From Paracoccaceae bacterium (GTDB lineage Bacteria; Pseudomonadota; Alphaproteobacteria; Rhodobacterales; Rhodobacteraceae): a stretch of 64,000 nucleotides of DNA. Shown here piece by piece: positions 1 to 64,000 of the stretch. The DNA is taken from positions 144,925 to 208,924 of the forward strand of contig JALHOL010000009.1 in the NCBI GenBank assembly GCA_022843025.1. The letters run 5' to 3'. Positions within the stretch are counted from its first letter, which is position 1. The number at the start of each line of letters is the position of its first letter. Made by a program: the position numbers and the translations under genes. The notes below the pieces were generated by a model. It was given only the letters and a program-made list of their open reading frames with translations. It was not told the DNA's origin and searched no databases.

Positions 1-1443
1 CCAGCGCACCTCGGCCTCGGTCAGGGTGCCACCGAAATCGCGGCCAAGATCAGCGGCGGAGGTGGCCCCGTGCAGGAGAGTGGCCGCCTCAGACCCATAG
101 GCGCGGATCAGGCGTGCGGCCCAGTAGTCGGACAGGAAGGGGTGGTTGGCCTTGAGCGATGCGGTCAGCGCGGCCACGCCATCATGCGGGAAATCCCCGC
201 CAGGCAGGGCGACGCGGGCGGTCCACGGCCCCTTGGCCTGCGGGAAATAGGGGGTCAGCTTTTCCAAAGCAGACTCGGCCAGGCGGCGATAGGTGGTGAT
301 CTTGCCGCCAAAGACATTGAGCAGCGGCGCGCCGTTGCCATCCAGCGACAGCACATAGTCGCGAGTGGCCGCCGTGGCCGATTTCGCGCCATCGTTATAA
401 AGCGGGCGGACGCCGGAATATGTCCAGACGACATCCTTCAGCGTGACGGGCTTGGCGAAATACTGGCTGGCAAAATTCAGCAGGTAATCGCGTTCCGCAT
501 CGGAGCAGGCCGCATCCTTGGGTGCGCCCTTGTGATCCTGATCGGTGGTGCCGATGAGGGTGAAGTCCTGTTCATAGGGAATGGCGAAGATGATGCGCCC
601 ATCGGTGCCCTGAAAGAAATAGCAGCGGTCATGGCCGTAGAGTTTCTTGGTCACGATGTGCGACCCGCGCACGAGACGGACGCCTTCGGATGAATTGATC
701 CGCGCGACATTGCGGATCACGTCTTCGACCCAGGGGCCGCCTGCATTGACCAGCGCGCGGGCGTGGTGGACCTGCTGGCCATCGGGGCCGTCGGTGGTGA
801 TCTCCCACATCTCGCCGGTGCGGTTGGCCGAGATGACGCGGGTGCGCGTCAGGATGGTGGCACCGCGCTGGGCCGCATCGCGGGCGTTGAGGGAGACGAG
901 CTTGGAATCCTCAACCCAGCAATCGGAGTATTCATAGGCGTGGCGGAACCGCGATTGCAGCGGTTTGCCTGCGGGATCGGTTGTCAGGTCCAGCGTGCGG
1001 GTGGATGGCAGGATCTTGCGGCCACCGAGCGTGTCATAGAGGAACAGGCCAAGCCGAATGAGCCATGCAGGGCGGCGCCCCTTCATCCAGGGCATCAGGC
1101 GCGACAGGAGGCGACCTGTGGGCGTATCGCCTTCGAACCGCATGTCGGGATGGTAGGGCAGCACGAAACGCATCGGCCACGAGATATGGGGCATGGCGAC
1201 AAGCAGGGTTTCGCGTTCCTCCAGCGCCTCGCGCACCAGACGGAATTCGAAATACTCCAGATAGCGCAGGCCGCCGTGGAAAAGCTTGGTCGAGGCTGAC
1301 GATGTGGCCTGTGCCAAATCGCCCTGTTCGGCAAGCACCACCGACAGGCCGCGACCCGTTGCGTCGCGGGCGATGCCGCATCCGTTGATGCCGCCGCCGA
1401 TGATGAACAGATCGGCCGTTTCGGGCCTGTTCTTCGGTGTCAC
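1..1443 (-). CDS. glpD: Glycerol-3-phosphate dehydrogenase, C-terminus cut by window edge
   Basis: FAD-dependent, quinone-linked enzyme at the inner membrane that oxidises sn-glycerol 3-phosphate to dihydroxyacetone phosphate. The 481 codons present start with GTG at 1443, preceded by a GGAGGA ribosome site. Residues 12-23 form the dinucleotide fold (LFIIGGGINGCG), followed by the family blocks SSASTKLFHGGLRYLE and WVEDSKLVSLNARDA. The frame stays open to base 1, where the sequence still matches the C-terminal domain (LTEAEVRW), so only some 20-60 residues should be missing compared with the usual 500-530. It is divergent from glpR, which fits repression by GlpR in the absence of glycerol 3-phosphate. 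Identification is secure; the 3' end is not visible. Confidence 0.95.
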   Translation of the reverse strand, partial: MTPKNRPETADLFIIGGGINGCGIARDATGRGLSVVLAEQGDLAQATSSASTKLFHGGLRYLEYFEFRLVREALEERETLLVAMPHISWPMRFVLPYHPDMRFEGDTPTGRLLSRLMPWMKGRRPAWLIRLGLFLYDTLGGRKILPSTRTLDLTTDPAGKPLQSRFRHAYEYSDCWVEDSKLVSLNARDAAQRGATILTRTRVISANRTGEMWEITTDGPDGQQVHHARALVNAGGPWVEDVIRNVARINSSEGVRLVRGSHIVTKKLYGHDRCYFFQGTDGRIIFAIPYEQDFTLIGTTDQDHKGAPKDAACSDAERDYLLNFASQYFAKPVTLKDVVWTYSGVRPLYNDGAKSATAATRDYVLSLDGNGAPLLNVFGGKITTYRRLAESALEKLTPYFPQAKGPWTARVALPGGDFPHDGVAALTASLKANHPFLSDYWAARLIRAYGSEAATLLHGATSAADLGRDFGGTLTEAEVRW

Positions 1444-1720
1444 GCCAGTCTCCTCCCTAGCGGGGGCAGGTTGGAACGAATCTTTGCCATTGGTCAATGC
1501 CCATTTTTCGGATTTGCGCGTTTCTTATTGAAGCGAACATTTGCGCGCAAGTGACGTAAGGGAAATGGCTGAATATCAGAGACTTGACCCTGATACGCGC
1601 ATTTTCGCGCTGCGATGCGGCGTGAATGCCGCGTGCGCGTGCAGAAACTTTTTCGGCTTGATTGCCCGGCTTTCCTTTCCGAAGGTGGGCGATCACGAGT
1701 GAAGAAAAAGGAATGCCGGA
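1444..1720. promoter_or_regulatory. glpD-glpR divergent control region
   Basis: The 277 bases between the two divergent genes are visibly more AT-rich than the flanking coding DNA. They contain AGCGAACATT at 1532-1541, a near match to one half of the enterobacterial GlpR operator (AWCGAACATW), and CATTTTCGCG at 1600-1609, resembling the opposite half (WATKTTCGWT). The two half-sites are not adjacent as in the classical operator. GlpR operator use here is inferred from gene order and these partial matches only. Confidence 0.4.
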
Positions 1721-2482
1721 ATGGCGCTGAGTTTCCGTCAGACCGAGATCCTTGAGATTGCCCGCGCCGAGGGGCGGGTGGTCGTCGAGGATCTGGCGCA
1801 GCGCTTTGATGTGACCTTGCAGACGATCCGGCGCGATCTGACGGATCTGGCGGATATGGGCCATCTGGACCGGGTGCATGGCGGGGCGGTACCGCGCACT
1901 GGGGTGACGAACCTTGGCTATGAGCAGCGCCGCCAGATGAACGAGGCGGCGAAATCCGCCATCGCACGGGCCTGTGCGGCGGCGATCCCGGAGAACTGTT
2001 CGCTGATCATGAACCTTGGCACCACGACCGAGGCGGTGGCGCGGGAATTGCTGACCCATCGCAACATCACGGTGGTGACCAACAACATGAACGTGGCCAA
2101 CACGCTGGCCGCCAATCCGGGCTGCGAGATCATGGTGGCGGGTGGCGCGCTGCGGCGGTCGGATGGCGGGCTGGTGGGGGAGTTGACCACGCAGTTTTTT
2201 GAGCAGTTCAAGGTGGATTACGCGGTGATCGGCGCGTCGGCGCTGGATCAGGACGGCGATCTGCTGGATTTCGATCTGGCCGAGGTGCGGGTGTCGAAGG
2301 CGATCATCCGGCAGGCGCGCAAGGTGTTTCTGGTCTGCGACCATTCCAAGCTGGACCGGAGCGCCCCGGCACGGCTGGCGTCGCTGTCGGAGGTGACGAC
2401 TTTGTTCACGGATCAGCCTCTGCCGCCCGAACTGGCGCGGAAATGTGCCGAATGGGGGACCGGGGTGGTGGTTGCCGGGTGA
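1721..2482 (+). CDS. glpR: DeoR-family repressor of glycerol 3-phosphate metabolism
   Basis: A 253-residue DeoR-type regulator, the usual family length. Residues 1-57 form the N-terminal winged helix-turn-helix (VEDLAQRFDVTLQTIRRDL is the recognition part), followed by the family hinge HGGAVPRTG and the sugar-phosphate-binding DeoRC domain with the LGTTTEAVARELL and VTNNMNVA blocks. ATG at 1721 follows a purine stretch (GAAGAAAAAGGA). The divergent placement against glpD and the similarity to E. coli GlpR suggest that glycerol 3-phosphate is the inducer. The ligand is inferred from context; the family call is secure. Confidence 0.9.
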   Translation: MALSFRQTEILEIARAEGRVVVEDLAQRFDVTLQTIRRDLTDLADMGHLDRVHGGAVPRTGVTNLGYEQRRQMNEAAKSAIARACAAAIPENCSLIMNLGTTTEAVARELLTHRNITVVTNNMNVANTLAANPGCEIMVAGGALRRSDGGLVGELTTQFFEQFKVDYAVIGASALDQDGDLLDFDLAEVRVSKAIIRQARKVFLVCDHSKLDRSAPARLASLSEVTTLFTDQPLPPELARKCAEWGTGVVVAG

Positions 2483-2539
2483 GGTGATCCCGGCGCGCAG
2501 GCGCCCGGATGGGCCCGCCGCCCGGTGGGTTGGGTGGCT

Positions 2540-2567
2540 GTCCCGGGCTGGCCCGGGACGGGTTTCT
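2540..2567. terminator. Terminator hairpin between convergent glpR and hydroquinone reductase gene
   Basis: A perfect 9-bp stem (GTCCCGGGC at 2540-2548 and GCCCGGGAC at 2551-2559) with a two-base centre is followed on the plus strand by GGGTTTCTT. It lies 57 bases after the glpR stop and against the end of the convergent gene. The T run is short, so termination strength is uncertain. Confidence 0.6.
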
Positions 2568-3514
2568 TACAGGGCGTCCAGCCAATCCAGCCTTGGCCCA
2601 AGCGGTACGATGCCCTTGGGGTTGAGCGCCTTGATCGAATAGTAGCCGCGCTTGATGTGATCGATGCTGACTGTCTCGGCGATGCCGAGAAGGCGGTAGA
2701 CGCGGGCGGTGTAGGCGGTCAGGTGGGGATAATCGGCCAGTTGTCGCAGGTTGCATTTGAACAGGCCGTGATAGGCGGCGTCAAAGCGGATCAGCGTGAC
2801 GAAGGCGCGGATGTCCGTCTCGGTCAACCTGTCGCCATGCAGCCATGCGCGCCCGTCGGAAAGCCGGGTCTCCAGCGTATCCAGCATGGCAAAGACATCG
2901 TGGAAGGCGGATTCATAGGCGGCCTGCGTGGTGGCAAAGCCCGCGCGATAGACGCCGTTGTTCAACGCGGGATAGATCGCATCGTTCAGCGCGTCGATCT
3001 GGGCCGCCAGATCGGCGGGGTAGAGATCGGGGCCGTTGGCGAGTGTCCCGAAGCCCGAATTGAAGATGCGCAGGATATCGGCGCTTTCGTTGTTGACGAT
3101 GGTTTGGGTTTGTTTGTCCCACAGGACCGGAATGGTGGCGCGGCCGTTCACGGCCGGATCGGCGCGCGTATAGATTTCGTGCATGTAGGTGGCTTGGTTT
3201 ATGGCATCTGCCCCGGCGGCGAAGCGCCAGCCTTCATCGGTGAGTTCGGGTTCGACGATGGAGAGGGAGATGACGTCTTCAAGCTGCTTGAGCTTGCGTG
3301 CCATGAGCGTGCGGCTGGCCCAGGGGCAGATGAGGCCGACATAGAGGTGATAGCGGCCAGCCTCGGCGCGGAAGCCGCCTTGGCCCGTGGGGCCGGGGCT
3401 GCCATCGGGGGTGATCCAGTTGCGGAAGGTGGAAACCTGCCGCACGAAGCCGCCCTGTTCATCCTTGGCCTGAACCGGATCCCATTTTGCGATCCACTTG
3501 CCGTTCACGAGCAT
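2567..3514 (-). CDS. Glutathionyl-hydroquinone reductase (YqjG/PcpF/ECM4 type)
   Basis: A 315-residue glutathione transferase of the Xi class, which reduces glutathionyl-hydroquinones back to hydroquinones using glutathione in the cytosol. The catalytic cysteine is Cys63 in ICPWASRT, and the family blocks VPVLWDKQT-like (IPVLWDKQTQTIVNNESADI) and RGYYSIKALNPKGIVP near the C-terminus are present. I chose ATG at 3514 because MLVNGKW is the family start and because the stop of the upstream VOC gene overlaps it (TGATG). The longer open frame upstream is antisense shadow of the VOC gene. Co-transcription with an extradiol-type dioxygenase points to quinone detoxification. Confidence 0.9.
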   Translation of the reverse strand: MLVNGKWIAKWDPVQAKDEQGGFVRQVSTFRNWITPDGSPGPTGQGGFRAEAGRYHLYVGLICPWASRTLMARKLKQLEDVISLSIVEPELTDEGWRFAAGADAINQATYMHEIYTRADPAVNGRATIPVLWDKQTQTIVNNESADILRIFNSGFGTLANGPDLYPADLAAQIDALNDAIYPALNNGVYRAGFATTQAAYESAFHDVFAMLDTLETRLSDGRAWLHGDRLTETDIRAFVTLIRFDAAYHGLFKCNLRQLADYPHLTAYTARVYRLLGIAETVSIDHIKRGYYSIKALNPKGIVPLGPRLDWLDAL

Positions 3515-4323
3515 CAACGTTTCTCCGTCAGGATGATCTGGGTGCCCCAGGGATCGGTCAGCCGTGTTTGGCCATCGCTGCGCACGGTGATGGCGGCAAG
3601 GGCGGTGGCGTCTGCGAGGATTTCCACATTGGTCAGGCCGGTCGAGGGGGTGCGGGGGCCCGCGCCGCGGCTGTTCCAGACATTGGTGGCGAGGTGATGG
3701 TGATAGCCGCCTGATCCGTAGAAGGCCGCGCCGGGATAGGTGGCGGTCACGGGAAAGCCGAGCGTGCCGGTATAGAAGGCCTGCGCTTGCGCGACATCGC
3801 CCACTTGCAGGTGGACATGGCCCACGACCGTGCCATCGGGTGCGCCTGTCCAAGGGCCATCGGCGGCGGCGGCGAGATCGTCAAGGTCAAGCGGATCGGT
3901 CGCCATCTGGATGGAGCCGTCCTGTTTGGTCCATTGCGCGCGGGGGCGGTCGACATAGACCTCGATCCCGTTGCCCTCGGGATCAGCGAGATAGATCGCC
4001 TCGGACACTTTGTGATCGGACGCGCCCTGAAGGGGCAGGCGGGTGCTGGCCACATGGTGCAACCAGCGGGCAAGGGCGGCGCGGTCTGGCAGAAGAAAGG
4101 CGGTATGAAACAGGCCCGCCTCGCGCGGGGAGCGGAGCCGCGCGGCGGGATCGGCGATCAGCGTGATCAGTGCCCGGTTGCCTGCACCGAGAGTGACCTG
4201 TGCGGCATCGGCGGTCAGCTTCGCCAGGCCGAGCGCGCGGGCGTAGAAATCGGCGCTGCGGGCCAGATCATGGACTGTAAGCGTGACCCGTCCGATTTCC
4301 ATCGGGGCTGCGGCGGTGTGCAT
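3514..4323 (-). CDS. VOC-family (extradiol dioxygenase/glyoxalase fold) protein, CatE-like
   Basis: A 269-residue protein with two tandem vicinal-oxygen-chelate domains (about 8-130 and 150-268), the layout of CatE/MhqE/MhqO-type ring-cleaving dioxygenases. The C-terminal domain carries the likely metal ligands: His in VVGHVHLQV, the His run in YHHHLATNVWNS, and an acidic or polar position near the C-terminal end that I could not fix. The N-terminal domain has LFHTAFLLPD and GIEVYVD. The start ATG at 4323 has GGAG eight bases upstream. It is translationally coupled to the hydroquinone reductase gene. In Bacillus, related dioxygenases protect against catechol and hydroquinone, which suggests the same role; the exact substrate is unknown. 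Confidence 0.8.
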   Translation of the reverse strand: MHTAAAPMEIGRVTLTVHDLARSADFYARALGLAKLTADAAQVTLGAGNRALITLIADPAARLRSPREAGLFHTAFLLPDRAALARWLHHVASTRLPLQGASDHKVSEAIYLADPEGNGIEVYVDRPRAQWTKQDGSIQMATDPLDLDDLAAAADGPWTGAPDGTVVGHVHLQVGDVAQAQAFYTGTLGFPVTATYPGAAFYGSGGYHHHLATNVWNSRGAGPRTPSTGLTNVEILADATALAAITVRSDGQTRLTDPWGTQIILTEKR

Positions 4324-4349
4324 CGCGGGACTCCTGTGACACTACGTTA

Positions 4350-4373
4350 CCCGCACAGGCCTAGACCTGCGGG
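4350..4373 (-). terminator. Possible terminator hairpin downstream of xrtD
   Basis: CCCGCA (4350-4355) and TGCGGG (4368-4373), extended by two further G-C pairs across a small bulge, form a stem about 100 bases past the xrtD stop. On the minus strand it is followed by TAACGT rather than a T tract, so it is a weak candidate. It lies only 27 bases upstream of the VOC start and could instead be part of that gene's leader. Confidence 0.3.
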
Positions 4374-4475
4374 CGCTGTTGCGAAAGGGTCCGGGATGCA
4401 CAGTCTTTGTGCTGCCGTTGCGCCGCTGTCGGGCCGTACCCGATGGCGGTATCGGGAACGGGGCAGGGGTTTTCG

Positions 4476-6071
4476 TCAGTCGCGGCCGGGGAAGAAGCGC
4501 GGGAGGCGGCCGTCAAGTTCGCGCGCCATGTCCTGAAGCCGAAGGTCGGCGGATGCCTCATCTTCGCCGCGCGCGACGGGGGTTACAAGGCGGACAAGCC
4601 CGCCATCCTTGCGCCCGTAAAGCACGCTGTCCCAAAGGAGCCAGAGCTTGGACCCGAAATCCCACGCGACCTGCCGCCCGTTTTGCAGGAAGAAGTAATA
4701 GACGAGCAGGCGATCTTCGCCCTTCTGGATCAGGGCGCGGTTGATCGGGAAAGGTTTGTTCAGGCCCATTTCCATGCCGATATCGCGGCGGTCGAACGAG
4801 GCGAATTCCCAGCCTGAATTGGGAAGGCACACCTCGGGGGAATGCGCGCCACTGGTTGTCTGATCGCGGAACCAAGCGGCGAAAACCTCGACCGTGGCAT
4901 CGGGGCCAGCGGTGAAGGACATCAACGCGTAATCCTGCGCTTGCAGCGTCTGGGCGACGGCGGGGTCAAGCGACTGACGCTCGCCACCGGTCCAGCTTCC
5001 GATCTGGGTGGGGAAGGAGCCAAGCTCGGCCCGGGGCGGTTCAACCGTGCGGACAGTGGGGAAGACCTGCCACAGCACGGCGGCCCCGACGGTGACGATG
5101 GCAAAGACCGCCAGCGCGCGCGACGGTTCGACCAGCAGGATGCGGCGGGCCTGCGGGACCAGACCGGAGAAATCCAGATCAAGCGCGTCAACCAATGTCG
5201 TGTGCCGGCGCTGCAATATCAGCAGCAGGCGGGCCAGGCCAAAGAGCATCAGCACCGACAGCAGGAAGATCACCCAGCCTTCGAAGAAGTGCGAAAACCC
5301 CTCGAGATGTTCTGGCCCCTGATACTGCACGATCAGCCCAGCGATGGCGATGCGCGCCGAGTTCATCACCACGGCGATGGGGGCCGCCGACAGCAGCATG
5401 ATGGCCTTCATGGTGAAGGAGCCGCGATAGAGGATCGCGAAGATGTAGGAAAAGCTGAGGATCGGGAACAGATAGCGCAGGCCCGAGCAGGCCTCGGCCA
5501 CGTGCATCTTTATGACGCCGAGGTCGATGATGTAGCCATCCAGAAACACCGGCACATCGGCCAGCCGCAGCAGCCAGACGCCCAGTTCGGCCGAGATGAG
5601 CTGAAGTGTGATGGACACGGTGTAATAGGTGGAGCTTGGCAGGGGCAGCATGAAGCCCAGATGCAGGATCGGCGGCCAGAAGCGCTTTCCCTGTTCCCAG
5701 CCAAAGCAGATGAGCAGGATTGCGCCGAACCACAGGATCAGCGCCGTGGCGGTGACCATCGGGGTTTCCACCATCTGGCCAAGGATGCCGAAGAAGACGG
5801 ACACGGCCAGCAAGGCCAGCCCCGGCCAGCGGTTCACGGGTCCGTGCAGGATCGGTTCGGTCTTGAGTTGGCGCAGGAAAAGCAAGCCTGACAGCACGGG
5901 AATAAGCGGCCCATGGCTGTATTCCGGCATCTGCCAGACAGCGAAGAGAAGCGTGATGCCCGGCCAGAACAGCACAAAAGCGCCGATCAGGGACACGGTC
6001 AGCCAGAACAGGCCCATAACTTGCATGGGAAGGGGGGCCGAGAGCGGTTGGGTGCCTTCGGGGCTGTGCAT
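4476..6071 (-). CDS. xrtD: VPLPA-CTERM-specific exosortase XrtD with fused EpsI domain
   Basis: A 531-residue polytopic inner-membrane transpeptidase-like enzyme that cleaves C-terminal sorting signals, fused to an EpsI-type periplasmic domain. The exosortase part has about eight membrane segments up to residue 290. Its catalytic residues are visible: Cys195 in VAEACSGLRYL, Arg240 in VMNSARIAI and His261 in GFSHFFEGW. The EpsI part (about 345-531) carries GSWTGG and the signature HSPEVCLPNSGW. A matching substrate with a VPLPA tail is encoded at 22777-23439, and the genes between are the polysaccharide locus that usually accompanies exosortases. It is divergent from the ATPase gene. The XrtD subtype is assigned from the fusion and the VPLPA partner. 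Confidence 0.92.
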   Translation of the reverse strand: MHSPEGTQPLSAPLPMQVMGLFWLTVSLIGAFVLFWPGITLLFAVWQMPEYSHGPLIPVLSGLLFLRQLKTEPILHGPVNRWPGLALLAVSVFFGILGQMVETPMVTATALILWFGAILLICFGWEQGKRFWPPILHLGFMLPLPSSTYYTVSITLQLISAELGVWLLRLADVPVFLDGYIIDLGVIKMHVAEACSGLRYLFPILSFSYIFAILYRGSFTMKAIMLLSAAPIAVVMNSARIAIAGLIVQYQGPEHLEGFSHFFEGWVIFLLSVLMLFGLARLLLILQRRHTTLVDALDLDFSGLVPQARRILLVEPSRALAVFAIVTVGAAVLWQVFPTVRTVEPPRAELGSFPTQIGSWTGGERQSLDPAVAQTLQAQDYALMSFTAGPDATVEVFAAWFRDQTTSGAHSPEVCLPNSGWEFASFDRRDIGMEMGLNKPFPINRALIQKGEDRLLVYYFFLQNGRQVAWDFGSKLWLLWDSVLYGRKDGGLVRLVTPVARGEDEASADLRLQDMARELDGRLPRFFPGRD

Positions 6072-6085
6072 GTTCTGGCCGTGCT

Positions 6086-6095
6086 TGATTAATCA
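6086..6095. promoter_or_regulatory. Palindrome in the xrtD/ATPase divergent promoter region
   Basis: TGATTAATCA is a perfect 10-bp palindrome in the AT-rich 126-base space between the divergent xrtD and ExeA-like ATPase genes. A weak plus-strand promoter may overlap it (TTGATT at 6085-6090 and GATACT at 6109-6114, spacing 18). It is a candidate operator for both transcripts; no regulator gene is adjacent. Confidence 0.35.
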
Positions 6096-6197
6096 GGTTT
6101 AATTTTACGATACTACAAGGCACAAGGGCGGTGAAGTAAACAGGTCGCGCATGTTCGCCCGGCCTGACACAAGAAACTGGAAGGGACGAGTGCGCGG

Positions 6198-7106
6198 ATG
6201 GGTAGTATCCTTGACATCTACACTGGCTATTTCGGGCTGAGTGCCCGGCCATTTGCCATCGCGCCGGATCCGGACATGCTGTTCTGGTCGATGACCCATC
6301 GGCGGGCCTATTCGCTTATGGAATATGCCATCGTGACCCGTGCACCGATCACCTTGGTGACGGGTGAGGTCGGGGCGGGAAAGACGCTGCTGGTGCAGCA
6401 TTTGTTGCGAAATGTGGGTGATGACGTGGTCTTCGGGCTGGTGTCGCAGGTGCGTGGCAAGGCCGAGGATGTGCTGCCTTGGGTGCTTCTGGCGCTGGGT
6501 GAACCGGCCGAGCCGGATGACAGCATGGTGGAGCTTTTTTCGCGCTTTGAGGAGCGTCTGATACAGGAGTATGCCGCCGGGCGGCGGGTGGTGCTGGTGT
6601 TCGACGAGGCGCAGAATCTTTCGGATCAGGCGCTGGAACAGATTCGCACGCTGACCAACATGAACACCGGCACGGACGAGTTGTTGCAGGTGTTTCTGGT
6701 GGGACAATCGGGGCTGCGTGACCGAATCGTCAATTCGGCGCTTCAGCCGCTTGCCCAAAGAATCGGCGCTGCCTGCCATTTGCCCGCCATGGATGCGCTG
6801 ACGACGGGCGAATATGTCCGGCATCGGCTGAAGGCCGTGGGCGGCAACGACGAACTGTTCACCGATGATGCGGTTGACCTTGTGCATGAGCGCACCGGCG
6901 GGTTGGCGCGGTTGGTGAACCAGTTGTGCGATTTTTCGATGGTCTATGCCTTTAGCAAGGGCAACCCGCAGATCGACAAGATGACGGTCATGCAGGTGAT
7001 CAATGACGGGGTGTTCTTTGGCGGGCAGGCGCTGACGGCGCTGGCAGATCAGGATGACGTCGCACATCTGCCTATGTTCCGCGCCCGCACGGCACCGCTG
7101 GACTGA
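6198..7106 (+). CDS. ExeA-like AAA ATPase of exosortase/polysaccharide locus
   Basis: A 302-residue P-loop ATPase of the family regularly found beside exosortases and GspA/ExeA proteins. Walker A is GEVGAGKT at 56-63, Walker B is VVLVFDEAQ at 131-139, and a sensor-like VFLVGQSGL follows. The N-terminal YFGLSARPFAIAPDP block is the family hallmark. There is no membrane segment, so it should act at the cytosolic face. It is the first gene of the plus-strand glycosyltransferase run, four bases before the next gene. Its molecular role in exosortase systems is not established; assembly or regulation of the export apparatus is a guess from the family. Confidence 0.88.
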   Translation: MGSILDIYTGYFGLSARPFAIAPDPDMLFWSMTHRRAYSLMEYAIVTRAPITLVTGEVGAGKTLLVQHLLRNVGDDVVFGLVSQVRGKAEDVLPWVLLALGEPAEPDDSMVELFSRFEERLIQEYAAGRRVVLVFDEAQNLSDQALEQIRTLTNMNTGTDELLQVFLVGQSGLRDRIVNSALQPLAQRIGAACHLPAMDALTTGEYVRHRLKAVGGNDELFTDDAVDLVHERTGGLARLVNQLCDFSMVYAFSKGNPQIDKMTVMQVINDGVFFGGQALTALADQDDVAHLPMFRARTAPLD

Positions 7107-7109
7107 CCG

Positions 7110-8288
7110 ATGCAGGACAGTCAGGTTTCACGGGCGGACGATACGTCTGTGCCCGGACATGGGCGCAGGTTGCATGTGATGATCACGGCCAATGCGGCCT
7201 GGAACATCTGGAACTTTCGTCGCCCCATCGTGCAGTCGCTGTTGCAAGCCGGGCATCGGGTGACGGTGCTGGCCCCTGTCGATGACATGCTGACAGATTT
7301 GCAGCGGATCGGCTGCGCGGTGATACCGCTGAAGATGGATGTGCGCGGGCTGAACCCGGTGGCCGATCTGGCGCTGGTGCGGCGGTTTCGGGCGATCTTT
7401 CGCGAACAGCGGCCCGATGTGGTGCTGAGCTTTACGATCAAGAACAATGTCTTTGGCGGATTGGCCGCGCGGTTGACCGGCATGCCCTTCGTGCCGAATG
7501 TGACCGGGCTTGGCACGGCGTTTCTGTCCGGCTGGCTGCTTCAGCGGATTGCCGAGGCACTGTACCGGATGGCGTTCCGGGGGTTGCCGGTTGTGTTTTT
7601 CGAGAATGACGATGACCGCGCGCTGTTCGAAGCGCGCGGGATGCTGCGGACGGGGCAGGCGCGGGTTTTGCCGGGCACCGGGATTGATCTGGCGCATTAT
7701 GGGGCGGTCCCGATGCCGGGACATGCGCCCGAGGCCCCGGTTTTTCTAATGGTGGCCCGGCTGCTGCGCGACAAGGGCGTGATCGAGTTTGTCGAGGCGG
7801 CGCGTCGTATCAAGGCAGAGTATCCGCAGGCGCGGTTTCAATTGCTTGGGCCGGCCGGGGTGCAGAACCGGACGGCGATCCATCTGGACGAGGTGCAGCG
7901 CTGGGTGGATGACGGGATCATCGACTATCTGGGCACGCGAACCGACGTGCGGCCACTGTTGCAGGCGGCGGATTGCGTTGTGCTTCCATCCTATCGCGAA
8001 GGCGCGCCGCGCACGCTGATCGAGGCCTCTGCCATGGCGCGGCCGGTGATCGCGACCGATGTGGCGGGGTGCCGCGCGGTGGTGGATACGGATATCACCG
8101 GGTTCATGTGCCAGCCACGCGATGCAGAGAGCCTCGCCGCGGCGATGCGCCGTTTCCTGCACCTGTCGCCCGAGGCGCGGGCCGAAATGGGGGCCGCCGC
8201 GCGCCGTAAGATGGAGCGGGAGTTCGACGAAAGGATCGTCATTGCCGCCTATCATGATGCGGTGCGGGCTGTGACCGCGCGAGGTTGA
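7110..8288 (+). CDS. Glycosyltransferase family 4
   Basis: A 392-residue GT-B retaining glycosyltransferase. The N-terminal block MITANAAWNIWNFR is typical of CapM/PglA-like enzymes, and the C-terminal nucleotide-sugar site is REGAPRTLIEASAMARPVIATDV, with the E-x7-E pattern. It should add a sugar to an undecaprenyl-linked intermediate on the cytosolic side of the membrane. Start ATG at 7110 is three bases after the ATPase stop, so the genes are almost certainly co-transcribed. Donor and acceptor sugars cannot be read from the sequence. Confidence 0.9.
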   Translation: MQDSQVSRADDTSVPGHGRRLHVMITANAAWNIWNFRRPIVQSLLQAGHRVTVLAPVDDMLTDLQRIGCAVIPLKMDVRGLNPVADLALVRRFRAIFREQRPDVVLSFTIKNNVFGGLAARLTGMPFVPNVTGLGTAFLSGWLLQRIAEALYRMAFRGLPVVFFENDDDRALFEARGMLRTGQARVLPGTGIDLAHYGAVPMPGHAPEAPVFLMVARLLRDKGVIEFVEAARRIKAEYPQARFQLLGPAGVQNRTAIHLDEVQRWVDDGIIDYLGTRTDVRPLLQAADCVVLPSYREGAPRTLIEASAMARPVIATDVAGCRAVVDTDITGFMCQPRDAESLAAAMRRFLHLSPEARAEMGAAARRKMEREFDERIVIAAYHDAVRAVTARG

Positions 8289-8294
8289 AGCAGC

Positions 8295-9077
8295 ATGGAA
8301 ACGGCAGTTTTCATCATCGGAAAGCTGGTCGGGGCGATGCTGCGGATCGAGACATGGCTGGTTGCGCTGGCCGTTCTGTCCCTGCTGGCGCAGATGCGGG
8401 GCAGGCCGAGGCTGGCGCGCGCACTGACGGGCGGGCTGATTGCCGCGCTGGTGGCACTTGCGGTGTTTCCCATCGGTGCGGCCTTGTTGCGGCCATTGGA
8501 GGCCACGTTTCCCGCCAACCCGCCGCTGGCGCAGGTGGGAGGGATCATCCTGCTTGGCGGAGCCGAGGATGTGGCACCCAGCCGCCAATGGGGCGGGGCG
8601 CAACTGGGTGCGGCGGGCGAGCGGCTGATGGCGGTGGCCGAACTGGCGCGGCGGTTTCCCGAAGCGCGGGTCATCGTCACCGGCGGCGGCGGCAGGTTGC
8701 GCGATGCGGGCGGGGTGGCCCTGTCCGAGGCGCAGATTTCGGCAGGTTTCCTTGAGCGGCACGGCGTTGCTGCATCGCGGATCATGCTGGAGGAGAAGTC
8801 GCGGACGACGGCCGAGAATGCGCGGCGCAGCATTGCGGGTGCGCCGATCGCCGAGGGAGAGGTGTGGGTTCTGGTGACGAGCGCTTTTCACATGCCCCGC
8901 GCAATGCAGAGCTTTCAGGCGGCGGGATGGACGGGGCTGGTTCCCTTTCCTGTGGATTATCGCAGTGGCCCTGTCATTGACGGGATCGGATGGGATCTGG
9001 CCAGGAATCTGGAGTTGCTGAACATCGCCCTGCGGGAATGGGTCGGGCGGCTGGCCTATCGCATATTGCAGCGCTGA
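8295..9077 (+). CDS. YdcF/ElyC-family (DUF218) membrane protein
   Basis: A 260-residue protein with two N-terminal hydrophobic segments (about 10-30 and 45-62) and a DUF218 domain marked by IILLGGAEDV, ARVIVTGGGGRL, EEKSRTTAENARRS and LVTSAFHMPRAMQSF. In E. coli, ElyC influences undecaprenyl-phosphate-dependent envelope synthesis, which fits a place inside a polysaccharide operon. It follows the GT4 gene by six bases. A second, shorter YdcF gene is at 15877-16512. Biochemical activity of the family is unproven. Confidence 0.87.
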   Translation: METAVFIIGKLVGAMLRIETWLVALAVLSLLAQMRGRPRLARALTGGLIAALVALAVFPIGAALLRPLEATFPANPPLAQVGGIILLGGAEDVAPSRQWGGAQLGAAGERLMAVAELARRFPEARVIVTGGGGRLRDAGGVALSEAQISAGFLERHGVAASRIMLEEKSRTTAENARRSIAGAPIAEGEVWVLVTSAFHMPRAMQSFQAAGWTGLVPFPVDYRSGPVIDGIGWDLARNLELLNIALREWVGRLAYRILQR

Positions 9078-9414
9078 GAGGCGGGTCCGGGCCTGCGAAT
9101 GCCCTAGGGTGAAGGTTGGAGCAATTTCAGCGGCGATCATGCCTTTCCACCGGTGTTCGGGGGAATTAAGGATTGTTGCGAAGTCGGGCCGACCCCCAGC
9201 GAAGGGGAGATCCGGTCGCAGCGCTGCCGGGCCCGGCGTCGGGCCCTTGCGCGGGCGTCACCACAGGGGGGCGGGACAACGGACGGATGAAGGCAGGACG
9301 GGTGTTTGCAATTCGGGCGAAAGACAGGGGACCGGCGCGACGGACAGTTGCGGCAGGAGACCGGCTGAAACACGGGGGGCAGGGGCCTGCGCCATTGATG
9401 GCATGTGGGATGGC
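9078..9414. other. Non-coding spacer in the polysaccharide operon
   Basis: These 337 bases separate the ydcF gene from the GT25 gene. An open frame runs through them into the GT25 gene, but its sequence is low-complexity Gly/Arg-rich and does not look like protein. The only structure I see is a small hairpin (GGGCCC at 9229-9234 and 9241-9246) with no T tract. It may contain an internal promoter. Confidence 0.4.
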
Positions 9415-10215
9415 ATGACTGCGCCCTTTGCCCTTTTTGTTGTGGCCCATCCCGCCTTTCGCCAGCGATATGACTATATCACGCGCCATCTGGCCGCGCG
9501 GTCAAAGCAGACGCCGCGCCTTGTTGGCATTGTGGGGCGGGATGTATTGGCGGCGACGCCCAATCTGCCGCGCCGTCTAAGTATTTTGCCGGGCGAGCTT
9601 GGCTGCGCGCTGTCGCATCTGTCGGCCTATCGGACGATGGTGGCCGAAAACATCCCGCGCGCTGTGGTGATGGAGGATGATGCGGCGCTGCCTGAAGGGT
9701 TTGACGATCTTGCCCGCGCGGTTCTGGCGGACCTGCGGCGGGGCGAGGTTATCTCGTTCCACAGCCCGAACCGGCAGCCGAACCTGTATTCGTCGCATGG
9801 CGGGCGCAGCGTCGGGGACAGTCTGCTTGTGACGCCGATGCAGGCCCGATCCGTGCGCACGACGCTGTGCTATGCGATAGAGCTTGGCGCGGCGCGGGGT
9901 ATTCTGCGTGGCAACGATCCCGTGGAATTCTGCGCCGATGATTTTGCCGCCTTCCATGCGCGGGGGTTTGTCAATCACCTGCGCATTCTGAGCCCGTCGG
10001 CGGTGGATCTGGCGGCGTTCGAATCCGTGATGGAATATCGGCGCAAGGCAAATGCGATGCGGATCGTCGCCCGGTTGTTGAACCGCACCCCCGGCGTCCG
10101 TGAGATACTTCGGCTGCGGCGGCATCATCTGCACATGTCAGGGGACCGCAATCATCGGATCGTGCCGGACCCGTCGCCGCTTATGGCGGGAAATCCGGCA
10201 TATGAAGAGATGTAG
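9415..10215 (+). CDS. Glycosyltransferase family 25 (LPS/beta-galactosyltransferase-like)
   Basis: About 266 residues with the GT25 pattern: VVAHPAFRQRYDYI at the N-terminus, PGELGCALSHLSAYRTMV, and the acidic VVMEDDAALPEGF that should hold the metal-nucleotide site. These enzymes transfer a sugar, often galactose, to lipopolysaccharide or exopolysaccharide chains. The start is uncertain: ATG 9415 fits the beginning of the domain, ATG 9403 is in frame 12 bases earlier, and neither has a strong ribosome site. It lies in the same direction as the other transferases but after a long spacer. Confidence 0.8.
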   Translation: MTAPFALFVVAHPAFRQRYDYITRHLAARSKQTPRLVGIVGRDVLAATPNLPRRLSILPGELGCALSHLSAYRTMVAENIPRAVVMEDDAALPEGFDDLARAVLADLRRGEVISFHSPNRQPNLYSSHGGRSVGDSLLVTPMQARSVRTTLCYAIELGAARGILRGNDPVEFCADDFAAFHARGFVNHLRILSPSAVDLAAFESVMEYRRKANAMRIVARLLNRTPGVREILRLRRHHLHMSGDRNHRIVPDPSPLMAGNPAYEEM

Positions 10216-10377
10216 GGTGTGAATTGATGCTTTTGTCTGGACGGGATTTGGACGCGGGCGGATGCTGTGCCTTCGCGATGCTTTGCCGTTCAGGGCTGGT
10301 TTGTTCTTGCGATGCCTTTTTTCCGGGCCGTCCCTTACGGGCTATTATTCCAGGCAGGGTGATGGCGTCTTTTCATT

Positions 10378-11379
10378 GTGACGGAGCGGACCGTGTCCAA
10401 GATATTTGATCCGATCACTTACAGGCCGTTCTACCCCAGAGTCGTCAGGCTGCGCGGCAGATATGTCATCTCGCGGTCGGGTATGCTGCTGGCGCATTGG
10501 AAATGGACCTGGGCCAGCATGTATCACCATCCGATCGTGGCCGCGCGTTTCATGGTCGTGACGCTGCTATCGCTGGTGAAACGGGGGGTGGCGCGGGTTG
10601 AGGGCGGCCGTGATCTGGGCCTGATCCATACGGGGTGGACGGCGGGGTATTATCATTGGCTGACCGAGAGCCTGCCGCGCGCGCTGGTGATGCGCGATGC
10701 CTTTCCGGACGCGGTGCCGATCCTGCCATCGCCGCTGTTTCGAAAATATGCAGGCTCGCTTGAAAAGCTGGGTTTTCCGGAGGTCGTGTTCTTTCCCAGT
10801 GACGCGAATGTCAGCGTTGGCGATCCGATCCTCACTGAATGCCTGCCGACCTATGGGACGACGGACCCGGCGCTTTTGAAGCGGGTCCGAGATACGATCC
10901 TTGGCAATGTCATGGGCGGCGCGGCGGCCAAGCCGTTTCGCATCGTCTATGCATCACGCGCGAAATCGCGCGGCAGGACTGTCTTGAACGAGGAAGAGGT
11001 TCTGCAGGCGTTGCATCCTTTGGGTGTTGAGTTGTATCATTTTGAGGATCTGGATTTTGAAGGTCAGGTCAGGTTGATGCAAGAAACCAAGTGCCTGATC
11101 AGCATTCATGGGGCAGGGCTGACGAATATGATGTTCATGCCGGAAGGTGGTTCCGTGACCGAGATCATCCCGAGAAAGCATGGGATTTTTGACTACAAAT
11201 ACGGGCGAAACTCCATCCGGCACGAGCCGTGCTATGTGCGCCTTGCCGATGTGTTCGGGCACCGCCATGCGGCGGTTCTGGGGACGGCGGACAGCAAATG
11301 GCATTCGGCCACGGATATGGCCAATGTTCATGTTGATCCGGCAGAGGTTGTGGCTGCGGTTGGGCCTGTCGATGTGTGA
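10378..11379 (+). CDS. Glycosyltransferase family 61 (DUF563)
   Basis: A protein of up to 333 residues with the GT61 blocks TGWTAGYYHWLTESLPRAL, RIVYASRAKSRGRTVLNEEE and CLISIHGAGLTNMMFMPEGG; the last is the family signature. GT61 members add pentoses or hexosamines to glycans. The frame opens with GTG at 10378, but the in-frame GTG at 10393 has GGAG six bases upstream and is the better supported start (328 residues). The 162 bases before it hold no other gene. Substrate unknown. Confidence 0.87.
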   Translation: MTERTVSKIFDPITYRPFYPRVVRLRGRYVISRSGMLLAHWKWTWASMYHHPIVAARFMVVTLLSLVKRGVARVEGGRDLGLIHTGWTAGYYHWLTESLPRALVMRDAFPDAVPILPSPLFRKYAGSLEKLGFPEVVFFPSDANVSVGDPILTECLPTYGTTDPALLKRVRDTILGNVMGGAAAKPFRIVYASRAKSRGRTVLNEEEVLQALHPLGVELYHFEDLDFEGQVRLMQETKCLISIHGAGLTNMMFMPEGGSVTEIIPRKHGIFDYKYGRNSIRHEPCYVRLADVFGHRHAAVLGTADSKWHSATDMANVHVDPAEVVAAVGPVDV

Positions 11380-11436
11380 GGCGGCGGGAGTAAAGGCGTC
11401 GCGCCCTTTGGTGCGGCTGCTTTGGGTGTTCGGGTC

Positions 11437-12528
11437 GTGGTGAAGGTCTGCCTTCTTTTGCCGGATTTGCGCGGGGGTGGCGCGGAACGGGTGAGCCTTG
11501 ATCTGGGCCATGCCTTTGCGGCGCTGGGCCATCAGGTGGAGTTTGCCCTGATGCGGCGGTCCGGGGACTTTCTGGCCGAGGCAGAGGCGGCTTTTCCGGT
11601 GGCAGACCTTGCGGCGCCGCGCGTGCGGCAGGTGTTGCCCGGATTGACCGCCCATTTGCGGCGCAGCAGGCCCGATGTGGTGCTGGCGGCGATGTGGCCG
11701 CTGACGGTGCTGGCACAGGTGGCGCAAAGACTGTCGGGGCATCGGTGCCGGGTCATCGTCAGCGAGCATGGGATGCTTTCGGCGCAGTATGGGACATGGG
11801 GATTGGGCCATCGTGTGATGCTGCGCGCCTCGACTATGTTGGGCTATCGGCTGGCGGATGCGCGTGTTGGGGTGTCTGCCGGAGTCGCGGCGGATATGGC
11901 GCGACTGTCGGGGATGGCCGCGTCCCGGTTTGCGGCGATCCATAATCCGTTGCGGCGGCTGGCGGATCCCGAGGTGGGGCAGGTGGCACAGGCAGAGGCG
12001 CTTTGGCAGGGGCAGGGCCCGCGCATTGTGACGGTGGGCAGTCTGAAGCCGGTAAAGAACCACGCGCTTTTGCTGCAGGCCTTTGCCCGGCTGCCGCTGC
12101 CGCAGGCGCGGCTGATGATCGTGGGGCAAGGGCCGGAAGAGGGCAGGCTGCGCCAGTTGGTGGCTGAATTGGGCCTGGGGGAGCGTGTGATCCTTGCCGG
12201 ATTTCATGCTGATCCGGCGGCGCTTTATGCAACGGCCGATCTGTTTGCGCTGTCGTCCGATCATGAAGGCTTTGGCAATGTTCTGGTCGAGGCCTTGTCC
12301 TTCGGGCTGCCCGTCGTTTCGACGGATTGCCCCGCAGGCCCGGCAGAGATTCTGGGCGGCGGGCGCTGGGGTGATCTGGTGCCGGTGCGCGACGCAGAGG
12401 CGCTGGCCGCGGCGATGACGGCGGCGCTGTCCAGACCGGTGAACCGCGAGGCGCTGAAGGCGCGGGCGGCGGAATTCGCGCCGGAAATCGTGGCGCGGCA
12501 GTACCTTGGACTGGTGGGCCTGTCGTGA
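11437..12528 (+). CDS. Glycosyltransferase family 4
   Basis: About 363 residues. The glycine-rich N-terminal loop LLPDLRGGGAERVSLDLG and the C-terminal HEGFGNVLVEALSFGLPVVS followed by CPAGPAEIL are diagnostic of GT4 enzymes such as WbpY/AmsD-like proteins. GTG codons at 11437 and 11440 are the most sensible starts because homology begins at VKVCLLLPD; TTG 11422 is also open. Its stop overlaps the GTG of the next transferase (GTGA), so translation is coupled. Confidence 0.88.
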   Translation: MVKVCLLLPDLRGGGAERVSLDLGHAFAALGHQVEFALMRRSGDFLAEAEAAFPVADLAAPRVRQVLPGLTAHLRRSRPDVVLAAMWPLTVLAQVAQRLSGHRCRVIVSEHGMLSAQYGTWGLGHRVMLRASTMLGYRLADARVGVSAGVAADMARLSGMAASRFAAIHNPLRRLADPEVGQVAQAEALWQGQGPRIVTVGSLKPVKNHALLLQAFARLPLPQARLMIVGQGPEEGRLRQLVAELGLGERVILAGFHADPAALYATADLFALSSDHEGFGNVLVEALSFGLPVVSTDCPAGPAEILGGGRWGDLVPVRDAEALAAAMTAALSRPVNREALKARAAEFAPEIVARQYLGLVGLS

Positions 12529-13736
12529 CTGCGACCGTCTATGTCACCCGCAACGGGCTGCTGGAACCGCTGGGGCAAAGCCAGGTCTTTGGCTATGTGC
12601 GAGGGTTGTCGCGGGACTACGGGATCACGCTGATCACCTATGAAAAGGATGAAGACTGGGCGGATGCCGACCGGGTGGCAGAGATGCAGGCCGCTTGCGC
12701 TGAGTTGGGTATCCGCTGGCTGCCGCAAAGGTTCCTTCGGCGGCCCCGCTTGATTGCCCCGGCCCTGAGCATGGTGCGGATGGCCTGGCTTTTGCAGCGC
12801 GAAGTGAGGGGGCAGGACGCGCGGCTGATCCATGCCCGGTCCTATATTCCGGCGGTCGTGGCGCTGGCGGTTGGTTGGCTTTTGGGGGTGCCCTTCATTT
12901 TTGACATGCGCGCGTTGTGGCCGGATGAGCTTATCACGGCGGGGCGGTTGCGGCGCGGGTCGCTGCTGCACCGGGCCATCGTTGCCGCCGAACGCGCCTG
13001 CCTGCGCCGGGCGGGGGCGGTGGTGTCGCTGACCCATGCTGCGGTTGATCACCTGAGCCGTGTCTATCCGGCAGAGATGGCAAACCAGAGGGTGGCCGTG
13101 ATCCCCACCTGCGCCGATCTGCACCGCTTCGTTCCGGCAAGCGCGCCACCCATCGGGCGGATCATCGGGTGTCTGGGTACGGTGTTGAGCGGGTGGTTCC
13201 GGCTGGACTGGTTGGCGGCCTTTGTTGCGGTCGCGGCGCGGCGCGACCCCGCGTTGATGTTCGAGGTGACCACGCGCGATGACCCGGCATCGGTGCGGGC
13301 GGCGATTGATCCGGCGGGAGTGCTGGACGCGCGGCTGCGCATCGGCCCGGCGGCACCCGGAAAGGTGCCAGAGGTGCTGCAGGGGCAGATGGCATCGGTC
13401 ATGTTCTATGCCGGGGGCGAGGTTTCAGAACTGGGCCGGTCCCCGACCCGCATGGCCGAAATTCTGGGCTGTGGTCTGCCGGTGGTGGCCAATGAAGGCG
13501 TGGGCGATGTTGCCCGGATCATCCGCGATCACCGGGTGGGCGTGGTGGTGCGTGGCGGTGCGGAGGCAGAGATGCAGGTAGCCTTCGATGCGCTGCTGGC
13601 CCTGCTGGAAGATCCGGACCTTGCCACGCGATGCCGCAAGGCCGCAGAAGAGCTTTTTTCGCTCGATGCGGGGACGGCAGCTTTTGCCACGCTGTATGAG
13701 CAGGTGATCGGTGCCGCAGCAGATGCGCGCCGATGA
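12525..13736 (+). CDS. Glycosyltransferase family 4
   Basis: A 403-residue GT-B protein starting with GTG that overlaps the stop of the previous gene. Recognisable blocks are NGLLEPLGQSQVFGYVRGLS at the N-terminus, PFIFDMRALWPDE in the middle, and SPTRMAEILGCGLPVVANEG near the nucleotide-sugar site. These are typical of transferases in exopolysaccharide loci. It is one of three consecutive GT4 genes (11437-14846) that probably add successive sugars of one repeat unit. The specific sugar is not deducible. Confidence 0.87.
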   Translation: MTATVYVTRNGLLEPLGQSQVFGYVRGLSRDYGITLITYEKDEDWADADRVAEMQAACAELGIRWLPQRFLRRPRLIAPALSMVRMAWLLQREVRGQDARLIHARSYIPAVVALAVGWLLGVPFIFDMRALWPDELITAGRLRRGSLLHRAIVAAERACLRRAGAVVSLTHAAVDHLSRVYPAEMANQRVAVIPTCADLHRFVPASAPPIGRIIGCLGTVLSGWFRLDWLAAFVAVAARRDPALMFEVTTRDDPASVRAAIDPAGVLDARLRIGPAAPGKVPEVLQGQMASVMFYAGGEVSELGRSPTRMAEILGCGLPVVANEGVGDVARIIRDHRVGVVVRGGAEAEMQVAFDALLALLEDPDLATRCRKAAEELFSLDAGTAAFATLYEQVIGAAADARR

Positions 13737-13760
13737 CGGCAACAGGGAAGTGATGCGGCG

Positions 13761-14846
13761 ATGACAATTCGTCTTTCGGTCTTGTCGCGATACGCGGCGC
13801 TTGGCGCATCAAGCCGGCTGCGAACCATGCTTTACCGGCCCTATCTGGAAAAGGGCGGGCTGGACCCCGACTATCTTCCCTATTTCGAGGATGACTACCT
13901 GCTACACCTTTATGCAGGTGCCCCGACACGGCGCATCGCGATAGAGGCGCTGGGGCGGCGCTTGCGTGATTTGCGCCGGGTGGGCGGGGCCGATCTGCTG
14001 TGGATCGAAAAGGAAGCCTTGCCGTGGCTGCCATGGGTGGTGGAGCGCATGGCCCTGCCGAAGGGTGTTCCCTTTGCGGTGGATTACGATGATGCGGTGT
14101 TTCATCGCTATGACCTGAATGCTTCGGTTGCGGTGCGTGCGGTGCTGGGGAAGAAGCTGGATCACCTGATGGCGGCGGCGACACTGGTCACGGCGGGCAA
14201 TGCCTATCTGGCGGATCGGGCAACCCGCGCCGGCGCGCGTTGGGTGGAGATCGTGCCGACCGTGGTGGATGCCGAACTGTACCGGGCGAAGACTGCGCCC
14301 ACCGACTCCGGCCCGGCGCGGATCGGCTGGATCGGATCACCCAGCACCTGGGCCGAATACATGGTTCCGATGATGCCGATGCTGGCCGAAGTGGCAGGCC
14401 GTGCCGGGGCGCGGATCATGGCCGTGGGGGCCGGGCGCGAGGCGGGGGTGCATCCTTTGCTGGAAAACAGGCCCTGGTCGGAAGACAGGGAAGTGGCCGA
14501 TATCCTGGATATGGACCTTGGCCTGATGCCGCTGATGGATACGCCCTGGGCGCGGGGCAAGTGCGGCTATAAACTGATTCAGTACATGGCCTGCGGATTG
14601 CCGGTCATCGCCTCACCGGTCGGGGTGAACCGCGATATTGTCCAGCATGGGGTGAACGGCTTTCTGGCCGAGACCGATGCGGAATGGCGCGCGGCGCTGT
14701 CGACGCTTCTTGCCGATCCGGCGTTGCGCATGAAGATGGGGCAGGCAGGGCGGGCGATTGTTGAGAAACGCTATAGCCTTCAGGTCTGGGGGCCGCGGGT
14801 GGCAGAGATGTTAGCCCGTGCCGCGACAGGGACGCCAAGCGCATGA
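13761..14846 (+). CDS. Glycosyltransferase (GT4-like)
   Basis: A 361-residue protein with N-terminal ASSRLRTMLYRPYLEKGG, a central VPFAVDYDDAVFHRYD, and a C-terminal KCGYKLIQYMACGLPVIASP that matches the donor-binding end of GT4 enzymes. The N-terminal half is more divergent than in its two upstream neighbours. Its last codons overlap the start of the EpsG-like polymerase gene by four bases (ATGA), supporting a single operon from 11.4 to 15.9 kb. Confidence 0.85.
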   Translation: MTIRLSVLSRYAALGASSRLRTMLYRPYLEKGGLDPDYLPYFEDDYLLHLYAGAPTRRIAIEALGRRLRDLRRVGGADLLWIEKEALPWLPWVVERMALPKGVPFAVDYDDAVFHRYDLNASVAVRAVLGKKLDHLMAAATLVTAGNAYLADRATRAGARWVEIVPTVVDAELYRAKTAPTDSGPARIGWIGSPSTWAEYMVPMMPMLAEVAGRAGARIMAVGAGREAGVHPLLENRPWSEDREVADILDMDLGLMPLMDTPWARGKCGYKLIQYMACGLPVIASPVGVNRDIVQHGVNGFLAETDAEWRAALSTLLADPALRMKMGQAGRAIVEKRYSLQVWGPRVAEMLARAATGTPSA

Positions 14847-15880
14847 TCTATGTTCTGGCCTATGTCGCGATGCTGCTGCTGCGCCTGTCGCGCGCGCCGG
14901 GGGGGTATGGGCTTCTGCTTGGCGTGGTGTTCGTCTTTTCGGCTTTTCGCTATGAGGTCGGCTGTGACTGGACGGGTTACCTGAACCAGTATGAGGTGTT
15001 CGGCAGCCTGCCCTTTGCCGAGGCTGTCGCTACACGTGAACCGCTCTGGACGGTTCTGATCGGTTTGCAGGTCAAGCTGGGGCTGCCCTATCCATGGTTG
15101 AACGTGATCTCGTCGTTCATGTTCTTTTTCGGCGTTCACAAACTGGCAAAGCGGCAGCCTGATGCGCTGGGCTTTCTGGTGCTGCTGTTCCCGGTGTTGA
15201 TCCTGAACATGCCGATGTCGGGGATCCGTCAGGGGGCGGCGGTCGGGATCATGTGTCTGGCCTATCTCGCATTCATTGACCGGCGGCTGGTTCGCTTTGT
15301 CGGTCTGGTGCTATTGGCGGCGGGCTTTCATTCCAGCGCCATCGTTTTCCTGCTGCTGGCGCCGATGGTGACGGGCAGGCTGTCGCGGGGGCGGATCGCG
15401 CTGTCGCTGCTGCTTGCCTTGCCCGGTGGGCTGGCACTGATGACGACAGATGCGGTGAATACGGCGACAAGCCGCTATGTCGGCACCAATGTCGATGCGG
15501 CGGGGGCGGCCTATCGGGTGGCCTTGCTGGTTCTGGTGGCGATCTGGTTCCTGACGGTGCTACGCCGCAGGTGGCAGGTTACCTTCCCTGCCGATCACAA
15601 GCTGGCCGTGATCGGCTCCTTGATGATGCTGGGTCTGCTGGTGGTGCTGCCCGCATCTAGCGTGATTGCGGACCGGCTGAACTATTACTTCATTCCCATT
15701 CAGGCGATGATCCTTGCGCGGCTGCCGTTTTTGCCGATGCGCAACGGGCGCGCGCTGGCCGTTGCCGCGCCCTATATCGGGTTGCTGGCCGTGCTTGTCG
15801 TCTGGGCACTGCTGTCGTCGCATTTCCAGAAATGCTACTTGCCGTATCAGACCTGGATATTCGGCCTTCCCGATTTCTAG
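14843..15880 (+). CDS. EpsG-family polysaccharide polymerase (Wzy-like)
   Basis: A 345-residue integral membrane protein with about nine hydrophobic segments. The EpsG signature is clear: FRYEVGCDWTGYLNQYE early, GIRQGAAVGIMCLAYLAF and LAAGFHSSAIVFLLLAP in the middle. Such proteins polymerise lipid-linked repeat units in the periplasm. It ends the plus-strand transferase run and overlaps the convergent ydcF-like gene by four bases. It is the only polymerase candidate in the locus; no Wzx-type flippase is seen. Confidence 0.85.
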   Translation: MIYVLAYVAMLLLRLSRAPGGYGLLLGVVFVFSAFRYEVGCDWTGYLNQYEVFGSLPFAEAVATREPLWTVLIGLQVKLGLPYPWLNVISSFMFFFGVHKLAKRQPDALGFLVLLFPVLILNMPMSGIRQGAAVGIMCLAYLAFIDRRLVRFVGLVLLAAGFHSSAIVFLLLAPMVTGRLSRGRIALSLLLALPGGLALMTTDAVNTATSRYVGTNVDAAGAAYRVALLVLVAIWFLTVLRRRWQVTFPADHKLAVIGSLMMLGLLVVLPASSVIADRLNYYFIPIQAMILARLPFLPMRNGRALAVAAPYIGLLAVLVVWALLSSHFQKCYLPYQTWIFGLPDF

Positions 15881-16512
15881 GGATCGGTGGCGTCCGGCGT
15901 GGGCTTGCACAATGCCAGATGGTCCGGGGGCTGCCGGAAGCGGGGCGTCAGCGAGGCAAGCCAAGACAGGATGAACTTGCCCAGTTCTTCCCGCTGAATG
16001 GAGCGGTCGGTGTCCGTGATCGGGGGGCTGCTGCGATATACGCGGATGCCCGGCGGCAGGGCGCGTTCCAGCGTGATCGACGCGCGCGGCAGATGCGAGA
16101 CCGAGCTGATCAGGATCACGCCCGCCTGCGGAGGTAGGGCGCGCAGCCAACAGGCCGTCTCGGCCGCGTTCTGAAACGTGTCCTGTGCATCCGGCGACAG
16201 CAGGATGTCACCCGAGCGCAGTGCGGCGCGGGCCGCCGGGGAAAAGTTGAACTGATCGGCCAGCGTTTCGGGTCGAAGGCCAGAACCGATGCCCACACCG
16301 CTGATCAGCAACTGGTCTATGCGGCCTTGATCGAACAGCGCGAGCGCGGCGTCGATGCGGTCGAATTGACCGGTGAAGACGACGGCGCGTCTGGTTTGTC
16401 CCGCCGCGTCGAGCGTGGGAGCAAGGCGTTGGAAGAAATCGGCCACGATCAGAAGGGCAAGAAGGACGGCCGCAGCGATCAAGGCAGACAGGGCGGTGCG
16501 GAGCGTTTGCAA
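15877..16512 (-). CDS. Second YdcF-family (DUF218) protein
   Basis: A 211-residue protein with one N-terminal membrane segment (about 8-28) followed by a DUF218 domain: AVVFTGQFDRIDAALAL, LLISGVGIGSG, DTFQNAAETACWL and VILISSVSHLPRASITLERAL. It has the same fold as the protein at 8295-9077 but is shorter and clearly divergent. The only start in reach is TTG at 16512, and no ATG lies in the N-terminal hydrophobic region. It sits 71 bases after the sugar transferase gene on the same strand, so the two probably form an operon. Confidence 0.8.
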   Translation of the reverse strand: MQTLRTALSALIAAAVLLALLIVADFFQRLAPTLDAAGQTRRAVVFTGQFDRIDAALALFDQGRIDQLLISGVGIGSGLRPETLADQFNFSPAARAALRSGDILLSPDAQDTFQNAAETACWLRALPPQAGVILISSVSHLPRASITLERALPPGIRVYRSSPPITDTDRSIQREELGKFILSWLASLTPRFRQPPDHLALCKPTPDATDP

Positions 16513-16583
16513 GGTCTGTCTACCCGGATGTTTGCCCGGAGGTTGGCGGACGGCACTGTCAGGCCGCCGCCAATCGGGGCCCG

Positions 16584-17261
16584 TCAGCGGGCGCCGAAAC
16601 CCGTCAGCATGACCACGACGGTCGCGAAAACGATGCCCGTGTCCATGCGGGCCGACCGGTTGCGCACATAGATCGCATCAAGGCGCGCCTTGCGGCAGAC
16701 GCTTTTGTAATCATCGGCATAGCCAGAGCGCACCTGTGCCAGACCGGTAATGCCCGGCAGGACGGCAAAGCGCTGGGCGTAGAGGGGGATGGTGCGGATA
16801 TAGACCACGGCGTGATCCCATGCGTCGGGACGCGGACCTACCAGCGCCATCTCACCGCGCAGGACGTTGATCAGGTTGGGCAGTTCATCCAGCCGCGACT
16901 TGCGCAGAAGCGCGCCCAGTTGGGTGATCCGGTGGCGATCAAGCGGCGCATCATGGGACCGCACGTCGATCGAAGACGGCAGCATGGTCCGGAATTTCCA
17001 CATGCGGAAGGAGGTGCAATCCTTGCCCATCCGCTTTTGCCGAAAGAACAGGGGGCCGGGGTTGAAGATCGGGTTCAGCACCAGCAGGACGAGCGCAACA
17101 GCAACCACCATGGGCGCGGCAAGCAGGGCGAAAAGGATGTCAAAGCTGCGCGCAAAGAGATAGCGCTGACGCTGCCTGCCCTTGGCGACGGGGCCCGTGT
17201 AAACGCTCGCGGGCGCAACAATATCCGCCCCAACCATATCAAAAGTATCATCCAATTTCAC
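16584..17261 (-). CDS. Priming sugar transferase (polyprenyl-phosphate hexose-1-phosphate transferase)
   Basis: A 225-residue bacterial sugar transferase of the ExoY/WcaJ-catalytic-domain type, which starts a repeat unit by moving a sugar 1-phosphate onto undecaprenyl phosphate. It has one membrane hairpin (about residues 45-66), then PLFFRQKRMGKD, FRMWKFRTM, LRKSRLDELPNLINVLRGEM with the catalytic Asp-Glu pair, and LVGPRPDAWDH. I chose GTG 17261, which follows AGGGG; ATG 17237 is an alternative, and the longer TTG frame at 17309 is less likely. Ten-base-spaced direct repeats lie upstream at 17323-17340. Confidence 0.9.
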   Translation of the reverse strand: MKLDDTFDMVGADIVAPASVYTGPVAKGRQRQRYLFARSFDILFALLAAPMVVAVALVLLVLNPIFNPGPLFFRQKRMGKDCTSFRMWKFRTMLPSSIDVRSHDAPLDRHRITQLGALLRKSRLDELPNLINVLRGEMALVGPRPDAWDHAVVYIRTIPLYAQRFAVLPGITGLAQVRSGYADDYKSVCRKARLDAIYVRNRSARMDTGIVFATVVVMLTGFGAR

Positions 17262-17604
17262 GTCCGGCCCCTGGCAGCTGTGGCAGCAGAAGAGTGGGAA
17301 GTCCCACAATCCGAATATACATGAAGGTTAACGAAGGTTACGTGTAAAACGCTGCTCGAGATTAAGAATGTGGAAAAAATCGGGCAGGATTGGTTCGAAA
17401 TGCAGAATTATGGCCGTAAATTGGGCCGTTCGGGCACAATTCGGCACGGCGGATTGGCGAGAGTTTGCTCATCGTTTCTGCGCCGCGGCTGCGGCCTTTG
17501 CGAAGGCCATGCGTTTTTGCAAACCCTGCCCGTCTTGGGTGAAGTTGGTGGGGATTTACGCCTTTTTCGCCACTTTGCGCAGAATCACCAGCCGGTTGAC
17601 GGTG
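17262..17604. promoter_or_regulatory. Upstream region of the sugar transferase with spaced direct repeats
   Basis: No gene is visible in these 343 bases between the sugar transferase start and the prsT stop, both on the minus strand. GAAGGTTA occurs twice, at 17323-17330 and 17333-17340, exactly 10 bases apart, about 60-80 bases upstream of the sugar transferase start. That spacing, one helical turn, is what one expects of a tandem regulator site. The stretch 17341-17450 is AT-rich compared with its surroundings. Both points are suggestive only. Confidence 0.35.
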
Positions 17605-20055
17605 TCACGGCTGGGGCTGGGGCGCGGATAGATCCTGCAACAGGGCGCGCGCGCGGTCCACACCCGGCCAAGGCGCGGTGGCGGCCAGATCGAGCGCGCG
17701 TGCCACAGCGACCTTTGCCTCATCGGTTCGGCCAAGGGCAGCGAGGACGGCGCCGTAATGATACTGAACCGACGCATCCTCGGTCAGTGCGGCGGCGGCG
17801 GCCTCCAGCTTAGGCAAGGCGGCGGCGGAATCGCCGGTCAGGTGCAGAAGCCATCCATAGGTGTCCTGCAACGCAGGCACTTCGGAGGAGCGGAAGCGCC
17901 GGGCAATGCGGAAGGCGCGGTCGATCGTGGCGGCATCGTCCACGGTTTGCGACAACAGGCTTGCAAGATTGTTTGCGATCAGGGGGTTGGCACTGTCTTC
18001 GGCATAAAGCGCCTCATAGATGCTGATGGCACCGGCCACGTCCCCTTGTGCCTGAAGGCGCGATGCGCGGATCCAGCGCAGGTCGACCGAGCGCGGCTGT
18101 GCGGTCAGCCCCGCGTCCAGCACCTTGCCGGCTTCGTCTGACTGGCCCTGCGCTTCCAGCAGGGTATAGAGCGCCCGAATGGCGCGTTCATCCGCGGGGT
18201 CCGACGCAAGCAGGGTGCGATAAATCGCAATGGCGGCGTCAGGGCGTTCCCCGGCCTCATCCAGAATAGCCTGACGGTGCAAGAGCGGGCGCGATTCGGG
18301 CTGCTTTTCGAGGGCAGCGGACAGCACGGCGGCGGCCTCATCCTGCCGGTCTGCCTGAAGCAGGGCGTCGACTTTCAGCAGCGCCCAAGGGGCCGAATCG
18401 TCGGCTGCCGCGATTTCGCGGTCGAGTATGGCCAGCGCCTCATCCGGGCGTTCCTGCGCCAGAAGGACTGCGCTTTCCAACTGGTTCGCGGCAGATTGCG
18501 CCTCGGGCGCGTCGGACGATCTGAGAAGGCCCAGCAATTGCCCGGCCAGCGCCCAATCGGCGGTGTTCAGGGCGATTTCCGACAACATTTCGACCAGACC
18601 AAGATCGGCCGGGTTATTTTGCCATGCCTGATATAGCACGGAACGGGCAACCTCGGCCCGGCCCTGATCTTGCAGCAGGCGGCCATAGTCGCGTGCATAG
18701 GAGGGCTCGCGTGGTGCCACTTCCACCGCGCGGCCCAGCGTTTCCGTCGCCAGATCAACCGATCCGTCGCGCAGATAGGCCGCGGCGAGCGCGGCGAGGA
18801 TGCGGGCGTTGTTCGGATCCTGATTCAGTGCCGTGCGCAGGTCGATGATCGCGTCTGACACTTGATCGGCGTTGATGCGCCAACCCGCGCGCAGGAGCAG
18901 CGCTTCGACATGCGAGGCGTCTTCGGCAAGGATTTCGGCGACGACGGTTTCGGCCTTTGGCTGGTCACCCATGGTGGTGAGCATTCCGGCATAAAGCGAC
19001 TTGATCCGCCGGGTTTGATCCGAGGCCGGGGCCGCGGCAATGAGTTCGGCGATCGCGGTCAGCGCGGCCTGCCGATCACCTGTTTCAAAAATGATCGAGG
19101 CTTGCAGGGCGCGATAAAGGTCTGCCTTGGGATCTTCGGCATTCGCAGCGATCAGGGGGTCAATCTCGGCAAGGGCTGCATCCGGCCCTTTGGTGCCGCG
19201 CAGAAAGTCGATCAGGGCAAGGTGGCCTTCGGCATCGGCTGAAGCCTCGCCGGCGCGTTCGCGCAGGAAAGCCTCGGCCCCGGCGACATCGCCGCGCGCC
19301 AGATACCATTGCAGCAAATTGCCCGGAAGCTCTGCATCGGTTGGGAACAGCCCGATCATCAGACGGAACTGGGCCACGACGGCATCAGGCATGTCCTGTT
19401 CCAACAGCAGACGGAGCTTCAGATCCTGAAGGCTGAAATCCTTTGGCTGCTGTGCCAGCGCCTGTTCGATCAAGGGCAGCGCGCTTTGCGCCCGGTCCTC
19501 GGACATGGCCTGATCAATGGCGATGCGCAGCAAGGCCGGATCATCGGGGCGGTCGGCGCGCAGCTTGGCCGCCTGTTCGGCAATGCTGCCGCGCTGGGCT
19601 GCGTTGTTATCGGTGACAGCCCGCTGATAGTCGCGCGCAAGGATCAGGCTGATGACACGGGGATCGGCGGCGCTGATCCGCTGCGCTTCGGTAGCGGCGG
19701 CCTCGAAATCCGGCCAGGCGCTTTGGCTGAGCAGGATGGTGGCGATGGCGACCCGCGATTCGAGATCGTTGGGCTGTAGATCGGCCAGTTCCTTGTATTG
19801 CTGATAGGCCCCGGCCAGATCGCCGGTTTCCAGCAGGGTATCGGCCAGCACCTTGCGCGCGGCATGCAGATCGGATTGCAGCGACAGCGCGTTGCGCAAT
19901 TCGACCAGCGCGCGCGGTGTGTCACCTTCGGCAAGCAGGGATTGGGCAGAGGCGAAATGACCGGCGGCCTTTTCTTCGGTGCTCTGACAGGCGGCAAGCA
20001 GCAAAACCAGAGCGAGGGCCGCGGGGAACCGGGGAAACAGTCCTGAAACGGGCAT
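17605..20055 (-). CDS. prsT: PEP-CTERM/exosortase-system TPR lipoprotein PrsT
   Basis: An 816-residue lipoprotein. The signal peptide MPVSGLFPRFPAALALVLL ends in the lipobox LAAC, with lipidated Cys23. The rest is almost entirely tetratricopeptide-like helical repeats (for example ALVELRNALSLQSDLHAARK and AERALDL-like ALDLAATAPW near the end). ATG 20055 is chosen because GAAGGAAT lies just upstream and the signal peptide starts there; the open frame extends 33 residues further without a signal. PrsT proteins occur with exosortase and polysaccharide loci and probably help polymer export or envelope assembly. It is divergent from the Wzz gene. Confidence 0.88.
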   Translation of the reverse strand: MPVSGLFPRFPAALALVLLLAACQSTEEKAAGHFASAQSLLAEGDTPRALVELRNALSLQSDLHAARKVLADTLLETGDLAGAYQQYKELADLQPNDLESRVAIATILLSQSAWPDFEAAATEAQRISAADPRVISLILARDYQRAVTDNNAAQRGSIAEQAAKLRADRPDDPALLRIAIDQAMSEDRAQSALPLIEQALAQQPKDFSLQDLKLRLLLEQDMPDAVVAQFRLMIGLFPTDAELPGNLLQWYLARGDVAGAEAFLRERAGEASADAEGHLALIDFLRGTKGPDAALAEIDPLIAANAEDPKADLYRALQASIIFETGDRQAALTAIAELIAAAPASDQTRRIKSLYAGMLTTMGDQPKAETVVAEILAEDASHVEALLLRAGWRINADQVSDAIIDLRTALNQDPNNARILAALAAAYLRDGSVDLATETLGRAVEVAPREPSYARDYGRLLQDQGRAEVARSVLYQAWQNNPADLGLVEMLSEIALNTADWALAGQLLGLLRSSDAPEAQSAANQLESAVLLAQERPDEALAILDREIAAADDSAPWALLKVDALLQADRQDEAAAVLSAALEKQPESRPLLHRQAILDEAGERPDAAIAIYRTLLASDPADERAIRALYTLLEAQGQSDEAGKVLDAGLTAQPRSVDLRWIRASRLQAQGDVAGAISIYEALYAEDSANPLIANNLASLLSQTVDDAATIDRAFRIARRFRSSEVPALQDTYGWLLHLTGDSAAALPKLEAAAAALTEDASVQYHYGAVLAALGRTDEAKVAVARALDLAATAPWPGVDRARALLQDLSAPQPQP

Positions 20056-20416
20056 ACCAATTCCTTCATTCCAAAACGACTGCCCGCAAGGGCGGCTCTG
20101 CATCCCTGTGCCGCGGGAGGATCGGTTGTCGTGTTCATTGCGGCGCATCCACAACGGCGCCTGTTCAATCGTTGATCACTTTGCACACAGCCTTCGAATT
20201 CAGTGGGATGCCGGGTGGACCAAAGGTAGTCAACTAGTATTAATGTCAGGGCTGGTAGAACGAAGAGCTTTAGGACATGCAGGCGAGTGATGATTGTCGG
20301 CGGGTTGCGCCGAATGTGGATGACCGGTCGATGAATGGCTCTGAACAACAGCAAGCGGTCGCTTTGCACAACGCCGCCCCGCGGCGGTTGGGCCTGTGGA
20401 ACAGGGGGGGCGTCCG
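20056..20416. promoter_or_regulatory. Divergent promoter region of prsT and the wzz-like gene
   Basis: These 361 bases contain no convincing gene. The central part (20200-20260) is AT-rich, with TAGTCAACTAGTATTAATG, and is the likely place of both promoters, but I cannot pick -35/-10 pairs with confidence. The plus-strand leader would exceed 150 bases. Confidence 0.35.
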
Positions 20417-21865
20417 GTGATCGAAGAACAGTCCGGTTCGATTGATCTGCCCTTTGTCCTGTCGCGCGCGCGGCGGTGGCTGTTTCTGTTCCTGTTCGTC
20501 TTTGTGACGATTGCGGGGATCGGCCTGATCGTCGCGCTGATCTTGCCGACGGTCTATCGATCAGAGGCCCTGCTGGTGGTGGAATCCGAGCAGATCCCTG
20601 ATGATCTTGCCCAATCGACGGTCCGCACCAAGGCGGGCGAGCAATTGCAGATCATCGAACAGCGGGTTCTGTCGCGCGAGGTTCTGATCAATCTAGCCGA
20701 CCGGTTAGACATCTTTGCTGCTGAGGGCGTGACGGATCCTGAAACACTGTCCTCTGGCGTCATCGTCGAGGATCTTCGGTCGCGCATCCTGATCACCCCG
20801 TCCAATGACGGCCCGCGCGCGGTTGGGGATGCAGAGGCCCTGCTGGTGCGCATCGCCTTTGATTCGCCCAATCCCGATGTTTCGGCTGCGGTGGCCAATG
20901 AGCTTGTGACGCTGATCCTCGAAGAGGATGTCGCCACCCGCATCCAGCTTGCCCGCCAGACGCAGGCGTTTTTCCAGCAGGAAGTGGCGCGGCTGGAGCA
21001 GGAGCTTTCGGCCCGTTCGCAAGAGATTCAGGCCTATAAGGAAGAAAATATCAACGCGCTGCCAGACAGCCTGATGTTCCGCCGCCAGGATCTGGCGATG
21101 ATCGAAGAACGCATGGTGCAACTGGACCGGGATCGCCGGGTGCTGTTGGATCAGATTGACCGGATCGACCGGCTGACGGGCGCGCAGCCCACGGAGCCGA
21201 GGGCCGATGACGGCACCGGGGTGGAACGAGAGCAGGTCACGACGCGCGATGTTCGGCGCGGCGATCTGGTGACCGAACTGTCCTATCTGGATCAGGAGCG
21301 CGACCAACTGATGGCGCGGTCCGAAGCCCTGACCGAGACGATTGCCGAAACGCCCCGCGTGTCGATCCGGCTGGAGGCGCTCGAGCGTGACTATCAGAAC
21401 GTGCGGAGCCAGTATGATCTGGCGATTTCCAATCTGGCAAAGGCCGAGATTGGCGAATTGATCGAGAGCCTCGCCAAGGGGCGGCGGATCAGCGTGATTG
21501 AACAGGCCGTGCGGCCCGACCGTCCTTATAGCCCGAACCGGCCACAGATCGCCCTGATCGGAATTGCCGCTGCGTTGGCCACGGCCATCGGGTTGATCGT
21601 GGCGCTGGAAACCCTGCGCAATGTCATCCGCCGACCCGAGGACATCACTGCGGTGATCGGTGACCGGATGATCATGACACTGCCCTATGTCCGCACGCGC
21701 AGCGAGATGACGACCATCTGGATGGTCAGCGGCCTGACGCTTGTCGTCGCTTTGGGCCTTGCTGCTTTTGGGTGGCAGAATTCAGCAGAGCTTGGCCGGA
21801 TGCTGGCCGAAGCTCTGGACAAGATGAAGACGTTAGTGCCCGCTGGCACTGTGGGAGGGGTGTAG
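20417..21865 (+). CDS. Polysaccharide chain-length determinant (Wzz/GumC family)
   Basis: A 482-residue inner-membrane co-polymerase that sets polymer length. Membrane segment 1 spans about residues 18-42, followed by the Wzz block LPTVYRSEALLVVESEQIP. A long charged coiled coil (about 150-320) is followed by the Pro-rich PDRPYSPNRPQIALIGIAAA and membrane segment 2. A third hydrophobic stretch lies near residues 420-440. GTG 20417 has AGGGGGG six bases upstream and is preferred over GTG 20396. No kinase domain is attached; the kinase is the next gene, three bases downstream, as in exosortase-linked loci. Confidence 0.88.
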   Translation: MIEEQSGSIDLPFVLSRARRWLFLFLFVFVTIAGIGLIVALILPTVYRSEALLVVESEQIPDDLAQSTVRTKAGEQLQIIEQRVLSREVLINLADRLDIFAAEGVTDPETLSSGVIVEDLRSRILITPSNDGPRAVGDAEALLVRIAFDSPNPDVSAAVANELVTLILEEDVATRIQLARQTQAFFQQEVARLEQELSARSQEIQAYKEENINALPDSLMFRRQDLAMIEERMVQLDRDRRVLLDQIDRIDRLTGAQPTEPRADDGTGVEREQVTTRDVRRGDLVTELSYLDQERDQLMARSEALTETIAETPRVSIRLEALERDYQNVRSQYDLAISNLAKAEIGELIESLAKGRRISVIEQAVRPDRPYSPNRPQIALIGIAAALATAIGLIVALETLRNVIRRPEDITAVIGDRMIMTLPYVRTRSEMTTIWMVSGLTLVVALGLAAFGWQNSAELGRMLAEALDKMKTLVPAGTVGGV

Positions 21866-21868
21866 GCC

Positions 21869-22693
21869 ATGGCCGTCGAACGCGTTCAATCGGCGATTGC
21901 CCGTGCCCGTGCCCAGCGCGCGGGTCTGGAGACGGTCTACGAGATCGAAGATGATCTGCCGATGGCGGAAGAGGATATCATCGAGCCTGTCCCGCCCGAG
22001 GATTGGAACGCGCTGCCGAAATCCGGCATGACCGCGCGGATTCTGGATCGGGCCCGGATCGTGACGGCGGGTCTGGCCGAGCATTCCACCGCCTTTGACA
22101 TGATGCGCACCAAGGTGTTGCAGCGGATGAAGGCCGAAGGGTGGAAGCGGATTGCCATCACATCTGCCGACAAGAACTGCGGCAAGAGCATGGTGGCGAT
22201 GAACCTCGCCTTCAGCCTGTCACGTCAGGTGGAATTGCGCACGATTTTGGTAGAGGCCGATCTGCGGCAGCCGTCTCTGGCCAAGGCGATGCGGTTGTCG
22301 CCGCGCGGTGGCTTTGCCGAAGTGTTGCGGCGCGAGGTTCCCTTCCCCAAAAGTCTGGTGCGGGTGCGCGAGAACCTTGCCGTACTGGCCAACCGCGACC
22401 GCAGCCCTGCCTCGGCGGAACTGCTGCACAGCGATGTTGTGCCCGGCATGCTGAAAGAGATCGAGCGCGCCTATCGGCCAGACGTGATGATCTTTGATCT
22501 TCCGCCGCTGATGCTTGCCGATGACACGCTGGCCTTCCTTGGCAATGTCGACTGCGCCTTGCTGGTGACCAGCGCGGAACACACGACGACGGCGCAGGTT
22601 GAGGCCTGTGTGCGCGAAATCTCGGACCGGACGGCGCTGGTGGGCGTTGTGCTGAACAAGTATCGCGCGGCCGGGGCGGCGAGCGGGTACTGA
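21869..22693 (+). CDS. BY-kinase (CpsD/CapB-type tyrosine autokinase), atypical P-loop
   Basis: A 274-residue cytosolic P-loop protein that should work with the preceding Wzz protein. The ATP site is ITSADKNCGKSMVAMNLAF (Lys106 region), followed by Walker A' TILVEADLRQPS and Walker B VMIFDLPPLM. Compared with the family, the usual glycine-rich PGEGKST is replaced by KNCGKSM, and the first Asp of the Walker A' DxD is Glu129. The C-terminus has no tyrosine cluster, only Tyr in LNKYR and the final Tyr. Loss of autophosphorylation sites, or a purely ATPase role, is possible. It ends the plus-strand operon. Confidence 0.83.
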   Translation: MAVERVQSAIARARAQRAGLETVYEIEDDLPMAEEDIIEPVPPEDWNALPKSGMTARILDRARIVTAGLAEHSTAFDMMRTKVLQRMKAEGWKRIAITSADKNCGKSMVAMNLAFSLSRQVELRTILVEADLRQPSLAKAMRLSPRGGFAEVLRREVPFPKSLVRVRENLAVLANRDRSPASAELLHSDVVPGMLKEIERAYRPDVMIFDLPPLMLADDTLAFLGNVDCALLVTSAEHTTTAQVEACVREISDRTALVGVVLNKYRAAGAASGY

Positions 22694-22727
22694 GCGATCC
22701 CTGCGCGGTGACAAGACGGTAAGGCGC

Positions 22728-22754
22728 AAAAGAAAAGGGGCGCCGAAGCGCCCC
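22728..22754 (-). terminator. Rho-independent terminator of the VPLPA-CTERM gene
   Basis: Read on the minus strand, GGGGCGC, loop TTCG, GCGCCCC is followed directly by TTTTCTTTT. This is a textbook intrinsic terminator 22 bases after the stop of the minus-strand gene. The same stem may also serve the convergent kinase gene, but a T tract exists on the minus strand only. Confidence 0.88.
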
Positions 22755-22776
22755 AGATTGCGATGGTCCAGTTCGA

Positions 22777-23439
22777 TCAGGCCGTGGCGAGCTTGCGGCG
22801 ACGCGAGAGGCCAACCAAGCCGAGCAGCGCAGTACCGAGCAGAAGGATACCGGCGGGCAGCGGGACGACGCTGATGGAGGCCTGCACGATGACACGCGAC
22901 GGGTTCGTTCCCGGGCCTTCACCAAAGAGCGTCGACGGAACCGGAAGGAACGACACGGTCACCAGACCAAGGCCTGCGACTTGCTGGGAAGGAATGGAAC
23001 CCCAGGTCAGGTTGCCGGTCAGGAAATCATATCTGTTGGCAATGAAGCCGGCCAAGCCGTTGTCGCTGTTAAAGTCCGTTGCGAAGCCGGTCCCAAGGCC
23101 CGTGCTTGCAAAGGTCGGCAGACCCGGCACAAGGAAGCGCAGCGCAGCGTTCAGATCGAACAGGTCGGGAACGAAGCGGTCACGTGCCGAAGCGGTGAGT
23201 TCCAGGAAATCGAACACCAGAGCCGGGCCATTGACTTGGACTTCCAGAACCGGGTTCGAAAGCAGCGACGGTGCATAGGCAACCGTTGCCAAGCAATCGC
23301 TTGCGCCGGTTGCGATCCGGCAGTTCGTGATGGTCGGGGCCGAAGACGTGTCTATCGTGATCGGCGCAGCGACTGCCGAGCCGCTGATGACCACGACCGC
23401 AGCCAACGATTGCAACCACATTTTTGCATATCCGAGCAT
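22777..23439 (-). CDS. VPLPA-CTERM sorting domain protein (probable XrtD substrate)
   Basis: A 220-residue secreted protein. It has a signal peptide (about 1-25, ending SGSAVAAP) and a C-terminal sorting signal: VPLPA at 192-196, then the hydrophobic GILLLGTALLGLVGLS and the basic tail RRRK. This is the tripartite signal recognised by the exosortase encoded at 4476-6071, which would cleave it and release or anchor the mature protein. The central part has no recognised domain and two cysteines (in TNCRIATGASDC). ATG 23439 has GGGAGA seven bases upstream. It has its own promoter region and terminator. Confidence 0.92.
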   Translation of the reverse strand: MLGYAKMWLQSLAAVVVISGSAVAAPITIDTSSAPTITNCRIATGASDCLATVAYAPSLLSNPVLEVQVNGPALVFDFLELTASARDRFVPDLFDLNAALRFLVPGLPTFASTGLGTGFATDFNSDNGLAGFIANRYDFLTGNLTWGSIPSQQVAGLGLVTVSFLPVPSTLFGEGPGTNPSRVIVQASISVVPLPAGILLLGTALLGLVGLSRRRKLATA

Positions 23440-23551
23440 AGCATAATCTCCCAACGCGGAGGTCTTCCGGCCCAACGCCACAATCCAACCAGTGTTAAGC
23501 CATATTAATACCGCATTTGGGGCCTGATGGAACCACTTTGTGCATAATGGG

Positions 23552-23585
23552 CCTGAATATAGCGTTCAGGCACGCAAAGCTTTGC
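23552..23585 (-). promoter_or_regulatory. Paired palindromes upstream of the VPLPA-CTERM gene
   Basis: Two dyads lie side by side about 115-145 bases upstream of the start: CCTGAA (23552-23557) with TTCAGG (23565-23570), and the perfect 12-bp palindrome GCAAAGCTTTGC (23574-23585). The surrounding 250 bases are AT-rich. They are candidate regulator sites for this gene; nothing in the sequence names the regulator. Confidence 0.35.
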
Positions 23586-23693
23586 GATTTTCGGAAAGCG
23601 TGCCACCATGACGTGTGCAGCCACAGCGCAACGTCACGTGATCGGGTGTGATTGGCGACTTTAGATGCGGTCAGTACAAGTTGATTCGAGGCA

Positions 23694-24596
23694 TCAGCGG
23701 CCTGCATGGATCGCGGCCAGATGTGCCGGCATCGACGAATCGCGCATGAGGCTGCGGAACCGGTCAAAGCGGGTGGTGGCATAGGCGAGGAAGTCATCCG
23801 CCGGGTTGCCGTTGGCGTGCTGGATCAATCCCCACAACGTCCAGAGCAGATCGCACATCGCCTTGTAGGCCACCATGCGGGCATGGTCGGCGGGTTTGGG
23901 TTGGCCCTGAAAATAGGCCTCCAGCAGTTCACGGTCCTGGGCGGCGTCAAATCCTGCCTCGACCGACAGATCGCCCAGATCCCACATCGGATCGTTCATG
24001 CCGGAATATTCCCAATCGACGATCCACATGCGGCTGCCGGTATCGAGGAAGTTCTCGCACAGCGGATCGCAATGGCATGGCGCAAGCGGGCGGGGATGCG
24101 CGTCAAGGGCGGCGCGCACCTGTTGCGCGTCTTGCAGGGCGTCAACGTAACCCTCTGGCAAAGCTGTGGATTTTGTGGCCAGCAGGGAGCGATAGCTGTC
24201 GATCATGTCGAACAGATCAAAGCGCGCCGGGAAGGTCTGGCCGCTGTCATGCAGGCGGCGAAAGGCATGGGCGGCGCGGGCAGGGCTGCCGGGCCGCGTG
24301 CGGAACAGGTCAGGCGTCATGGTGACGGTGTCGGGGATAAAGCGGGTGACCATCAGACCAGTGGCGGGATCGGCGTGCAGCACATCAGGCGCGACGCCTG
24401 CCATGGCGGCAGCGCGGGCGGCGACGGCCTCATTGCCGCGGTCGATATATTCGGCGGTGCCTTCGCCGGGGATGCGCAGGATATGGTCACCCAGATGCCA
24501 GACCCGGTTGGTCAGCCCGCCAAGGCGGCGGGGCGTGCCGGTGAAGCCCTGCAAGACGGGAAGGGTGGCGGCGATTGCGGCGATGTCGTCGGTCAT
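23694..24596 (-). CDS. Choline kinase/aminoglycoside phosphotransferase-like protein
   Basis: A 300-residue protein of the APH/choline-kinase fold. The catalytic Brenner motif is His175-x-Asp177-x4-Asn182 in PCHCDPLCENFLD, and the metal Asp194 lies in IVDWEYSGMNDPMWDLG, typical of choline/ethanolamine and LicA-like kinases. ATG 24596 follows AGGGGCC. It is divergent from the methyltransferase gene and close to the betaine operon, which encodes a second, different member of the family at 27881-28759. Choline or a related amino-alcohol is the likely substrate, by family and context. Confidence 0.82.
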   Translation of the reverse strand: MTDDIAAIAATLPVLQGFTGTPRRLGGLTNRVWHLGDHILRIPGEGTAEYIDRGNEAVAARAAAMAGVAPDVLHADPATGLMVTRFIPDTVTMTPDLFRTRPGSPARAAHAFRRLHDSGQTFPARFDLFDMIDSYRSLLATKSTALPEGYVDALQDAQQVRAALDAHPRPLAPCHCDPLCENFLDTGSRMWIVDWEYSGMNDPMWDLGDLSVEAGFDAAQDRELLEAYFQGQPKPADHARMVAYKAMCDLLWTLWGLIQHANGNPADDFLAYATTRFDRFRSLMRDSSMPAHLAAIHAGR

Positions 24597-24669
24597 TCTG
24601 GCCCCTGCCGTTGCGTTGCGGATCAGTCTGCCGCAAGCTGGACACAAGGCAAAGCGGGGAGTGGGGATC

Positions 24670-25329
24670 ATGGCAACCGGCGGGCATGACGGGCATCTGG
24701 GCGCGGTCTACGAGGCCCGCGCGCCCGAGGAAGTGGCCGCCGTTTATGACGCCTGGGCAAGCACTTACGATGAAGAGATGGCCAAGGCAGGGTACCGCCA
24801 TCCGGCGGTGGGACTTGCGCTGCTGGCGCGGCATTTGCCGCGGGGGGCGGGGCCTGTGCTGGATGCGGGCTGCGGGACGGGGTTGCTGGGGGATTGGCTG
24901 GGCATACTGGGCTTTGCGCCGGTTGAGGGGTTGGACCTGTCGCCCGGCATGTTAGAGGTGGCGCGGCGCAAGGGGAGCTATGCGCGGCTGCACAATGTGG
25001 CGCTGGGGCGGGAATTGCCCTTTGAAACCGGGCAGTTCGCGGGTGTCATCTCAACCGGGGTGTTCACCACGGGCCATGTCGGGGCCGAGGGGTTGCCGGA
25101 GCTGATCCGCATCACGCGGCCCGGCGGGGTGATCGTGCTGACGGTGAAGACGACGCTGTGGGATGGCGGTTTTGCCGCCGCTTTGGGTGTGCAGCAGCCG
25201 GTGCAGATGGCGGTGCAGACGGGCGTGCATACCGATGTGCATATCGTGGAGCAAACCGACCCCTATATCTCGATGCCCGGAGAGCCGGGAACGGTGCCTT
25301 CGCTCGCGGTGGTCCTGCGGCGGGTGTGA
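24670..25329 (+). CDS. Class I SAM-dependent methyltransferase with a V-Q/H-x-x repeat
   Basis: A 219-residue methyltransferase. Motif I is VLDAGCGTGLLG (Asp65 region), followed by VEGLDLSPGMLEVAR and a post-motif region ending ITRPGGVIVLTVK. ATG 24670 has a GGGGA ribosome site. Residues 174-193 are five tandem tetrapeptides (VQQP, VQMA, VQTG, VHTD, VHIV), encoded by a 12-base direct repeat that also occurs between genes at 49.9 kb. The insert lies between the catalytic fold and the conserved C-terminal SMPGEPGT. Methyl acceptor unknown; proximity to the betaine genes hints at amine or choline metabolism. Confidence 0.82.
   Translation: MATGGHDGHLGAVYEARAPEEVAAVYDAWASTYDEEMAKAGYRHPAVGLALLARHLPRGAGPVLDAGCGTGLLGDWLGILGFAPVEGLDLSPGMLEVARRKGSYARLHNVALGRELPFETGQFAGVISTGVFTTGHVGAEGLPELIRITRPGGVIVLTVKTTLWDGGFAAALGVQQPVQMAVQTGVHTDVHIVEQTDPYISMPGEPGTVPSLAVVLRRV
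25189..25248 (+). repeat. 12-bp tandem repeat array, copy A (inside the methyltransferase gene)
   Basis: Five consecutive 12-base units each start with GTGCA: at 25189, 25201, 25213, 25225 and 25237. Units two to four read GTGCAGATGGCG, GTGCAGACGGGC and GTGCATACCGAT. A decayed sixth unit (GAGCAAACCGAC) follows. The order of units matches copy B at 49909-49956, with 39 of 48 bases identical over four units by my count. Confidence 0.8.
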
Positions 25330-25369
25330 GGCTGCATTTGTCGGCGCGCGCGCCTGGCATCGGCGTCGC

Positions 25370-25423
25370 ATGGGTATTTTTGCCAAGATGAAACGGCGGG
25401 TTCACCTTGGTTCAAATACCCAT
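25370..25423. terminator. Bidirectional inverted repeat between convergent genes
   Basis: ATGGGTATTT (25370-25379) and AAATACCCAT (25414-25423) form a perfect 10-bp inverted repeat. A further CCAAG/CTTGG pair (25383-25387 and 25406-25410) extends the stem after a small internal loop. It lies exactly between the convergent methyltransferase and dehydrogenase genes. The AT-rich stem bases with a T run next to them fit a two-way terminator, although the layout is not classical. Confidence 0.55.
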
Positions 25424-25448
25424 CTGACTGCGCCACTTCGCGCGGCGC

Positions 25449-27884
25449 TCAGGCCTTGATGCGCGCGCCTTCGGGATCGACCAGTGGACCGAGCGCGAGG
25501 GTGGCGGGAAGGGCATCCCCGGCGACCACAAGCTGATAGCTGCCAGAGGTGAGCCAATCATCGGCCACGCCATCGGCGTTGCGGATATAGCCGTAGCCGA
25601 TGCTTTGCCCCAGCGTGTAGCCGTAACCGCCAGAGGTGAGATACCCCACCGGCTGGCCATCGCGCAGGATGGTTTCGCGGCCCACCAGCACGGCATCAGG
25701 ATCGGCCAGCGTGAAGCCTGCAAAGCGTTTGGTCAGCGGCTTGCCCTGCACGCCCTCTAACGCGGCGCGGCCCATGAAGGGGGTGTTGGCCTTGAGCTTG
25801 ACCGCCCAGCCAAGGCCCGCTTCGAACGGCGTATCGTTGGGGGTGATGTCGGAGGACCAGGCGCGGTAGCCCTTTTCCAGCCGCAGGGATTCCAGCGCGC
25901 GATAGCCCACGGGGCGGATATCCGCGCCGCCTGCCGCCATCAGCGCATCAAAGACCGCGCCGGTTTGGGCGAGGGGGGTGTGAAGCTCCCATCCCAGTTC
26001 ACCAACGTAGGTGACGCGCAGAGCGCGGACCTTTGCCCCGGCGATAGCGATGTCGCGGACATGGCCGAAGGGGAAGGCGCTGTTGGAGACATCGGCATCG
26101 GTGACCTTGGCAAGAACGTTGCGCGCCAGCGGCCCCATGAGCGAGAGGGTGCCCCAATCTTCGGTCACGTCTGTCAGGGTGCAGCCGGTGGCGGGCAGGT
26201 GGTCGGCGATCCAGGCAAGGTCATGGGTGCGGAATCCGGTGCCGGTGACGATGTAGAAATGATCGTCGGAGAGGCGGGCGACAGTCAGATCGGCCTCGAT
26301 CCCGCCACGGGTGTTGAGAAGCTGGGTATAGGTCAGGCGGCCCACATCGCGGGCGACGCGGTTGGCGCAGATCCATTCCAGCGCCTCGGCGGCCTTTGGC
26401 CCTTTGAGTTCGTATTTGGCAAAGGAGGATTGGTCGAAGATGCCAACCTTTTCGCGCACATGGGCATGTTCCTGCCCCACGGGCGCGAACCAGTTCTGGC
26501 GGCCCATACTATAGACGTCGTGGGGTTCCATTCCCTGTTGGGCGAACCAGTTCGGGCGTTCCCAGCCGAGTTTGGACCCGAAAACGGCGCGGTGCTCTTT
26601 CAGCCTGTCATAGAGGGGTGACGTGATGCGGGGGCGGCCGCTGGTATATTCCTCATGCGGGAAGCCGATGGTGTAGTGTTTTCCGTACGCCTCCATCGTG
26701 CGGTCAAAGACCCAGTCGCGGTCGCGGTGCAGACCGGAGAAACGGCGGATGTCGACGACCCAGAGGTCGAGCGGAGCCTCATCCCGCATGACCCATTCGG
26801 CCAGCACCCAGCCCGCGCCGCCGCCCGAGGCGATACCAAAGGCATTGAAGCCTGCGCCGACATACATATTCGCGCATTCCGGGGCGGGACCGAGGATGAA
26901 GTTGCCGTCAGGGGTGAAGCTTTCGGCGCCGTTGATCATCTGCTTCACGCCCGTGTTTTCCAGCGCAGGGACTCGGGCGATGGCCTGTTCGAGGTGTTGG
27001 CTGAAATGGTCGTAATCATCATCAAACAGGCGGAATTCCCAGTTCTTGGGGATATCGCCCCTGACCCATCCTTGCGGGTTGGGTTCATAGCCGCCCATGA
27101 CCAGACCGCCGACTTCTTCCTTGAAATAGGTGCGGCGGTCAGGGTCGCGCAGGGTGGGCGCGTCGGGAGAGAGGCCGTCGATTTTCTCGGTGATGATGTA
27201 TTGGTGTTTGACGGGTTGCAGGGGGACATTGATCCCGGCCATGGCCCCAATCTCCCGCGCCCACATGCCGCCGCAGTTAACGACTTTTTCGCAGGTGATC
27301 GTGCCTTGATTGGTGTGGACAGCGGTGATGCGGCGGCCGTCCATGGCAAAGCCCGTGACAGTGACGCCTTCATGCAGTTTCGCCCCGTGCATCCGCGCGC
27401 CCTTGGCGAGGGATTGGGTGATGTCTGACGGGCTCGCCTGCCCGTCGGTGGGCAGCCAGCTTGCGCCGACCAGATCGGATGTGTCCATCAGGGGCCACAT
27501 GCGTTTCACCTCATCGGGGGAGACGAGGTGCATCTCCATCCCGAAAGAGCGGGCGGTGGTGGCGAGGCGGCGGTATTCGGTCCAGCGGTCGGGGTTGGTG
27601 GCAAGGCGCAGGCAGCCCGTCATCTTCCACCCGGTATCAAGGCCCGTCTCTGCGGCGAGGCCCTTGTAGAGGTCGACCGAGTATTTCAGCACCTTGGTGA
27701 TCGAGGCGGAGGCGCGAAGCTGACCCACGAGCCCCGCCGCGTGCCAGGTGGAGCCGGAGGTGATCTGACCCTGTTCCAGCAGGATCACATCGGCCTTGTG
27801 GTCGCGCGCCAGATGATAGGCGGTGGAACAGCCGATGATGCCGCCGCCGATGACGACGATCTGGGCATGGGTGGGGATGGTCAT
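25449..27884 (-). CDS. FAD-dependent dimethylglycine/sarcosine dehydrogenase with GcvT domain
   Basis: An 811-residue, two-part enzyme. The N-terminal DAO domain (about 5-370) has VVIGGGIIGCSTAYHLA, and His48 in GSTWHAAGL, the residue that binds FAD covalently in dimethylglycine dehydrogenase. The C-terminal GcvT-like aminomethyltransferase part (about 420-811) has DQSSFAKYELKGP, SLMGPLARNVL and RVTYVGELGWELH. The predicted reaction is oxidative N-demethylation of dimethylglycine or sarcosine, with transfer of the C1 unit to tetrahydrofolate. ATG 27884 overlaps the kinase stop (ATGA), making it the last gene of the betaine-transporter operon. Confidence 0.88.
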   Translation of the reverse strand: MTIPTHAQIVVIGGGIIGCSTAYHLARDHKADVILLEQGQITSGSTWHAAGLVGQLRASASITKVLKYSVDLYKGLAAETGLDTGWKMTGCLRLATNPDRWTEYRRLATTARSFGMEMHLVSPDEVKRMWPLMDTSDLVGASWLPTDGQASPSDITQSLAKGARMHGAKLHEGVTVTGFAMDGRRITAVHTNQGTITCEKVVNCGGMWAREIGAMAGINVPLQPVKHQYIITEKIDGLSPDAPTLRDPDRRTYFKEEVGGLVMGGYEPNPQGWVRGDIPKNWEFRLFDDDYDHFSQHLEQAIARVPALENTGVKQMINGAESFTPDGNFILGPAPECANMYVGAGFNAFGIASGGGAGWVLAEWVMRDEAPLDLWVVDIRRFSGLHRDRDWVFDRTMEAYGKHYTIGFPHEEYTSGRPRITSPLYDRLKEHRAVFGSKLGWERPNWFAQQGMEPHDVYSMGRQNWFAPVGQEHAHVREKVGIFDQSSFAKYELKGPKAAEALEWICANRVARDVGRLTYTQLLNTRGGIEADLTVARLSDDHFYIVTGTGFRTHDLAWIADHLPATGCTLTDVTEDWGTLSLMGPLARNVLAKVTDADVSNSAFPFGHVRDIAIAGAKVRALRVTYVGELGWELHTPLAQTGAVFDALMAAGGADIRPVGYRALESLRLEKGYRAWSSDITPNDTPFEAGLGWAVKLKANTPFMGRAALEGVQGKPLTKRFAGFTLADPDAVLVGRETILRDGQPVGYLTSGGYGYTLGQSIGYGYIRNADGVADDWLTSGSYQLVVAGDALPATLALGPLVDPEGARIKA

Positions 27885-28759
27885 TTTTTGCGTCCGTGCA
27901 GGGAATTGTATTGGGTCAGCGCCGCGTCGAGCTTGGCCAGGTTTTCGCGGGCGTAGGATTTGTAATCCGCGCCGGGGGCGGCGAGGTGGAGGTCCGAGAT
28001 CATGGCCCACATCGCCTCACGCAGGAGGCTGGTGCATTGCATGGCATCAAAGGCGCGGCGCAGGGGGGCATCGGGGAGACTGCCGAAATAGGCGGTGAGC
28101 AGGCGGTCGGTTTCATCTGGCGTCATCCCGGCGTTCGAGGCAGCCCCGGCAAGATCGAACAGCGCGGTGCCGAAGCCTGCATATTCATAGTCGATCAGCC
28201 AGAGGCGGGTGCCGTCATCGAGGAAATTGGCGGGCAGCAGATCATGGTGGCCAAAGATCAGGGGAAGGGGGATCTGGGCCTGTTCCAGTTCGGTGCAGAG
28301 GTCCAGCAGCGCGGGCAGATCGGGGGTGAAGGGGCTGTTGCCCGCGCGCAGGGTGCGGGCATAGTCACGGATCACGTGAAAGGGCCAGAAGAGGAAGGCC
28401 GCGCCTTGGATATGGGCGGCCATGTCGTGGTGAAAGCGGCGCAGCAGATCGCCCACCCGTTCCGGGTTTGCCCGCAGGTCATCGGGGCCCCAGGTGCGGG
28501 CGTTCAGGTATTCGACAACCGTCACGCCCGGGGCGGCATATTCCACGGCGGGGCCGAAGCCTGCGGCATGGGCGGCGCGGGCGGTCATCACCTCACGCGC
28601 GCGGTCGACATGGTGGAAGGGGAAGTCGCGCCCGAAGCGGACGACATGGACACCCGCCGCATCGGTCACTTTCCAGCTTTCGTTGGACAGGCCCCCCAGC
28701 AGGGGTTCGGCGGTGATGTCACCCTGCCATGGCAGGGCGCGCAGGGTGGCGGGGATCAT
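27881..28759 (-). CDS. Choline kinase-like phosphotransferase in the betaine operon
   Basis: A 292-residue APH/choline-kinase fold protein. The N-terminal PLLGGLSNESWKV is the nucleotide loop, the catalytic motif is His171-x-Asp173-x4-Asn178 (GHHDLLPANFLDDGT), and Asp190 is in WLIDYEYAGFGTALFDLA, a pattern typical of choline/ethanolamine kinases. It overlaps the permease gene upstream and the dehydrogenase gene downstream by four bases each, so it belongs to the pathway. A kinase next to a quaternary-amine transporter suggests that the imported compound carries a free hydroxyl, such as choline or a related amino-alcohol. That substrate is inferred. Confidence 0.82.
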   Translation of the reverse strand: MIPATLRALPWQGDITAEPLLGGLSNESWKVTDAAGVHVVRFGRDFPFHHVDRAREVMTARAAHAAGFGPAVEYAAPGVTVVEYLNARTWGPDDLRANPERVGDLLRRFHHDMAAHIQGAAFLFWPFHVIRDYARTLRAGNSPFTPDLPALLDLCTELEQAQIPLPLIFGHHDLLPANFLDDGTRLWLIDYEYAGFGTALFDLAGAASNAGMTPDETDRLLTAYFGSLPDAPLRRAFDAMQCTSLLREAMWAMISDLHLAAPGADYKSYARENLAKLDAALTQYNSLHGRKK

Positions 28760-30753
28760 ATATGCCCTCCAAGCCCCAGCTTGGCGCGCTGCGCCTCGGC
28801 CGCGGCGTGGATCAGGCGGTCGGCGATGATGGCGATGAAGGCGATGGCAAGGCCTGCGACAAGGCCGTTGCCGGGATTGGCCTTGGTCAGCGCCATATAG
28901 ACATCCTGCCCAAGGTCGCGGGTGCCGACGAGGGCGGTAATCACCAGCATGGCGAGGGCGAACATGATCGTCTGGTTCAGGCCCAGCAGAATTTCCGGCA
29001 GGGCAAGGCGCAGGCGGATGCGGGTGAGGATCTGCCAATCGGTGCAGCCCATGGCGCGGCCTGCCTCGATCAGCCTTGGGTCGACGGATTGCAGGCCAAG
29101 GACGGTGTAGCGGATGGAGGCGACAACGGCGTAGGCCACCACGGCGATCAGGGCGGTGAAGTCGCCCACGCGGAACAGCATGACCACGGGCATGAGATAG
29201 ACAAAGGAGGGCAGGGTTTGCAGCGTGTCGATGATGGCGCGGGTGATGGTCCAGGCCCGGTCACGGTCGGCCACGGCGATGGCGATGGGCAGGCCGATGG
29301 CCATGGCGATCAGGCTGGCGATGCCGCAGAGATAGACGGTGATCATCGCCTTTTCCCATTGCCCGGTGGCGGCGATCAGGAAGGACAGGCTGGCGGTCAG
29401 CAGGCCCAGCCGCCAGCCGCCCAGACGCCAGCCCGCAAGGCCAAGCATTGCAACAACCGCCACCCATGGTAGCGACAGCATGAAGCGTTTGACGGGGATC
29501 AAGAGGCCCAGAAGGACAGCGTTCTTGATCGCCTCTAGCGTGTCAAAGAAGGTGATGTTGATCCATTCCACGGCTGCCGCCCAGAACGGGCTGGTCGTCA
29601 GGCGGGCGCTTTCGGGATAGGTCTGGATGGCGGGGATCAGCATGCCCAGCAGGGTGGTGGCGAGGATGAGGGCAAGGGCTGCGGCAAGATAGGGGTGGCG
29701 CTGGATCAGGCTGCCCTGAGGGATGGCGGCGCGGTTGCGCCGGGCCAGTGCCTGCGACAGCCGGTCAAGCGTTATGGCCAGCGCGACGATGGCAAGCCCC
29801 GCCTCTAGCCCCGCGCCGAAATCGAGGCGGCGCAGCGCGTTGAGCACATCAAAGCCAAGCCCGCCCGCGCCGATCATCGAGGCGATGATGACCATGTTGA
29901 GCGATTGCATGATCACCTGATTGACCCCAACCAACAGCGGTTCGCGCGCCGATGGCACCAGCACGCGCCATGTCATCTGCCGGTCGGTGCAGCCCACCAT
30001 GCGGCCAAGATCGTGAATTTCGGACGGCACCCGTTGCAGGGCCAGTGTGGTGATGCGGATCATCGGCGGCATGGCATAGATCAGCGTGGCCACGATGGCC
30101 GCCGTGGGGCCGAAGCCGAACAGGATCAGGATGGGCACCAGATAGGCAAAGACCGGCATGGTCTGCATGAGATCGAGAAACGGTTTCATCGCGCGGTCAA
30201 GCCACGGCCTGCGGGCGGCGGCGATGCCGAGGAACAGCCCGCCCGCCACGCCCAAAGGTACGGCCACGATGATGGATGACAACGTGACCATCGCGCTTTG
30301 CCATTGGCCGAAGACGGCGATGAAGGTCATGCAGGCGGCAACGGTCAGCGCCAACGGGATGCCCCCGGCATAAAGCCCGATCAGCGCCAGAAGCCCGACC
30401 ACCGCCACCCAAGGGAGCGGCGGCCACAGTTGGATAGCGCTGGACCCTTCGCCGGACAAAAGGCCGGTGGCCAGCAGGGCCAGCGTGGCGCGATAGGGCA
30501 GGTCGATCACGTCTGCGATCAGGCGGGTGATGTCGGCAAAGGCGATGGGGCCGATGGCGGCCTCTTTCACCAGCCAGTTTATCGCGCCGCCAATCCATCG
30601 CGCGGCGGGGATTTGCAGCGCCTTGGGGTATTCAAAGGCGAAGGGGGCCACGGTCTGCCCCCAGAGCCAGAGGATCGCGGCCAGCGACAACGCGATACCC
30701 CAGATCAGGCGGGGTGAGGCGGTGGCATAAATGGGGGCGGGAAGGGCGGTCAT
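28756..30753 (-). CDS. ABC transporter permease, two ProW-like permease domains in one chain
   Basis: A 665-residue inner-membrane protein made of two tandem binding-protein-dependent permease units. Each unit carries a coupling-loop motif: EIHDLGRMVGCTDRQMTWRV in the first half and LIEAGRAMGCTDWQILTRIR in the second. In OpuA/ProW-type importers two copies of a single-unit permease dimerise; here both are fused, so one chain can form the channel. It overlaps the ATPase and kinase genes by four bases each. Glycine betaine, proline betaine, choline or dimethylglycine are likely substrates, from the binding protein and dehydrogenase in the operon. Confidence 0.88.
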   Translation of the reverse strand: MTALPAPIYATASPRLIWGIALSLAAILWLWGQTVAPFAFEYPKALQIPAARWIGGAINWLVKEAAIGPIAFADITRLIADVIDLPYRATLALLATGLLSGEGSSAIQLWPPLPWVAVVGLLALIGLYAGGIPLALTVAACMTFIAVFGQWQSAMVTLSSIIVAVPLGVAGGLFLGIAAARRPWLDRAMKPFLDLMQTMPVFAYLVPILILFGFGPTAAIVATLIYAMPPMIRITTLALQRVPSEIHDLGRMVGCTDRQMTWRVLVPSAREPLLVGVNQVIMQSLNMVIIASMIGAGGLGFDVLNALRRLDFGAGLEAGLAIVALAITLDRLSQALARRNRAAIPQGSLIQRHPYLAAALALILATTLLGMLIPAIQTYPESARLTTSPFWAAAVEWINITFFDTLEAIKNAVLLGLLIPVKRFMLSLPWVAVVAMLGLAGWRLGGWRLGLLTASLSFLIAATGQWEKAMITVYLCGIASLIAMAIGLPIAIAVADRDRAWTITRAIIDTLQTLPSFVYLMPVVMLFRVGDFTALIAVVAYAVVASIRYTVLGLQSVDPRLIEAGRAMGCTDWQILTRIRLRLALPEILLGLNQTIMFALAMLVITALVGTRDLGQDVYMALTKANPGNGLVAGLAIAFIAIIADRLIHAAAEAQRAKLGLGGHI

Positions 30754-31775
30754 CCCGCGCCGCCCAGAATCAGGCGGACCACATCTTCGCGCCGCAGGGA
30801 CCCGGTGACGCGGCCATCGGCATCTGTCACGGCCAGCACATCGGCCCCGTTCAGAAAGGCGGTGCCTGCCTCGGCCACGGTGGCGCGGGCAGGGATGCGG
30901 GGAGCGTCAGAGGCGGGCGCGTCAGGATGGGCCAGCGAGGCCACACGCACGGCTTTGGCCTTTGGGACGGCGCGGGTGAATTCGCGCACGTAATCCGTGG
31001 CCGGGTGAAGGACGAGGTCTTCGGGCGTGCCGATCTGTTCGATCAACCCGTCCTTCATGATGGCGATGCGGTCGGCCAGACGGATCGCTTCGTCGAAATC
31101 ATGGGTGATGAAGACGATGGTTTTCCGCAGCGCCGATTGCAGGCGCAGGAATTCATCCTGCAATTCGCGCCGGATCAGCGGATCAAGCGCAGAAAAGGGT
31201 TCGTCCAGAAACCACAATTCCGGCTCCACCGCCAAGGATCGGGCGATGCCCACCCTTTGCTGCTGGCCACCGGACAACTGACGCGGGTAGCTGGTTTCGC
31301 GGCCGGACAGGCCAACAAGGGTGATGATTTCGCGCGCCCGTGCCTCGCGCTTGGCGCGGTCGATGCCCTGCACCTCCAGCGGGAAGGCCACGTTTTCCAG
31401 CACGGTCAGATGCGGCAGCAGGGCAAAGTGCTGAAACACCATGCCCATCTTGTGCCGCCGAAGTTCGATCATTTCGGCATCTGACGCGGCCAGAAGGTTC
31501 TGGCCGTTGAAAAGAATTTCGCCCGCCGTGGGTTCGATCAGACGGGACAAGCAGCGCACCAGCGTGGATTTGCCCGATCCGGACAGGCCCATGATGACGA
31601 AAATCTCACCATTCCGGACAGACAGGTCTACGGCGCGCACAGCAGGTACCAGCCCGGCCGACAAGAGCCGTTCCAGCGACGGGTCACGCCCGAGCCCGGC
31701 AAAGGCCTCATGCGCGCGGGCCCCGAACACTTTCCAGACGTTGCGGCAGACGAGTTTTTCGGTGGCGTCGGTCAT
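30750..31775 (-). CDS. Glycine betaine/proline-type ABC transporter ATP-binding protein
   Basis: A 341-residue ATPase of the ProV/OpuAA type. Walker A is GLSGSGKST at 63-71, the signature is LSGGQQQR, and Walker B is LWFLDEPFSALDP. The N-terminal NVWKVFG block is specific to this subfamily. A single CBS-like region occupies the C-terminal 60 residues (ADVLAVTDADGRVTGSLRRED); ProV proteins usually have two CBS units. ATG 31775 fits the family start, but its ribosome site is poor, so the GTG at 31826 remains possible. It follows the binding-protein gene after a strong hairpin. Confidence 0.9.
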   Translation of the reverse strand: MTDATEKLVCRNVWKVFGARAHEAFAGLGRDPSLERLLSAGLVPAVRAVDLSVRNGEIFVIMGLSGSGKSTLVRCLSRLIEPTAGEILFNGQNLLAASDAEMIELRRHKMGMVFQHFALLPHLTVLENVAFPLEVQGIDRAKREARAREIITLVGLSGRETSYPRQLSGGQQQRVGIARSLAVEPELWFLDEPFSALDPLIRRELQDEFLRLQSALRKTIVFITHDFDEAIRLADRIAIMKDGLIEQIGTPEDLVLHPATDYVREFTRAVPKAKAVRVASLAHPDAPASDAPRIPARATVAEAGTAFLNGADVLAVTDADGRVTGSLRREDVVRLILGGAG

Positions 31776-31815
31776 TGGCAAGGAGGCCGGTCCTTCGGAG
31801 CAAGGCAGGACATCA

Positions 31816-31839
31816 GGGGCGGCCACAGCGGGCCGCCCC
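31816..31839 (-). terminator. Intercistronic hairpin between binding protein and ATPase genes
   Basis: GGGGCGGCC (31816-31824) and GGCCGCCCC (31831-31839) make a 9-bp G+C-only stem with a six-base loop, 17 bases past the binding-protein stop. There is no T tract on the minus strand. In many ABC operons such a stem protects or partly terminates the message so that the binding protein is made in excess; that role is inferred. Confidence 0.55.
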
Positions 31840-31855
31840 TTCGATGGGTCGCGGT

Positions 31856-32827
31856 TTACTTGGCGATCCAGGTGCTCCAGCGGGCCTCATTCGCGGCCAT
31901 CCAATCGGCGACGACGGCCTCAATAGCTTTGCCGTTCAGGTCCACCTCGGTGATCATCAGACCCATTTCCTTGTTGTCGAGCGTGAAGGCCTGAATGGCC
32001 TTGTGCGCGCCGGGCCATTTGTCCTTGAGCCCGACCCAGCCCGCCTTCCAGATTTCGCCGAAGGGTTTGCCGCAGTCATAGGCGGCGTCGGGGTTCAGGC
32101 CGACCGCCGGATCGGTATAGCATTCGGGCGTGTAGGGCGGGAATTCGACGAACTCGCCTTCGAATTTGGCAGGGGCCCAATGCGGATCATAGATCCACAG
32201 GATGATGGGGGCCTTGCGCTGATAGGCGCTTTCCAGTTCGGCAAAGAGGGCGGCATCGGTGCCAGCATGGATCACTTCGAACGGCAGGTCGAGCGCGGCG
32301 ATGCGTTCCTCATCATAGCCGCCCCAGGTGACGGGGCCGCCCAGATAGCGCCCCTTTGGGGCGGTTTCGGCGGTGGCAAAAGCCTCGGCGCAGGCTGGTT
32401 CCTTCAGCGCTTCCCAATTGGGAAGGCCGGGGCAAAGCTCTTTCATATAGGTGGGATACCACCATTCTTCCTTGGCCTTCATGCCCGTCGGGCCGAAGTT
32501 TTCGGTGTTGCCGGTGGCGACAGAGGCATCCAGCGCCTCGCGCGCGGTGGTGTCCCACAGCTCCATGGCGACATGGAGATCGCCGGATTCGAGGCCGGGG
32601 AATTGCGCCAGATAATCGGCCTGCACGTATTCAACGCTGTAGCCGGCTTTCTTCAGCACCTCGCCCATCAATTGGGTGGTGATCAGCTGACCGGTCCAGT
32701 CATGCAGGGTGAGCTTGATCGGGTCGGGCGATTCCTGGGCGGCGGCGGTGAAGGCGGTGGTGGCCGCGATCAGGGTGGCAAGGCCAAAGGGGCGGAAACC
32801 GGACAGCAACGGTGTGGAACGGCGCAT
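31856..32827 (-). CDS. Glycine betaine/quaternary amine-binding periplasmic protein (ProX/OpuAC type)
   Basis: A 323-residue secreted protein. Its signal peptide covers about residues 1-30 (core PFGLATLIAATTAFTAAA). The mature part starts with the OpuAC pattern KLTLHDWTGQLITTQLMGEV. It is rich in Trp and Tyr (LWD, EEWWYPTYMKEL, APIILWIYDPHWAP), as needed for a cage around a quaternary nitrogen. ATG 32827 has AGGGAG six bases upstream. It is the first gene of the five-gene transport and demethylation operon and is divergent from a DeoR regulator. Ligand choice among betaines is open. Confidence 0.88.
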   Translation of the reverse strand: MRRSTPLLSGFRPFGLATLIAATTAFTAAAQESPDPIKLTLHDWTGQLITTQLMGEVLKKAGYSVEYVQADYLAQFPGLESGDLHVAMELWDTTAREALDASVATGNTENFGPTGMKAKEEWWYPTYMKELCPGLPNWEALKEPACAEAFATAETAPKGRYLGGPVTWGGYDEERIAALDLPFEVIHAGTDAALFAELESAYQRKAPIILWIYDPHWAPAKFEGEFVEFPPYTPECYTDPAVGLNPDAAYDCGKPFGEIWKAGWVGLKDKWPGAHKAIQAFTLDNKEMGLMITEVDLNGKAIEAVVADWMAANEARWSTWIAK

Positions 32828-32905
32828 CGTGAACTCCCTGCGATTGATTTTTTGGGGCAGTTGTCCGGGCGGCGCGGGCCGGGCCGGGATATCGCTTGAC
32901 CCAAG

Positions 32906-32934
32906 GTTACGCGAAGGGGTCGGCAAGCTGTCAA
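32906..32934 (-). promoter_or_regulatory. Candidate sigma-70 promoter of the betaine operon
   Basis: On the minus strand a perfect TTGACA (32934-32929) is followed, after 17 bases, by CGTAAC (32911-32906), a partial match to the -10 consensus. It would give a leader of about 70 bases before the binding-protein start. Its location in the divergent space with the DeoR gene suits regulation by that protein. Confidence 0.4.
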
Positions 32935-33054
32935 ATGGAATCTGACGGGGTTTGGAATTTTGGTGACCGGGTTCTTGGCGATAGCTGATGGATCGGGCAT
33001 GTTGTCCACAGAAAGCGGTCAGGATCGGCTGCGGGATGCGGTGATCGGGGTGTC

Positions 33055-33810
33055 ATGGTTTCACGGCGGCGGGCAGAATTGTTGAAGCTGCTGGATGGGC
33101 GCGGGATGCTGCCTATCGCGGAAGTGGCTGAAAGACTGGGCATTTCGGCCGAAACGGCGCGGCGCGATATCCGCGCGCTGGTCGATGCGGGATCGGCGGT
33201 GCGCAGCCATGGAGCGGTGGGGCTGGCCGGGCAGACGGGCGAGGCGCCCTTCGACAGGCGGATGCGCGAAAATGCGGCGGCAAAGCGGGCGATCGCGCGG
33301 GCCGTGGCGGCAGGGATCGGCGATGGCGCATCGGTGATGCTGGATACCGGCACGACCACAAGCTTCATCGCGCGGGAGTTACTGCGGCACCGGCGGCTGA
33401 CAGTGGTGACAAACTCATCCGACATCGCGCGCATTCTGGCCACGGTGAACGGCAATCGCGTCTACATGGCGGGGGGCGAGTTGCGCCGGGATTCCGGGGC
33501 CGCGCTTGGGGCTTCGGCTTTGGAGTTCATCGGACGGTTTTCGGTGGAACATGCGGTGATTTCGGCCGGCGCGGTGGATACGGGCGGGGTGATGGATTTC
33601 GATTTGCAGGAGGCGGAATTCGCCCGCGCCGTTCTGGCCTGTGGCGCAAGGCGGATCGTGGCCACGGATGCCACGAAATTCGGGCGGCGGGGGGTCATCC
33701 GGGTGACGGATTTCGTCCAAGTCGATGTGCTGGTGACCGACCGCGCCCCGCCCGATGATCTGGCTGCGGCGATAAAGGCTGCGGGCGGTCAGGTGATGAC
33801 TGTGGGCTGA
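33055..33810 (+). CDS. DeoR-family transcriptional regulator, divergent to betaine operon
   Basis: A 251-residue regulator with an N-terminal winged helix (IAEVAERLGISAETARRDIRA), the family hinge RSHGAVG, and the DeoRC effector domain (DTGTTTSFIARELL and VVTNSSDIARIL). It is related to GlpR at 1721-2482 but is not a recent copy of it. ATG 33055 follows a GGGG stretch. DeoR proteins usually sense phosphorylated small molecules, and the operon it faces contains a kinase, so a phosphorylated product of that kinase could be the effector. That link is inference. Confidence 0.87.
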   Translation: MVSRRRAELLKLLDGRGMLPIAEVAERLGISAETARRDIRALVDAGSAVRSHGAVGLAGQTGEAPFDRRMRENAAAKRAIARAVAAGIGDGASVMLDTGTTTSFIARELLRHRRLTVVTNSSDIARILATVNGNRVYMAGGELRRDSGAALGASALEFIGRFSVEHAVISAGAVDTGGVMDFDLQEAEFARAVLACGARRIVATDATKFGRRGVIRVTDFVQVDVLVTDRAPPDDLAAAIKAAGGQVMTVG

Positions 33811-34033
33811 ACGAAGGCACGGGAACGGGGGCCAGCTTTAGCTGCGGCGCCGATGTCGGATCGTTGGCATTTGGGTGCAGAGACGGGGACGCGGATGCTC
33901 GGGTTCTCAGATGAGGGCACTTAGAAAGGGGTGCGCGAAGTTGACCGGCCCACTGGAAGGCTGAGGCAGCTTTCGCGTGGCACTGGCCACGTGCGCGTTT
34001 CCCGCGGCGGGCAGGCGATCGGAGCGTGATAAG

Positions 34034-34062
34034 CGCGACGGGCGGCAGGGCAGCCCGTCGCG
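34034..34062 (-). terminator. Terminator-like hairpin downstream of the first transducer gene
   Basis: CGCGACGGGC (34034-34043) and GCCCGTCGCG (34053-34062) pair perfectly over 10 bp with a nine-base loop, 16 bases past the transducer stop on the minus strand. Only CTTATC follows, so it is a stem without a T tract. Nothing else is seen in the 267 bases between the DeoR gene and the transducer gene. Confidence 0.45.
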
Positions 34063-34077
34063 GCATCAGGTGGCGGG

Positions 34078-36033
34078 TCAGAACTCGGCCCAGGCGGCGT
34101 TTTGACGGACCGGATTTGCGCGCGGGCCATTGGCTGCTGCTGCGGCTGCGGCGGCCCAATCCACGACATTCGCCTCGATCATCGCGCCTGGCCTTTCGCT
34201 TGCACGTGGCGGCGCATCGTTGGAAATGGAGGCTGGCCTTTGCCGGGTTCGGAACCCTGCCAGCGCAAGGATCAGTTCTTCCGAACGCGACTTCAGCGCC
34301 GCAGCGGCGGCAGAGGTTTCCTCGGCCACGGCGCTGTTTTGTTGTGTGACGGTGTCAAGCTGATTGACGCCCGCATTCACTTCGGCCAGGCCGCGCGCCT
34401 GTTCCGACGCCGCCATGGCGATATCGGCCACCAGACCTGCCGCATCATTCGCGCGCCCCAGAATTTCTGCCAGGCTTTCGCCCGTGCGGCGAACGAGGAC
34501 GGACCCGTCTTCGACACCCTTGGTGCTGTCAGAGATCAGCGACTTGATTTCGCGCGCAGATTCCGAGGCGCGCTGGGCCAGAAGGCGCACTTCCGAGGCA
34601 ACGACCGCAAAGCCCCGCCCGGCATCACCGGCGCGCGCGGCCTCGACCCCGGCATTCAGGGCAAGTAGATTGGTCTGAAAGGCGATGTCTTCGATCACGC
34701 CGATGATCCGGGTGATCTGTTCGGCACCCTTTTCGATCCCCTGCATGGCAGAGACCGCTTCTTTTACGATCTCTGCTCCGCGCTCGGCCCCCTTGCGATT
34801 GCCGAAGCTGGCCTCTTGCGCCATTCCCGCGCGCTCGGCGGTCGAGGCGACCGATTGTGTAAGCTCTGTCAAGGCGGCGGCGGATTGTTCGAGCGTAGCG
34901 GCCTGCGTTTCGGCGCGGGTTGAAAGTTCCCGGCTGGCATCGGTGATTTCCGCCGCGCTGTCGCGCACGCTGCGGGCGATGTTGTTGACCTGATCGATCA
35001 CCACACCGAACCGGTCGGTGACAGCGTTGAAGCTTTCGCGCAGGGCATCATAGGCAGGCGGGAATGGATTGTCGGGCGTGCTGGGGATCGTGCTCATCAG
35101 GTCGCCATCGGCAAAGCGTGCCAACCCGCCCCGCAGGTCTGTGACGACGCGGGACAGATCCGCCTGTTGCTGGGCGCGTTCCTGTTCCAGAGCCGCAGCC
35201 GCCTCTGCCAGCCCGGCCCCTTTGACCAGTTCGTCGCGCAGCCCGATGCAGGCGCCAGCGAGCGCGCTGATTTCGTCATTCGTGGACGGTGGGGTGATCA
35301 CCACATCATAGTCACGCTGTTCCAGCCGGTTGACGATGTCGACCATGCCACGCACAGGCGCGAGGGCGCGATTGATCATGAATCGGCTGGCAAAGTAGGC
35401 CGCGAACAGAAGGCCGATCGTCGGCAGGCCAAGCTTGGTCAGGTAGCCGACGAGAATGTCATCGATCGCGGCGACCGAAACCCCGGCAAACACCGCCCCG
35501 CTCACCTGACCCGTGCTGTTGAAGACGGGCTCATACCGGGCAATATAGGGGAGGGTGAGGATATCTGTGCTGCCCTCATAAACCTGACCGGCAAGCAGGG
35601 CCTTGTAAGCGGGCCCTTCCGCATCAAGCATCGTCCCCACGGCGCGCGTGCCGTCGCCCGAACGGATGCTGGTCATGACGCGCTTGAACTGCTGCGATTC
35701 CGGGATGAAGTGAAAATAGGTGACGTGCACACCCAGCGTGTTCAGCACACGGTCCACCATCCACGGCTCGATTTTCACATCTCCTGCGGTTCGCTCCAGA
35801 CTGGTGATCGCGTCGGCGCGCGTTGGACCCGACAGAAAACCCTGTGCGGAACTGGTCAGATCCGCGGTAAAACCGGTCAGGCCGAATTCCACCCTGTCTT
35901 GCGCCAGATGCCGCATCTCTTCGCGCTCCATCAAAAGGGCGAGGACCGAAATCAGGATCGCAAGAACAGACAGGAAGGTGACAAGAATGGTCACCAGCCT
36001 TGATTTGAGCGACATGCTAGCAAAAAAATCCAT
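34078..36033 (-). CDS. Methyl-accepting chemotaxis protein, transmembrane, with CheR tether
   Basis: A 651-residue chemoreceptor. Membrane segment 1 is at about 13-35, a periplasmic single-Cache-like sensor follows (about 40-195, [20 protein letters not shown]), then membrane segment 2 (about 203-222), HAMP, and the signalling helices with the hairpin tip [20 protein letters not shown]. The last residues AWAEF fit the xWxxF pentapeptide that recruits CheR or CheB. A GGAGGTAAACC ribosome site precedes ATG 36033. It is the third gene of the cheB-cheD-mcp run, 38 bases after cheD. Ligand unknown. Confidence 0.9.
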
Positions 36034-36071
36034 GGTTTACCTCCAGGATCGGGCTTCGGATTGCCCGGTGT

Positions 36072-36590
36072 TCAGAACAGTTCGATAGAGCCACTGCCCG
36101 TGGGCGATGGCGGTTGGCTGATGGCGATATCGCGGGTGTCGACGAGAAGCAGTTGCTGTGCCCTGCCCGTTGCCGGCCAGAAGCGGACGCGCCGCGCCTG
36201 CGTGCCGCCCAAGCTGTGGGCGGAAACGCTGATCCCTTCGCCGCGGAGGAATGCCAGCGCCGCCTCGCCGTTGCGGTGGCCGATATCCGGTAACCCCTTG
36301 ATCATACGGGCGCCGCCGAACAGTTTGGCGACCATCCGGTCGCGCCGACCACCCATCTTGAGCAGGCTGTTGACCAGTTGTTCCATCGCCGCCGAGGCGT
36401 AGCGGATATCGCGCGTGTCCGGCCCATCGGGCAGAAGAAAGTGGTTCATGCCACCAATCTGGCGGACAGGGTCGTGCAGACAGGCCGCGACACAGGAGCC
36501 GAGAACGGTTGTCAGCACCAGATCGGGCTGATCTGAAATGCCGTGCTCCCCCTGGATGACGTGAATGGTTTGCGTCGCCGGTGCCGTCAT
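36072..36590 (-). CDS. cheD: Chemoreceptor glutamine deamidase CheD
   Basis: A 172-residue CheD that deamidates glutamines of chemoreceptors. The catalytic set is visible with the family spacing: Thr27, Cys33 (VLGSCVAACLHD) and His50 (GGMNHFLLPD). The later KLFGGARMIKGLPDIGHRN block is also characteristic. ATG 36590 overlaps the cheB stop (ATGA). Downstream is the transducer that may be its substrate. There is no cheC gene nearby to regulate it. Confidence 0.93.
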   Translation of the reverse strand: MTAPATQTIHVIQGEHGISDQPDLVLTTVLGSCVAACLHDPVRQIGGMNHFLLPDGPDTRDIRYASAAMEQLVNSLLKMGGRRDRMVAKLFGGARMIKGLPDIGHRNGEAALAFLRGEGISVSAHSLGGTQARRVRFWPATGRAQQLLLVDTRDIAISQPPSPTGSGSIELF

Positions 36591-37609
36591 GTTGCGCGAC
36601 CCCGTGATGAAGTGAGGCTGGCCTGGCCGTGACCGGCCAACAGGGCGGGACCGATCCGGTCGATGGGCAGCACGGTGGCGGCTGCCCCGGCGGCAACCGC
36701 CGCGCCAGGCATCCCCCAGACGATGCTGGTGGCACGATCCTGCGCGATTGTGTGCGCCCCGACCCGCCGAAGCGCGCCCAGGCCGCTGGCACCATCTGCG
36801 CCCATCCCCGTGAGCAACGCGGCGGAAACACGGTCCCCCCAGGGGAGGGCGGATTCGAACAGCGGGTTTACGGCAGGCCTGTGGCCCTGATGCGGGCCGT
36901 CTGCCACAAGCGTACAGCGCGGCACGCCCGGCCCCGAGACGGTGAGGTGCCGTTCGGCATCGGCGGCAAAATAGATGGTGCCACGATGCAGCGGCAGGGA
37001 ATGGGTTGCCGCAACGACACGCGGCCTGCACCGCATGTTCAGCCGATGGACAAGGCCGGGAACGAACCCATCCCGGATATGCTGCACGACCAGCGTCGGC
37101 GGGCAATCTGCGGGAAAGGCCATCAGGACGGTTTCAATCGCCGCGATGCCGCCGGTTGAGGCCCCGATCAGCACAAGGTCCGGCAAGGGCGAATCGTCCC
37201 CCTTCGGGGATGGTGATGCCTGCCTTTCGGTGTTGCGGGCAAGCAGATCATCGATCCGGTCATTTGGGCACATAACGACCGTCCGAAGACGATCACGAAG
37301 GGGGGTGCGAACCGGGCTTGTTCCCTGTTCCGCATAGAGAAAAACCGCCGTGCCGAGCATATCGGCAAGGCGAATGACCCCTTCCATTTCCGGTTCGATC
37401 AGGAAATCGGCCGACATGGCCAGCACGTCGGGGACCGCTTCCTCGGCCGTTGGATAGATTTCGTTGAGCGAGGCTGCCTCGATCACGTCATGGCGCAGCG
37501 GCCCCCGCACAAGATGCCGTCGGCGGGCGGTTTGCGGATCGGCCACCAGAACGACCGGCCGCGGGCGGTTGTTCCTGCCTACGCCATGGAGAGGGGTGTG
37601 ATCTGACAT
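36587..37609 (-). CDS. cheB: Chemoreceptor methylesterase CheB with degenerate receiver domain
   Basis: A 340-residue protein. The C-terminal methylesterase domain (about 143-335) is complete: Ser151 in LIGASTGGIAAIE, His177 in VVQHIRDGF and Asp272 in LTGMGADGASGL. The N-terminal receiver-like domain is decayed. It keeps a single acid (VADPQ) instead of the acidic pair, has Ser66 where the phosphoacceptor Asp of PDVLxLDxEM normally lies (Asp68 is close by), and has Cys-Pro (VVMCPND) instead of Lys-Pro. Activity may thus not be controlled by CheA phosphorylation in the usual way. ATG 37609 is chosen at the domain start. First gene of the minus-strand run. Confidence 0.88.
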   Translation of the reverse strand: MSDHTPLHGVGRNNRPRPVVLVADPQTARRRHLVRGPLRHDVIEAASLNEIYPTAEEAVPDVLAMSADFLIEPEMEGVIRLADMLGTAVFLYAEQGTSPVRTPLRDRLRTVVMCPNDRIDDLLARNTERQASPSPKGDDSPLPDLVLIGASTGGIAAIETVLMAFPADCPPTLVVQHIRDGFVPGLVHRLNMRCRPRVVAATHSLPLHRGTIYFAADAERHLTVSGPGVPRCTLVADGPHQGHRPAVNPLFESALPWGDRVSAALLTGMGADGASGLGALRRVGAHTIAQDRATSIVWGMPGAAVAAGAAATVLPIDRIGPALLAGHGQASLTSSRGRAT

Positions 37610-37830
37610 GCGTGTCCCTGTTCGCTGACAGGGCAAACGTTGCATGAGGCCGTAAAGGAAGTGTTTCTTGCCTCAGGAACCTATCGATCGAATTTTCTGC
37701 GTTCCGGCGGAGTTGGCAACCAACCCTTAATCACCTGCGGGCAAATCTTGATCTGACAGGCGGCAGTTCCTGCCTTGGCGGGGCTCTTGCGGCCGTGCCG
37801 GTCTGAAACTTCGCGTTGAGGGGATTGCAT

Positions 37831-38139
37831 ATGACGCAGCATTTCATCCTGCCCGATCGACTGGACAGCTCGGCCGCGCCGGGGCTGGTGACGGCCCTGC
37901 TGGACCGGATCGGCAAGCCGCTGATTCTGGATGCCGGGCAGGTTGAGGTGATCGGCGCGCTGGCCCTTGAGGTGATCATCGCGGGCGGGCGGCAATGGGA
38001 GGCGGATGGCCAAAGCCTGACGATTTCCCAGCCCTCGGCGCGGTTTTCAGCGGCCTGCCAGACGCTTGGCCTGCCTTGTGATGCACCTTGGCGCAGCGCG
38101 GCGCGCCCGGTTCCAACGGAAAGGACAGGAAAGAAATGA
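37831..38139 (+). CDS. STAS-domain protein of the chemotaxis operon
   Basis: A 102-residue single STAS domain (LDSSAAPGLVTALLDRIG and LILDAGQVEVIGALALEVII). In anti-anti-sigma proteins the loop reads D-S-S-G, with a phosphorylated Ser; here it is I-G-A-L-A, so no phosphorylation site exists at that place. GAGGGG lies seven bases before ATG 37831. Its stop overlaps cheY (ATGA), and it opens the plus-strand operon, divergent from cheB across 221 bases. STAS proteins are common in alphaproteobacterial che operons; their role there is not settled. Confidence 0.83.
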   Translation: MTQHFILPDRLDSSAAPGLVTALLDRIGKPLILDAGQVEVIGALALEVIIAGGRQWEADGQSLTISQPSARFSAACQTLGLPCDAPWRSAARPVPTERTGKK

Positions 38140-38504
38140 CGATCCGGATCCTTGCCATCGATGACAGCCCAACGATGCGCGGCCTTGTCGCCGCCGCGCT
38201 GGAGCCCAGCGGGTTTGAGCTTCACCTAGCCGAAGACGGGATGAAGGGTCTGGATATCCTGTCCAAGGCCGACCCCCATCTGGTGATCACCGATATCAAC
38301 ATGCCGCGCCTTGATGGGTTCGGGGTGATCGAAGGGGTTCGGTCCAGCGCGGCCTATGCCAGTGTGCCGATCCTCGTGCTCACGACGGAAAGCGGCAATG
38401 ACCTGAAGGATCGCGCGCGTCGGGCCGGAGCAACCGGGTGGATCGTCAAACCCTTTGATGACAGCCGCCTGATTCAGACGATCAACCGTGTGCTGGGGCT
38501 GTGA
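38136..38504 (+). CDS. cheY: Chemotaxis response regulator CheY
   Basis: A 122-residue single-domain receiver. The acidic pair is Asp9-Asp10 (LAIDDSPTMRGL), the phosphoacceptor is Asp53 (LVITDINMPRLDG), the Thr switch is in LVLTTES, and the Lys-Pro pair in WIVKPFDD. All key residues are present, so it should be phosphorylated by CheA. ATG 38136 overlaps the STAS stop. The longer frame upstream is not needed. A second CheY is encoded at 42030-42416; which one binds the motor cannot be told from sequence. Confidence 0.93.
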   Translation: MTIRILAIDDSPTMRGLVAAALEPSGFELHLAEDGMKGLDILSKADPHLVITDINMPRLDGFGVIEGVRSSAAYASVPILVLTTESGNDLKDRARRAGATGWIVKPFDDSRLIQTINRVLGL

Positions 38505-38506
38505 CG

Positions 38507-40597
38507 ATGACAAGCATCGATGCCTTGCGACCCGCCTTTTTTGAAGAATGTGAAGATCTGCTCCTGCGGATGGGCGAAGGCCTTGGCCGCATCCCCGAAG
38601 CGGTGCAGCGCAATGAGTTGGAGACGATCCACGATGTTTTTCGCGCCGTGCATTCCATCAAGGGCGGCGCGGGCGCCTTTGGGCTGACATCGCTTGTCGG
38701 CTTCGCGCATGCCTTCGAGACGGTGCTGGATCTGATGCGCAGCGGTGCGCTCCATCCGGATGCGGCCGCAATGCATACCCTATTGCGGGCCTCGGATGTT
38801 CTGGGTGACCTTGTTGCTGCAGCACGCGACGGCACGGCAGAGCCTGCGCAGATGGGGCAACTGCTGGTCGAGCTTGATCTTTTGGCCGAAGGAAGCCCCG
38901 CGCAAGAGGATGAGGAGGCGGCCTTTGCCTTCGTGCCGATGCAGATCGAAATTCTGCCCCTTGGCGATGCCGAAGCGGCGCAAGGCCCGGACTGCGGCGG
39001 ATTTGCCATCAGCTTTGAGCCGAGTGTCGCGCTTTACGCGGCCGGGCATGAGCCATTGGCGCTTTTTCGGGCGATCGCCGAACTGGGCGATACAGAGGTG
39101 GTGGCGGATACCTCGGGCGTCGCCCCCTTGGCACGTCTTGATCTGTCAGATCCGCAGTTGTTCTGGCATCTGAATGTCAAAACCGCCGCGCCGGAAGACG
39201 AGGTCATGTCGGTCTTCGCTTTTGTGGGTGACATGGCCCGGATCGCAATCCAGCCACACACTGCAGGCACCACCCAGCCAGAGCCTGATCTTCCTGCCGC
39301 AGCGCCGCCGCCAGAGAATCCGGCCCTCGCGCCAACGCTTGCCAAGTCAGGCGCCGAAGGCTTGCGCGCTGTTGCCAAAGCCCCGGCGGCGCTTCCTGTC
39401 ATGACAACGATCCGCGTCAACCTGGACCGCGTTGATCGGCTGATCAACCAGATCGGCGAACTGGTCATCATGGAAGCCATGCTGTCGCAGGCCATTTCGA
39501 CCGCAGGCCTGCGCGATGATGGCGATATCTCCAGCAGCCTTGAGGGGATTAAACAGCTGGCGGCCAAGATCCAGGAAAGCGTGATGGCGATTCGGGCCCA
39601 GCCGCTCAAATCGGTATTTCAGCGTCTGGAAAGGATTACGCGGGAAGCGGCGGATGCAACGCACAAACAGGTGCGGCTGGAAACGGTGGGCGAAGCGACA
39701 GAGGTCGACAAGACTGTCATCGAACGGCTTGTCGATCCCTTGACCCACATGATCCGCAATTCGGTGGATCACGGCATCGAAACCACCGAACTGCGCCTTG
39801 CGGCGGGGAAGCCGGCAGAAGGCACCATAACCCTTTCGGCGGCCCACCGCTCGGGCCGGGTGATCATCGAAGTGGTCGATGACGGTGCGGGCATCAACCG
39901 CCCCAGGGTGCGGGAAGTGGCCGAAGAAAAGGGGCTGATCCCGCCCGGAGCACAGCTTTCCCCGGCCGATATCGACAATCTTCTGTTTCTTCCAGGCTTC
40001 TCGTCCAAGGAGGAGGTTTCGGCGCTGTCCGGCCGTGGCGTCGGGCTGGATGTGGTACGGCGCGAGATACAGTCGCTGGGCGGGCGCGTATCGATCCAGT
40101 CCACCCCAGGGCAGGGGACCAGTTTCACCATCGCCCTGCCGCTGACCCTCGCCGTGTTGGAGGGTATGCTGATCGGTGTTGGCGGTGAGACGATGATCCT
40201 GCCGATTTCTTCGATCATCGAAACCCTCAGACCAAACGAATCCGAGATCCATCGCCTTGGGCGGAGCGGCCGACTGATCGCAAAACGCGGCGAAATGATT
40301 CCGATCATAGACCTTGCCCAAAGCTTTGGCTTTGCATCGACAGAAGACGATCAGCGCAGGGTTCTGATCCTTGTCGAATGCGATTCCGGGCGGCGCGCTG
40401 CGCTGGCTGCAGACCGGATATTCGATCAGCGGCAGGTCGTCATCAAAAGCCTGGAAGACAATTACGGAACCGTTCCCGGCATTTCGGCAGCCACCATCCT
40501 TGGCGACGGCAGGATCGCCCTGATCGTGGACCCCGAAGAAATCGTTCAGCGCGCCATCGTTGAAGCCCCGTCCCTGCCCTTTGCAGCCAATGGATAG
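38507..40597 (+). CDS. cheA: Chemotaxis histidine kinase CheA
   Basis: A 696-residue sensor kinase. The order is P1 with phospho-His49 (FRAVHSIKGGAGAFG), a variable linker/P2 region (about 130-295), the P3 dimerisation helices (RVNLDRVDRLINQIGELVI), the P4 ATPase with N box HMIRNSVDHGIE, G1 VDDGAGIN and G2 GRGVGLDVV, and the P5 CheW-like domain. ATG 38507 has GGGG eight bases upstream; the GTG at 38501 overlaps the cheY stop and is the alternative. It sits centrally in the operon, seven bases before cheW. Confidence 0.94.
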   Translation: MTSIDALRPAFFEECEDLLLRMGEGLGRIPEAVQRNELETIHDVFRAVHSIKGGAGAFGLTSLVGFAHAFETVLDLMRSGALHPDAAAMHTLLRASDVLGDLVAAARDGTAEPAQMGQLLVELDLLAEGSPAQEDEEAAFAFVPMQIEILPLGDAEAAQGPDCGGFAISFEPSVALYAAGHEPLALFRAIAELGDTEVVADTSGVAPLARLDLSDPQLFWHLNVKTAAPEDEVMSVFAFVGDMARIAIQPHTAGTTQPEPDLPAAAPPPENPALAPTLAKSGAEGLRAVAKAPAALPVMTTIRVNLDRVDRLINQIGELVIMEAMLSQAISTAGLRDDGDISSSLEGIKQLAAKIQESVMAIRAQPLKSVFQRLERITREAADATHKQVRLETVGEATEVDKTVIERLVDPLTHMIRNSVDHGIETTELRLAAGKPAEGTITLSAAHRSGRVIIEVVDDGAGINRPRVREVAEEKGLIPPGAQLSPADIDNLLFLPGFSSKEEVSALSGRGVGLDVVRREIQSLGGRVSIQSTPGQGTSFTIALPLTLAVLEGMLIGVGGETMILPISSIIETLRPNESEIHRLGRSGRLIAKRGEMIPIIDLAQSFGFASTEDDQRRVLILVECDSGRRAALAADRIFDQRQVVIKSLEDNYGTVPGISAATILGDGRIALIVDPEEIVQRAIVEAPSLPFAANG

Positions 40598-40603
40598 ACC
40601 ATC

Positions 40604-41074
40604 ATGCACCAGATGATTCTTCAAAACGCAGCCGATCAAAGCGACTTTGTCTGCTTCCGGATCGGAGAACAGGATTACTGCATCGACATCGAAGTGGTCC
40701 GCGAAATCCGGGGTTGGACCCCGGCAACGGTCCTGCCTCATGCGCCCGGTTTTGTCACCGGAGTGATCAATCTGCGCGGGTCAGTCGTGGCTGTTGTTGA
40801 TCTGGCCGCGCGGCTGGCCATCGGCAAAACCGATCCGACCCCGCGCCATGTCGTCATCATCGTGGCCTTCGGCAACCAGACGGTTGGTCTGCTTGCGGAT
40901 GTCGTGTCCGACATCATGGGGATCGACGAGGCCGCGATGAAACCGGTGCCCGACGTCGCGTCTGATGGTGCGGGTGTTTTCATTACCAAAGTGATCACGC
41001 TTGAGGACGGGCGAATGCTGCGCAAGCTGGACCTTGCCGCGGTTCTTCCGGGCAAAGACCAAGAGGCCGCGTGA
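40604..41074 (+). CDS. cheW: Chemotaxis coupling protein CheW
   Basis: A 156-residue CheW that links receptors to CheA. It starts with the SH3-like fold DFVCFRIGEQDYCIDIEVVREI and has the conserved GVINLRGSVVAVVDLAARLA and FGNQTVGLLADVVSDIM. Its last codons overlap the cheR start (GTGA). Length and motif order are ordinary for the family. Confidence 0.94.
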   Translation: MHQMILQNAADQSDFVCFRIGEQDYCIDIEVVREIRGWTPATVLPHAPGFVTGVINLRGSVVAVVDLAARLAIGKTDPTPRHVVIIVAFGNQTVGLLADVVSDIMGIDEAAMKPVPDVASDGAGVFITKVITLEDGRMLRKLDLAAVLPGKDQEAA

Positions 41075-42027
41075 TGGTGATGGCAACAGGCCATGTTTAC
41101 CGGGAGGACGGGTGTTTGACCGATTCCGCTCTGGATCGGGGCGGTGCGCTCTCTGCCGTTCTGTCCGATGCCGATTTCGTTGCAGTAACAGGGCTTATAC
41201 ACCGCGAAACGGGAATTCTGATCACGCCTGCCAAGAAAAGCATGCTGGTATCGCGGCTGTCTCGCCGATTGCGGAGCCTGGGCCTGACATGTTTTTCGGA
41301 TTACGTGGCGCTGCTTCACGGCCCGGCGGGTGAAACCGAACGCGGCGCCCTTGTGTCGGCCGTGACCACCAACGTGACCGGCTTTTTCCGAGAGCCCCAT
41401 CATTTCAAGGTGTTGGGTGAAATCGGCCAGGCGCTTGTTGCGCGGGCGCGGTCGGGTGGGCGGGTGCGGCTGTGGTCCGCGGGCTGTTCGACCGGACAGG
41501 AAGCGTTCAGTATCGCTGCTACGCTGCTGTCGATTGCGCCCGATATCGCGCGCCATGACCTGCGGATTCTCGCCACGGATATCGATCCTTCAGTGATCGA
41601 AACCGCCCGGGCGGGCGTCTTTGATCGAAAAACCCTTGGCGATATGCCACCCGAACAGATCCGGCGCCACCTGAGGGATGGGCCTGCGCCCGGTCAGGTG
41701 GTCATCTCCGACAGTTTGCAGGACCTGATCCGGTTCGAAGAATTGAACCTGCTGCAACCCTGGCCGTTTCAGGGGCATTTCGATGTGATCTTCTGCCGCA
41801 ACGTCGTGATCTATTTCGATGTCGAAACCCGCCTCACCCTGTGGACGCGCTTTGCCGCCCGGATGCCGGAAGGCGGTTCGCTTTTCATCGGTCATTCCGA
41901 ACGGATGGATCCCCGGCTGGACCCATTGTTCGCCCCGTCTGGCGTCACCCAGTACCGCCGCACGGCCCTTCGGGTTGCTGAAGGGGCCGGTGTCGGGGAC
42001 CCGAAACCTGTCGCAGGAAAGGTATAG
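41071..42027 (+). CDS. cheR: Chemoreceptor methyltransferase CheR
   Basis: A 318-residue SAM-dependent glutamate methyltransferase. The N-terminal helical domain ends in AVTTNVTGFFREPHHFKVL, and the SAM site is RLWSAGCSTGQEAFSIA. FDVIFCRNVVIYFD and GGSLFIGHSERM complete the family pattern. GTG 41071 overlaps the cheW stop. The first transducer in this cluster ends in a CheR-docking-like xWxxF tail, so this CheR may act on it. Confidence 0.93.
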   Translation: MMVMATGHVYREDGCLTDSALDRGGALSAVLSDADFVAVTGLIHRETGILITPAKKSMLVSRLSRRLRSLGLTCFSDYVALLHGPAGETERGALVSAVTTNVTGFFREPHHFKVLGEIGQALVARARSGGRVRLWSAGCSTGQEAFSIAATLLSIAPDIARHDLRILATDIDPSVIETARAGVFDRKTLGDMPPEQIRRHLRDGPAPGQVVISDSLQDLIRFEELNLLQPWPFQGHFDVIFCRNVVIYFDVETRLTLWTRFAARMPEGGSLFIGHSERMDPRLDPLFAPSGVTQYRRTALRVAEGAGVGDPKPVAGKV

Positions 42028-42029
42028 AG

Positions 42030-42416
42030 ATGTCGCTCAGGTTTTCGCTGACGATGATGGTTGTCGATGACATGACGGTGAGCCGGGGTCTGGTGGAACA
42101 GGCGCTGGACGAGATTGGAATTCAGAAGGTGCAATATGAAAACAACGGTGAAGCGGCCCTGAAAAAACTGGCCAGCAACCCTGTGCATCTTGTTCTGTCT
42201 GATTTCAACATGCCGGGTATGGATGGGCTTTCCTTGCTGGAAGCGCTTCGGATGAACCGCTCCACGCAGCGGATCGGGTTCATTCTGATGACCGGTCGCG
42301 CCAGCAAGGAGATGATCACCCGTGGCCATTCTCTGGGCATGAACAATTTCATCAGCAAACCCTTCACGACGCTGAGCCTGAAGGTCTGCATTGAGAAAGT
42401 GGTCGGAACACTATGA
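42030..42416 (+). CDS. cheY: Chemotaxis response regulator CheY (second copy)
   Basis: A 128-residue receiver with Asp13-Asp14 (MVVDDMTVSRGL), phosphoacceptor Asp58 (LVLSDFNMPGMDG), Thr88 (ILMTGRA) and Lys110 (FISKPFTT). It is clearly different from the first CheY. AGGAAAGG precedes ATG 42030 two bases after cheR. It overlaps the following small gene by four bases, suggesting that the two products act together. Confidence 0.92.
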   Translation: MSLRFSLTMMVVDDMTVSRGLVEQALDEIGIQKVQYENNGEAALKKLASNPVHLVLSDFNMPGMDGLSLLEALRMNRSTQRIGFILMTGRASKEMITRGHSLGMNNFISKPFTTLSLKVCIEKVVGTL

Positions 42417-42859
42417 TCTTTGAAGGGCTCGAAGCCGAGGCTGCGGCTCCGGCCGCGGCGCCATCTGAAATCGTTGCGCGGGATCTGCTGGCCGCCTGCT
42501 CATCCGAGATCCGGCGTCAGGCGGGGGCGATGGCATCGCTGGATGCGTCGCTTGGTGCCATGTTGGACATCTGGCGCAGGTCATCCGACCCGGCGGAAAC
42601 GAAAACGCTGATGACACCGGCACTTTTGGCCGAACTGCAACGCGCCGATCAGTTACGCCAAGAGATGGAAGGAATAGCCAGGACGTTGGAGCTGTTGGTC
42701 GCGGCCGGGTCACTGATCCTTCCGATCCGGTCCGAGACTGTGCGCGCCTGCACGCCGTTGGGGGATTTGCAAGGCAGGCTCCTTTGTGGACCCGGGCGCA
42801 TGGGCGGGCTGGAAGGCGAGGCAGTTCCTGATCTGCTTCTGGGTGATGTGGCGCAGTAG
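42413..42859 (+). CDS. Small helical protein with D-x3-Q motif, candidate CheZ/CheT-like phosphatase
   Basis: A 148-residue protein, predicted mostly helical between residues 18 and 100 and without a signal peptide or membrane segment. The helix ALLAELQRADQLRQEMEG contains Asp79-x3-Gln83. Asp-x3-Gln is the catalytic pair by which CheZ removes phosphate from CheY. The start overlaps the second cheY (ATGA), the place where a phosphatase would be expected. The C-terminal 40 residues are Gly-rich and unstructured-looking. I do not recognise the family with certainty; function is inferred from motif and position. Confidence 0.6.
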   Translation: MIFEGLEAEAAAPAAAPSEIVARDLLAACSSEIRRQAGAMASLDASLGAMLDIWRRSSDPAETKTLMTPALLAELQRADQLRQEMEGIARTLELLVAAGSLILPIRSETVRACTPLGDLQGRLLCGPGRMGGLEGEAVPDLLLGDVAQ

Positions 42860-43243
42860 CGACGGGCATTCGCCGCTGCCCGTACAAGCATCTGGTCACT
42901 TCCCGGCCATATCCAGAGCCCGGTTCGGCGCGCGCGGATCGTCGTGTGGTGCCACCCCTGGGCTTGGGACGGAATTCTGGAGTTGCCGCAGGTGTGACGT
43001 TGAGGCAGGGGCCGCCTGTGTCTGACCCTGCCGCCTTGTGCCATGCTGTTGATTTTGCGGACGCCGCGGGTAAGAGCGTCACGCAAAAGTTCCTTCGGTG
43101 GTTGTAGTCACCGGGATGAGACGCAGCCTTTCTATCCCGATGAGCCCATTGAGGCGTGCACCTGGCCCATGGACCGCCCTCTGGCGCAGGCAACCGTCAA
43201 ACGTCGAACTAAGGCTCAGAAGACCCGTTACCCGGGCGTGCGA
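42860..43243. other. Non-coding stretch between converging chemotaxis transcripts
   Basis: These 384 bases lie after the last gene of the plus-strand che operon and before the end of the minus-strand PAS transducer. No frame shows a protein-like sequence or ribosome site. A 7-bp inverted repeat (GGCAGGG 43004-43010 and CCCTGCC 43026-43032) is the only structure noticed; it lacks a T tract but could contribute to termination. Confidence 0.4.
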
Positions 43244-44977
43244 TCATCCAAATGCACGTTGAACAGTCGCGGCAGCAGGTGCCGAACTGTCGGCCGATGC
43301 GCGGCTTTCCTGCCCCGATGGCGCGGTTGATGGTGGGCCAAGGCGGAACGTCATCAGAACCGTGTTCATCTGGGCCGTTTCGCGATCAAGGTCAGAGGTG
43401 ATCGTGGTCGCACTTTGCGCCATCGCCGTGTTCTGGCGGGTCACCTCGTTGAGGCGGTCCACACTGGAGGCGATCTGCGACAACCCGGATGCCTGCTCTT
43501 CGGCGGCCTCGGCGATGTTCACGACGATATCCCGGATGTTGGAGATGCCCACGACCATTTCGCCGATGGCATTTCCCGTTCTGTCCACCAGGGCCACGCT
43601 TTCGCCGACATTGCGCGTGCTGTCGCCGATCAGCCGCTTGATTTCCTGCGCCGCTTCGGCCGAACGCTGGGCCAGATCGCGGACCTCCAGCGCGACGACG
43701 GCAAAGCCGCGACCGCTTTCGCCGGCGCGGGCCGCCTCGATCCCGGCATTCAGGGCAAGGAGGTTGGTCTGGAAGGCAATCTCGTCGATCGCGCCAATGA
43801 TGCGTTCGATCTTGCCCGAAGATGATTCCAGGCTTTTCATTGCGACAACCGTCTGCTGCATCACATTCGACACGTGATGCGCGTTTTCCGTGACAGAGCC
43901 GACAAGCTTGCGCGCCTCACGCGTGCTTTCGGTGGTTTGCTGCACGGTCGAGGTGATCTGCGTCAGCGCCGCAGCGCTTTGGTCGATCGACGTCGCTTGC
44001 TGTTCTGTCCTGTGCGTCAGGCTGTCCGACGATCGCCGCAATTCCTGTGATCTTCCCCGCACGTTCATGGAACTGTCGCGGATCTGCTGCATCGTGGATT
44101 GCAGCCGATCCAGCGCGCTATTGAAGTCGGTCGACAGCCTGTCGAACAAGGGCGACAGTTTCAGCACCGGCACACGTTGTTCCAGATCGCCATCTGCCAG
44201 AGCGCTGAAGGCAGGGCCGATGGTATCGAGGAAGGCAATCCTGTCGGTGATGTCGGTGCAGAATTTGGTGAACTTGACGATATTGCCATCTTCATCGCGG
44301 ATGGGGGTGTAGGCGCCATCTATCCAGACCGCGCGGCCCGATTTCGTTCTGCGCTTGAACTCTGACTGGATATGTTCGCCGGACAGCAGATTGTTCCAGA
44401 ACACCTTGTATTCGGGCGAGCGGACCTCGACCGGGTCCACGAAGATCGAATGATGCTTGCCGATGATTTCGTCGAGGGCGTACCCCATCAACTTTAGAAA
44501 ATTCTCGTTCGCGGAGAGGATGCTTCCGTTCAGATCAAAATCGATCTTGGCTTGCCTGCGGCTGATGGCGCGCATCTGTTCGCCGAAATCGACATTTTCC
44601 AGCCGTGTGCTGGCATCGGCCCATTCGACAACATATCCGGATATCCCCCAAAGGGACCGGATCGGCGTGGCGATCAGGTCAAAGGATCTTGCCCCGATCC
44701 GGATGGTGGTGCGATGCGTGGCCTGCAGGGCGGGCAGCATGCTGCGCTGGTGCGAAGCTGTCTTGTGAAAGATGTCGATCTTTTGGCCCATCAGCCTGTC
44801 GACCGAAAACTGTGGCATGTCGCGGCGCAGCTGTTCTTCGGACTGGCGCAGAAAGGCCCGCAACGACGGATTGACATAGGTGATGCGCAACCTGCGGTTC
44901 GCGATCATCACAGGGGCCTGCATCGACTGGACGGCCTTGTAGACGAGACGGCCTTTGGGAACCAACCTGGACAACAT
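43244..44977 (-). CDS. Cytosolic PAS-PAS methyl-accepting chemotaxis protein
   Basis: A 577-residue transducer with no membrane segment. Two PAS domains (about 15-125 and 138-250; the second has SILSANENFLKLMGYALDEI and ends in a PAC-like GNIVKFTKFCTDITDR) precede the signalling domain. The hairpin tip is [20 protein letters not shown]. The lack of a membrane anchor and the double PAS suggest an internal cue such as redox state or oxygen, similar to Aer-like or Tlp cytosolic receptors. GGGAGGA lies seven bases before ATG 44977. No CheR-tether pentapeptide is present at its C-terminus. Confidence 0.9.
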   Translation of the reverse strand: MLSRLVPKGRLVYKAVQSMQAPVMIANRRLRITYVNPSLRAFLRQSEEQLRRDMPQFSVDRLMGQKIDIFHKTASHQRSMLPALQATHRTTIRIGARSFDLIATPIRSLWGISGYVVEWADASTRLENVDFGEQMRAISRRQAKIDFDLNGSILSANENFLKLMGYALDEIIGKHHSIFVDPVEVRSPEYKVFWNNLLSGEHIQSEFKRRTKSGRAVWIDGAYTPIRDEDGNIVKFTKFCTDITDRIAFLDTIGPAFSALADGDLEQRVPVLKLSPLFDRLSTDFNSALDRLQSTMQQIRDSSMNVRGRSQELRRSSDSLTHRTEQQATSIDQSAAALTQITSTVQQTTESTREARKLVGSVTENAHHVSNVMQQTVVAMKSLESSSGKIERIIGAIDEIAFQTNLLALNAGIEAARAGESGRGFAVVALEVRDLAQRSAEAAQEIKRLIGDSTRNVGESVALVDRTGNAIGEMVVGISNIRDIVVNIAEAAEEQASGLSQIASSVDRLNEVTRQNTAMAQSATTITSDLDRETAQMNTVLMTFRLGPPSTAPSGQESRASADSSAPAAATVQRAFG

Positions 44978-45262
44978 GCGCTGTTTCCTCCCTTTCGTGC
45001 GGGGTCGACCCGGCGACCCTTCACGACGAGGATAAGATCTGCGGGTAAAAGCCAGCTTAATGCCGTCGAGATATCATGCAGGCCGACAACCAGGCCGCGG
45101 CAACAACCCTTGCCCCGGAGTGAAGACTTGGGCCTTGCAGATGGGGCCTCTGGCCTTTTCGGTCAGATCAAGGACATTCCTGCCAAACCTTGGCAGCGAG
45201 ATGGCGATCAAACGCTGCGCGACAGGGATGAGGGGGTCGGGTGGCAATCGGCCGGGTATTTG

Positions 45263-47167
45263 TCACTCGGGTTTGGGCAGAACGCTGACGCTGGTCCGTC
45301 GGAATGCGTCTGTGGTCGGCACGGGCGGGTGCAGGGTGAGCGCCTCTGTCTGGCGACCAGGGGCGTGGATGGCGCGGGCGACGGCCAATCCGGCGAAGGC
45401 AAGGGCGGGCAGTGTGGTGCTGGCGATATAGCGACGTTCCCAGCGGGGCCGGAAGGCCTGTTTGAACTGGGCCAATCCGGCGCTTTTCCGGGTCAGGCGG
45501 GTGGCGACTTGGCCGATCAGGCCGGGCAGTCCCCAGCCGGATTCCGGCACGCAGGCCAGCGAGACGCGCCGGGCTTGGCCTTGGTGGGCGATGTCGATCG
45601 CGTGGCAGAGCATCAGGTAGAGCGTGCCATCCGGCATGTCGCGGCGGGATCGGATCAGGTCAAGAACCCATTCCGTTTCGGTCGCATGGAAGCTGAGAAA
45701 GGCGAGCAAGCTGCCTTTGGCATCGCGGGCGAGGATGACAGGTTGATGCGTCAGCGTGGCGGGCAGGAAGCGGCCCATCGAGAAGCCGCGCTCGCCCCCA
45801 TGGGCCTGTGACCATTGGAGGGCCACTTCGGCCATTTCCGCAAGGGGGAGGTGTTCTGCCAGTGAGACCGTGACGCCTGCGCCGGTCGCATGCCGCAGCT
45901 TTCGGCGCAGGCCCGATTTTTCGGCCCCGGCGGTGGTGAAAGCGGCCGGATCGATCACTGCTTCACGGGCGAGGGGAAGAACCCGCATGCCGGACCGGCG
46001 CGCCTCGGCCGCGAGGCGGGGGCCGATACGGTAGAGGCAGGCGACCGTGCCCTCGCGCTGGGCGTCGGTCCGGGCGGCATGAAGGGCGGCCGCGGGGTCG
46101 GCCGGGCCAGCGACTGGCTGAACGGGATCGCCCAGATGGACAGTGACGCCCGGCAGATCGGCCCTGAGCCAGAGGTCAGCGGTGGGGAGGCGGATGAGAT
46201 CAAGCTCTCCCTGCAGGGCAAGCTGCAACTCGGCCCGCGGCAAGTGGCGTAGCCAACCCGGAGAGGGGAGCACAGGGGCAAGCCTTGGCGGCAGGATGTG
46301 GAGCGGCCGGTTTTGGCCGGATGCCGGGCGGTGATCGGTTCCGAAACCGGCCCAAAGTGCCCCAAGCAGGGCGGGAAGGGCATAGGCCACGCCCCGGAAG
46401 GCGACGATCCCCGCCATCAGCTGGCTGGGGTCGGTGGCGGGGAAGCCGGACAGCATGAAGGTTTCAAAAACGCCGGTGCCGGCCGGGCTGCCAGAGGCCA
46501 GTCCGCCTGCAAAGGCGGTAAGGAAGCCGGGAAGGAAGTCGCCAAAGCCCAGTGTCGCCGTTACCTGCGCGGGCATCACCACCCAGGCCGCAAGGGCAAG
46601 GCCCAGCACATCCACCATCAGCCAGCCGCCGAAGCGGGCGAGGGTAACCCAGCCCGGCACATGGGCAAGCCAGCGTGCGGGCAGGATCAACCGGGCGGGC
46701 CGCAGGAGGCAGGCGAGCAGGACAACGGCCAGCAGCCCCTGAAATCCTGCCAAAGCCATGGCTTGCACCACCCCCCAAAGCAGGGCGATCCCGGCAAAGA
46801 AGCAAAAGGTCAGAGCGGCAGAGATGCCGAAGGAGTGCCGCAGCGACAGTTCCGGCAAGAGCCGCCTGCGGACGACGGCACCCACGACCGGGCCGAAACC
46901 AACGGTCTGGGAAATTGCAGCGGCTGCCATCGCGGCACGGCGGCCCCGCCCCACGCAAATCTGCATCCCGAGATGCGCCATGACGGCGCGTTCCTGCCCG
47001 GCTGCACCGATAAAGGCTATTCCTGCAGCAAGCATGCCGGCCAACCATTGCCAGACCGTCAGCTCTTGCAAAGCGGCGAGGATCAAATCCAGCCGAAGAT
47101 CGGCAAAGAGACCCGCACCAAACCAGAGGCAAAGGCCGACAATGACGCCAACAAGGCCCAGCCGCAT
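45263..47167 (-). CDS. mprF: MprF-like phosphatidylglycerol aminoacyltransferase/flippase
   Basis: About 634 residues. The N-terminal half is polytopic, with a UPF0104/flippase-like domain (FGPVVGAVVRRRLLPELSL, GGLASGSPAGTGVFE). The C-terminal half is the DUF2156 transferase domain with LRRKLRHATGAGV, HGGERGFSMGRFLP and GLAQFKQAFRPRWERRYI, all typical of MprF. MprF adds lysine or alanine to phosphatidylglycerol and flips the product, lowering sensitivity to cationic peptides. The start is uncertain: ATG 47167 has a weak ribosome site, while TTG 47254 would add 29 residues unlike the family. No partner virJ/acvB-like gene is adjacent. Confidence 0.85.
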   Translation of the reverse strand: MRLGLVGVIVGLCLWFGAGLFADLRLDLILAALQELTVWQWLAGMLAAGIAFIGAAGQERAVMAHLGMQICVGRGRRAAMAAAAISQTVGFGPVVGAVVRRRLLPELSLRHSFGISAALTFCFFAGIALLWGVVQAMALAGFQGLLAVVLLACLLRPARLILPARWLAHVPGWVTLARFGGWLMVDVLGLALAAWVVMPAQVTATLGFGDFLPGFLTAFAGGLASGSPAGTGVFETFMLSGFPATDPSQLMAGIVAFRGVAYALPALLGALWAGFGTDHRPASGQNRPLHILPPRLAPVLPSPGWLRHLPRAELQLALQGELDLIRLPTADLWLRADLPGVTVHLGDPVQPVAGPADPAAALHAARTDAQREGTVACLYRIGPRLAAEARRSGMRVLPLAREAVIDPAAFTTAGAEKSGLRRKLRHATGAGVTVSLAEHLPLAEMAEVALQWSQAHGGERGFSMGRFLPATLTHQPVILARDAKGSLLAFLSFHATETEWVLDLIRSRRDMPDGTLYLMLCHAIDIAHQGQARRVSLACVPESGWGLPGLIGQVATRLTRKSAGLAQFKQAFRPRWERRYIASTTLPALAFAGLAVARAIHAPGRQTEALTLHPPVPTTDAFRRTSVSVLPKPE

Positions 47168-47703
47168 CAGCACGACGCGCAGGCCCCGAAACGGCCGCCG
47201 ATCGCACGGCCAAACACCTTCGCTTCCCCCGTGCCATGACCCGCCACCAGACAAAGGGCGAAGAGAAAGGAAAAGGAGCCACGAGCCCCGACTTGGGTGC
47301 GATAGGGAAGGGCGGAACGCCAGTCATGCCCGAGAAAGCCGATCCCTGCCGCCTTGCCCATCCCGTATGTCCCACACAGCAAACACATTTTCAGGACGGT
47401 AATCGACTCGGGTTTCCGGTTCCTTACTGGCGCATCAGAAATCGGGGGGAACGCGGATGAAGCCGATGCAGCCCGGATCCATGGGCGGATTGCGTCACCA
47501 CGGCTGGCGGTGACGTCGCACCGGGCGCGTGTAACATTCCCGCTTTTTCCAGCGCATCCGGTGCGGCATCAATTGTCATGTAAAGGCGGAGTTAGCAGTC
47601 AGCCATGATCCGTGCAGGGTCTGTCATGGCTTGCTCCGTCTGCACCAATGCGCGGCGCAAATCCGAAACAGATAAGATGCTATCGATATTTCAAGTGGAT
47701 GGA
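47168..47703. other. Non-coding stretch between mprF and tRNA-Thr
   Basis: These 536 bases upstream of mprF should hold its promoter and the end of the tRNA transcript, both on the minus strand. Short open frames exist in several phases, but none has a ribosome site and a protein-like composition together. The part 47540-47700 is the least GC-rich. No repeat or clear terminator was found. Confidence 0.4.
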
Positions 47704-47778
<75 letters not shown>

Positions 47779-47912
47779 GCCGGGGCCGGGTGCGGGTGTC
47801 CCGCGCGGCGTGGCGGGTGAATAGCCGCGTTCGGATGGCGGTGCAAGTGCAAACTCGCCGCTTTGCGTGGCGCATTCTGGACCCTTGCGATGGCTTCGTA
47901 TAGGAGGAGGCC

Positions 47913-48107
47913 ATGAACCCGAAATCCCAGGAACCGAAGGCTGCAGGAACTGTGCGCCCGGCGTCGGATGCGACGCGGGAGGCGCGGCTGAAGGCGGCAT
48001 TGAAGGCCAATATGGCGCGGCGCAAGGCGCAGGCCAAGGCACGGTCCGGGGCGCGGGATGGGGCAGAGACGGGGGAGGCGCAAGCCAGCCCCCCAGAGAA
48101 CGAGTGA
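47913..48107 (+). CDS. Small Ala/Lys/Arg-rich protein upstream of murA
   Basis: A 64-residue protein with a strong ribosome site (TAGGAGGAGG, three bases before ATG 47913). It is highly charged, with a central basic helix (REARLKAALKANMARRKAQA) and an acidic tail. No domain or membrane segment is visible. Similar short basic proteins sit before murA in related bacteria as far as I recall, but I know of no function. It ends nine bases before murA, so the two are probably co-transcribed. Confidence 0.75.
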   Translation: MNPKSQEPKAAGTVRPASDATREARLKAALKANMARRKAQAKARSGARDGAETGEAQASPPENE

Positions 48108-48116
48108 GGCGGGCAG

Positions 48117-49388
48117 ATGGATTCGATACTGGTCAAGGGCAATGGCGCGTTGAACGGGGTGATCCCGATTGCAGGGGCCAAGAATGCCTGTCTGACGTTG
48201 ATGCCTGCCACGCTGCTGACCGAGGAGCCGCTGACGCTGACCAATGCGCCGCGGCTGTCGGATATCCGGACGATGACCCAGCTTCTTCAATCACTTGGCG
48301 CGGAAGTGGCCAGTTTGCAGGACGGGCTGGTGCTGGCGATGTCGTCGCATGACATCGACAATCACCGTGCCGATTATGACATCGTCCGGAAGATGCGGGC
48401 GTCGATCCTTGTGCTGGGGCCGATGCTGGCGCGGGATGGGCATGCGGTGGTGTCGCTGCCGGGGGGATGTGCCATCGGGGCGCGGCCGGTGGACCTGCAT
48501 CTGAAGGCGCTGGAGGCGATGGGGGCGGAGCTGGACCTGCGCGAGGGCTATGTTCATGCCAAGGCGCCCGGTGGGCGGTTGCGGGGGGCGGTTGTCGATT
48601 TCCCCTTCGTCTCGGTCGGGGCGACAGAGAATGCGCTGATGGCGGCGACGCTGGCCAAAGGAACCACCGTGTTGAAGAACGCCGCGCGGGAGCCGGAAAT
48701 TGTTGATCTGGCGCAATGCCTTAGGAAGATGGGCGCGCAGATCGAGGGCGAGGGGACGTCGACCATCACCATTCAAGGGGTGGACCGCCTGAACGGGGCG
48801 ACCCATCCGGTTGTGACCGACCGGATCGAGTTGGGCACCTATATGCTGGTGCCTGCGATCTGTGGCGGTGAGGTGGAATGTCTGGGCGGGCGGATCGCGC
48901 TGGTGGGTGCCTTTGCCGAAAAGCTGGACGAGGCCGGGATCAGCGTGACCGAGACCGAGCGGGGGCTGAAAGTCAGCCGCAAGAATGGCCGGGTGAAGGC
49001 AGTCAACGTGACGACAGAGCCGTTTCCGGGCTTTCCGACCGACCTGCAGGCGCAGATGATGGCGCTGCTTTGCACGGCGGATGGCGTGTCGGTGCTGGAA
49101 GAAAAAATCTTTGAAAACAGGTTCATGCACGCGCCCGAACTGATGCGGATGGGGGCCAAGATCGACGTGCATGGCGGCACGGCGACGGTGACGGGGGTGG
49201 CCAAGCTGAAGGGGGCGCCGGTGATGGCGACGGACCTGCGGGCATCGGTCAGCCTGATCCTTGCGGGGTTGGCGGCAGAGGGTGAGACGGTGGTGAACCG
49301 GGTCTATCACCTGGACCGCGGCTATGAGCGGGTCGAGGAAAAGCTGCGGGCCTGTGGCGCGCAGATCGAACGGATCAAGGGGAACTGA
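48117..49388 (+). CDS. murA: UDP-N-acetylglucosamine 1-carboxyvinyltransferase
   Basis: A 423-residue enzyme catalysing the first committed step of peptidoglycan synthesis: transfer of enolpyruvate from PEP to UDP-GlcNAc. Lys22-Asn23 (AGAKNACL), the catalytic loop Cys118 in [16 protein letters not shown] (the residue attacked by fosfomycin), and the C-terminal [16 protein letters not shown] and [13 protein letters not shown] are all in place. Length is standard. The murA - DUF2948 - hisD order that follows is typical of Rhodobacterales. Confidence 0.97.
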
Positions 49389-49393
49389 CCAGA

Positions 49394-49870
49394 ATGACCG
49401 ACGCGCGATTTGAAGACGGGGAGGCCGGGCCGCTGAACCTTGTCGCGCGGGATGCGGATGATCTGGGCATCCTTTCGGCGCTGGTGCAGGATGCGGTGCT
49501 GACCGGGGCAGACCTGACATGGAAGCGGGGGCAGCGGCGATTTGCCTGTCTGATCAATCGCTTCCGCTGGGAAGACCAGAGCGCCGCCGAGGCAGCAAGG
49601 CGGCCTTATGAGCGGGTACGGGCCCTGTTGGTGATCGAAGACGCACTGAACGTGCGGTCGCAGGGGATTGACCGGGGCGATCCGGAAACGGTGCTGTCGA
49701 TCCTGTCGCTGGACTGGCAGCCCGGCGAGGATGGCACCGGGCGGTTGACGCTGGTGCTGGCAGGCGATGGGGCGGTGATGGTCGAGGTCGAGGCGTTGGA
49801 AGTGACGCTGCACGATGTGACCAAGCCTTATGTGGCACCCAGCCGCAAGAAACCCGAGCATCGGGATTAA
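49394..49870 (+). CDS. DUF2948 family protein
   Basis: A 158-residue soluble protein. The blocks LNLVARDADDLGILSALVQD, WKRGQRRFACLINRFRWED and the C-terminal VEALEVTLHDVTKPYVAPS identify DUF2948, a family of unknown function that lies between murA and hisD in many alphaproteobacteria. It starts six bases after murA. There are no catalytic-looking motifs. Confidence 0.88.
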   Translation: MTDARFEDGEAGPLNLVARDADDLGILSALVQDAVLTGADLTWKRGQRRFACLINRFRWEDQSAAEAARRPYERVRALLVIEDALNVRSQGIDRGDPETVLSILSLDWQPGEDGTGRLTLVLAGDGAVMVEVEALEVTLHDVTKPYVAPSRKKPEHRD

Positions 49871-49908
49871 CAAGCCTTTGGGATTGCTGGATTTGTCGCG
49901 TTTGGACC

Positions 49909-49956
49909 GTGCAACACGCGGTGCAGATGATGGTGCAGACGGCTGTGCATACAAAT
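49909..49956 (+). repeat. 12-bp tandem repeat array, copy B (intergenic)
   Basis: Four consecutive 12-base units each begin GTGCA, at 49909, 49921, 49933 and 49945 (GTGCAACACGCG, GTGCAGATGATG, GTGCAGACGGCT, GTGCATACAAAT). They match, unit by unit, the array inside the methyltransferase gene at 25189. This copy lies 39 bases after the DUF2948 stop, in a 442-base gene-free stretch before hisD. Confidence 0.78.
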
Positions 49957-50116
49957 TTCGGCAGGGTGATGGGGCCGGGCGTGGTTAACGGTGCGCCGCC
50001 GCACAGGTTTTGGCGGATGTGGGGGTGGTGACGTTGTTTGCCGCCATATCTTGGGTGTCCCTCGGATAAACCCAGTGGTTTTACAACGTAGGTCCAGATG
50101 CACGCCGAGAGGGCGA

Positions 50117-50219
50117 AATTTGACGCAAATTTCGCGACGATTTTTGCCGCAAAAATCGGTGGGATACCGGTGGACCCGAGATTGCCTGCCGCAGGCAGGC
50201 GCGGAATTTGCGTCAAATT
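50117..50219. repeat. Nested palindrome element upstream of hisD
   Basis: AATTTGACGCAAATT (50117-50131) and its exact reverse complement (50205-50219) enclose two further hairpins. One is a 21-base perfect palindrome with half CGATTTTTGC (50138-50158). The other is GCCTGCC-GCA-GGCAGGC (50184-50200). The outer stem extends inward to 19 bp with one G-T pair, so the whole can fold as a three-way junction. It is AT-rich in the arms, unlike its surroundings. It resembles an extragenic palindromic element; it ends 94 bases before the hisD start. Confidence 0.75.
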
Positions 50220-50312
50220 CTGTTCCGGGCTTGGAAGTCAGAAACCGTCGTGGCGCGGGTTGAGTGGGAGCGGTCGCCGCGCTAGATGGGGCGGACGTTT
50301 TGGAGAGCCGCA

Positions 50313-51614
50313 ATGACCTTTTTCCTGACCACCGATGCGCCGGATTTTGAAGCCGCCTTTGTGCAGCTTCTGTCCATGAAGCGCGAAGAGGCCGAGGATG
50401 TGGATCAGGCCGTGGCGGCCATCATCGCCGATGTGCGGGCGCGGGGCGATGCGGCGCTGATCGATCTCACAGCGCGGTTTGACCGGATGGAGGTAACAGC
50501 GGAGCGGTTGGCCTTTACCGACGCCGAGATCGAGGCGGAGATTGCAAAGGTGTCGCCCGAGGATCGGGCGGCGCTGGAATTGGCCGCCGAGCGCATCCGC
50601 GCCTATCACGCGCGGCAACTGCCCGAGGATCAAAGCTGGACCGATGCGAGCGGGGCGACGCTGGGCTGGCGTTGGACGGCTGTATCGGCGGCGGGGCTTT
50701 ATGTGCCGGGGGGGCAGGCCTCTTATCCGTCGTCAGTGCTGATGAATGCGATTCCGGCCAAGGTGGCGGGGGTGGAGCGGCTGGTGGTGACCTGCCCGAC
50801 ACCGGGGGGCGTGGTCAATCCGCTCGTCCTGCTGGCGGCGCGGATTGCCGGGGTGGATACGGTCTATCGCGTGGGCGGCGCGCAGGCGGTGGCGGCGCTG
50901 GCCTATGGCACGGCGACGATTGCGCCAGTGGACAAGATCACCGGGCCGGGGAATGCCTATGTGGCGGCGGCCAAGCGGCGGGTGTTTGGCCGCGTGGGGA
51001 TCGACATGATTGCCGGGCCGTCGGAGATTCTGGTGATCGCGGACGGCGACAATGACCCGGATTGGGTGGCGCTGGACCTGCTGAGCCAAGCCGAGCATGA
51101 CGAAAGCGCGCAGTCCATCCTGATCACCACCGATGCCGCATTCGGGCAGGCGGTGGCGCGGGCGGTGGAGGCGCGTCTGGAAACGCTGGAGCGGCGCGCG
51201 ATTGCGGGGGCAAGCTGGCGCGACAATGGCGCGGTGATCGTGGTGCGCGATCTGGCAGAGGCGGCGGCTTTGGCCAACCGCATCGCGGCAGAGCATCTGG
51301 AGTTGTTGGTAGCGGACCCAGAGGCGCTGGCTGCACGCATTCCCCATGCGGGGGCCATCTTCCTTGGGGCGTGGACACCGGAGGCGATTGGCGATTACGT
51401 GGGCGGGCCGAACCATGTGCTGCCGACGGCGCGGTCGGCGCGGTTTTCCAGCGGGTTGAATGTGCTGGACTTCATGAAGCGGACGACGATGGCGCGCATG
51501 ACGCCCGAGGCTTTGGCGGCGATTGGCCCTGCGGCGGAGCGGCTGGCCATCAGCGAAAGCCTTGAGGCGCATGGGCTGAGCGTGCGGGCGCGGTTGGATC
51601 GGTTGAATGGGTAG
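50313..51614 (+). CDS. hisD: Histidinol dehydrogenase
   Basis: A 433-residue, zinc-dependent enzyme of the last two steps of histidine synthesis (histidinol to histidine with two NAD). The blocks YVPGGQASYPSSVLMNAIPA, DKITGPGNAYVAAAKR, AGPSEILVIAD, QAEHDESAQS, AAEHLELLV and HGLSVRARLDRL are all conserved. ATG 50313 follows TGGAGAG at good spacing; the frame is open nine codons further upstream. No other his gene is adjacent, as is usual in this group. Confidence 0.96.
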   Translation: MTFFLTTDAPDFEAAFVQLLSMKREEAEDVDQAVAAIIADVRARGDAALIDLTARFDRMEVTAERLAFTDAEIEAEIAKVSPEDRAALELAAERIRAYHARQLPEDQSWTDASGATLGWRWTAVSAAGLYVPGGQASYPSSVLMNAIPAKVAGVERLVVTCPTPGGVVNPLVLLAARIAGVDTVYRVGGAQAVAALAYGTATIAPVDKITGPGNAYVAAAKRRVFGRVGIDMIAGPSEILVIADGDNDPDWVALDLLSQAEHDESAQSILITTDAAFGQAVARAVEARLETLERRAIAGASWRDNGAVIVVRDLAEAAALANRIAAEHLELLVADPEALAARIPHAGAIFLGAWTPEAIGDYVGGPNHVLPTARSARFSSGLNVLDFMKRTTMARMTPEALAAIGPAAERLAISESLEAHGLSVRARLDRLNG

Positions 51615-51618
51615 GGCG

Positions 51619-51645
51619 CGCCCCGATGGGGCGGGGCGGGCTTTT
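51619..51645 (+). terminator. Possible terminator after hisD
   Basis: CGCCCC (51619-51624), loop GAT, GGGGCG (51628-51633) begins four bases after the hisD stop. The next bases are GGGCGGGCTTTTC, so the T run is eight bases away from the stem. It is a moderate candidate for ending the murA-hisD transcript. Confidence 0.4.
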
Positions 51646-51701
51646 CAAGCGAGGACGGGTCTGGCAGGCTGCAGCCTGAGGTTGTTTCTGTTGGTGTCGT
51701 C

Positions 51702-52355
51702 GTGCTGTCAAAGTTTTCCCGCGCCTATCCGCTCATATCGGTTGGTGTCTGGTCCGGTCTGTTAGTGCTGTTTTACCTCGTGTGGCGCTGGGTCTATCCC
51801 CGCGATCACGTCCTGCCGGTGCTGTCCGGGGCGGTGTTCCTTTTTGCCGGGACGTTCAATGCCTTCCTTGTCGGCAGCGCGCTGCTTGTCGAACGGGCTG
51901 TTCGCGCCGACCCGCCCCTTTGGCGGACGAGATATGCCTTGGCCCTGTCGCTCTTTTGGTTCGTGAGCCAGGTCATCTTGACCGGGACAGCATTGCCTTC
52001 CGGTCAGGCGCTGGTGCAAATGGGCGCGGGGCTGATCTTCGGCGCGTTCATGGCGCGTCTTGTGCGGCATGAAGAGATGGTCGTGGGCGATGGGGCCTTC
52101 GATCTGGAGCGGCCGTTCTGGGCGACGCGGACAGGTGATGTGGTCATCACCTATGCGGGCTTTGCGCCGCTTGGCGTGGCGCTTCTGATGGCGCTGTTCG
52201 CGCCCGGTACGGCGATAGGGATTTTCCTGTTGGTCCTGTTGATTCTGGTCATGTTGCCGCTTGGCCTAAGGAACCGGACCCGCTGGCGCGAAAGGGAGAT
52301 GCTGGCGTTGGCGGGGGTGGCGGCGCTGGTGGTTGGGTTGTACGCGGCGAGGTGA
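51702..52355 (+). CDS. Integral membrane protein of unknown function
   Basis: A 217-residue protein with about six hydrophobic segments (for example SVGVWSGLLVLFYLVW, VLSGAVFLFAGTFNAFLVG and GIFLLVLLILVMLPLGL). There is no signal peptide distinct from the first segment and no recognised motif. The start GTG at 51702 has no strong ribosome site. It sits between hisD and the UPF0262 gene, which I would expect to be neighbours in this group, so it looks like a local insertion. Function cannot be inferred. Confidence 0.65.
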   Translation: MLSKFSRAYPLISVGVWSGLLVLFYLVWRWVYPRDHVLPVLSGAVFLFAGTFNAFLVGSALLVERAVRADPPLWRTRYALALSLFWFVSQVILTGTALPSGQALVQMGAGLIFGAFMARLVRHEEMVVGDGAFDLERPFWATRTGDVVITYAGFAPLGVALLMALFAPGTAIGIFLLVLLILVMLPLGLRNRTRWREREMLALAGVAALVVGLYAAR

Positions 52356-52544
52356 GGCTATCGCAACGTTCTGTGCAAAGGCGAGACAGTGCCTATGCGG
52401 ACCTTGCGGCGGATGTCGGAGCCGCAGCACGGGCGCTTTCAGGCTTCCTCGCTCTGCCGTTAGGGCGCAGTAGCCTTCCCCATCGCCCTTGCGCTGCGGG
52501 TTGAGGTCGGGCATCACCCTTCGGGTGAGAGAGGGGTCTGCCGG

Positions 52545-53021
52545 ATGAACCGCATCTGCCATATCGAGATTGACGAGAAGGGGTTGGCGCGGCCGACGCC
52601 CGAGATCGAGCAGGAGCGGCGGGTCGCGATTTTTGATCTGCTGGAGGAAAACTCATTCGCGCTGCCCCGGCGCGAGGATCGGGCGGCGATTGAAGGGCCG
52701 TTCCGGCTGGGCCTTGCCATCCGCGAGGGGCGGTTGGTGTTCGACATCGGGTCGGAGGCGGGGGTGAAGGTGGGGGAGTTCCACCTGAGCCTGGGGCCGT
52801 TCAAGCAGGTGGTGAAGGACTATTTCCAGATCTGCGAAAGCTATTTCGAGGCGGTCAAGCGCCTGCCCCCCAGCCAGATCGAGGCGATCGACATGGCGCG
52901 GCGCGGGATTCACAATGAGGGCGCGCGGGTGTTGCAGGAGCGGCTTGAGGGCAAGGCCGAGGTGGATACCGATACGGCGCGGCGGCTGTTCACGCTGATC
53001 TGCGTCCTGCACTGGGGTTGA
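52545..53021 (+). CDS. UPF0262 family protein
   Basis: A 158-residue soluble protein. ICHIEIDEKGLARPTPEIEQ at the N-terminus, FRLGLAIREGRLVFDIGSEA in the middle and KQVVKDYFQICESYFEAVK are the conserved parts of UPF0262, an alphaproteobacterial family of unknown function. Its stop overlaps the TTG start of the phosphatase gene (TTGA). The 189 bases upstream hold only a small TCACCC/GGGTGA stem (52514-52528). Confidence 0.88.
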   Translation: MNRICHIEIDEKGLARPTPEIEQERRVAIFDLLEENSFALPRREDRAAIEGPFRLGLAIREGRLVFDIGSEAGVKVGEFHLSLGPFKQVVKDYFQICESYFEAVKRLPPSQIEAIDMARRGIHNEGARVLQERLEGKAEVDTDTARRLFTLICVLHWG

Positions 53022-53494
53022 TCTTGGGAGACAGCTTTCCCACGTCGGTTCTGTTCTGCTGCGACCACAATGCCGTACGGTCACCCATGGCCGAGGGGCT
53101 TATGAAACAGATGTATGGCCAGCGGGCCTATGTCCAATCGGCGGGCGTGAAGAATGACATGGAGGTGGACGGCTTCTCGATCGCGGTATGCAAGGAATGG
53201 GGGATCGAATTGTCGCGGCACCGGTCGCGCAGTTTCGAGGAAATGCAGGAATGGGGCGATGATTTGAGCCAGTTTGATCTGATCGTCGCGCTGTCGCCGG
53301 CAAGCCAGCGCACGGCGCTGGAATTGACGCGGTTCTATCATCTGGATGTGGAATATTGGCCGATCCTGGACCCGACGGGGCTGGGCGAAAGCCGCGAGGC
53401 GAAGCTGGCGGCCTATCGGCAGGCGCGCGACCAGATCCGGGAACGGATGATCGGGCGGTTCGGGCCGCCCACGGAAGAGGATAAAAGACCATGA
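53018..53494 (+). CDS. Low-molecular-weight phosphatase family protein (LMW-PTP/ArsC fold)
   Basis: A 158-residue protein with the active-site loop Cys15-x5-Arg21 (FCCDHNAVRSPMAEGL) and the general-acid Asp in WPILDPTGLG. The fold covers low-molecular-weight protein tyrosine phosphatases and thioredoxin-type arsenate reductases. The Asn-Ala-Val instead of the phosphatase Gly-Asn in the loop is typical of the group found next to UPF0262. The start is TTG 53018, overlapping the previous stop. It overlaps the next gene by four bases. Physiological substrate unknown. Confidence 0.82.
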   Translation: MILGDSFPTSVLFCCDHNAVRSPMAEGLMKQMYGQRAYVQSAGVKNDMEVDGFSIAVCKEWGIELSRHRSRSFEEMQEWGDDLSQFDLIVALSPASQRTALELTRFYHLDVEYWPILDPTGLGESREAKLAAYRQARDQIRERMIGRFGPPTEEDKRP

Positions 53495-53901
53495 GCCGGA
53501 CGGAAGCGGAGGCGCTGATCGCGCGCTATTATGCGGCCTTCAATGCGGGCGATGCGGGCGGCATGCTGGATTGTGTGGCCGAGGATGTGGAGCATCGGGT
53601 GAATGAGGGTGGCGTGCGGCGGGGGCGGGCGCTGTTCGCCGAATTCTGTTCGCATATGGGGGTGAGCTATCGCGAAGAGCTGAAGGATCTGGTGATCTTT
53701 GCCAATGCAGACGGCACGCGGGGCGCGGCGGAATTCGTGGTGCATGGCGAATATCTGCAAACCGATCCCGGCCTGCCGGAGGCTGCGGGCCAGCGCTATA
53801 TCCTGCCGGCGGGCGGGTTCTTTGACATCCGGGGTGGCAAGATCGCGCGGGTGACGACCTTCTACAATCTGAACGACTGGATCGCACAGGTTTCTGCATG
53901 A
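53491..53901 (+). CDS. SnoaL-like / ketosteroid isomerase-related protein
   Basis: A 136-residue cone-fold protein of the NTF2/SnoaL group. Recognisable parts are LIARYYAAFNAGDAGGMLDC, VAEDVEHRVNEGG and the final strand FFDIRGGKIARVTTFYNLNDW. Catalytic residues cannot be assigned with confidence. ATG 53491 overlaps the phosphatase stop, and its own stop overlaps the GNAT gene, so the three are translationally coupled. Enzymatic role unknown. Confidence 0.82.
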   Translation: MSRTEAEALIARYYAAFNAGDAGGMLDCVAEDVEHRVNEGGVRRGRALFAEFCSHMGVSYREELKDLVIFANADGTRGAAEFVVHGEYLQTDPGLPEAAGQRYILPAGGFFDIRGGKIARVTTFYNLNDWIAQVSA

Positions 53902-54503
53902 GCCGCGACCTGCCGGAGGGGATTTCCGTCCGGGCGCTGCGCGGGGCGGCGTTGGAGGCGGCGCTGGACGATGTGGCGCGGCTGCGCATCGCGGTATTCC
54001 GGGATTGGCCGTATCTGTATGACGGGTCGCTGGACTATGAGCGGGAATATCTGAGCACCTATCGTGACAGTCCGGGGGCGCTTTTGGTGGGGGCGTTCTT
54101 TGGGGATGTGCTGGTCGGGGCATCGACATCCACCCCGATGGAAGATCACGCCGAAGCCTTCGCCGCGCCTTTTGCAGGCCGTGGGGTGGCGCTGGAGGAT
54201 ATTCTTTACGGTGCGGAATCGGTGCTGCTGCCGGAATATCGCGGCAAGGGGATCGGGCATCGCTTCGTCGACCTGCGCGAGGACCATGCGCGGGCGTTGG
54301 GGCGGGGGCATGTGGCCTTTTGTTCGGTGATGCGACCGGAGGATCACCCGCTGAGGCCTGCGACGTACCGGACCAATGATGCCTTTTGGCAGGGCCGGGG
54401 CTATGCCCCGCTGCCGGGGGTGGTGGCCGAGTTTTCGTGGAAGGATATCGGGCAGGCGGGCGAAAGCCTGAAGCCGTTGCAGTTCTGGATGCGGGCGGTG
54501 TGA
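53898..54503 (+). CDS. GNAT family acetyltransferase
   Basis: A 201-residue protein with the acetyl-CoA loop of GNAT enzymes in ESVLLPEYRGKGIGHRFVD (R-G-K-G-I-G) and a C-terminal YRTNDAFWQGRGYAPL strand. N-terminal RLRIAVFRDWPYLYDG and YEREYLSTY are shared with a small group of bacterial GNATs. It is coupled to the SnoaL-like gene by a four-base overlap. Substrate unknown. Confidence 0.85.
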   Translation: MSRDLPEGISVRALRGAALEAALDDVARLRIAVFRDWPYLYDGSLDYEREYLSTYRDSPGALLVGAFFGDVLVGASTSTPMEDHAEAFAAPFAGRGVALEDILYGAESVLLPEYRGKGIGHRFVDLREDHARALGRGHVAFCSVMRPEDHPLRPATYRTNDAFWQGRGYAPLPGVVAEFSWKDIGQAGESLKPLQFWMRAV

Positions 54504-54639
54504 TGCCCCGGTCGCTCTGCTGTGGCGGGGCGGGCACGGCGGGGGGCGGGATCGGCAGAACGGGTTTGACGCTGCGCCGCCGGGGCGGTGATATGGGGCT
54601 GTGTTGGTGCCCTTGCGGGGGATCGTAGCGAGGTGCGGG

Positions 54640-55716
54640 ATGGCCCGATCACCCTATCAGAAACTGGAGCGGCGGGCCTTTTGGCGGTTCGGGGTTGAGG
54701 GGCGGCGGTCCTTTGCCGAGGCCGAGATGTTTCGCCCGCGCTTTGGGATTGATGCCGCGACGCGGGTGGCGACGGCGGGTTCGTGCTTTGCCCAGCATGT
54801 CGGGCGGGCCCTGCGCGCGGCGGGGGTGGATGTGATCGACGCCGAGCCGGTGCCGGATTTCGTATCCGATCAGGTGGCGCGGGATCATGGGTACCGGCTG
54901 TTTTCAGCCCGGCATGGCAATATCTATACCGCCGCCCATCTGGCGCAGTTGGCGCGCGAGGCGTGGGAGGGGTTTCGTCCGGCAGAGCCGGTATGGTCGC
55001 TTGGGGCGCGGTTCGTCGATGCGCAGCGCCCTTCGGTGGAGCCGTTGGGCCATGCCACGACGGAAGAGGTGATCTGGCATCGGGACCGGCATCTGGAACG
55101 GATCCGCGCGGCCTGGGGTGCGGCGGATGTGTTCGTGTTCACCTTTGGGCTGACCGAGGCCTTTCGTCATCGCGAGAGCGGGACGGTCTTTCCCATGGCG
55201 CCCGGTGTGTTGGGTGGGGAGTATGATCCGGCGCTGCACGGCTTTCACAACTTTACTGTATCCGAGACGGTGGCGGCTTTTTCCGAGTTCATGGCGCTGG
55301 CGCGGGCGGTCAATCCGGGGCTGCGGTTTCTGATCACCGTGTCGCCCGTGCCATTGGCCGCGACGGCGAGTGGCGATCATGTCGAGGTGGCGACAGTGCG
55401 GTCGAAATCCATCCTGCGGGCGGCCTGTGACGAGATTGTGCGGGCGCAGGAGGGGGTGGATTACTTTCCATCCTACGAGATCATCACCTCGCCTTCGACC
55501 GGGGGGCGGTTCTACCGCGAGAACCTGCGCGACGTGACCGAAGAAGGCGTGGCCACGGTGATGGCGACGTTGAAGGCCTGCTATGGGTTGTCTGAGGCGG
55601 CTGTAGCAGGCGCAAGCCCGACAGTTGAGCAGGACGCGGCGCGCGAAGAGGCGGCGGATGACCTGCGCTGCGAAGAGGTGCTTCTGGGCCGCTTTGCCGC
55701 CACGGCGGTGCCGTGA
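54640..55716 (+). CDS. GSCFA domain protein
   Basis: A 358-residue protein named for its N-terminal motif, here RVATAGSCFAQHVGRAL. It also has VFVFTFGLTEAFRHRESGTVFPMAPG and FLITVSPVPLAATA, the conserved blocks of the GSCFA domain, which belongs to the SGNH/GDSL hydrolase-like fold. ATG 54640 has AGGTG five bases upstream; the 39 bases before are open but not conserved. The following SGNH-like gene starts inside its stop. Such proteins often occur with surface-glycan genes, where they may move or remove O-acyl groups. No signal peptide is seen. Confidence 0.85.
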   Translation: MARSPYQKLERRAFWRFGVEGRRSFAEAEMFRPRFGIDAATRVATAGSCFAQHVGRALRAAGVDVIDAEPVPDFVSDQVARDHGYRLFSARHGNIYTAAHLAQLAREAWEGFRPAEPVWSLGARFVDAQRPSVEPLGHATTEEVIWHRDRHLERIRAAWGAADVFVFTFGLTEAFRHRESGTVFPMAPGVLGGEYDPALHGFHNFTVSETVAAFSEFMALARAVNPGLRFLITVSPVPLAATASGDHVEVATVRSKSILRAACDEIVRAQEGVDYFPSYEIITSPSTGGRFYRENLRDVTEEGVATVMATLKACYGLSEAAVAGASPTVEQDAAREEAADDLRCEEVLLGRFAATAVP

Positions 55717-56501
55717 TGCGGATCATGGTTTACGGCAATTCGCATGTGATGGCCTGGCGCGAGGCCTGGGCCGGAATGGCGGCAAAGGTGCCGGGGGTGG
55801 AGATGGTCTTCTTCAGCCTGCCCGAGAAGATCCGCCAGCGGTACCGCTTTCGGGCGACGGGGCTTTTTGCGCCCCGGCGCAGCGTGACGCCGGATGAGCT
55901 GGAGCGTGTCGGCGCGATGAATGAGGGGCAGACAAGCTGCGCGCCGGGATCGGCGGATGTGGCCGTCTGTGTGGGCGCGGCGTGGTATCCCGAACGGGCG
56001 ATGGGCTTTGCCGCGCTGGGCGACCCGCCCGATGCAGCGCTGGCATCCGGGGGGAGGATGGTCTTTGGTTCGGGCCTTGTGCAGGCGGCGCTGGACGAGG
56101 CGAGTGCGGCTGCGCTGGGTGAATGGCAGATCGGGGCGGGGGGCGCGCGGCGACCCATCGTCTTTGGCCGCCCGGTCTATGCGGTGACCTGTCTGCAGGC
56201 CACCCATCGGCTGTATACGCCATGGGTGGCGGCGGCGGCCTATCCCGAGGCGGCGGCGTGGTTCGCGCAGGCCCATCGCGACAGGCTGGTGGCCCATGCG
56301 GCAGAAAAGGGCGTGGATTTCATGGCCCCACCCGCCGCATTGCACGGTGAACTTGGCCTGACGCGGGCGGAGTTTCTGGCGGAAGGGGGCGGCATCGTCG
56401 ATCCGCAGAACGCTGCGCTGCGGGGGGATCACAGCCATATGAATGCAGCCTATGGCCGGGCCTGCATCCAGCAGCTTTTGGCGGGGCTGGATGCAGGCTA
56501 G
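55716..56501 (+). CDS. SGNH-like hydrolase-fold protein paired with GSCFA gene
   Basis: A 261-residue protein. The N-terminal MVYGNSHVMAWREAW resembles SGNH block I in its Gly-x-Ser, and DHSHMNAAYGRA near the C-terminus resembles block V (Asp-x2-His). The middle is not recognisable. Its start lies inside the GSCFA stop (TGATG; GTG 55713 is the alternative). Coupled translation suggests a two-component activity, perhaps esterase or acyl transfer on a glycan. The family assignment is from the two motifs and is tentative. Confidence 0.65.
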   Translation: MRIMVYGNSHVMAWREAWAGMAAKVPGVEMVFFSLPEKIRQRYRFRATGLFAPRRSVTPDELERVGAMNEGQTSCAPGSADVAVCVGAAWYPERAMGFAALGDPPDAALASGGRMVFGSGLVQAALDEASAAALGEWQIGAGGARRPIVFGRPVYAVTCLQATHRLYTPWVAAAAYPEAAAWFAQAHRDRLVAHAAEKGVDFMAPPAALHGELGLTRAEFLAEGGGIVDPQNAALRGDHSHMNAAYGRACIQQLLAGLDAG

Positions 56502-56516
56502 GGCCTGCGGCTTGTG

Positions 56517-57296
56517 TCACGCCCTGGCCATTTGCGGCAGCAGGTAGGGGCCGTTCAGCGGTGTCTGATTGGTGCGGATGGCGCAGTGATAGGCCTGTGA
56601 CAGCAGCGTGTCGGTCAGCACCTCGGACGGGGGGCCTGCGGCGAGGAGGCGGCCGTCCGTGAGTAGGATCACGTGATCGGCGGTCATGGCGGTGAGGTTG
56701 AGGTCGTGCAGGACGGTGACCACACCGCCGCCCTCGGTCGCGAAGCGGCGGGCGCGGCGCATGACCAGAAGCTGATGCGCGATGTCGAGGCTGGAGACCG
56801 GTTCATCGAGGAACAGCCACATCGGCCCCTGATCGCCGCGCGGGCGGCGGGCCTGGGCAAGGGCGCGGGCGAAGTGGATGCGCTGGCGTTCGCCGCCCGA
56901 CAGGGCATGGATGGGGCGGTGGGCGAACCCGGAGAGATCAACCTCGGCAAGCAGGCGGTGGATCAGGGCGGGGTCGGCGGGGCCGGGCCCGGCCTCGATG
57001 CCGAGTTGCAGGATTTCCGCCACGGTGAAGGGAAAGGCGACCTGCGTTTCCTGCGCCAGTACGGCGCGGCGGGCGGCGAGGGCACGAGGGGAGAGGCGGG
57101 CGATGTCATCCCCGTTCAGGGTGATGTGGCCCGTGAGCGCGTGCAGGTCGCCCGTCAGCGCGGCCAAGAGCGTGGTCTTGCCCGATCCGTTGGGGCCGAT
57201 GATGGCGGTGACCTGTCCGGGGCGGGCGGTGAGGGTGATGCCCGTCAGGATCGTGCGGCCATCGCGGGCGAGGGTGAGGTTGGTGGCGGTGAGCAT
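56517..57296 (-). CDS. hmuV: Heme ABC transporter ATP-binding protein
   Basis: A 259-residue ATPase with Walker A GPNGSGKTT at 34-42, the Q-loop LAQETQVAFPFTVAEILQLG, signature LSGGERQRIHFARALAQ and Walker B WLFLDEPVSSLD. The AFPFTV block is characteristic of HmuV. It powers heme import through HmuU. It is the last gene of the hmuSTUV operon, three bases after hmuU, and converges on the SGNH-like gene with a 15-base gap. Confidence 0.93.
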   Translation of the reverse strand: MLTATNLTLARDGRTILTGITLTARPGQVTAIIGPNGSGKTTLLAALTGDLHALTGHITLNGDDIARLSPRALAARRAVLAQETQVAFPFTVAEILQLGIEAGPGPADPALIHRLLAEVDLSGFAHRPIHALSGGERQRIHFARALAQARRPRGDQGPMWLFLDEPVSSLDIAHQLLVMRRARRFATEGGGVVTVLHDLNLTAMTADHVILLTDGRLLAAGPPSEVLTDTLLSQAYHCAIRTNQTPLNGPYLLPQMARA

Positions 57297-57299
57297 GGG

Positions 57300-58361
57300 T
57301 CAGATCCCGGCAAGGCCCCGGCGGCGCAGCAGGATCCACAGAAACACGGGCGCGCCGAGTGTGGCGGTGACGATGCCGATGGGAAGCTCGGCCGGGGCGG
57401 TGAGAGTGCGGGCGATCATGTCGGCCCCGATCAGGAGGGTTCCGCCCAGAAGGGCGGCGTGGGGCAGCAGGGCGCGGTGGTCGGGTCCGGTGGCAAGGCG
57501 CAGAAGGTGCGGCACGACGATGCCGACAAAGCCGATGCCGCCTGCGATGGCCGTGGCCGCGCCTGCGGCGGCGGCGGTGGCGAGGATGGTCAGCCGTTTG
57601 GTGCGTTCGACATGGATGCCGAGGTGGGCGGCTTGTGGTTCTCCGAGTGCCAATGCGTTGAGCGCGCGGGCGAGGAGGGGGGAGAGGAGCAGGACGGGCA
57701 GGATCAGCGGCAGGGCGGTGGCGATCTTGGCCCAGCTGGCCCCGGCGAGCGAGCCCATGGACCAGAAGGTGAGGTCGCGCAACTGCTGATCATCGGCGAG
57801 GAAGGTGAGGATGCCCGTGGCCGCGCCTGCGATGGCCCCCAGCGCGATGCCTGCGAGCAGCAGGGTGGCGATGGCGGTTTGCCCGCCTGAGGCGGCGACG
57901 CGGGTGAGGATGAGCGTGGCGATCCAGCCGCCAAGGAAGGCCGCAAAGGGGATGAGATGCGCGCCTGTCAGCGCGGCGAGGGCGGGGGGCAGCAAGCCGC
58001 CCAGCACGATGGCGCTGACCGCGCCAAGGCCTGCCCCTGCGCCGACGCCGACGATGCCGGGATCGGCGAGGGGGTTGCGGAACAGGCCCTGCATCAGCGC
58101 GCCCGCCACAGCCAGCGCCGCGCCGACCATCAGGCCCATGGCGAGGCGGGGAAGGCGGATGTCGTAAAGGATGAGAGTCTCGGCCCGTGTCAGCGCCTCG
58201 CCCCCGGTGAAGGCGGCGATCAGGCGGGTGGGCGAGAGGCCCGCCGCCCCGGTGCCGAGCGACAGCAGCGAGACGGCGAGGAGGAGCGCCACGAGGGTGA
58301 GCGTCACCGCCCGCGGTTGCGGGCGGCTGTGGGCGCGAAGGGGAAGGGGGAGGGCGACCAT
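57300..58361 (-). CDS. hmuU: Heme ABC transporter permease
   Basis: A 353-residue FecCD-type permease with about ten hydrophobic segments. The family blocks RLPRLAMGLMVGAALAVAGALMQ, NPLADPGIVGVGAGAGLGA and GGIGFVGIVVPHLLRLATGPDHR are present. It forms the inner-membrane channel for heme with HmuV and HmuT. The spacing to hmuT and hmuV is three bases each. Confidence 0.94.
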   Translation of the reverse strand: MVALPLPLRAHSRPQPRAVTLTLVALLLAVSLLSLGTGAAGLSPTRLIAAFTGGEALTRAETLILYDIRLPRLAMGLMVGAALAVAGALMQGLFRNPLADPGIVGVGAGAGLGAVSAIVLGGLLPPALAALTGAHLIPFAAFLGGWIATLILTRVAASGGQTAIATLLLAGIALGAIAGAATGILTFLADDQQLRDLTFWSMGSLAGASWAKIATALPLILPVLLLSPLLARALNALALGEPQAAHLGIHVERTKRLTILATAAAAGAATAIAGGIGFVGIVVPHLLRLATGPDHRALLPHAALLGGTLLIGADMIARTLTAPAELPIGIVTATLGAPVFLWILLRRRGLAGI

Positions 58362-58364
58362 CGC

Positions 58365-59207
58365 CTAGCCCTGACCGGGGTAGAGGAGCGTGTGCAGATC
58401 GGCAGCGGCCTGCGGGGTGCGGGGGCCGAAGCCGAGCAGCAGAAGGCCATCCATGCGCAGGATCGTGCCCGCCTTGGCGGCGGGGGTTTGCGAAAGGGCG
58501 GGATGGGCCAGCACCATGTCGTTGTTGATGGCGAGGTCGCCTTCACGGTCCATCATCAGGATCACGTCGGGGGCGGCGGTCAGGACCGCCTCATCCGTGA
58601 TTTGCTTGTAGCCATCGAACCCCTTGCCTGCATTGATGCCGCCTGCCAGTTCGATGATGCTTTCGGCAGACGAGCTTTCGCCGCCTGCCATGACGCGGCC
58701 GCCTTGCAGCGACAGGATGAACAGGACGCGTTTCGGGGATTCCACAGTGGCGGCGCGGGCGCGGGCCTGTTGGAGGCCTTGCGCCACCTCGGCGGCGAGC
58801 GCCTTGCCTTCGTCGGGCAGGTCGAGCGCGTTGGCGATGGTGGTGATCTTGGCGATCAGGCCATCGGGGGAGGTGTCGGGGCCGGACATGGTGAAGGGGA
58901 TGCCTGCCGCGTTCAGCACATCCAGCGCTTCCTGCGGGCCTGCGCCGGATTCCGACAGGATCAGGTCGGGGTTCAGGGCGAGCACGCCTTCGGGCGAGAG
59001 GGCGCGGAAATAGCCGACATCGGGAAGGGAGGTGACTGAGGGCGGGAAGGTGGAAGTGCTGTCGCGCCCGATCAGCCTGTCCTGTGCGCCGAGGGCGACG
59101 GCGATTTCGGTGACAGAGCCACCGAGGGTAAGGACGCGCTGGGCGGGGTCGGCGAAGGCCGGGGTGGCAAGCGCAAGCGCGAGGGTGAGAGAGAGGCGGA
59201 AGGTCAT
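58365..59207 (-). CDS. hmuT: Periplasmic heme-binding protein
   Basis: A 280-residue substrate-binding protein with a signal peptide (LSLTLALALATPAFADP) and the TroA-like fold: RVLTLGGSVTEIAVALGAQ, RDSTSTFPPSVTSLPDVGYF, LALNPDLILSESGAGP. The Tyr in VGYFRALSPEG is at the place of the heme-ligand Tyr in HmuT/PhuT. ATG 59207 overlaps the hmuS stop by four bases. It delivers heme to HmuUV. Confidence 0.93.
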   Translation of the reverse strand: MTFRLSLTLALALATPAFADPAQRVLTLGGSVTEIAVALGAQDRLIGRDSTSTFPPSVTSLPDVGYFRALSPEGVLALNPDLILSESGAGPQEALDVLNAAGIPFTMSGPDTSPDGLIAKITTIANALDLPDEGKALAAEVAQGLQQARARAATVESPKRVLFILSLQGGRVMAGGESSSAESIIELAGGINAGKGFDGYKQITDEAVLTAAPDVILMMDREGDLAINNDMVLAHPALSQTPAAKAGTILRMDGLLLLGFGPRTPQAAADLHTLLYPGQG

Positions 59208-60256
59208 GCGGGCACCCCTTCGACAGCGGGCAGCGTGGCGATGAAGGCGTTCCATGCGGTGGGGGCGGCATCCTTGCGATAGCCGAAGATTTGCAGGATC
59301 AGGCCACCGTCCCTGTCAAACGCCTCGATGCTGTTGGCATCGCCGGTGCGGGTGGGTTTCCAGACGCGCCAGACCTGCGCAATGTGATCGCTGCGCAGGT
59401 GCAGGTTAAAGCGCGGGTCCATGACGTTGATCCATGGCCCCATGGGGACGACCTTGGCGATGGGGCCGCCGTGGATCTGGATGCAGCCCTGATTGCCCAC
59501 GAAGATCATCAGTGGGATGGCGGCATCGGCGGCGGCGTGCAGGGCGCGGGTGATGCTGTCCGGCGCGATGCGTTCGGCGCGGGGTTGGCCGGCGAGTTGG
59601 TAGGCACCCAGACGGTTCATCTTCAGCCTGCGGGTGAGGGTGTTGAACTGATGCGTGTCGGTCATCGCGTCCCAGTCGCGGCGCAGATCATCGGCGCGGG
59701 CAGGGTTGCCCCGGGGGCTTTCGGTCGGGATGCGGGGCGCGAGGATCAGCGATTGCGGCTGGTCGGGCAGGCCGAGCGTGGCGGTGAGGCTGTCGAAGGC
59801 ATCGGCGTTCGATTCGGGTTTGAGATGCACCTTGTGGACGGCGTCCCCTGCCGCATCAAAGATTTGCAGGCTGCGTTTCGGGCCATCTTCGGCCTGATCC
59901 ACCACAGCGAAGGCGTGGGTCCAGTGGTCGGGGAAGATGCGCAGGTCAATCTCGGGGTCGAGCACCATCGCGGCATGGGGGCCGGACCGGTAATCGGAAT
60001 AGACGCCGCGCCGTTCATGGACGCAGGATTCGTTGCGCGTCAGGGCCATGACATCCCCCAGATCGCGGATCAGCGGGAAAAGACGGTCGGGTGTGGCGTC
60101 GATGGCCACGGCCCCGTGGCCGACATGGGCGGCGACGAGCGCGGCCTCGGTCACGCCATGGGCATGGGCAAGATCGCGGGCGCGGGCCTTGGGGTTTGCC
60201 GCGCGCAGGGCGCGCAGGTCGGCGGGGGTCAGCAGGGGGGATTGGCCGTCAGCCAT
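59204..60256 (-). CDS. hmuS: Heme-degrading/heme-trafficking protein
   Basis: A 350-residue cytosolic protein with two HemS/ChuS-like repeats (about 35-165 and 205-345). Both halves end in family blocks: MALTRNESCVHERRGVYSDY in the first, and VGNQGCIQIHGGP followed by NLHLRSDHIAQVWRVWKPT in the second. It accepts imported heme, and in some species opens the ring to release iron. First gene of the hmuSTUV operon, divergent from hmuR across 233 bases. Confidence 0.94.
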   Translation of the reverse strand: MADGQSPLLTPADLRALRAANPKARARDLAHAHGVTEAALVAAHVGHGAVAIDATPDRLFPLIRDLGDVMALTRNESCVHERRGVYSDYRSGPHAAMVLDPEIDLRIFPDHWTHAFAVVDQAEDGPKRSLQIFDAAGDAVHKVHLKPESNADAFDSLTATLGLPDQPQSLILAPRIPTESPRGNPARADDLRRDWDAMTDTHQFNTLTRRLKMNRLGAYQLAGQPRAERIAPDSITRALHAAADAAIPLMIFVGNQGCIQIHGGPIAKVVPMGPWINVMDPRFNLHLRSDHIAQVWRVWKPTRTGDANSIEAFDRDGGLILQIFGYRKDAAPTAWNAFIATLPAVEGVPA

Positions 60257-60320
60257 GGGATGCTCCAGACAGGAAAGGGCGCGTCTGGCGGTCGGCGGGG
60301 CCGGGGCTGGTGCGCGTGGA

Positions 60321-60377
60321 TCAAGTATCGGGCAGGTTTCGCGGATACTTGACAGTTACAGTCAGGCTTTCTAGAAG
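60321..60377 (+). promoter_or_regulatory. hmuR promoter with iron-rhodo-box-like operator
   Basis: TTGACA (60349-60354), a 17-base spacer and TAGAAG (60372-60377) form a good sigma-70-type promoter for hmuR, with a leader of about 105 bases. TGA (60350-60352), nine bases, and TCA (60362-60364) match the TGA-N9-TCA iron-rhodo-box bound by RirA-like regulators in Rhodobacterales, overlapping the -35 box. In addition, TCAAGTATC (60321-60329) and GATACTTGA (60344-60352) are a perfect 9-bp inverted repeat reaching towards hmuS. Repression in iron-rich conditions is expected; regulator identity is inferred. Confidence 0.65.
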
Positions 60378-60489
60378 CCATTTCCTGACAGATCAAGTCG
60401 GAATATCCGCCATAGCGGACCGACCTGCCGCCAGCCACGCGATCCGCCCGGCCAGCCCTTCAGAAAAACAAAGACAAAAGGGGTTATCC

Positions 60490-62589
60490 ATGCCGATCCG
60501 CACCCGTGCCCAGAGGGCGCACCTTCTGTGTTCCGTGCCTTTGATCCTGATCTGCGCCGGGCCTGCCGCCGCGCAGGATAATGAGGGGTTCTTTCAGGTT
60601 CTGGGCCGCATCATCCTTGGCACCGGGACGGCGAAGGTGGCCATCGACACCCCGCAGGCGGTGAGCACGATCGAGGCTGAAGAACTGGAACGCGATCAGC
60701 CTGCCACCATCGGCGATCTGTTCAAGGCGGTGCCGGGCGTGCAAGGCGCGGGGGCATCGGCCCGGCCCTTGGGGCAGGCGTTCAACATCCGGGGCATCGG
60801 CAACAGCGAGCAGACCGCCTCCGAGGCGCGCATCATCGTGACGGTGGATGGCGCGCCGAAGTTTTATGAAAGCTATCGGATGGGGTCGTTTCTGGGTGAT
60901 CTGGACCTGTACAAGCGGGTGGAGGTGCTGAAAGGGCCTGCATCTTCGACGCTGTACGGGTCGGGGGCGATTGGCGGGGCGGTGAATTTCACCACCAAGG
61001 AGGCTGGCGATTTTCTGGAAGAGGGCGAGACGCAGGCGCTGCGCTTTTCCAGCACCTATGACAGCAATGGCGATGGGGTGAAGCTGGGCATCATTTCCGC
61101 CACGCGGGCGGGCAGCGCCGAATATCTGGCCGGGTTCAACGTCACCACCGGGAATGACAAGGTGGACGGGGCAGGCAACCGACTGGCGGGGACGGCTTAT
61201 GACGGCTGGTCGGGGCTGGTGAAGGGCAAGTGGTATCTGGGGGCTGATGACGAGCAGAGCCTGACACTGAGCCTGTCGCGGACGGACAGCGATCTGGACG
61301 GCACACCCGTGGCGCAGACCGGAGGCGCGACGGTGGGGGCGTTTGGCCTGCATGACATGCATGCGGTGGATGACACGCTGACACTGGCCTGGCGGCATGA
61401 GTTCCGCGACAACCCGTTGCTGGATGTGACGGCGCAGCTGTCCTTTACCGATACGAGCGTGGAGAAGGAGAATTTCTCGCTGGGTGCGTCCTGCGCGCCG
61501 GGGACGTTTCAGGTTCTGTGCGACAGTTCCTATGGCTATGCGACCACCACACTGAAGCTGGAGAACACCGCAGACCTGAGTGCGGGGGCGTGGGAGAATT
61601 ACCTGACCGTCGGGGTGCAGGTGTCAGAACAAGAGCGCAGCGCGACATCGTCGCTGGGGGCTTTGGGGTTCCATCCCGAGGGGTCGGATCGGCGGGTCGG
61701 CCTTTATGCGCAGGGCGAGTTCACCTATGGCGAGCGGCTGACGATCATTCCGGGCCTGCGCGTCGATATGGGCGAGCAGACGCCGGGTGCGGCGGCGGTG
61801 GCGGCGGGGGCGTTGGCACAAGAGGACACCGCCGTGTCGCCCAAGATCGCGGCGATGTATGAGCTGAGCGACAGCTTTGCCATCTTTGGGTCGGTGGCGC
61901 GGACAGAGCGGATGCCGACGCTGGATGAGCTGTATTCCAGCGAGGCGGCGGGGGCCTTGCCAGCGCGGACACCCAGCCTGAACCTGCTGAAGGAAGAGGC
62001 GGATACGGTGGAGCTGGGCTTTACCTGGCAGCGCGAGGGGTTGTTGGCCGAGGGCGACAGTTTGCAGATGAAGGTGACGGCGTTTCACAACGATCTGACA
62101 AACATGATCGCCACCACACCGCGCGTGGCGGGCGGGCCTGCGGTGCCGTATTTTTCGAACATCGCGGCGGCGGAGTTGTGGGGGGCCGAGGTGGAGGCCG
62201 CCTATGATGCGGAGCGGTGGTTCGCGCAACTGGCTTATTCCCATGTGAAATCGAAGAACGCGGCGACGGGGCTGACATTGCCGGACACGCCGGCGGAGAA
62301 TGTGGTGCTGACCGTGGGGGCCAAGCTGCCCGATCAGGGGCTGACGCTGGGCTGGCGGGCGAGTTACTTTGACAAGATCCGCACGTCATCCGCCACCACG
62401 ACGGGCGCGTCATATGACACGCATGATGTGTTCCTGACCTGGTCGCCCGAGGAGGGGCCGTTGGCGGGGCTGGATGTGAACCTGTCGGTCGAGAATGTGT
62501 TTGACCGGGCCTATCGCAACAACCTGAGCCTGGACAATGCGGCGGGGCGGACGGCGAAGCTGTCGGTTGCCAAGCGGATCGCGTTCTGA
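60490..62589 (+). CDS. hmuR: TonB-dependent heme receptor
   Basis: A 699-residue outer-membrane receptor. A signal peptide (about 1-28, ending GPAAAQ) is followed by the plug domain with [26 protein letters not shown] and [20 protein letters not shown], and a 22-strand barrel. The heme-receptor landmark corresponding to FRAPTLDELY reads [11 protein letters not shown], followed by a [16 protein letters not shown] block like NPNLxPE. The terminal Phe is the normal membrane-insertion signal. ATG 60490 is at the signal peptide. The stop overlaps the exbB start by one base. Confidence 0.94.
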
Positions 62590-63370
62590 TGCGGGGGTTG
62601 GTGGGGCTGGCCTTGGTGCCGGGGGTTGCCTTGGCGCAAGAGGGGGGCGATGCCGCCCCCCTGACCCCCCTTGTGGGCATTGCGCCCCCGCTGCACGCGC
62701 CCGTGCCAGTGGTGGAGATGATCCTTGCCGCGCATTGGGTGGTGCAGGGGGTGAGCCTTGTGCTGGCGCTGGGCTTGTTTGCGGTGGTGACGGTGCTGGT
62801 CTTCAAGGCCGGGGAATTGTGGCTGGCGGAGCATCGGCTGCGCCAGAGCCTGCTGTCGCTGGGCGGGGCGGGCACGCTGGACGAGGCGGCGCGGATGCTG
62901 GCGGGGCGGCGCTGCGCGGGGGCGGCGATGGCGGCGGCGGCGGTGGAGGAATATGCGCTGGCCTTGCCCCTTCTGGCGCAGGCGGGGCCCGCGGGCGTGA
63001 AGGAACGGGTGCGCGCGCGAGTGGAGCGGATCGCCGGCCGCGATGCGGCGCGGCTGCGGCGCGGACGGGAGTGCTGGCCACGGTGGCGGCGACGGCACCC
63101 TTCATCGGGCTATTCGGGACGGTGTGGGGGATCATGTCGTCCTTTCTGGCGATCAGCGCAGAGGGGACGACGAACCTTGCCGTCGTGGCGCCGGGGATTG
63201 CCGAGGCGTTGCTGGTGACGGGGTTCGGGCTGGTGGCGGCGATCCCGGCTGTGGTGGTCTATAACGCGGTGCAACGGCGCATTGCCGGTCTGCGGCAGGC
63301 GATGGCGGATGTGGCGGTGGCGCTGGAGGTGCTGTTGGGCCGCGATCTGGACCGGAGGGCGGCGGCATGA
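62589..63370 (+). pseudogene. exbB: exbB, reading frame broken by a one-base frameshift
   Basis: A MotA/TolQ/ExbB proton-channel protein of about 260 residues if restored. The first frame (from ATG 62589) has the signal-like start, [20 protein letters not shown] and the first membrane segment, and then goes astray after RDAARLRRG. From about 63065 the homology continues in another phase: [24 protein letters not shown] and [23 protein letters not shown], ending at 63370. One base appears missing near 63063-63064 (the GG in CGGCGCGGACGGG). It may be a sequencing error in GC-rich DNA, or a true mutation that disables the energiser. exbD follows with a four-base overlap. Confidence 0.85.
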
Positions 63371-63789
63371 GCGGGGGGGTTCCGCGCGATGGCGATGAGG
63401 ATGACGTTGCGGCGGAAATCAACGTCACGCCGTTCATCGATGTGATGCTGGTGCTGCTGATCGTGTTCATGGTGGCGGCCCCCCTGTCGACAGTGGATGT
63501 GCCGGTGACACTGCCCACCAGTTCCGCCGCGCCAGCGGGGCGGGTTGCGGACCCCCTGTGGCTGACGGTGACGGCAGAGGGGGCGTGGTCGCTGGGCGAT
63601 GTGGCCGTGGCGCGCGAGGGGCTGGCGGCGGCGCTGGAGGCGGCAAGCGACGGGGATCGCGGGCGGGCGGTGCTGATCCGGGGCGATGCGGCGCTGCCTT
63701 ATGCCGAGGTGATGGCCGTGCTGGATGCGCTGCGCGACGCGGGATGGATGAAGGTGGCGCTCGTGGCCAAGGAGGCCGCAGGGGGATGA
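63367..63789 (+). CDS. exbD: Biopolymer transport protein ExbD
   Basis: A 140-residue inner-membrane protein with one membrane segment (about 22-42). [20 protein letters not shown] contains the essential Asp of the proton path. The C-terminal periplasmic domain has [20 protein letters not shown], as in the family. It forms the TonB energiser with ExbB. ATG 63367 overlaps the exbB stop, and its own stop overlaps the tonB start. Confidence 0.94.
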
Positions 63790-64000
63790 GCGGCCAGTTC
63801 AACCGGGGGCGCGATCTGGCGGGGTGGGCGGCGGCGGCAGGGGTCGCGGCGGCGCTGTTTGCCGGTGCGGCAGCGGCGGCCGTGCGGGCTGCGCCCGGTG
63901 CGGCGGGCGCGGGGCCGGTAGAGGCGGTGGCGATGGACCTGTCGGTGGGGGTGGTGCCGCTGTCGGCGGTGTTGCCATCGGAACCGCCCGCGGTGGCGAT
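63786..64000 (+). CDS. tonB: TonB-like energy transducer, N-terminus only
   Basis: Seventy-one codons from ATG 63786 to the window edge. An N-terminal membrane anchor (about 9-34, very rich in Ala and Gly) is followed by a low-complexity segment that turns Pro-rich (LPSEPPAVA), as at the start of TonB's periplasmic linker. The C-terminal domain is outside the window. The call rests mainly on its place directly after exbD (four-base overlap) in a heme-receptor operon. Confidence 0.75.
   Translation, partial: MSGQFNRGRDLAGWAAAAGVAAALFAGAAAAAVRAAPGAAGAGPVEAVAMDLSVGVVPLSAVLPSEPPAVA

What the first reader, a model, noticed from the sequence alone, without database searches (positions are those of the whole stretch)
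25189..25248. A 12-bp tandem repeat array shared between a coding and an intergenic site
Five GTGCA-headed dodecamers in the methyltransferase gene encode V-Q/H-x-x tetrapeptides. A four-unit array with the same unit order lies between DUF2948 and hisD, 25 kb away (49909-49956); 39 of 48 bases agree over four units by eye. Two sites sharing phase, order and sequence suggest a dispersed repeat family that can insert in frame into proteins, or a protein-bound DNA site. I know of no described element of this form.
Basis: partly seen in the sequence, partly recalled or inferred. Interest (0 to 1): 0.72.

Follow-up and report, generated by a model that had tools for sequence, protein, structure and literature searches.

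The report
Evenly spaced one-way chromosome signposts
A short four-part DNA signal occurs at least 81 times in the genome of this Rhodobacter-like bacterium, about every 45,000 letters and almost always on the G-rich strand, and it likely tells a still unknown protein which way the DNA is copied.

Summary
Both window arrays belong to a genome-wide family: 81 arrays were mapped by pattern in the 3.9-Mb genome, and a sequence model gives 86 matches. Of 78 loci examined, 72 have four units: three direct TGTGCAG-type dodecamers plus a terminal GTGCATAC or its reverse complement GTATGCAC. A GTTAA box follows in 54 of 78, mostly at 28, 33 or 39 nt.

Array strand follows local GC skew at 79 of 81 sites, regardless of gene direction (47 of 81), so the arrays are polar, very probably with respect to replication. 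They are spaced more evenly than chance (CV 0.61 against 0.92; 0 of 20,000 simulations as even) and favour convergent gene ends. Eleven of 19 genomes in the genus carry 64-105 matches; the other eight carry 0-1. Position and strand are conserved at 45 of 55 loci from relatives. Unit period or letters have shifted genome-wide in two species, though spacer homogenisation is modest in two of three.

The methyltransferase copy is a clade-specific in-frame gain. No Y1 transposase passes its cut-off, and no RNA fold was found. Best reading: a polar, chromosome-wide protein-binding site array. Reader protein and function are unproven.

The parts
25189..25248 (+). Array 1: four canonical units (25189, 25201, 25213, terminal GTGCATAC at 25225-25232) plus a fifth GTGCATATCGTG unit, in frame inside the methyltransferase gene
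   Evidence: Sequence; model R1 hit 25188-25232, 42.7 bits, E 2.5e-12
24670..25329 (+). SAM-dependent methyltransferase gene (Methyltransf_11/25) that carries array 1; the array-free orthologues of the genus are 12 residues shorter here
   Evidence: Pfam; alignments
49909..49956 (+). Array 2: three direct units plus terminal GTGCATAC (49945-49952), in the gap between the DUF2948 gene and hisD
   Evidence: Sequence; model R1 hit 49909-49972, 35.0 bits, E 6.2e-10
49984..49989 (+). GTTAAC box, 39 nt after the start of the terminal unit of array 2, the usual spacing of subtype A
   Evidence: spacing counts

Best explanation
The arrays are copies of a polar composite DNA site, usually four 12-bp TGTGC units followed by a GTTAA box, repeated about every 45 kb on the G-rich strand and likely bound by one multimeric protein that would use their direction to orient chromosome organisation or segregation. 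SHOWN: the stereotyped architecture, the strand rule, the even spacing, the preference for convergent gene ends, and the conserved positions and strands between species. SHOWN IN PART: units that changed together within a genome; the step to the previous unit is 13 bp in all 19 scorable arrays of G297 but 12 bp in 78 of 78 of G000, and G295 arrays share their own letters, while spacer homogenisation in G297 and G298 is modest. INFERRED: that the G-rich strand is the leading strand. INFERRED: that a protein reads the units one subunit per repeat. INFERRED: that the purpose is directional (segregation, a translocase, a replication-linked loader) rather than local gene control. Array 1 would be one such site that came to lie inside a gene at a tolerated position. 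In G298 (R. ruber) the matching array lies about 155 bp away, just outside the same gene and on the same strand.
For: Polarity: array strand = G-rich strand at 79 of 81 with the element masked, and the same at fourfold sites of genes antisense to the array (68 of 73), while gene direction does not predict it (47 of 81). In relatives, 52 of 53 scorable loci agree. Spacing: CV 0.61 against 0.92, 0 of 20,000 simulations; gaps under 10 kb 2 against 14 expected. Architecture: four units in 72 of 78; GTTAA box in 54 of 78 against a background of 0.0075 per 50 nt. Conservation: 45 of 55 relatives' loci have the array within 300 bp of the corresponding point in G000, all on the same strand. Matches are bimodal in the genus: 11 genomes with 64-105, 8 with 0-1. 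Genome-wide shifts of period or letters. Convergent gaps 32 of 74 with an array against 19 of 190 without, p 6e-9. No RNA structure beyond shuffles in 6 of 6 folds, z -1.47 to +1.45.
Against: No reader protein was identified and no function was tested. Origin and terminus were not located; the leading strand is inferred from GC skew alone. Part of the chromosome (49 of 81 arrays) is a strand mosaic, 35 plus and 14 minus, against 2 plus and 30 minus elsewhere. Eight genus members, and all but the two genus members among 394 family genomes, show no strong matches, so any role is not universal. The spacing null was uniform, not gene-aware. Conserved positions could also be plain inheritance of old insertions. 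With registers corrected, spacers are only slightly more alike within G297 (0.552) than between G297-G000 orthologues (0.511), and likewise for G298 (0.475 against 0.404); only G295 is clear (0.716 against 0.411, 5 pairs).
Confidence: 0.47

Rival explanations
1. A non-autonomous repeat that spread long ago (or still copies itself) through single-stranded DNA at the fork, which would make insertions strand-biased, and was kept mainly at harmless convergent gene ends; spacing would reflect target immunity and similarity within a genome would reflect copying.
For: Dispersal with recognisable unit order; in-frame gain in one gene; convergent-end bias; within-genome similarity of units, clear in G295; one Y1_Tnp match below the cut-off (E 7.8e-4) in G301, an array-bearing genome.
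Against: Y1_Tnp (PF01797, the RAYT/IS200 family) passes its cut-off in 0 of 19 genus genomes. No terminal inverted repeats or target duplications were recognised by eye. Positions, strands and mostly the terminal-unit type are shared between species. Unit number is four in 72 of 78.
Confidence: 0.3
2. A cell-cycle regulatory site: the GTTAAC box is a CtrA half-site and the GTGCA units bind a partner, acting on nearby genes.
For: GTTAA box at preferred distances in 54 of 78; the CtrA motif of Dinoroseobacter is given as TTAAC-N5-GTTAAC in a passage of PMC7232146.
Against: Arrays avoid divergent promoter gaps (10 of 74 against 67 of 190) and favour convergent ends; strand follows GC skew, not genes; the doubled box GTTAAGGTTAA (13 of 54) has a 6-bp period, not the full CtrA spacing.
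Confidence: 0.1
3. An RNA element in 3' untranslated regions.
For: Many arrays lie 5-80 nt after a stop codon on the same strand.
Against: Tandem gaps show no clear strand preference (20 sense, 13 antisense, p 0.30); no fold stability beyond shuffles in 6 sequences; at the gathering threshold Rfam finds only a tRNA in the window.
Confidence: 0.06
4. Chance or simple slippage in a coding repeat.
For: Twelve-bp units keep the reading frame in the gene.
Against: 128 genome hits against 1 for the reversed pattern; same unit order at unlinked loci; insert absent in 24 of 27 homologues compared.
Confidence: 0.01

Closest known systems
Architecture IMparting Sequences (AIMS), including FtsK-orienting KOPS
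   Same: Chromosome-wide, strand-biased, shared among related taxa (abstract and passages of PMC5993296).
   Different: AIMS are degenerate octamers (7119 copies of 27 AIMS in E. coli, per the same paper), defined by a rise towards the terminus; these are four-unit composite sites numbering about 80-100, evenly spaced. The gradient was not testable here.
Noc, SlmA, MatP and ParB site sets (NBS, SBS, matS, parS)
   Same: Dispersed binding sites that organise the chromosome (recalled).
   Different: Those are single palindromic or short sites (recalled), not four direct units plus a box, and are not recalled as ordered by replication strand.
REP/BIME elements with RAYT transposases
   Same: Many intergenic copies near gene 3' ends (recalled).
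   Different: No hairpin beyond shuffles in 6 folds and no Y1_Tnp gene above cut-off in any of 19 genomes.
Short tandemly repeated repetitive (STRR) sequences of cyanobacteria and Rickettsia palindromic elements
   Same: Short repeats dispersed in intergenic DNA, or inserted in frame in genes (recalled).
   Different: Neither is recalled as strand-polar, evenly spaced or fixed at four units.
Iteron and centromere arrays of plasmids (for example the 12-bp repeats of tubC)
   Same: Short direct repeats with about 12-bp period bound by multimeric proteins (recalled).
   Different: Those are recalled as one locus per replicon; here there are 81 mapped loci in one genome.

Membership tests
AIMS/KOPS | Enriched on the leading strand | tested here: met
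   79 of 81 arrays on the G-rich strand, independent of genes; leading strand inferred from skew, not mapped
AIMS/KOPS | Abundance and strand bias rise towards the terminus | tested here: inconclusive
   Origin and terminus not located; gaps are even rather than graded as far as seen
AIMS/KOPS | Degenerate octamer, at least 96 copies (the E. coli criterion in a legend of PMC5993296) | tested here: inconclusive
   Composite sites of about 50-70 bp, 81-86 in G000 and 64-105 in relatives; octamers inside the units were not counted genome-wide
KOPS | Bound by the FtsK gamma domain | not testable with these tools
   Needs binding assays
REP/RAYT elements | Linked Y1 transposase gene | tested here: not met
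   PF01797 over cut-off in 0 of 19 genomes, one match below cut-off in G301; control genomes ring in 5 of 14
REP/RAYT elements | Imperfect palindrome forming a hairpin | tested here: not met
   6 array regions folded, z -1.47 to +1.45
Rickettsia palindromic elements | In-frame insertion in genes as well as intergenic copies | tested here: met
   Methyltransferase and Pth C-terminal tail; 76 of 81 outside called genes
Rickettsia palindromic elements | Palindromic | tested here: not met
   Direct units; no fold beyond shuffles
Nucleoid site sets (NBS, matS, SBS) | Known cognate protein binds the motif | not tested
   No cognate protein was searched for
CtrA regulon site | Full site TTAAC-N5-GTTAAC in promoters | tested here: inconclusive
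   Half-site-like GTTAA in 54 of 78; the full spacing was not scanned; promoter gaps avoided

The most novel reading that the evidence does not exclude
One clade of Rhodobacter-like bacteria has an unrecognised addressing system: about 80-100 four-unit signposts per genome at 45-kb steps, all but a few pointing with the replication fork, read by a dedicated protein whose changing specificity drags the signposts along (12-bp to 13-bp step in every scorable array of one species) while their positions stay fixed.
Probability: 0.36. Interest if true: 0.92.

Novelty: new variant of a known kind. Interest (0 to 1): 0.77.

Why it matters
Known polar chromosome signals are short octamers, so it is hard to tell a functional copy from chance. 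Here each site is long enough to be recognised one by one, keeps its place in different species and can be deleted or inverted singly. If a reader protein exists, this clade would let one ask directly how bacteria know the direction of their chromosome arms, and how about 80 sites and one protein change specificity together.

Tried and rejected
RNA-structure reading: six array regions folded no better than shuffles. RAYT/REP reading: no Y1 transposase over cut-off in 19 genus genomes. Gene-direction reading of polarity: 47 of 81, p 0.18, against 79 of 81 for GC skew. Coding-repeat reading: the insert is absent from 24 of 27 homologues compared (27 of the 32 loci, the five most distant left out) and 76 of 81 arrays are outside called genes. 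I noticed by eye that type B and C units read as similar peptides (V-x-T-Q-R), but the subtype A spacing and the 33-nt spacing break the frame, so I dropped it. The first family surveys, with the three-unit pattern (36 of 295 genomes with a match) and the two-unit pattern (58 of 394, mostly single hits; the reversed control also hits many genomes once), missed the drifted units; the model R1 corrected this in the genus (150 candidates scored per genome). In the family survey with R1 only 12 candidates per genome were scored under stricter filters, so it shows absence of strong hits, not counts. My list of 81 arrays is short of the 86 model matches in G000 (E up to 0.01), for example C1:39316. 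The gene calls come from my own codon-usage caller. Units were counted with a relaxed motif. Array loci of relatives were chosen by a strict pattern and only in part: 20 of 34 hits for G298, 20 of 31 for G297, 10 of 10 for G295, 1 of 1 for G299 and G303, and 3 loci in G104; this favours conserved cores. Paper searches, 10 of 10 used, showed no description of such arrays among the listed titles and abstracts; I read only passages of PMC5993296, PMC7901474 and PMC7232146.

Full report
WHAT WAS CHECKED. Both arrays are present as described: five GTGCA-headed dodecamers at 25189-25248 and four at 49909-49956, identical at 39 of 48 bases. Shuffles of the window give 0.01 three-unit matches on average against 6 found. 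In the window's own genome (G000, 3.9 Mb, 22 contigs) the three-unit pattern has 128 matches with up to one mismatch; the reversed control pattern has 1. Merging the pattern searches gave 81 arrays. A sequence model built from 42 arrays (A1, R1) gives 86 matches in G000 at E up to 0.01.

ANATOMY. Oriented and aligned, the arrays share one plan. Three direct units of 12 bp (mostly GTGCAG plus six letters; unit order is recognisable, for example GCGCGTG, GATGGCG, GACGGCT) are followed by a terminal unit. This is GTGCATAC (subtypes A and C) or its reverse complement GTATGCAC (subtype B). Of the 78 fetched G000 loci, 72 have four units by a relaxed motif, 3 have three and 3 have five; the step to the previous unit is 12 bp in 78 of 78. 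A GTTAA box lies downstream in 54 of 78; 45 of these 54 are at 28, 33 or 39 nt from the start of the terminal unit in the commonest subtype combinations. The background is 0.0075 per 50 nt. Six array regions folded as RNA are no more stable than shuffles (z -1.47 to +1.45).

PLACE. By my own codon-usage gene caller, 76 of 81 arrays lie outside genes. By neighbour orientation read along the array: convergent 33, tandem sense 20, tandem antisense 13, divergent 10; inside called genes, 4 sense and 1 antisense. The two clear in-gene cases are the methyltransferase of the window and the C-terminal tail of peptidyl-tRNA hydrolase (C9:25786). Gaps with an array are convergent in 32 of 74, against 19 of 190 gaps of at least 60 bp without one in the same fetched loci (p 6e-9); divergent gaps are 10 of 74 against 67 of 190.

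POLARITY. With the element masked, the array strand is the G-rich strand in 79 of 81 loci (exceptions C1:448390 and C2:508764). Gene direction agrees in only 47 of 81. At fourfold sites the skew is positive on the array strand in genes sense to the array (73 of 76 loci) and also in genes antisense to it (68 of 73), so transcription does not explain it. In relatives the array strand is G-rich in 18 of 19 (G298), 19 of 19 (G297), 10 of 10 (G295) and 5 of 5 (G299, G303, G104) scorable loci; one fetched locus each of G298 and G297 did not fit the search pattern. That the G-rich strand is the leading strand is general knowledge (stated, for example, in the abstract of PMC8941118 as listed) and was not shown here. 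Mapped on the one-contig genome of the same species (G305) with hand-set offsets, a 1.5-Mb block has 30 of 32 arrays on the minus strand; the rest is 35 plus and 14 minus, with skew flipping along with the arrays. I cannot explain that mosaic.

SPACING. The 71 gaps within contigs average 45.7 kb with a CV of 0.61; uniform placement gives 0.92, and 0 of 20,000 simulations were as even. Two gaps are under 10 kb where 14 are expected. The null is not gene-aware.

DISTRIBUTION. In 19 genomes of the genus, R1 gives 64-105 matches in 11 (G000 86, G305 84, G295 71, G297 77, G298 69, G299 105, G301 100, G302 64, G303 97, G310 81, G104 84), 1 marginal match in G307 and none in 7. In 394 genomes of the family only the two genus members drawn have strong hits; 52 others have 1-3 weak ones, best E 9e-5, and 340 have none (12 candidates scored per genome). 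G298 is almost certainly Rhodobacter ruber CCP-1 (same 1,696,262-base contig), and G297 is probably R. kunshanensis HX-7-19 (same methyltransferase array).

CONSERVED SITES. Of 55 array loci taken from six genomes, 48 have a homologous locus among the G000 array loci (the rest of G000 was not compared). In 45 the array lies within 300 bp of the corresponding point, always on the same strand. Of the other three, L217 lies about 1.6 kb away on the same strand, and L186 and L219 fall in alignment gaps. The 45 include the methyltransferase pair, which is 155 bp apart. At one site chosen by homology rather than by pattern (L070), arrays persist in G305, G302, G310, G298 and G297. They persist with drifted units (TGTGCCG, TGTACCG) in G303, G301 and G299; in G104 the array remains beside the left gene (model hit C1:2610080) while the right gene has moved. 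G295 carries inserted genes instead. Seven genomes match only the left gene, short of the array.

CHANGING LETTERS. The step to the previous unit is 13 bp in 19 of 19 scorable G297 arrays, 12 bp in G000 (78), G295 (10) and the others (7), and mixed in G298 (9 with 13, 10 with 12). All ten G295 arrays fetched end in GTACATAC, which I saw in none of the 81 G000 arrays. With registers corrected, the three spacers are 0.716 alike within G295 against 0.411 between orthologues (5 pairs), 0.552 against 0.511 for G297 (18 pairs) and 0.475 against 0.404 for G298 (17 pairs); within G000 the figure is 0.535. An uncorrected first comparison had overstated this. The terminal unit keeps site identity (1.000 between G298-G000 orthologues against 0.744 for other pairs), and so do downstream flanks in G298 (0.726 against 0.408). 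So addresses and terminal types are inherited with the site, while period and some letters have shifted genome by genome: clearly in G295 and G297, weakly for spacers otherwise.

THE METHYLTRANSFERASE COPY. Nine genus genomes have a clear orthologue (80% identity or more): five (G000, G305, G302, G297, G310) carry the repeat in frame with different unit numbers, and G303, G298, G301 and G104 have the short form, as do two distant homologues (G311, G309). Among 27 homologues from named records 3 carry it and 24 do not; those three are probably the same species as G302, G310 and G297. G298 instead has an array just outside the gene's stop codon, on the same strand. G303, G301 and G104 have none within 1.5 kb. 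So the protein does not need the repeat; the chromosome seems to want a site there, in these species at least.

INTERPRETATION. A polar, evenly spaced, stereotyped multi-unit motif with a conserved address is best read as a set of binding sites for one protein that needs direction. AIMS/KOPS are the nearest in behaviour but differ in form (PMC5993296 passages). A CtrA link is suggested only by the GTTAA(C) half-site (PMC7232146 passage). A strand-biased mobile repeat remains the main rival; the known Y1 family is not found above cut-off but another mechanism cannot be excluded. No reader protein was identified.

Noticed in passing
window 50117-50219: A 20-nt inverted repeat (AATTTGACGCAAATTTCGCG) with 63 nt between the arms, upstream of hisD; its core GACGCAAATT occurs 9 times in 532 kb of fetched loci, perhaps a second, palindromic repeat family.
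   Followed up: partly
G305 (one contig), about 4.15 Mb through 0 to 2.65 Mb: In this part 14 of 49 arrays, and the local GC skew with them, point the other way, while the remaining 1.5 Mb is almost uniform (30 of 32); many small inversions on one side of the chromosome are unexplained.
   Followed up: no
G000 C7:306384 and C7:306482 (locus L097): The closest pair: two arrays 98 bp apart on the same strand.
   Followed up: no
G000 C9:25786 (locus L103): An array read in frame in the C-terminal tail of peptidyl-tRNA hydrolase (VQRAVQRPVQMGVHTNVHT), a second in-gene copy.
   Followed up: no
G047, G071, G106, G107, G128, G152 (other genera): Loci with palindromic GTGCAC units at 12-bp period, such as GTGCACAAATTGGTGCACAAACGCGTGCA; possibly an unrelated operator.
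   Followed up: no
L229, L230 (G254) and L231 (G013): Three-unit arrays of GTGCAGCAAANT type in other genera, without the strand rule at two of the three loci; distant relatives or chance.
   Followed up: partly
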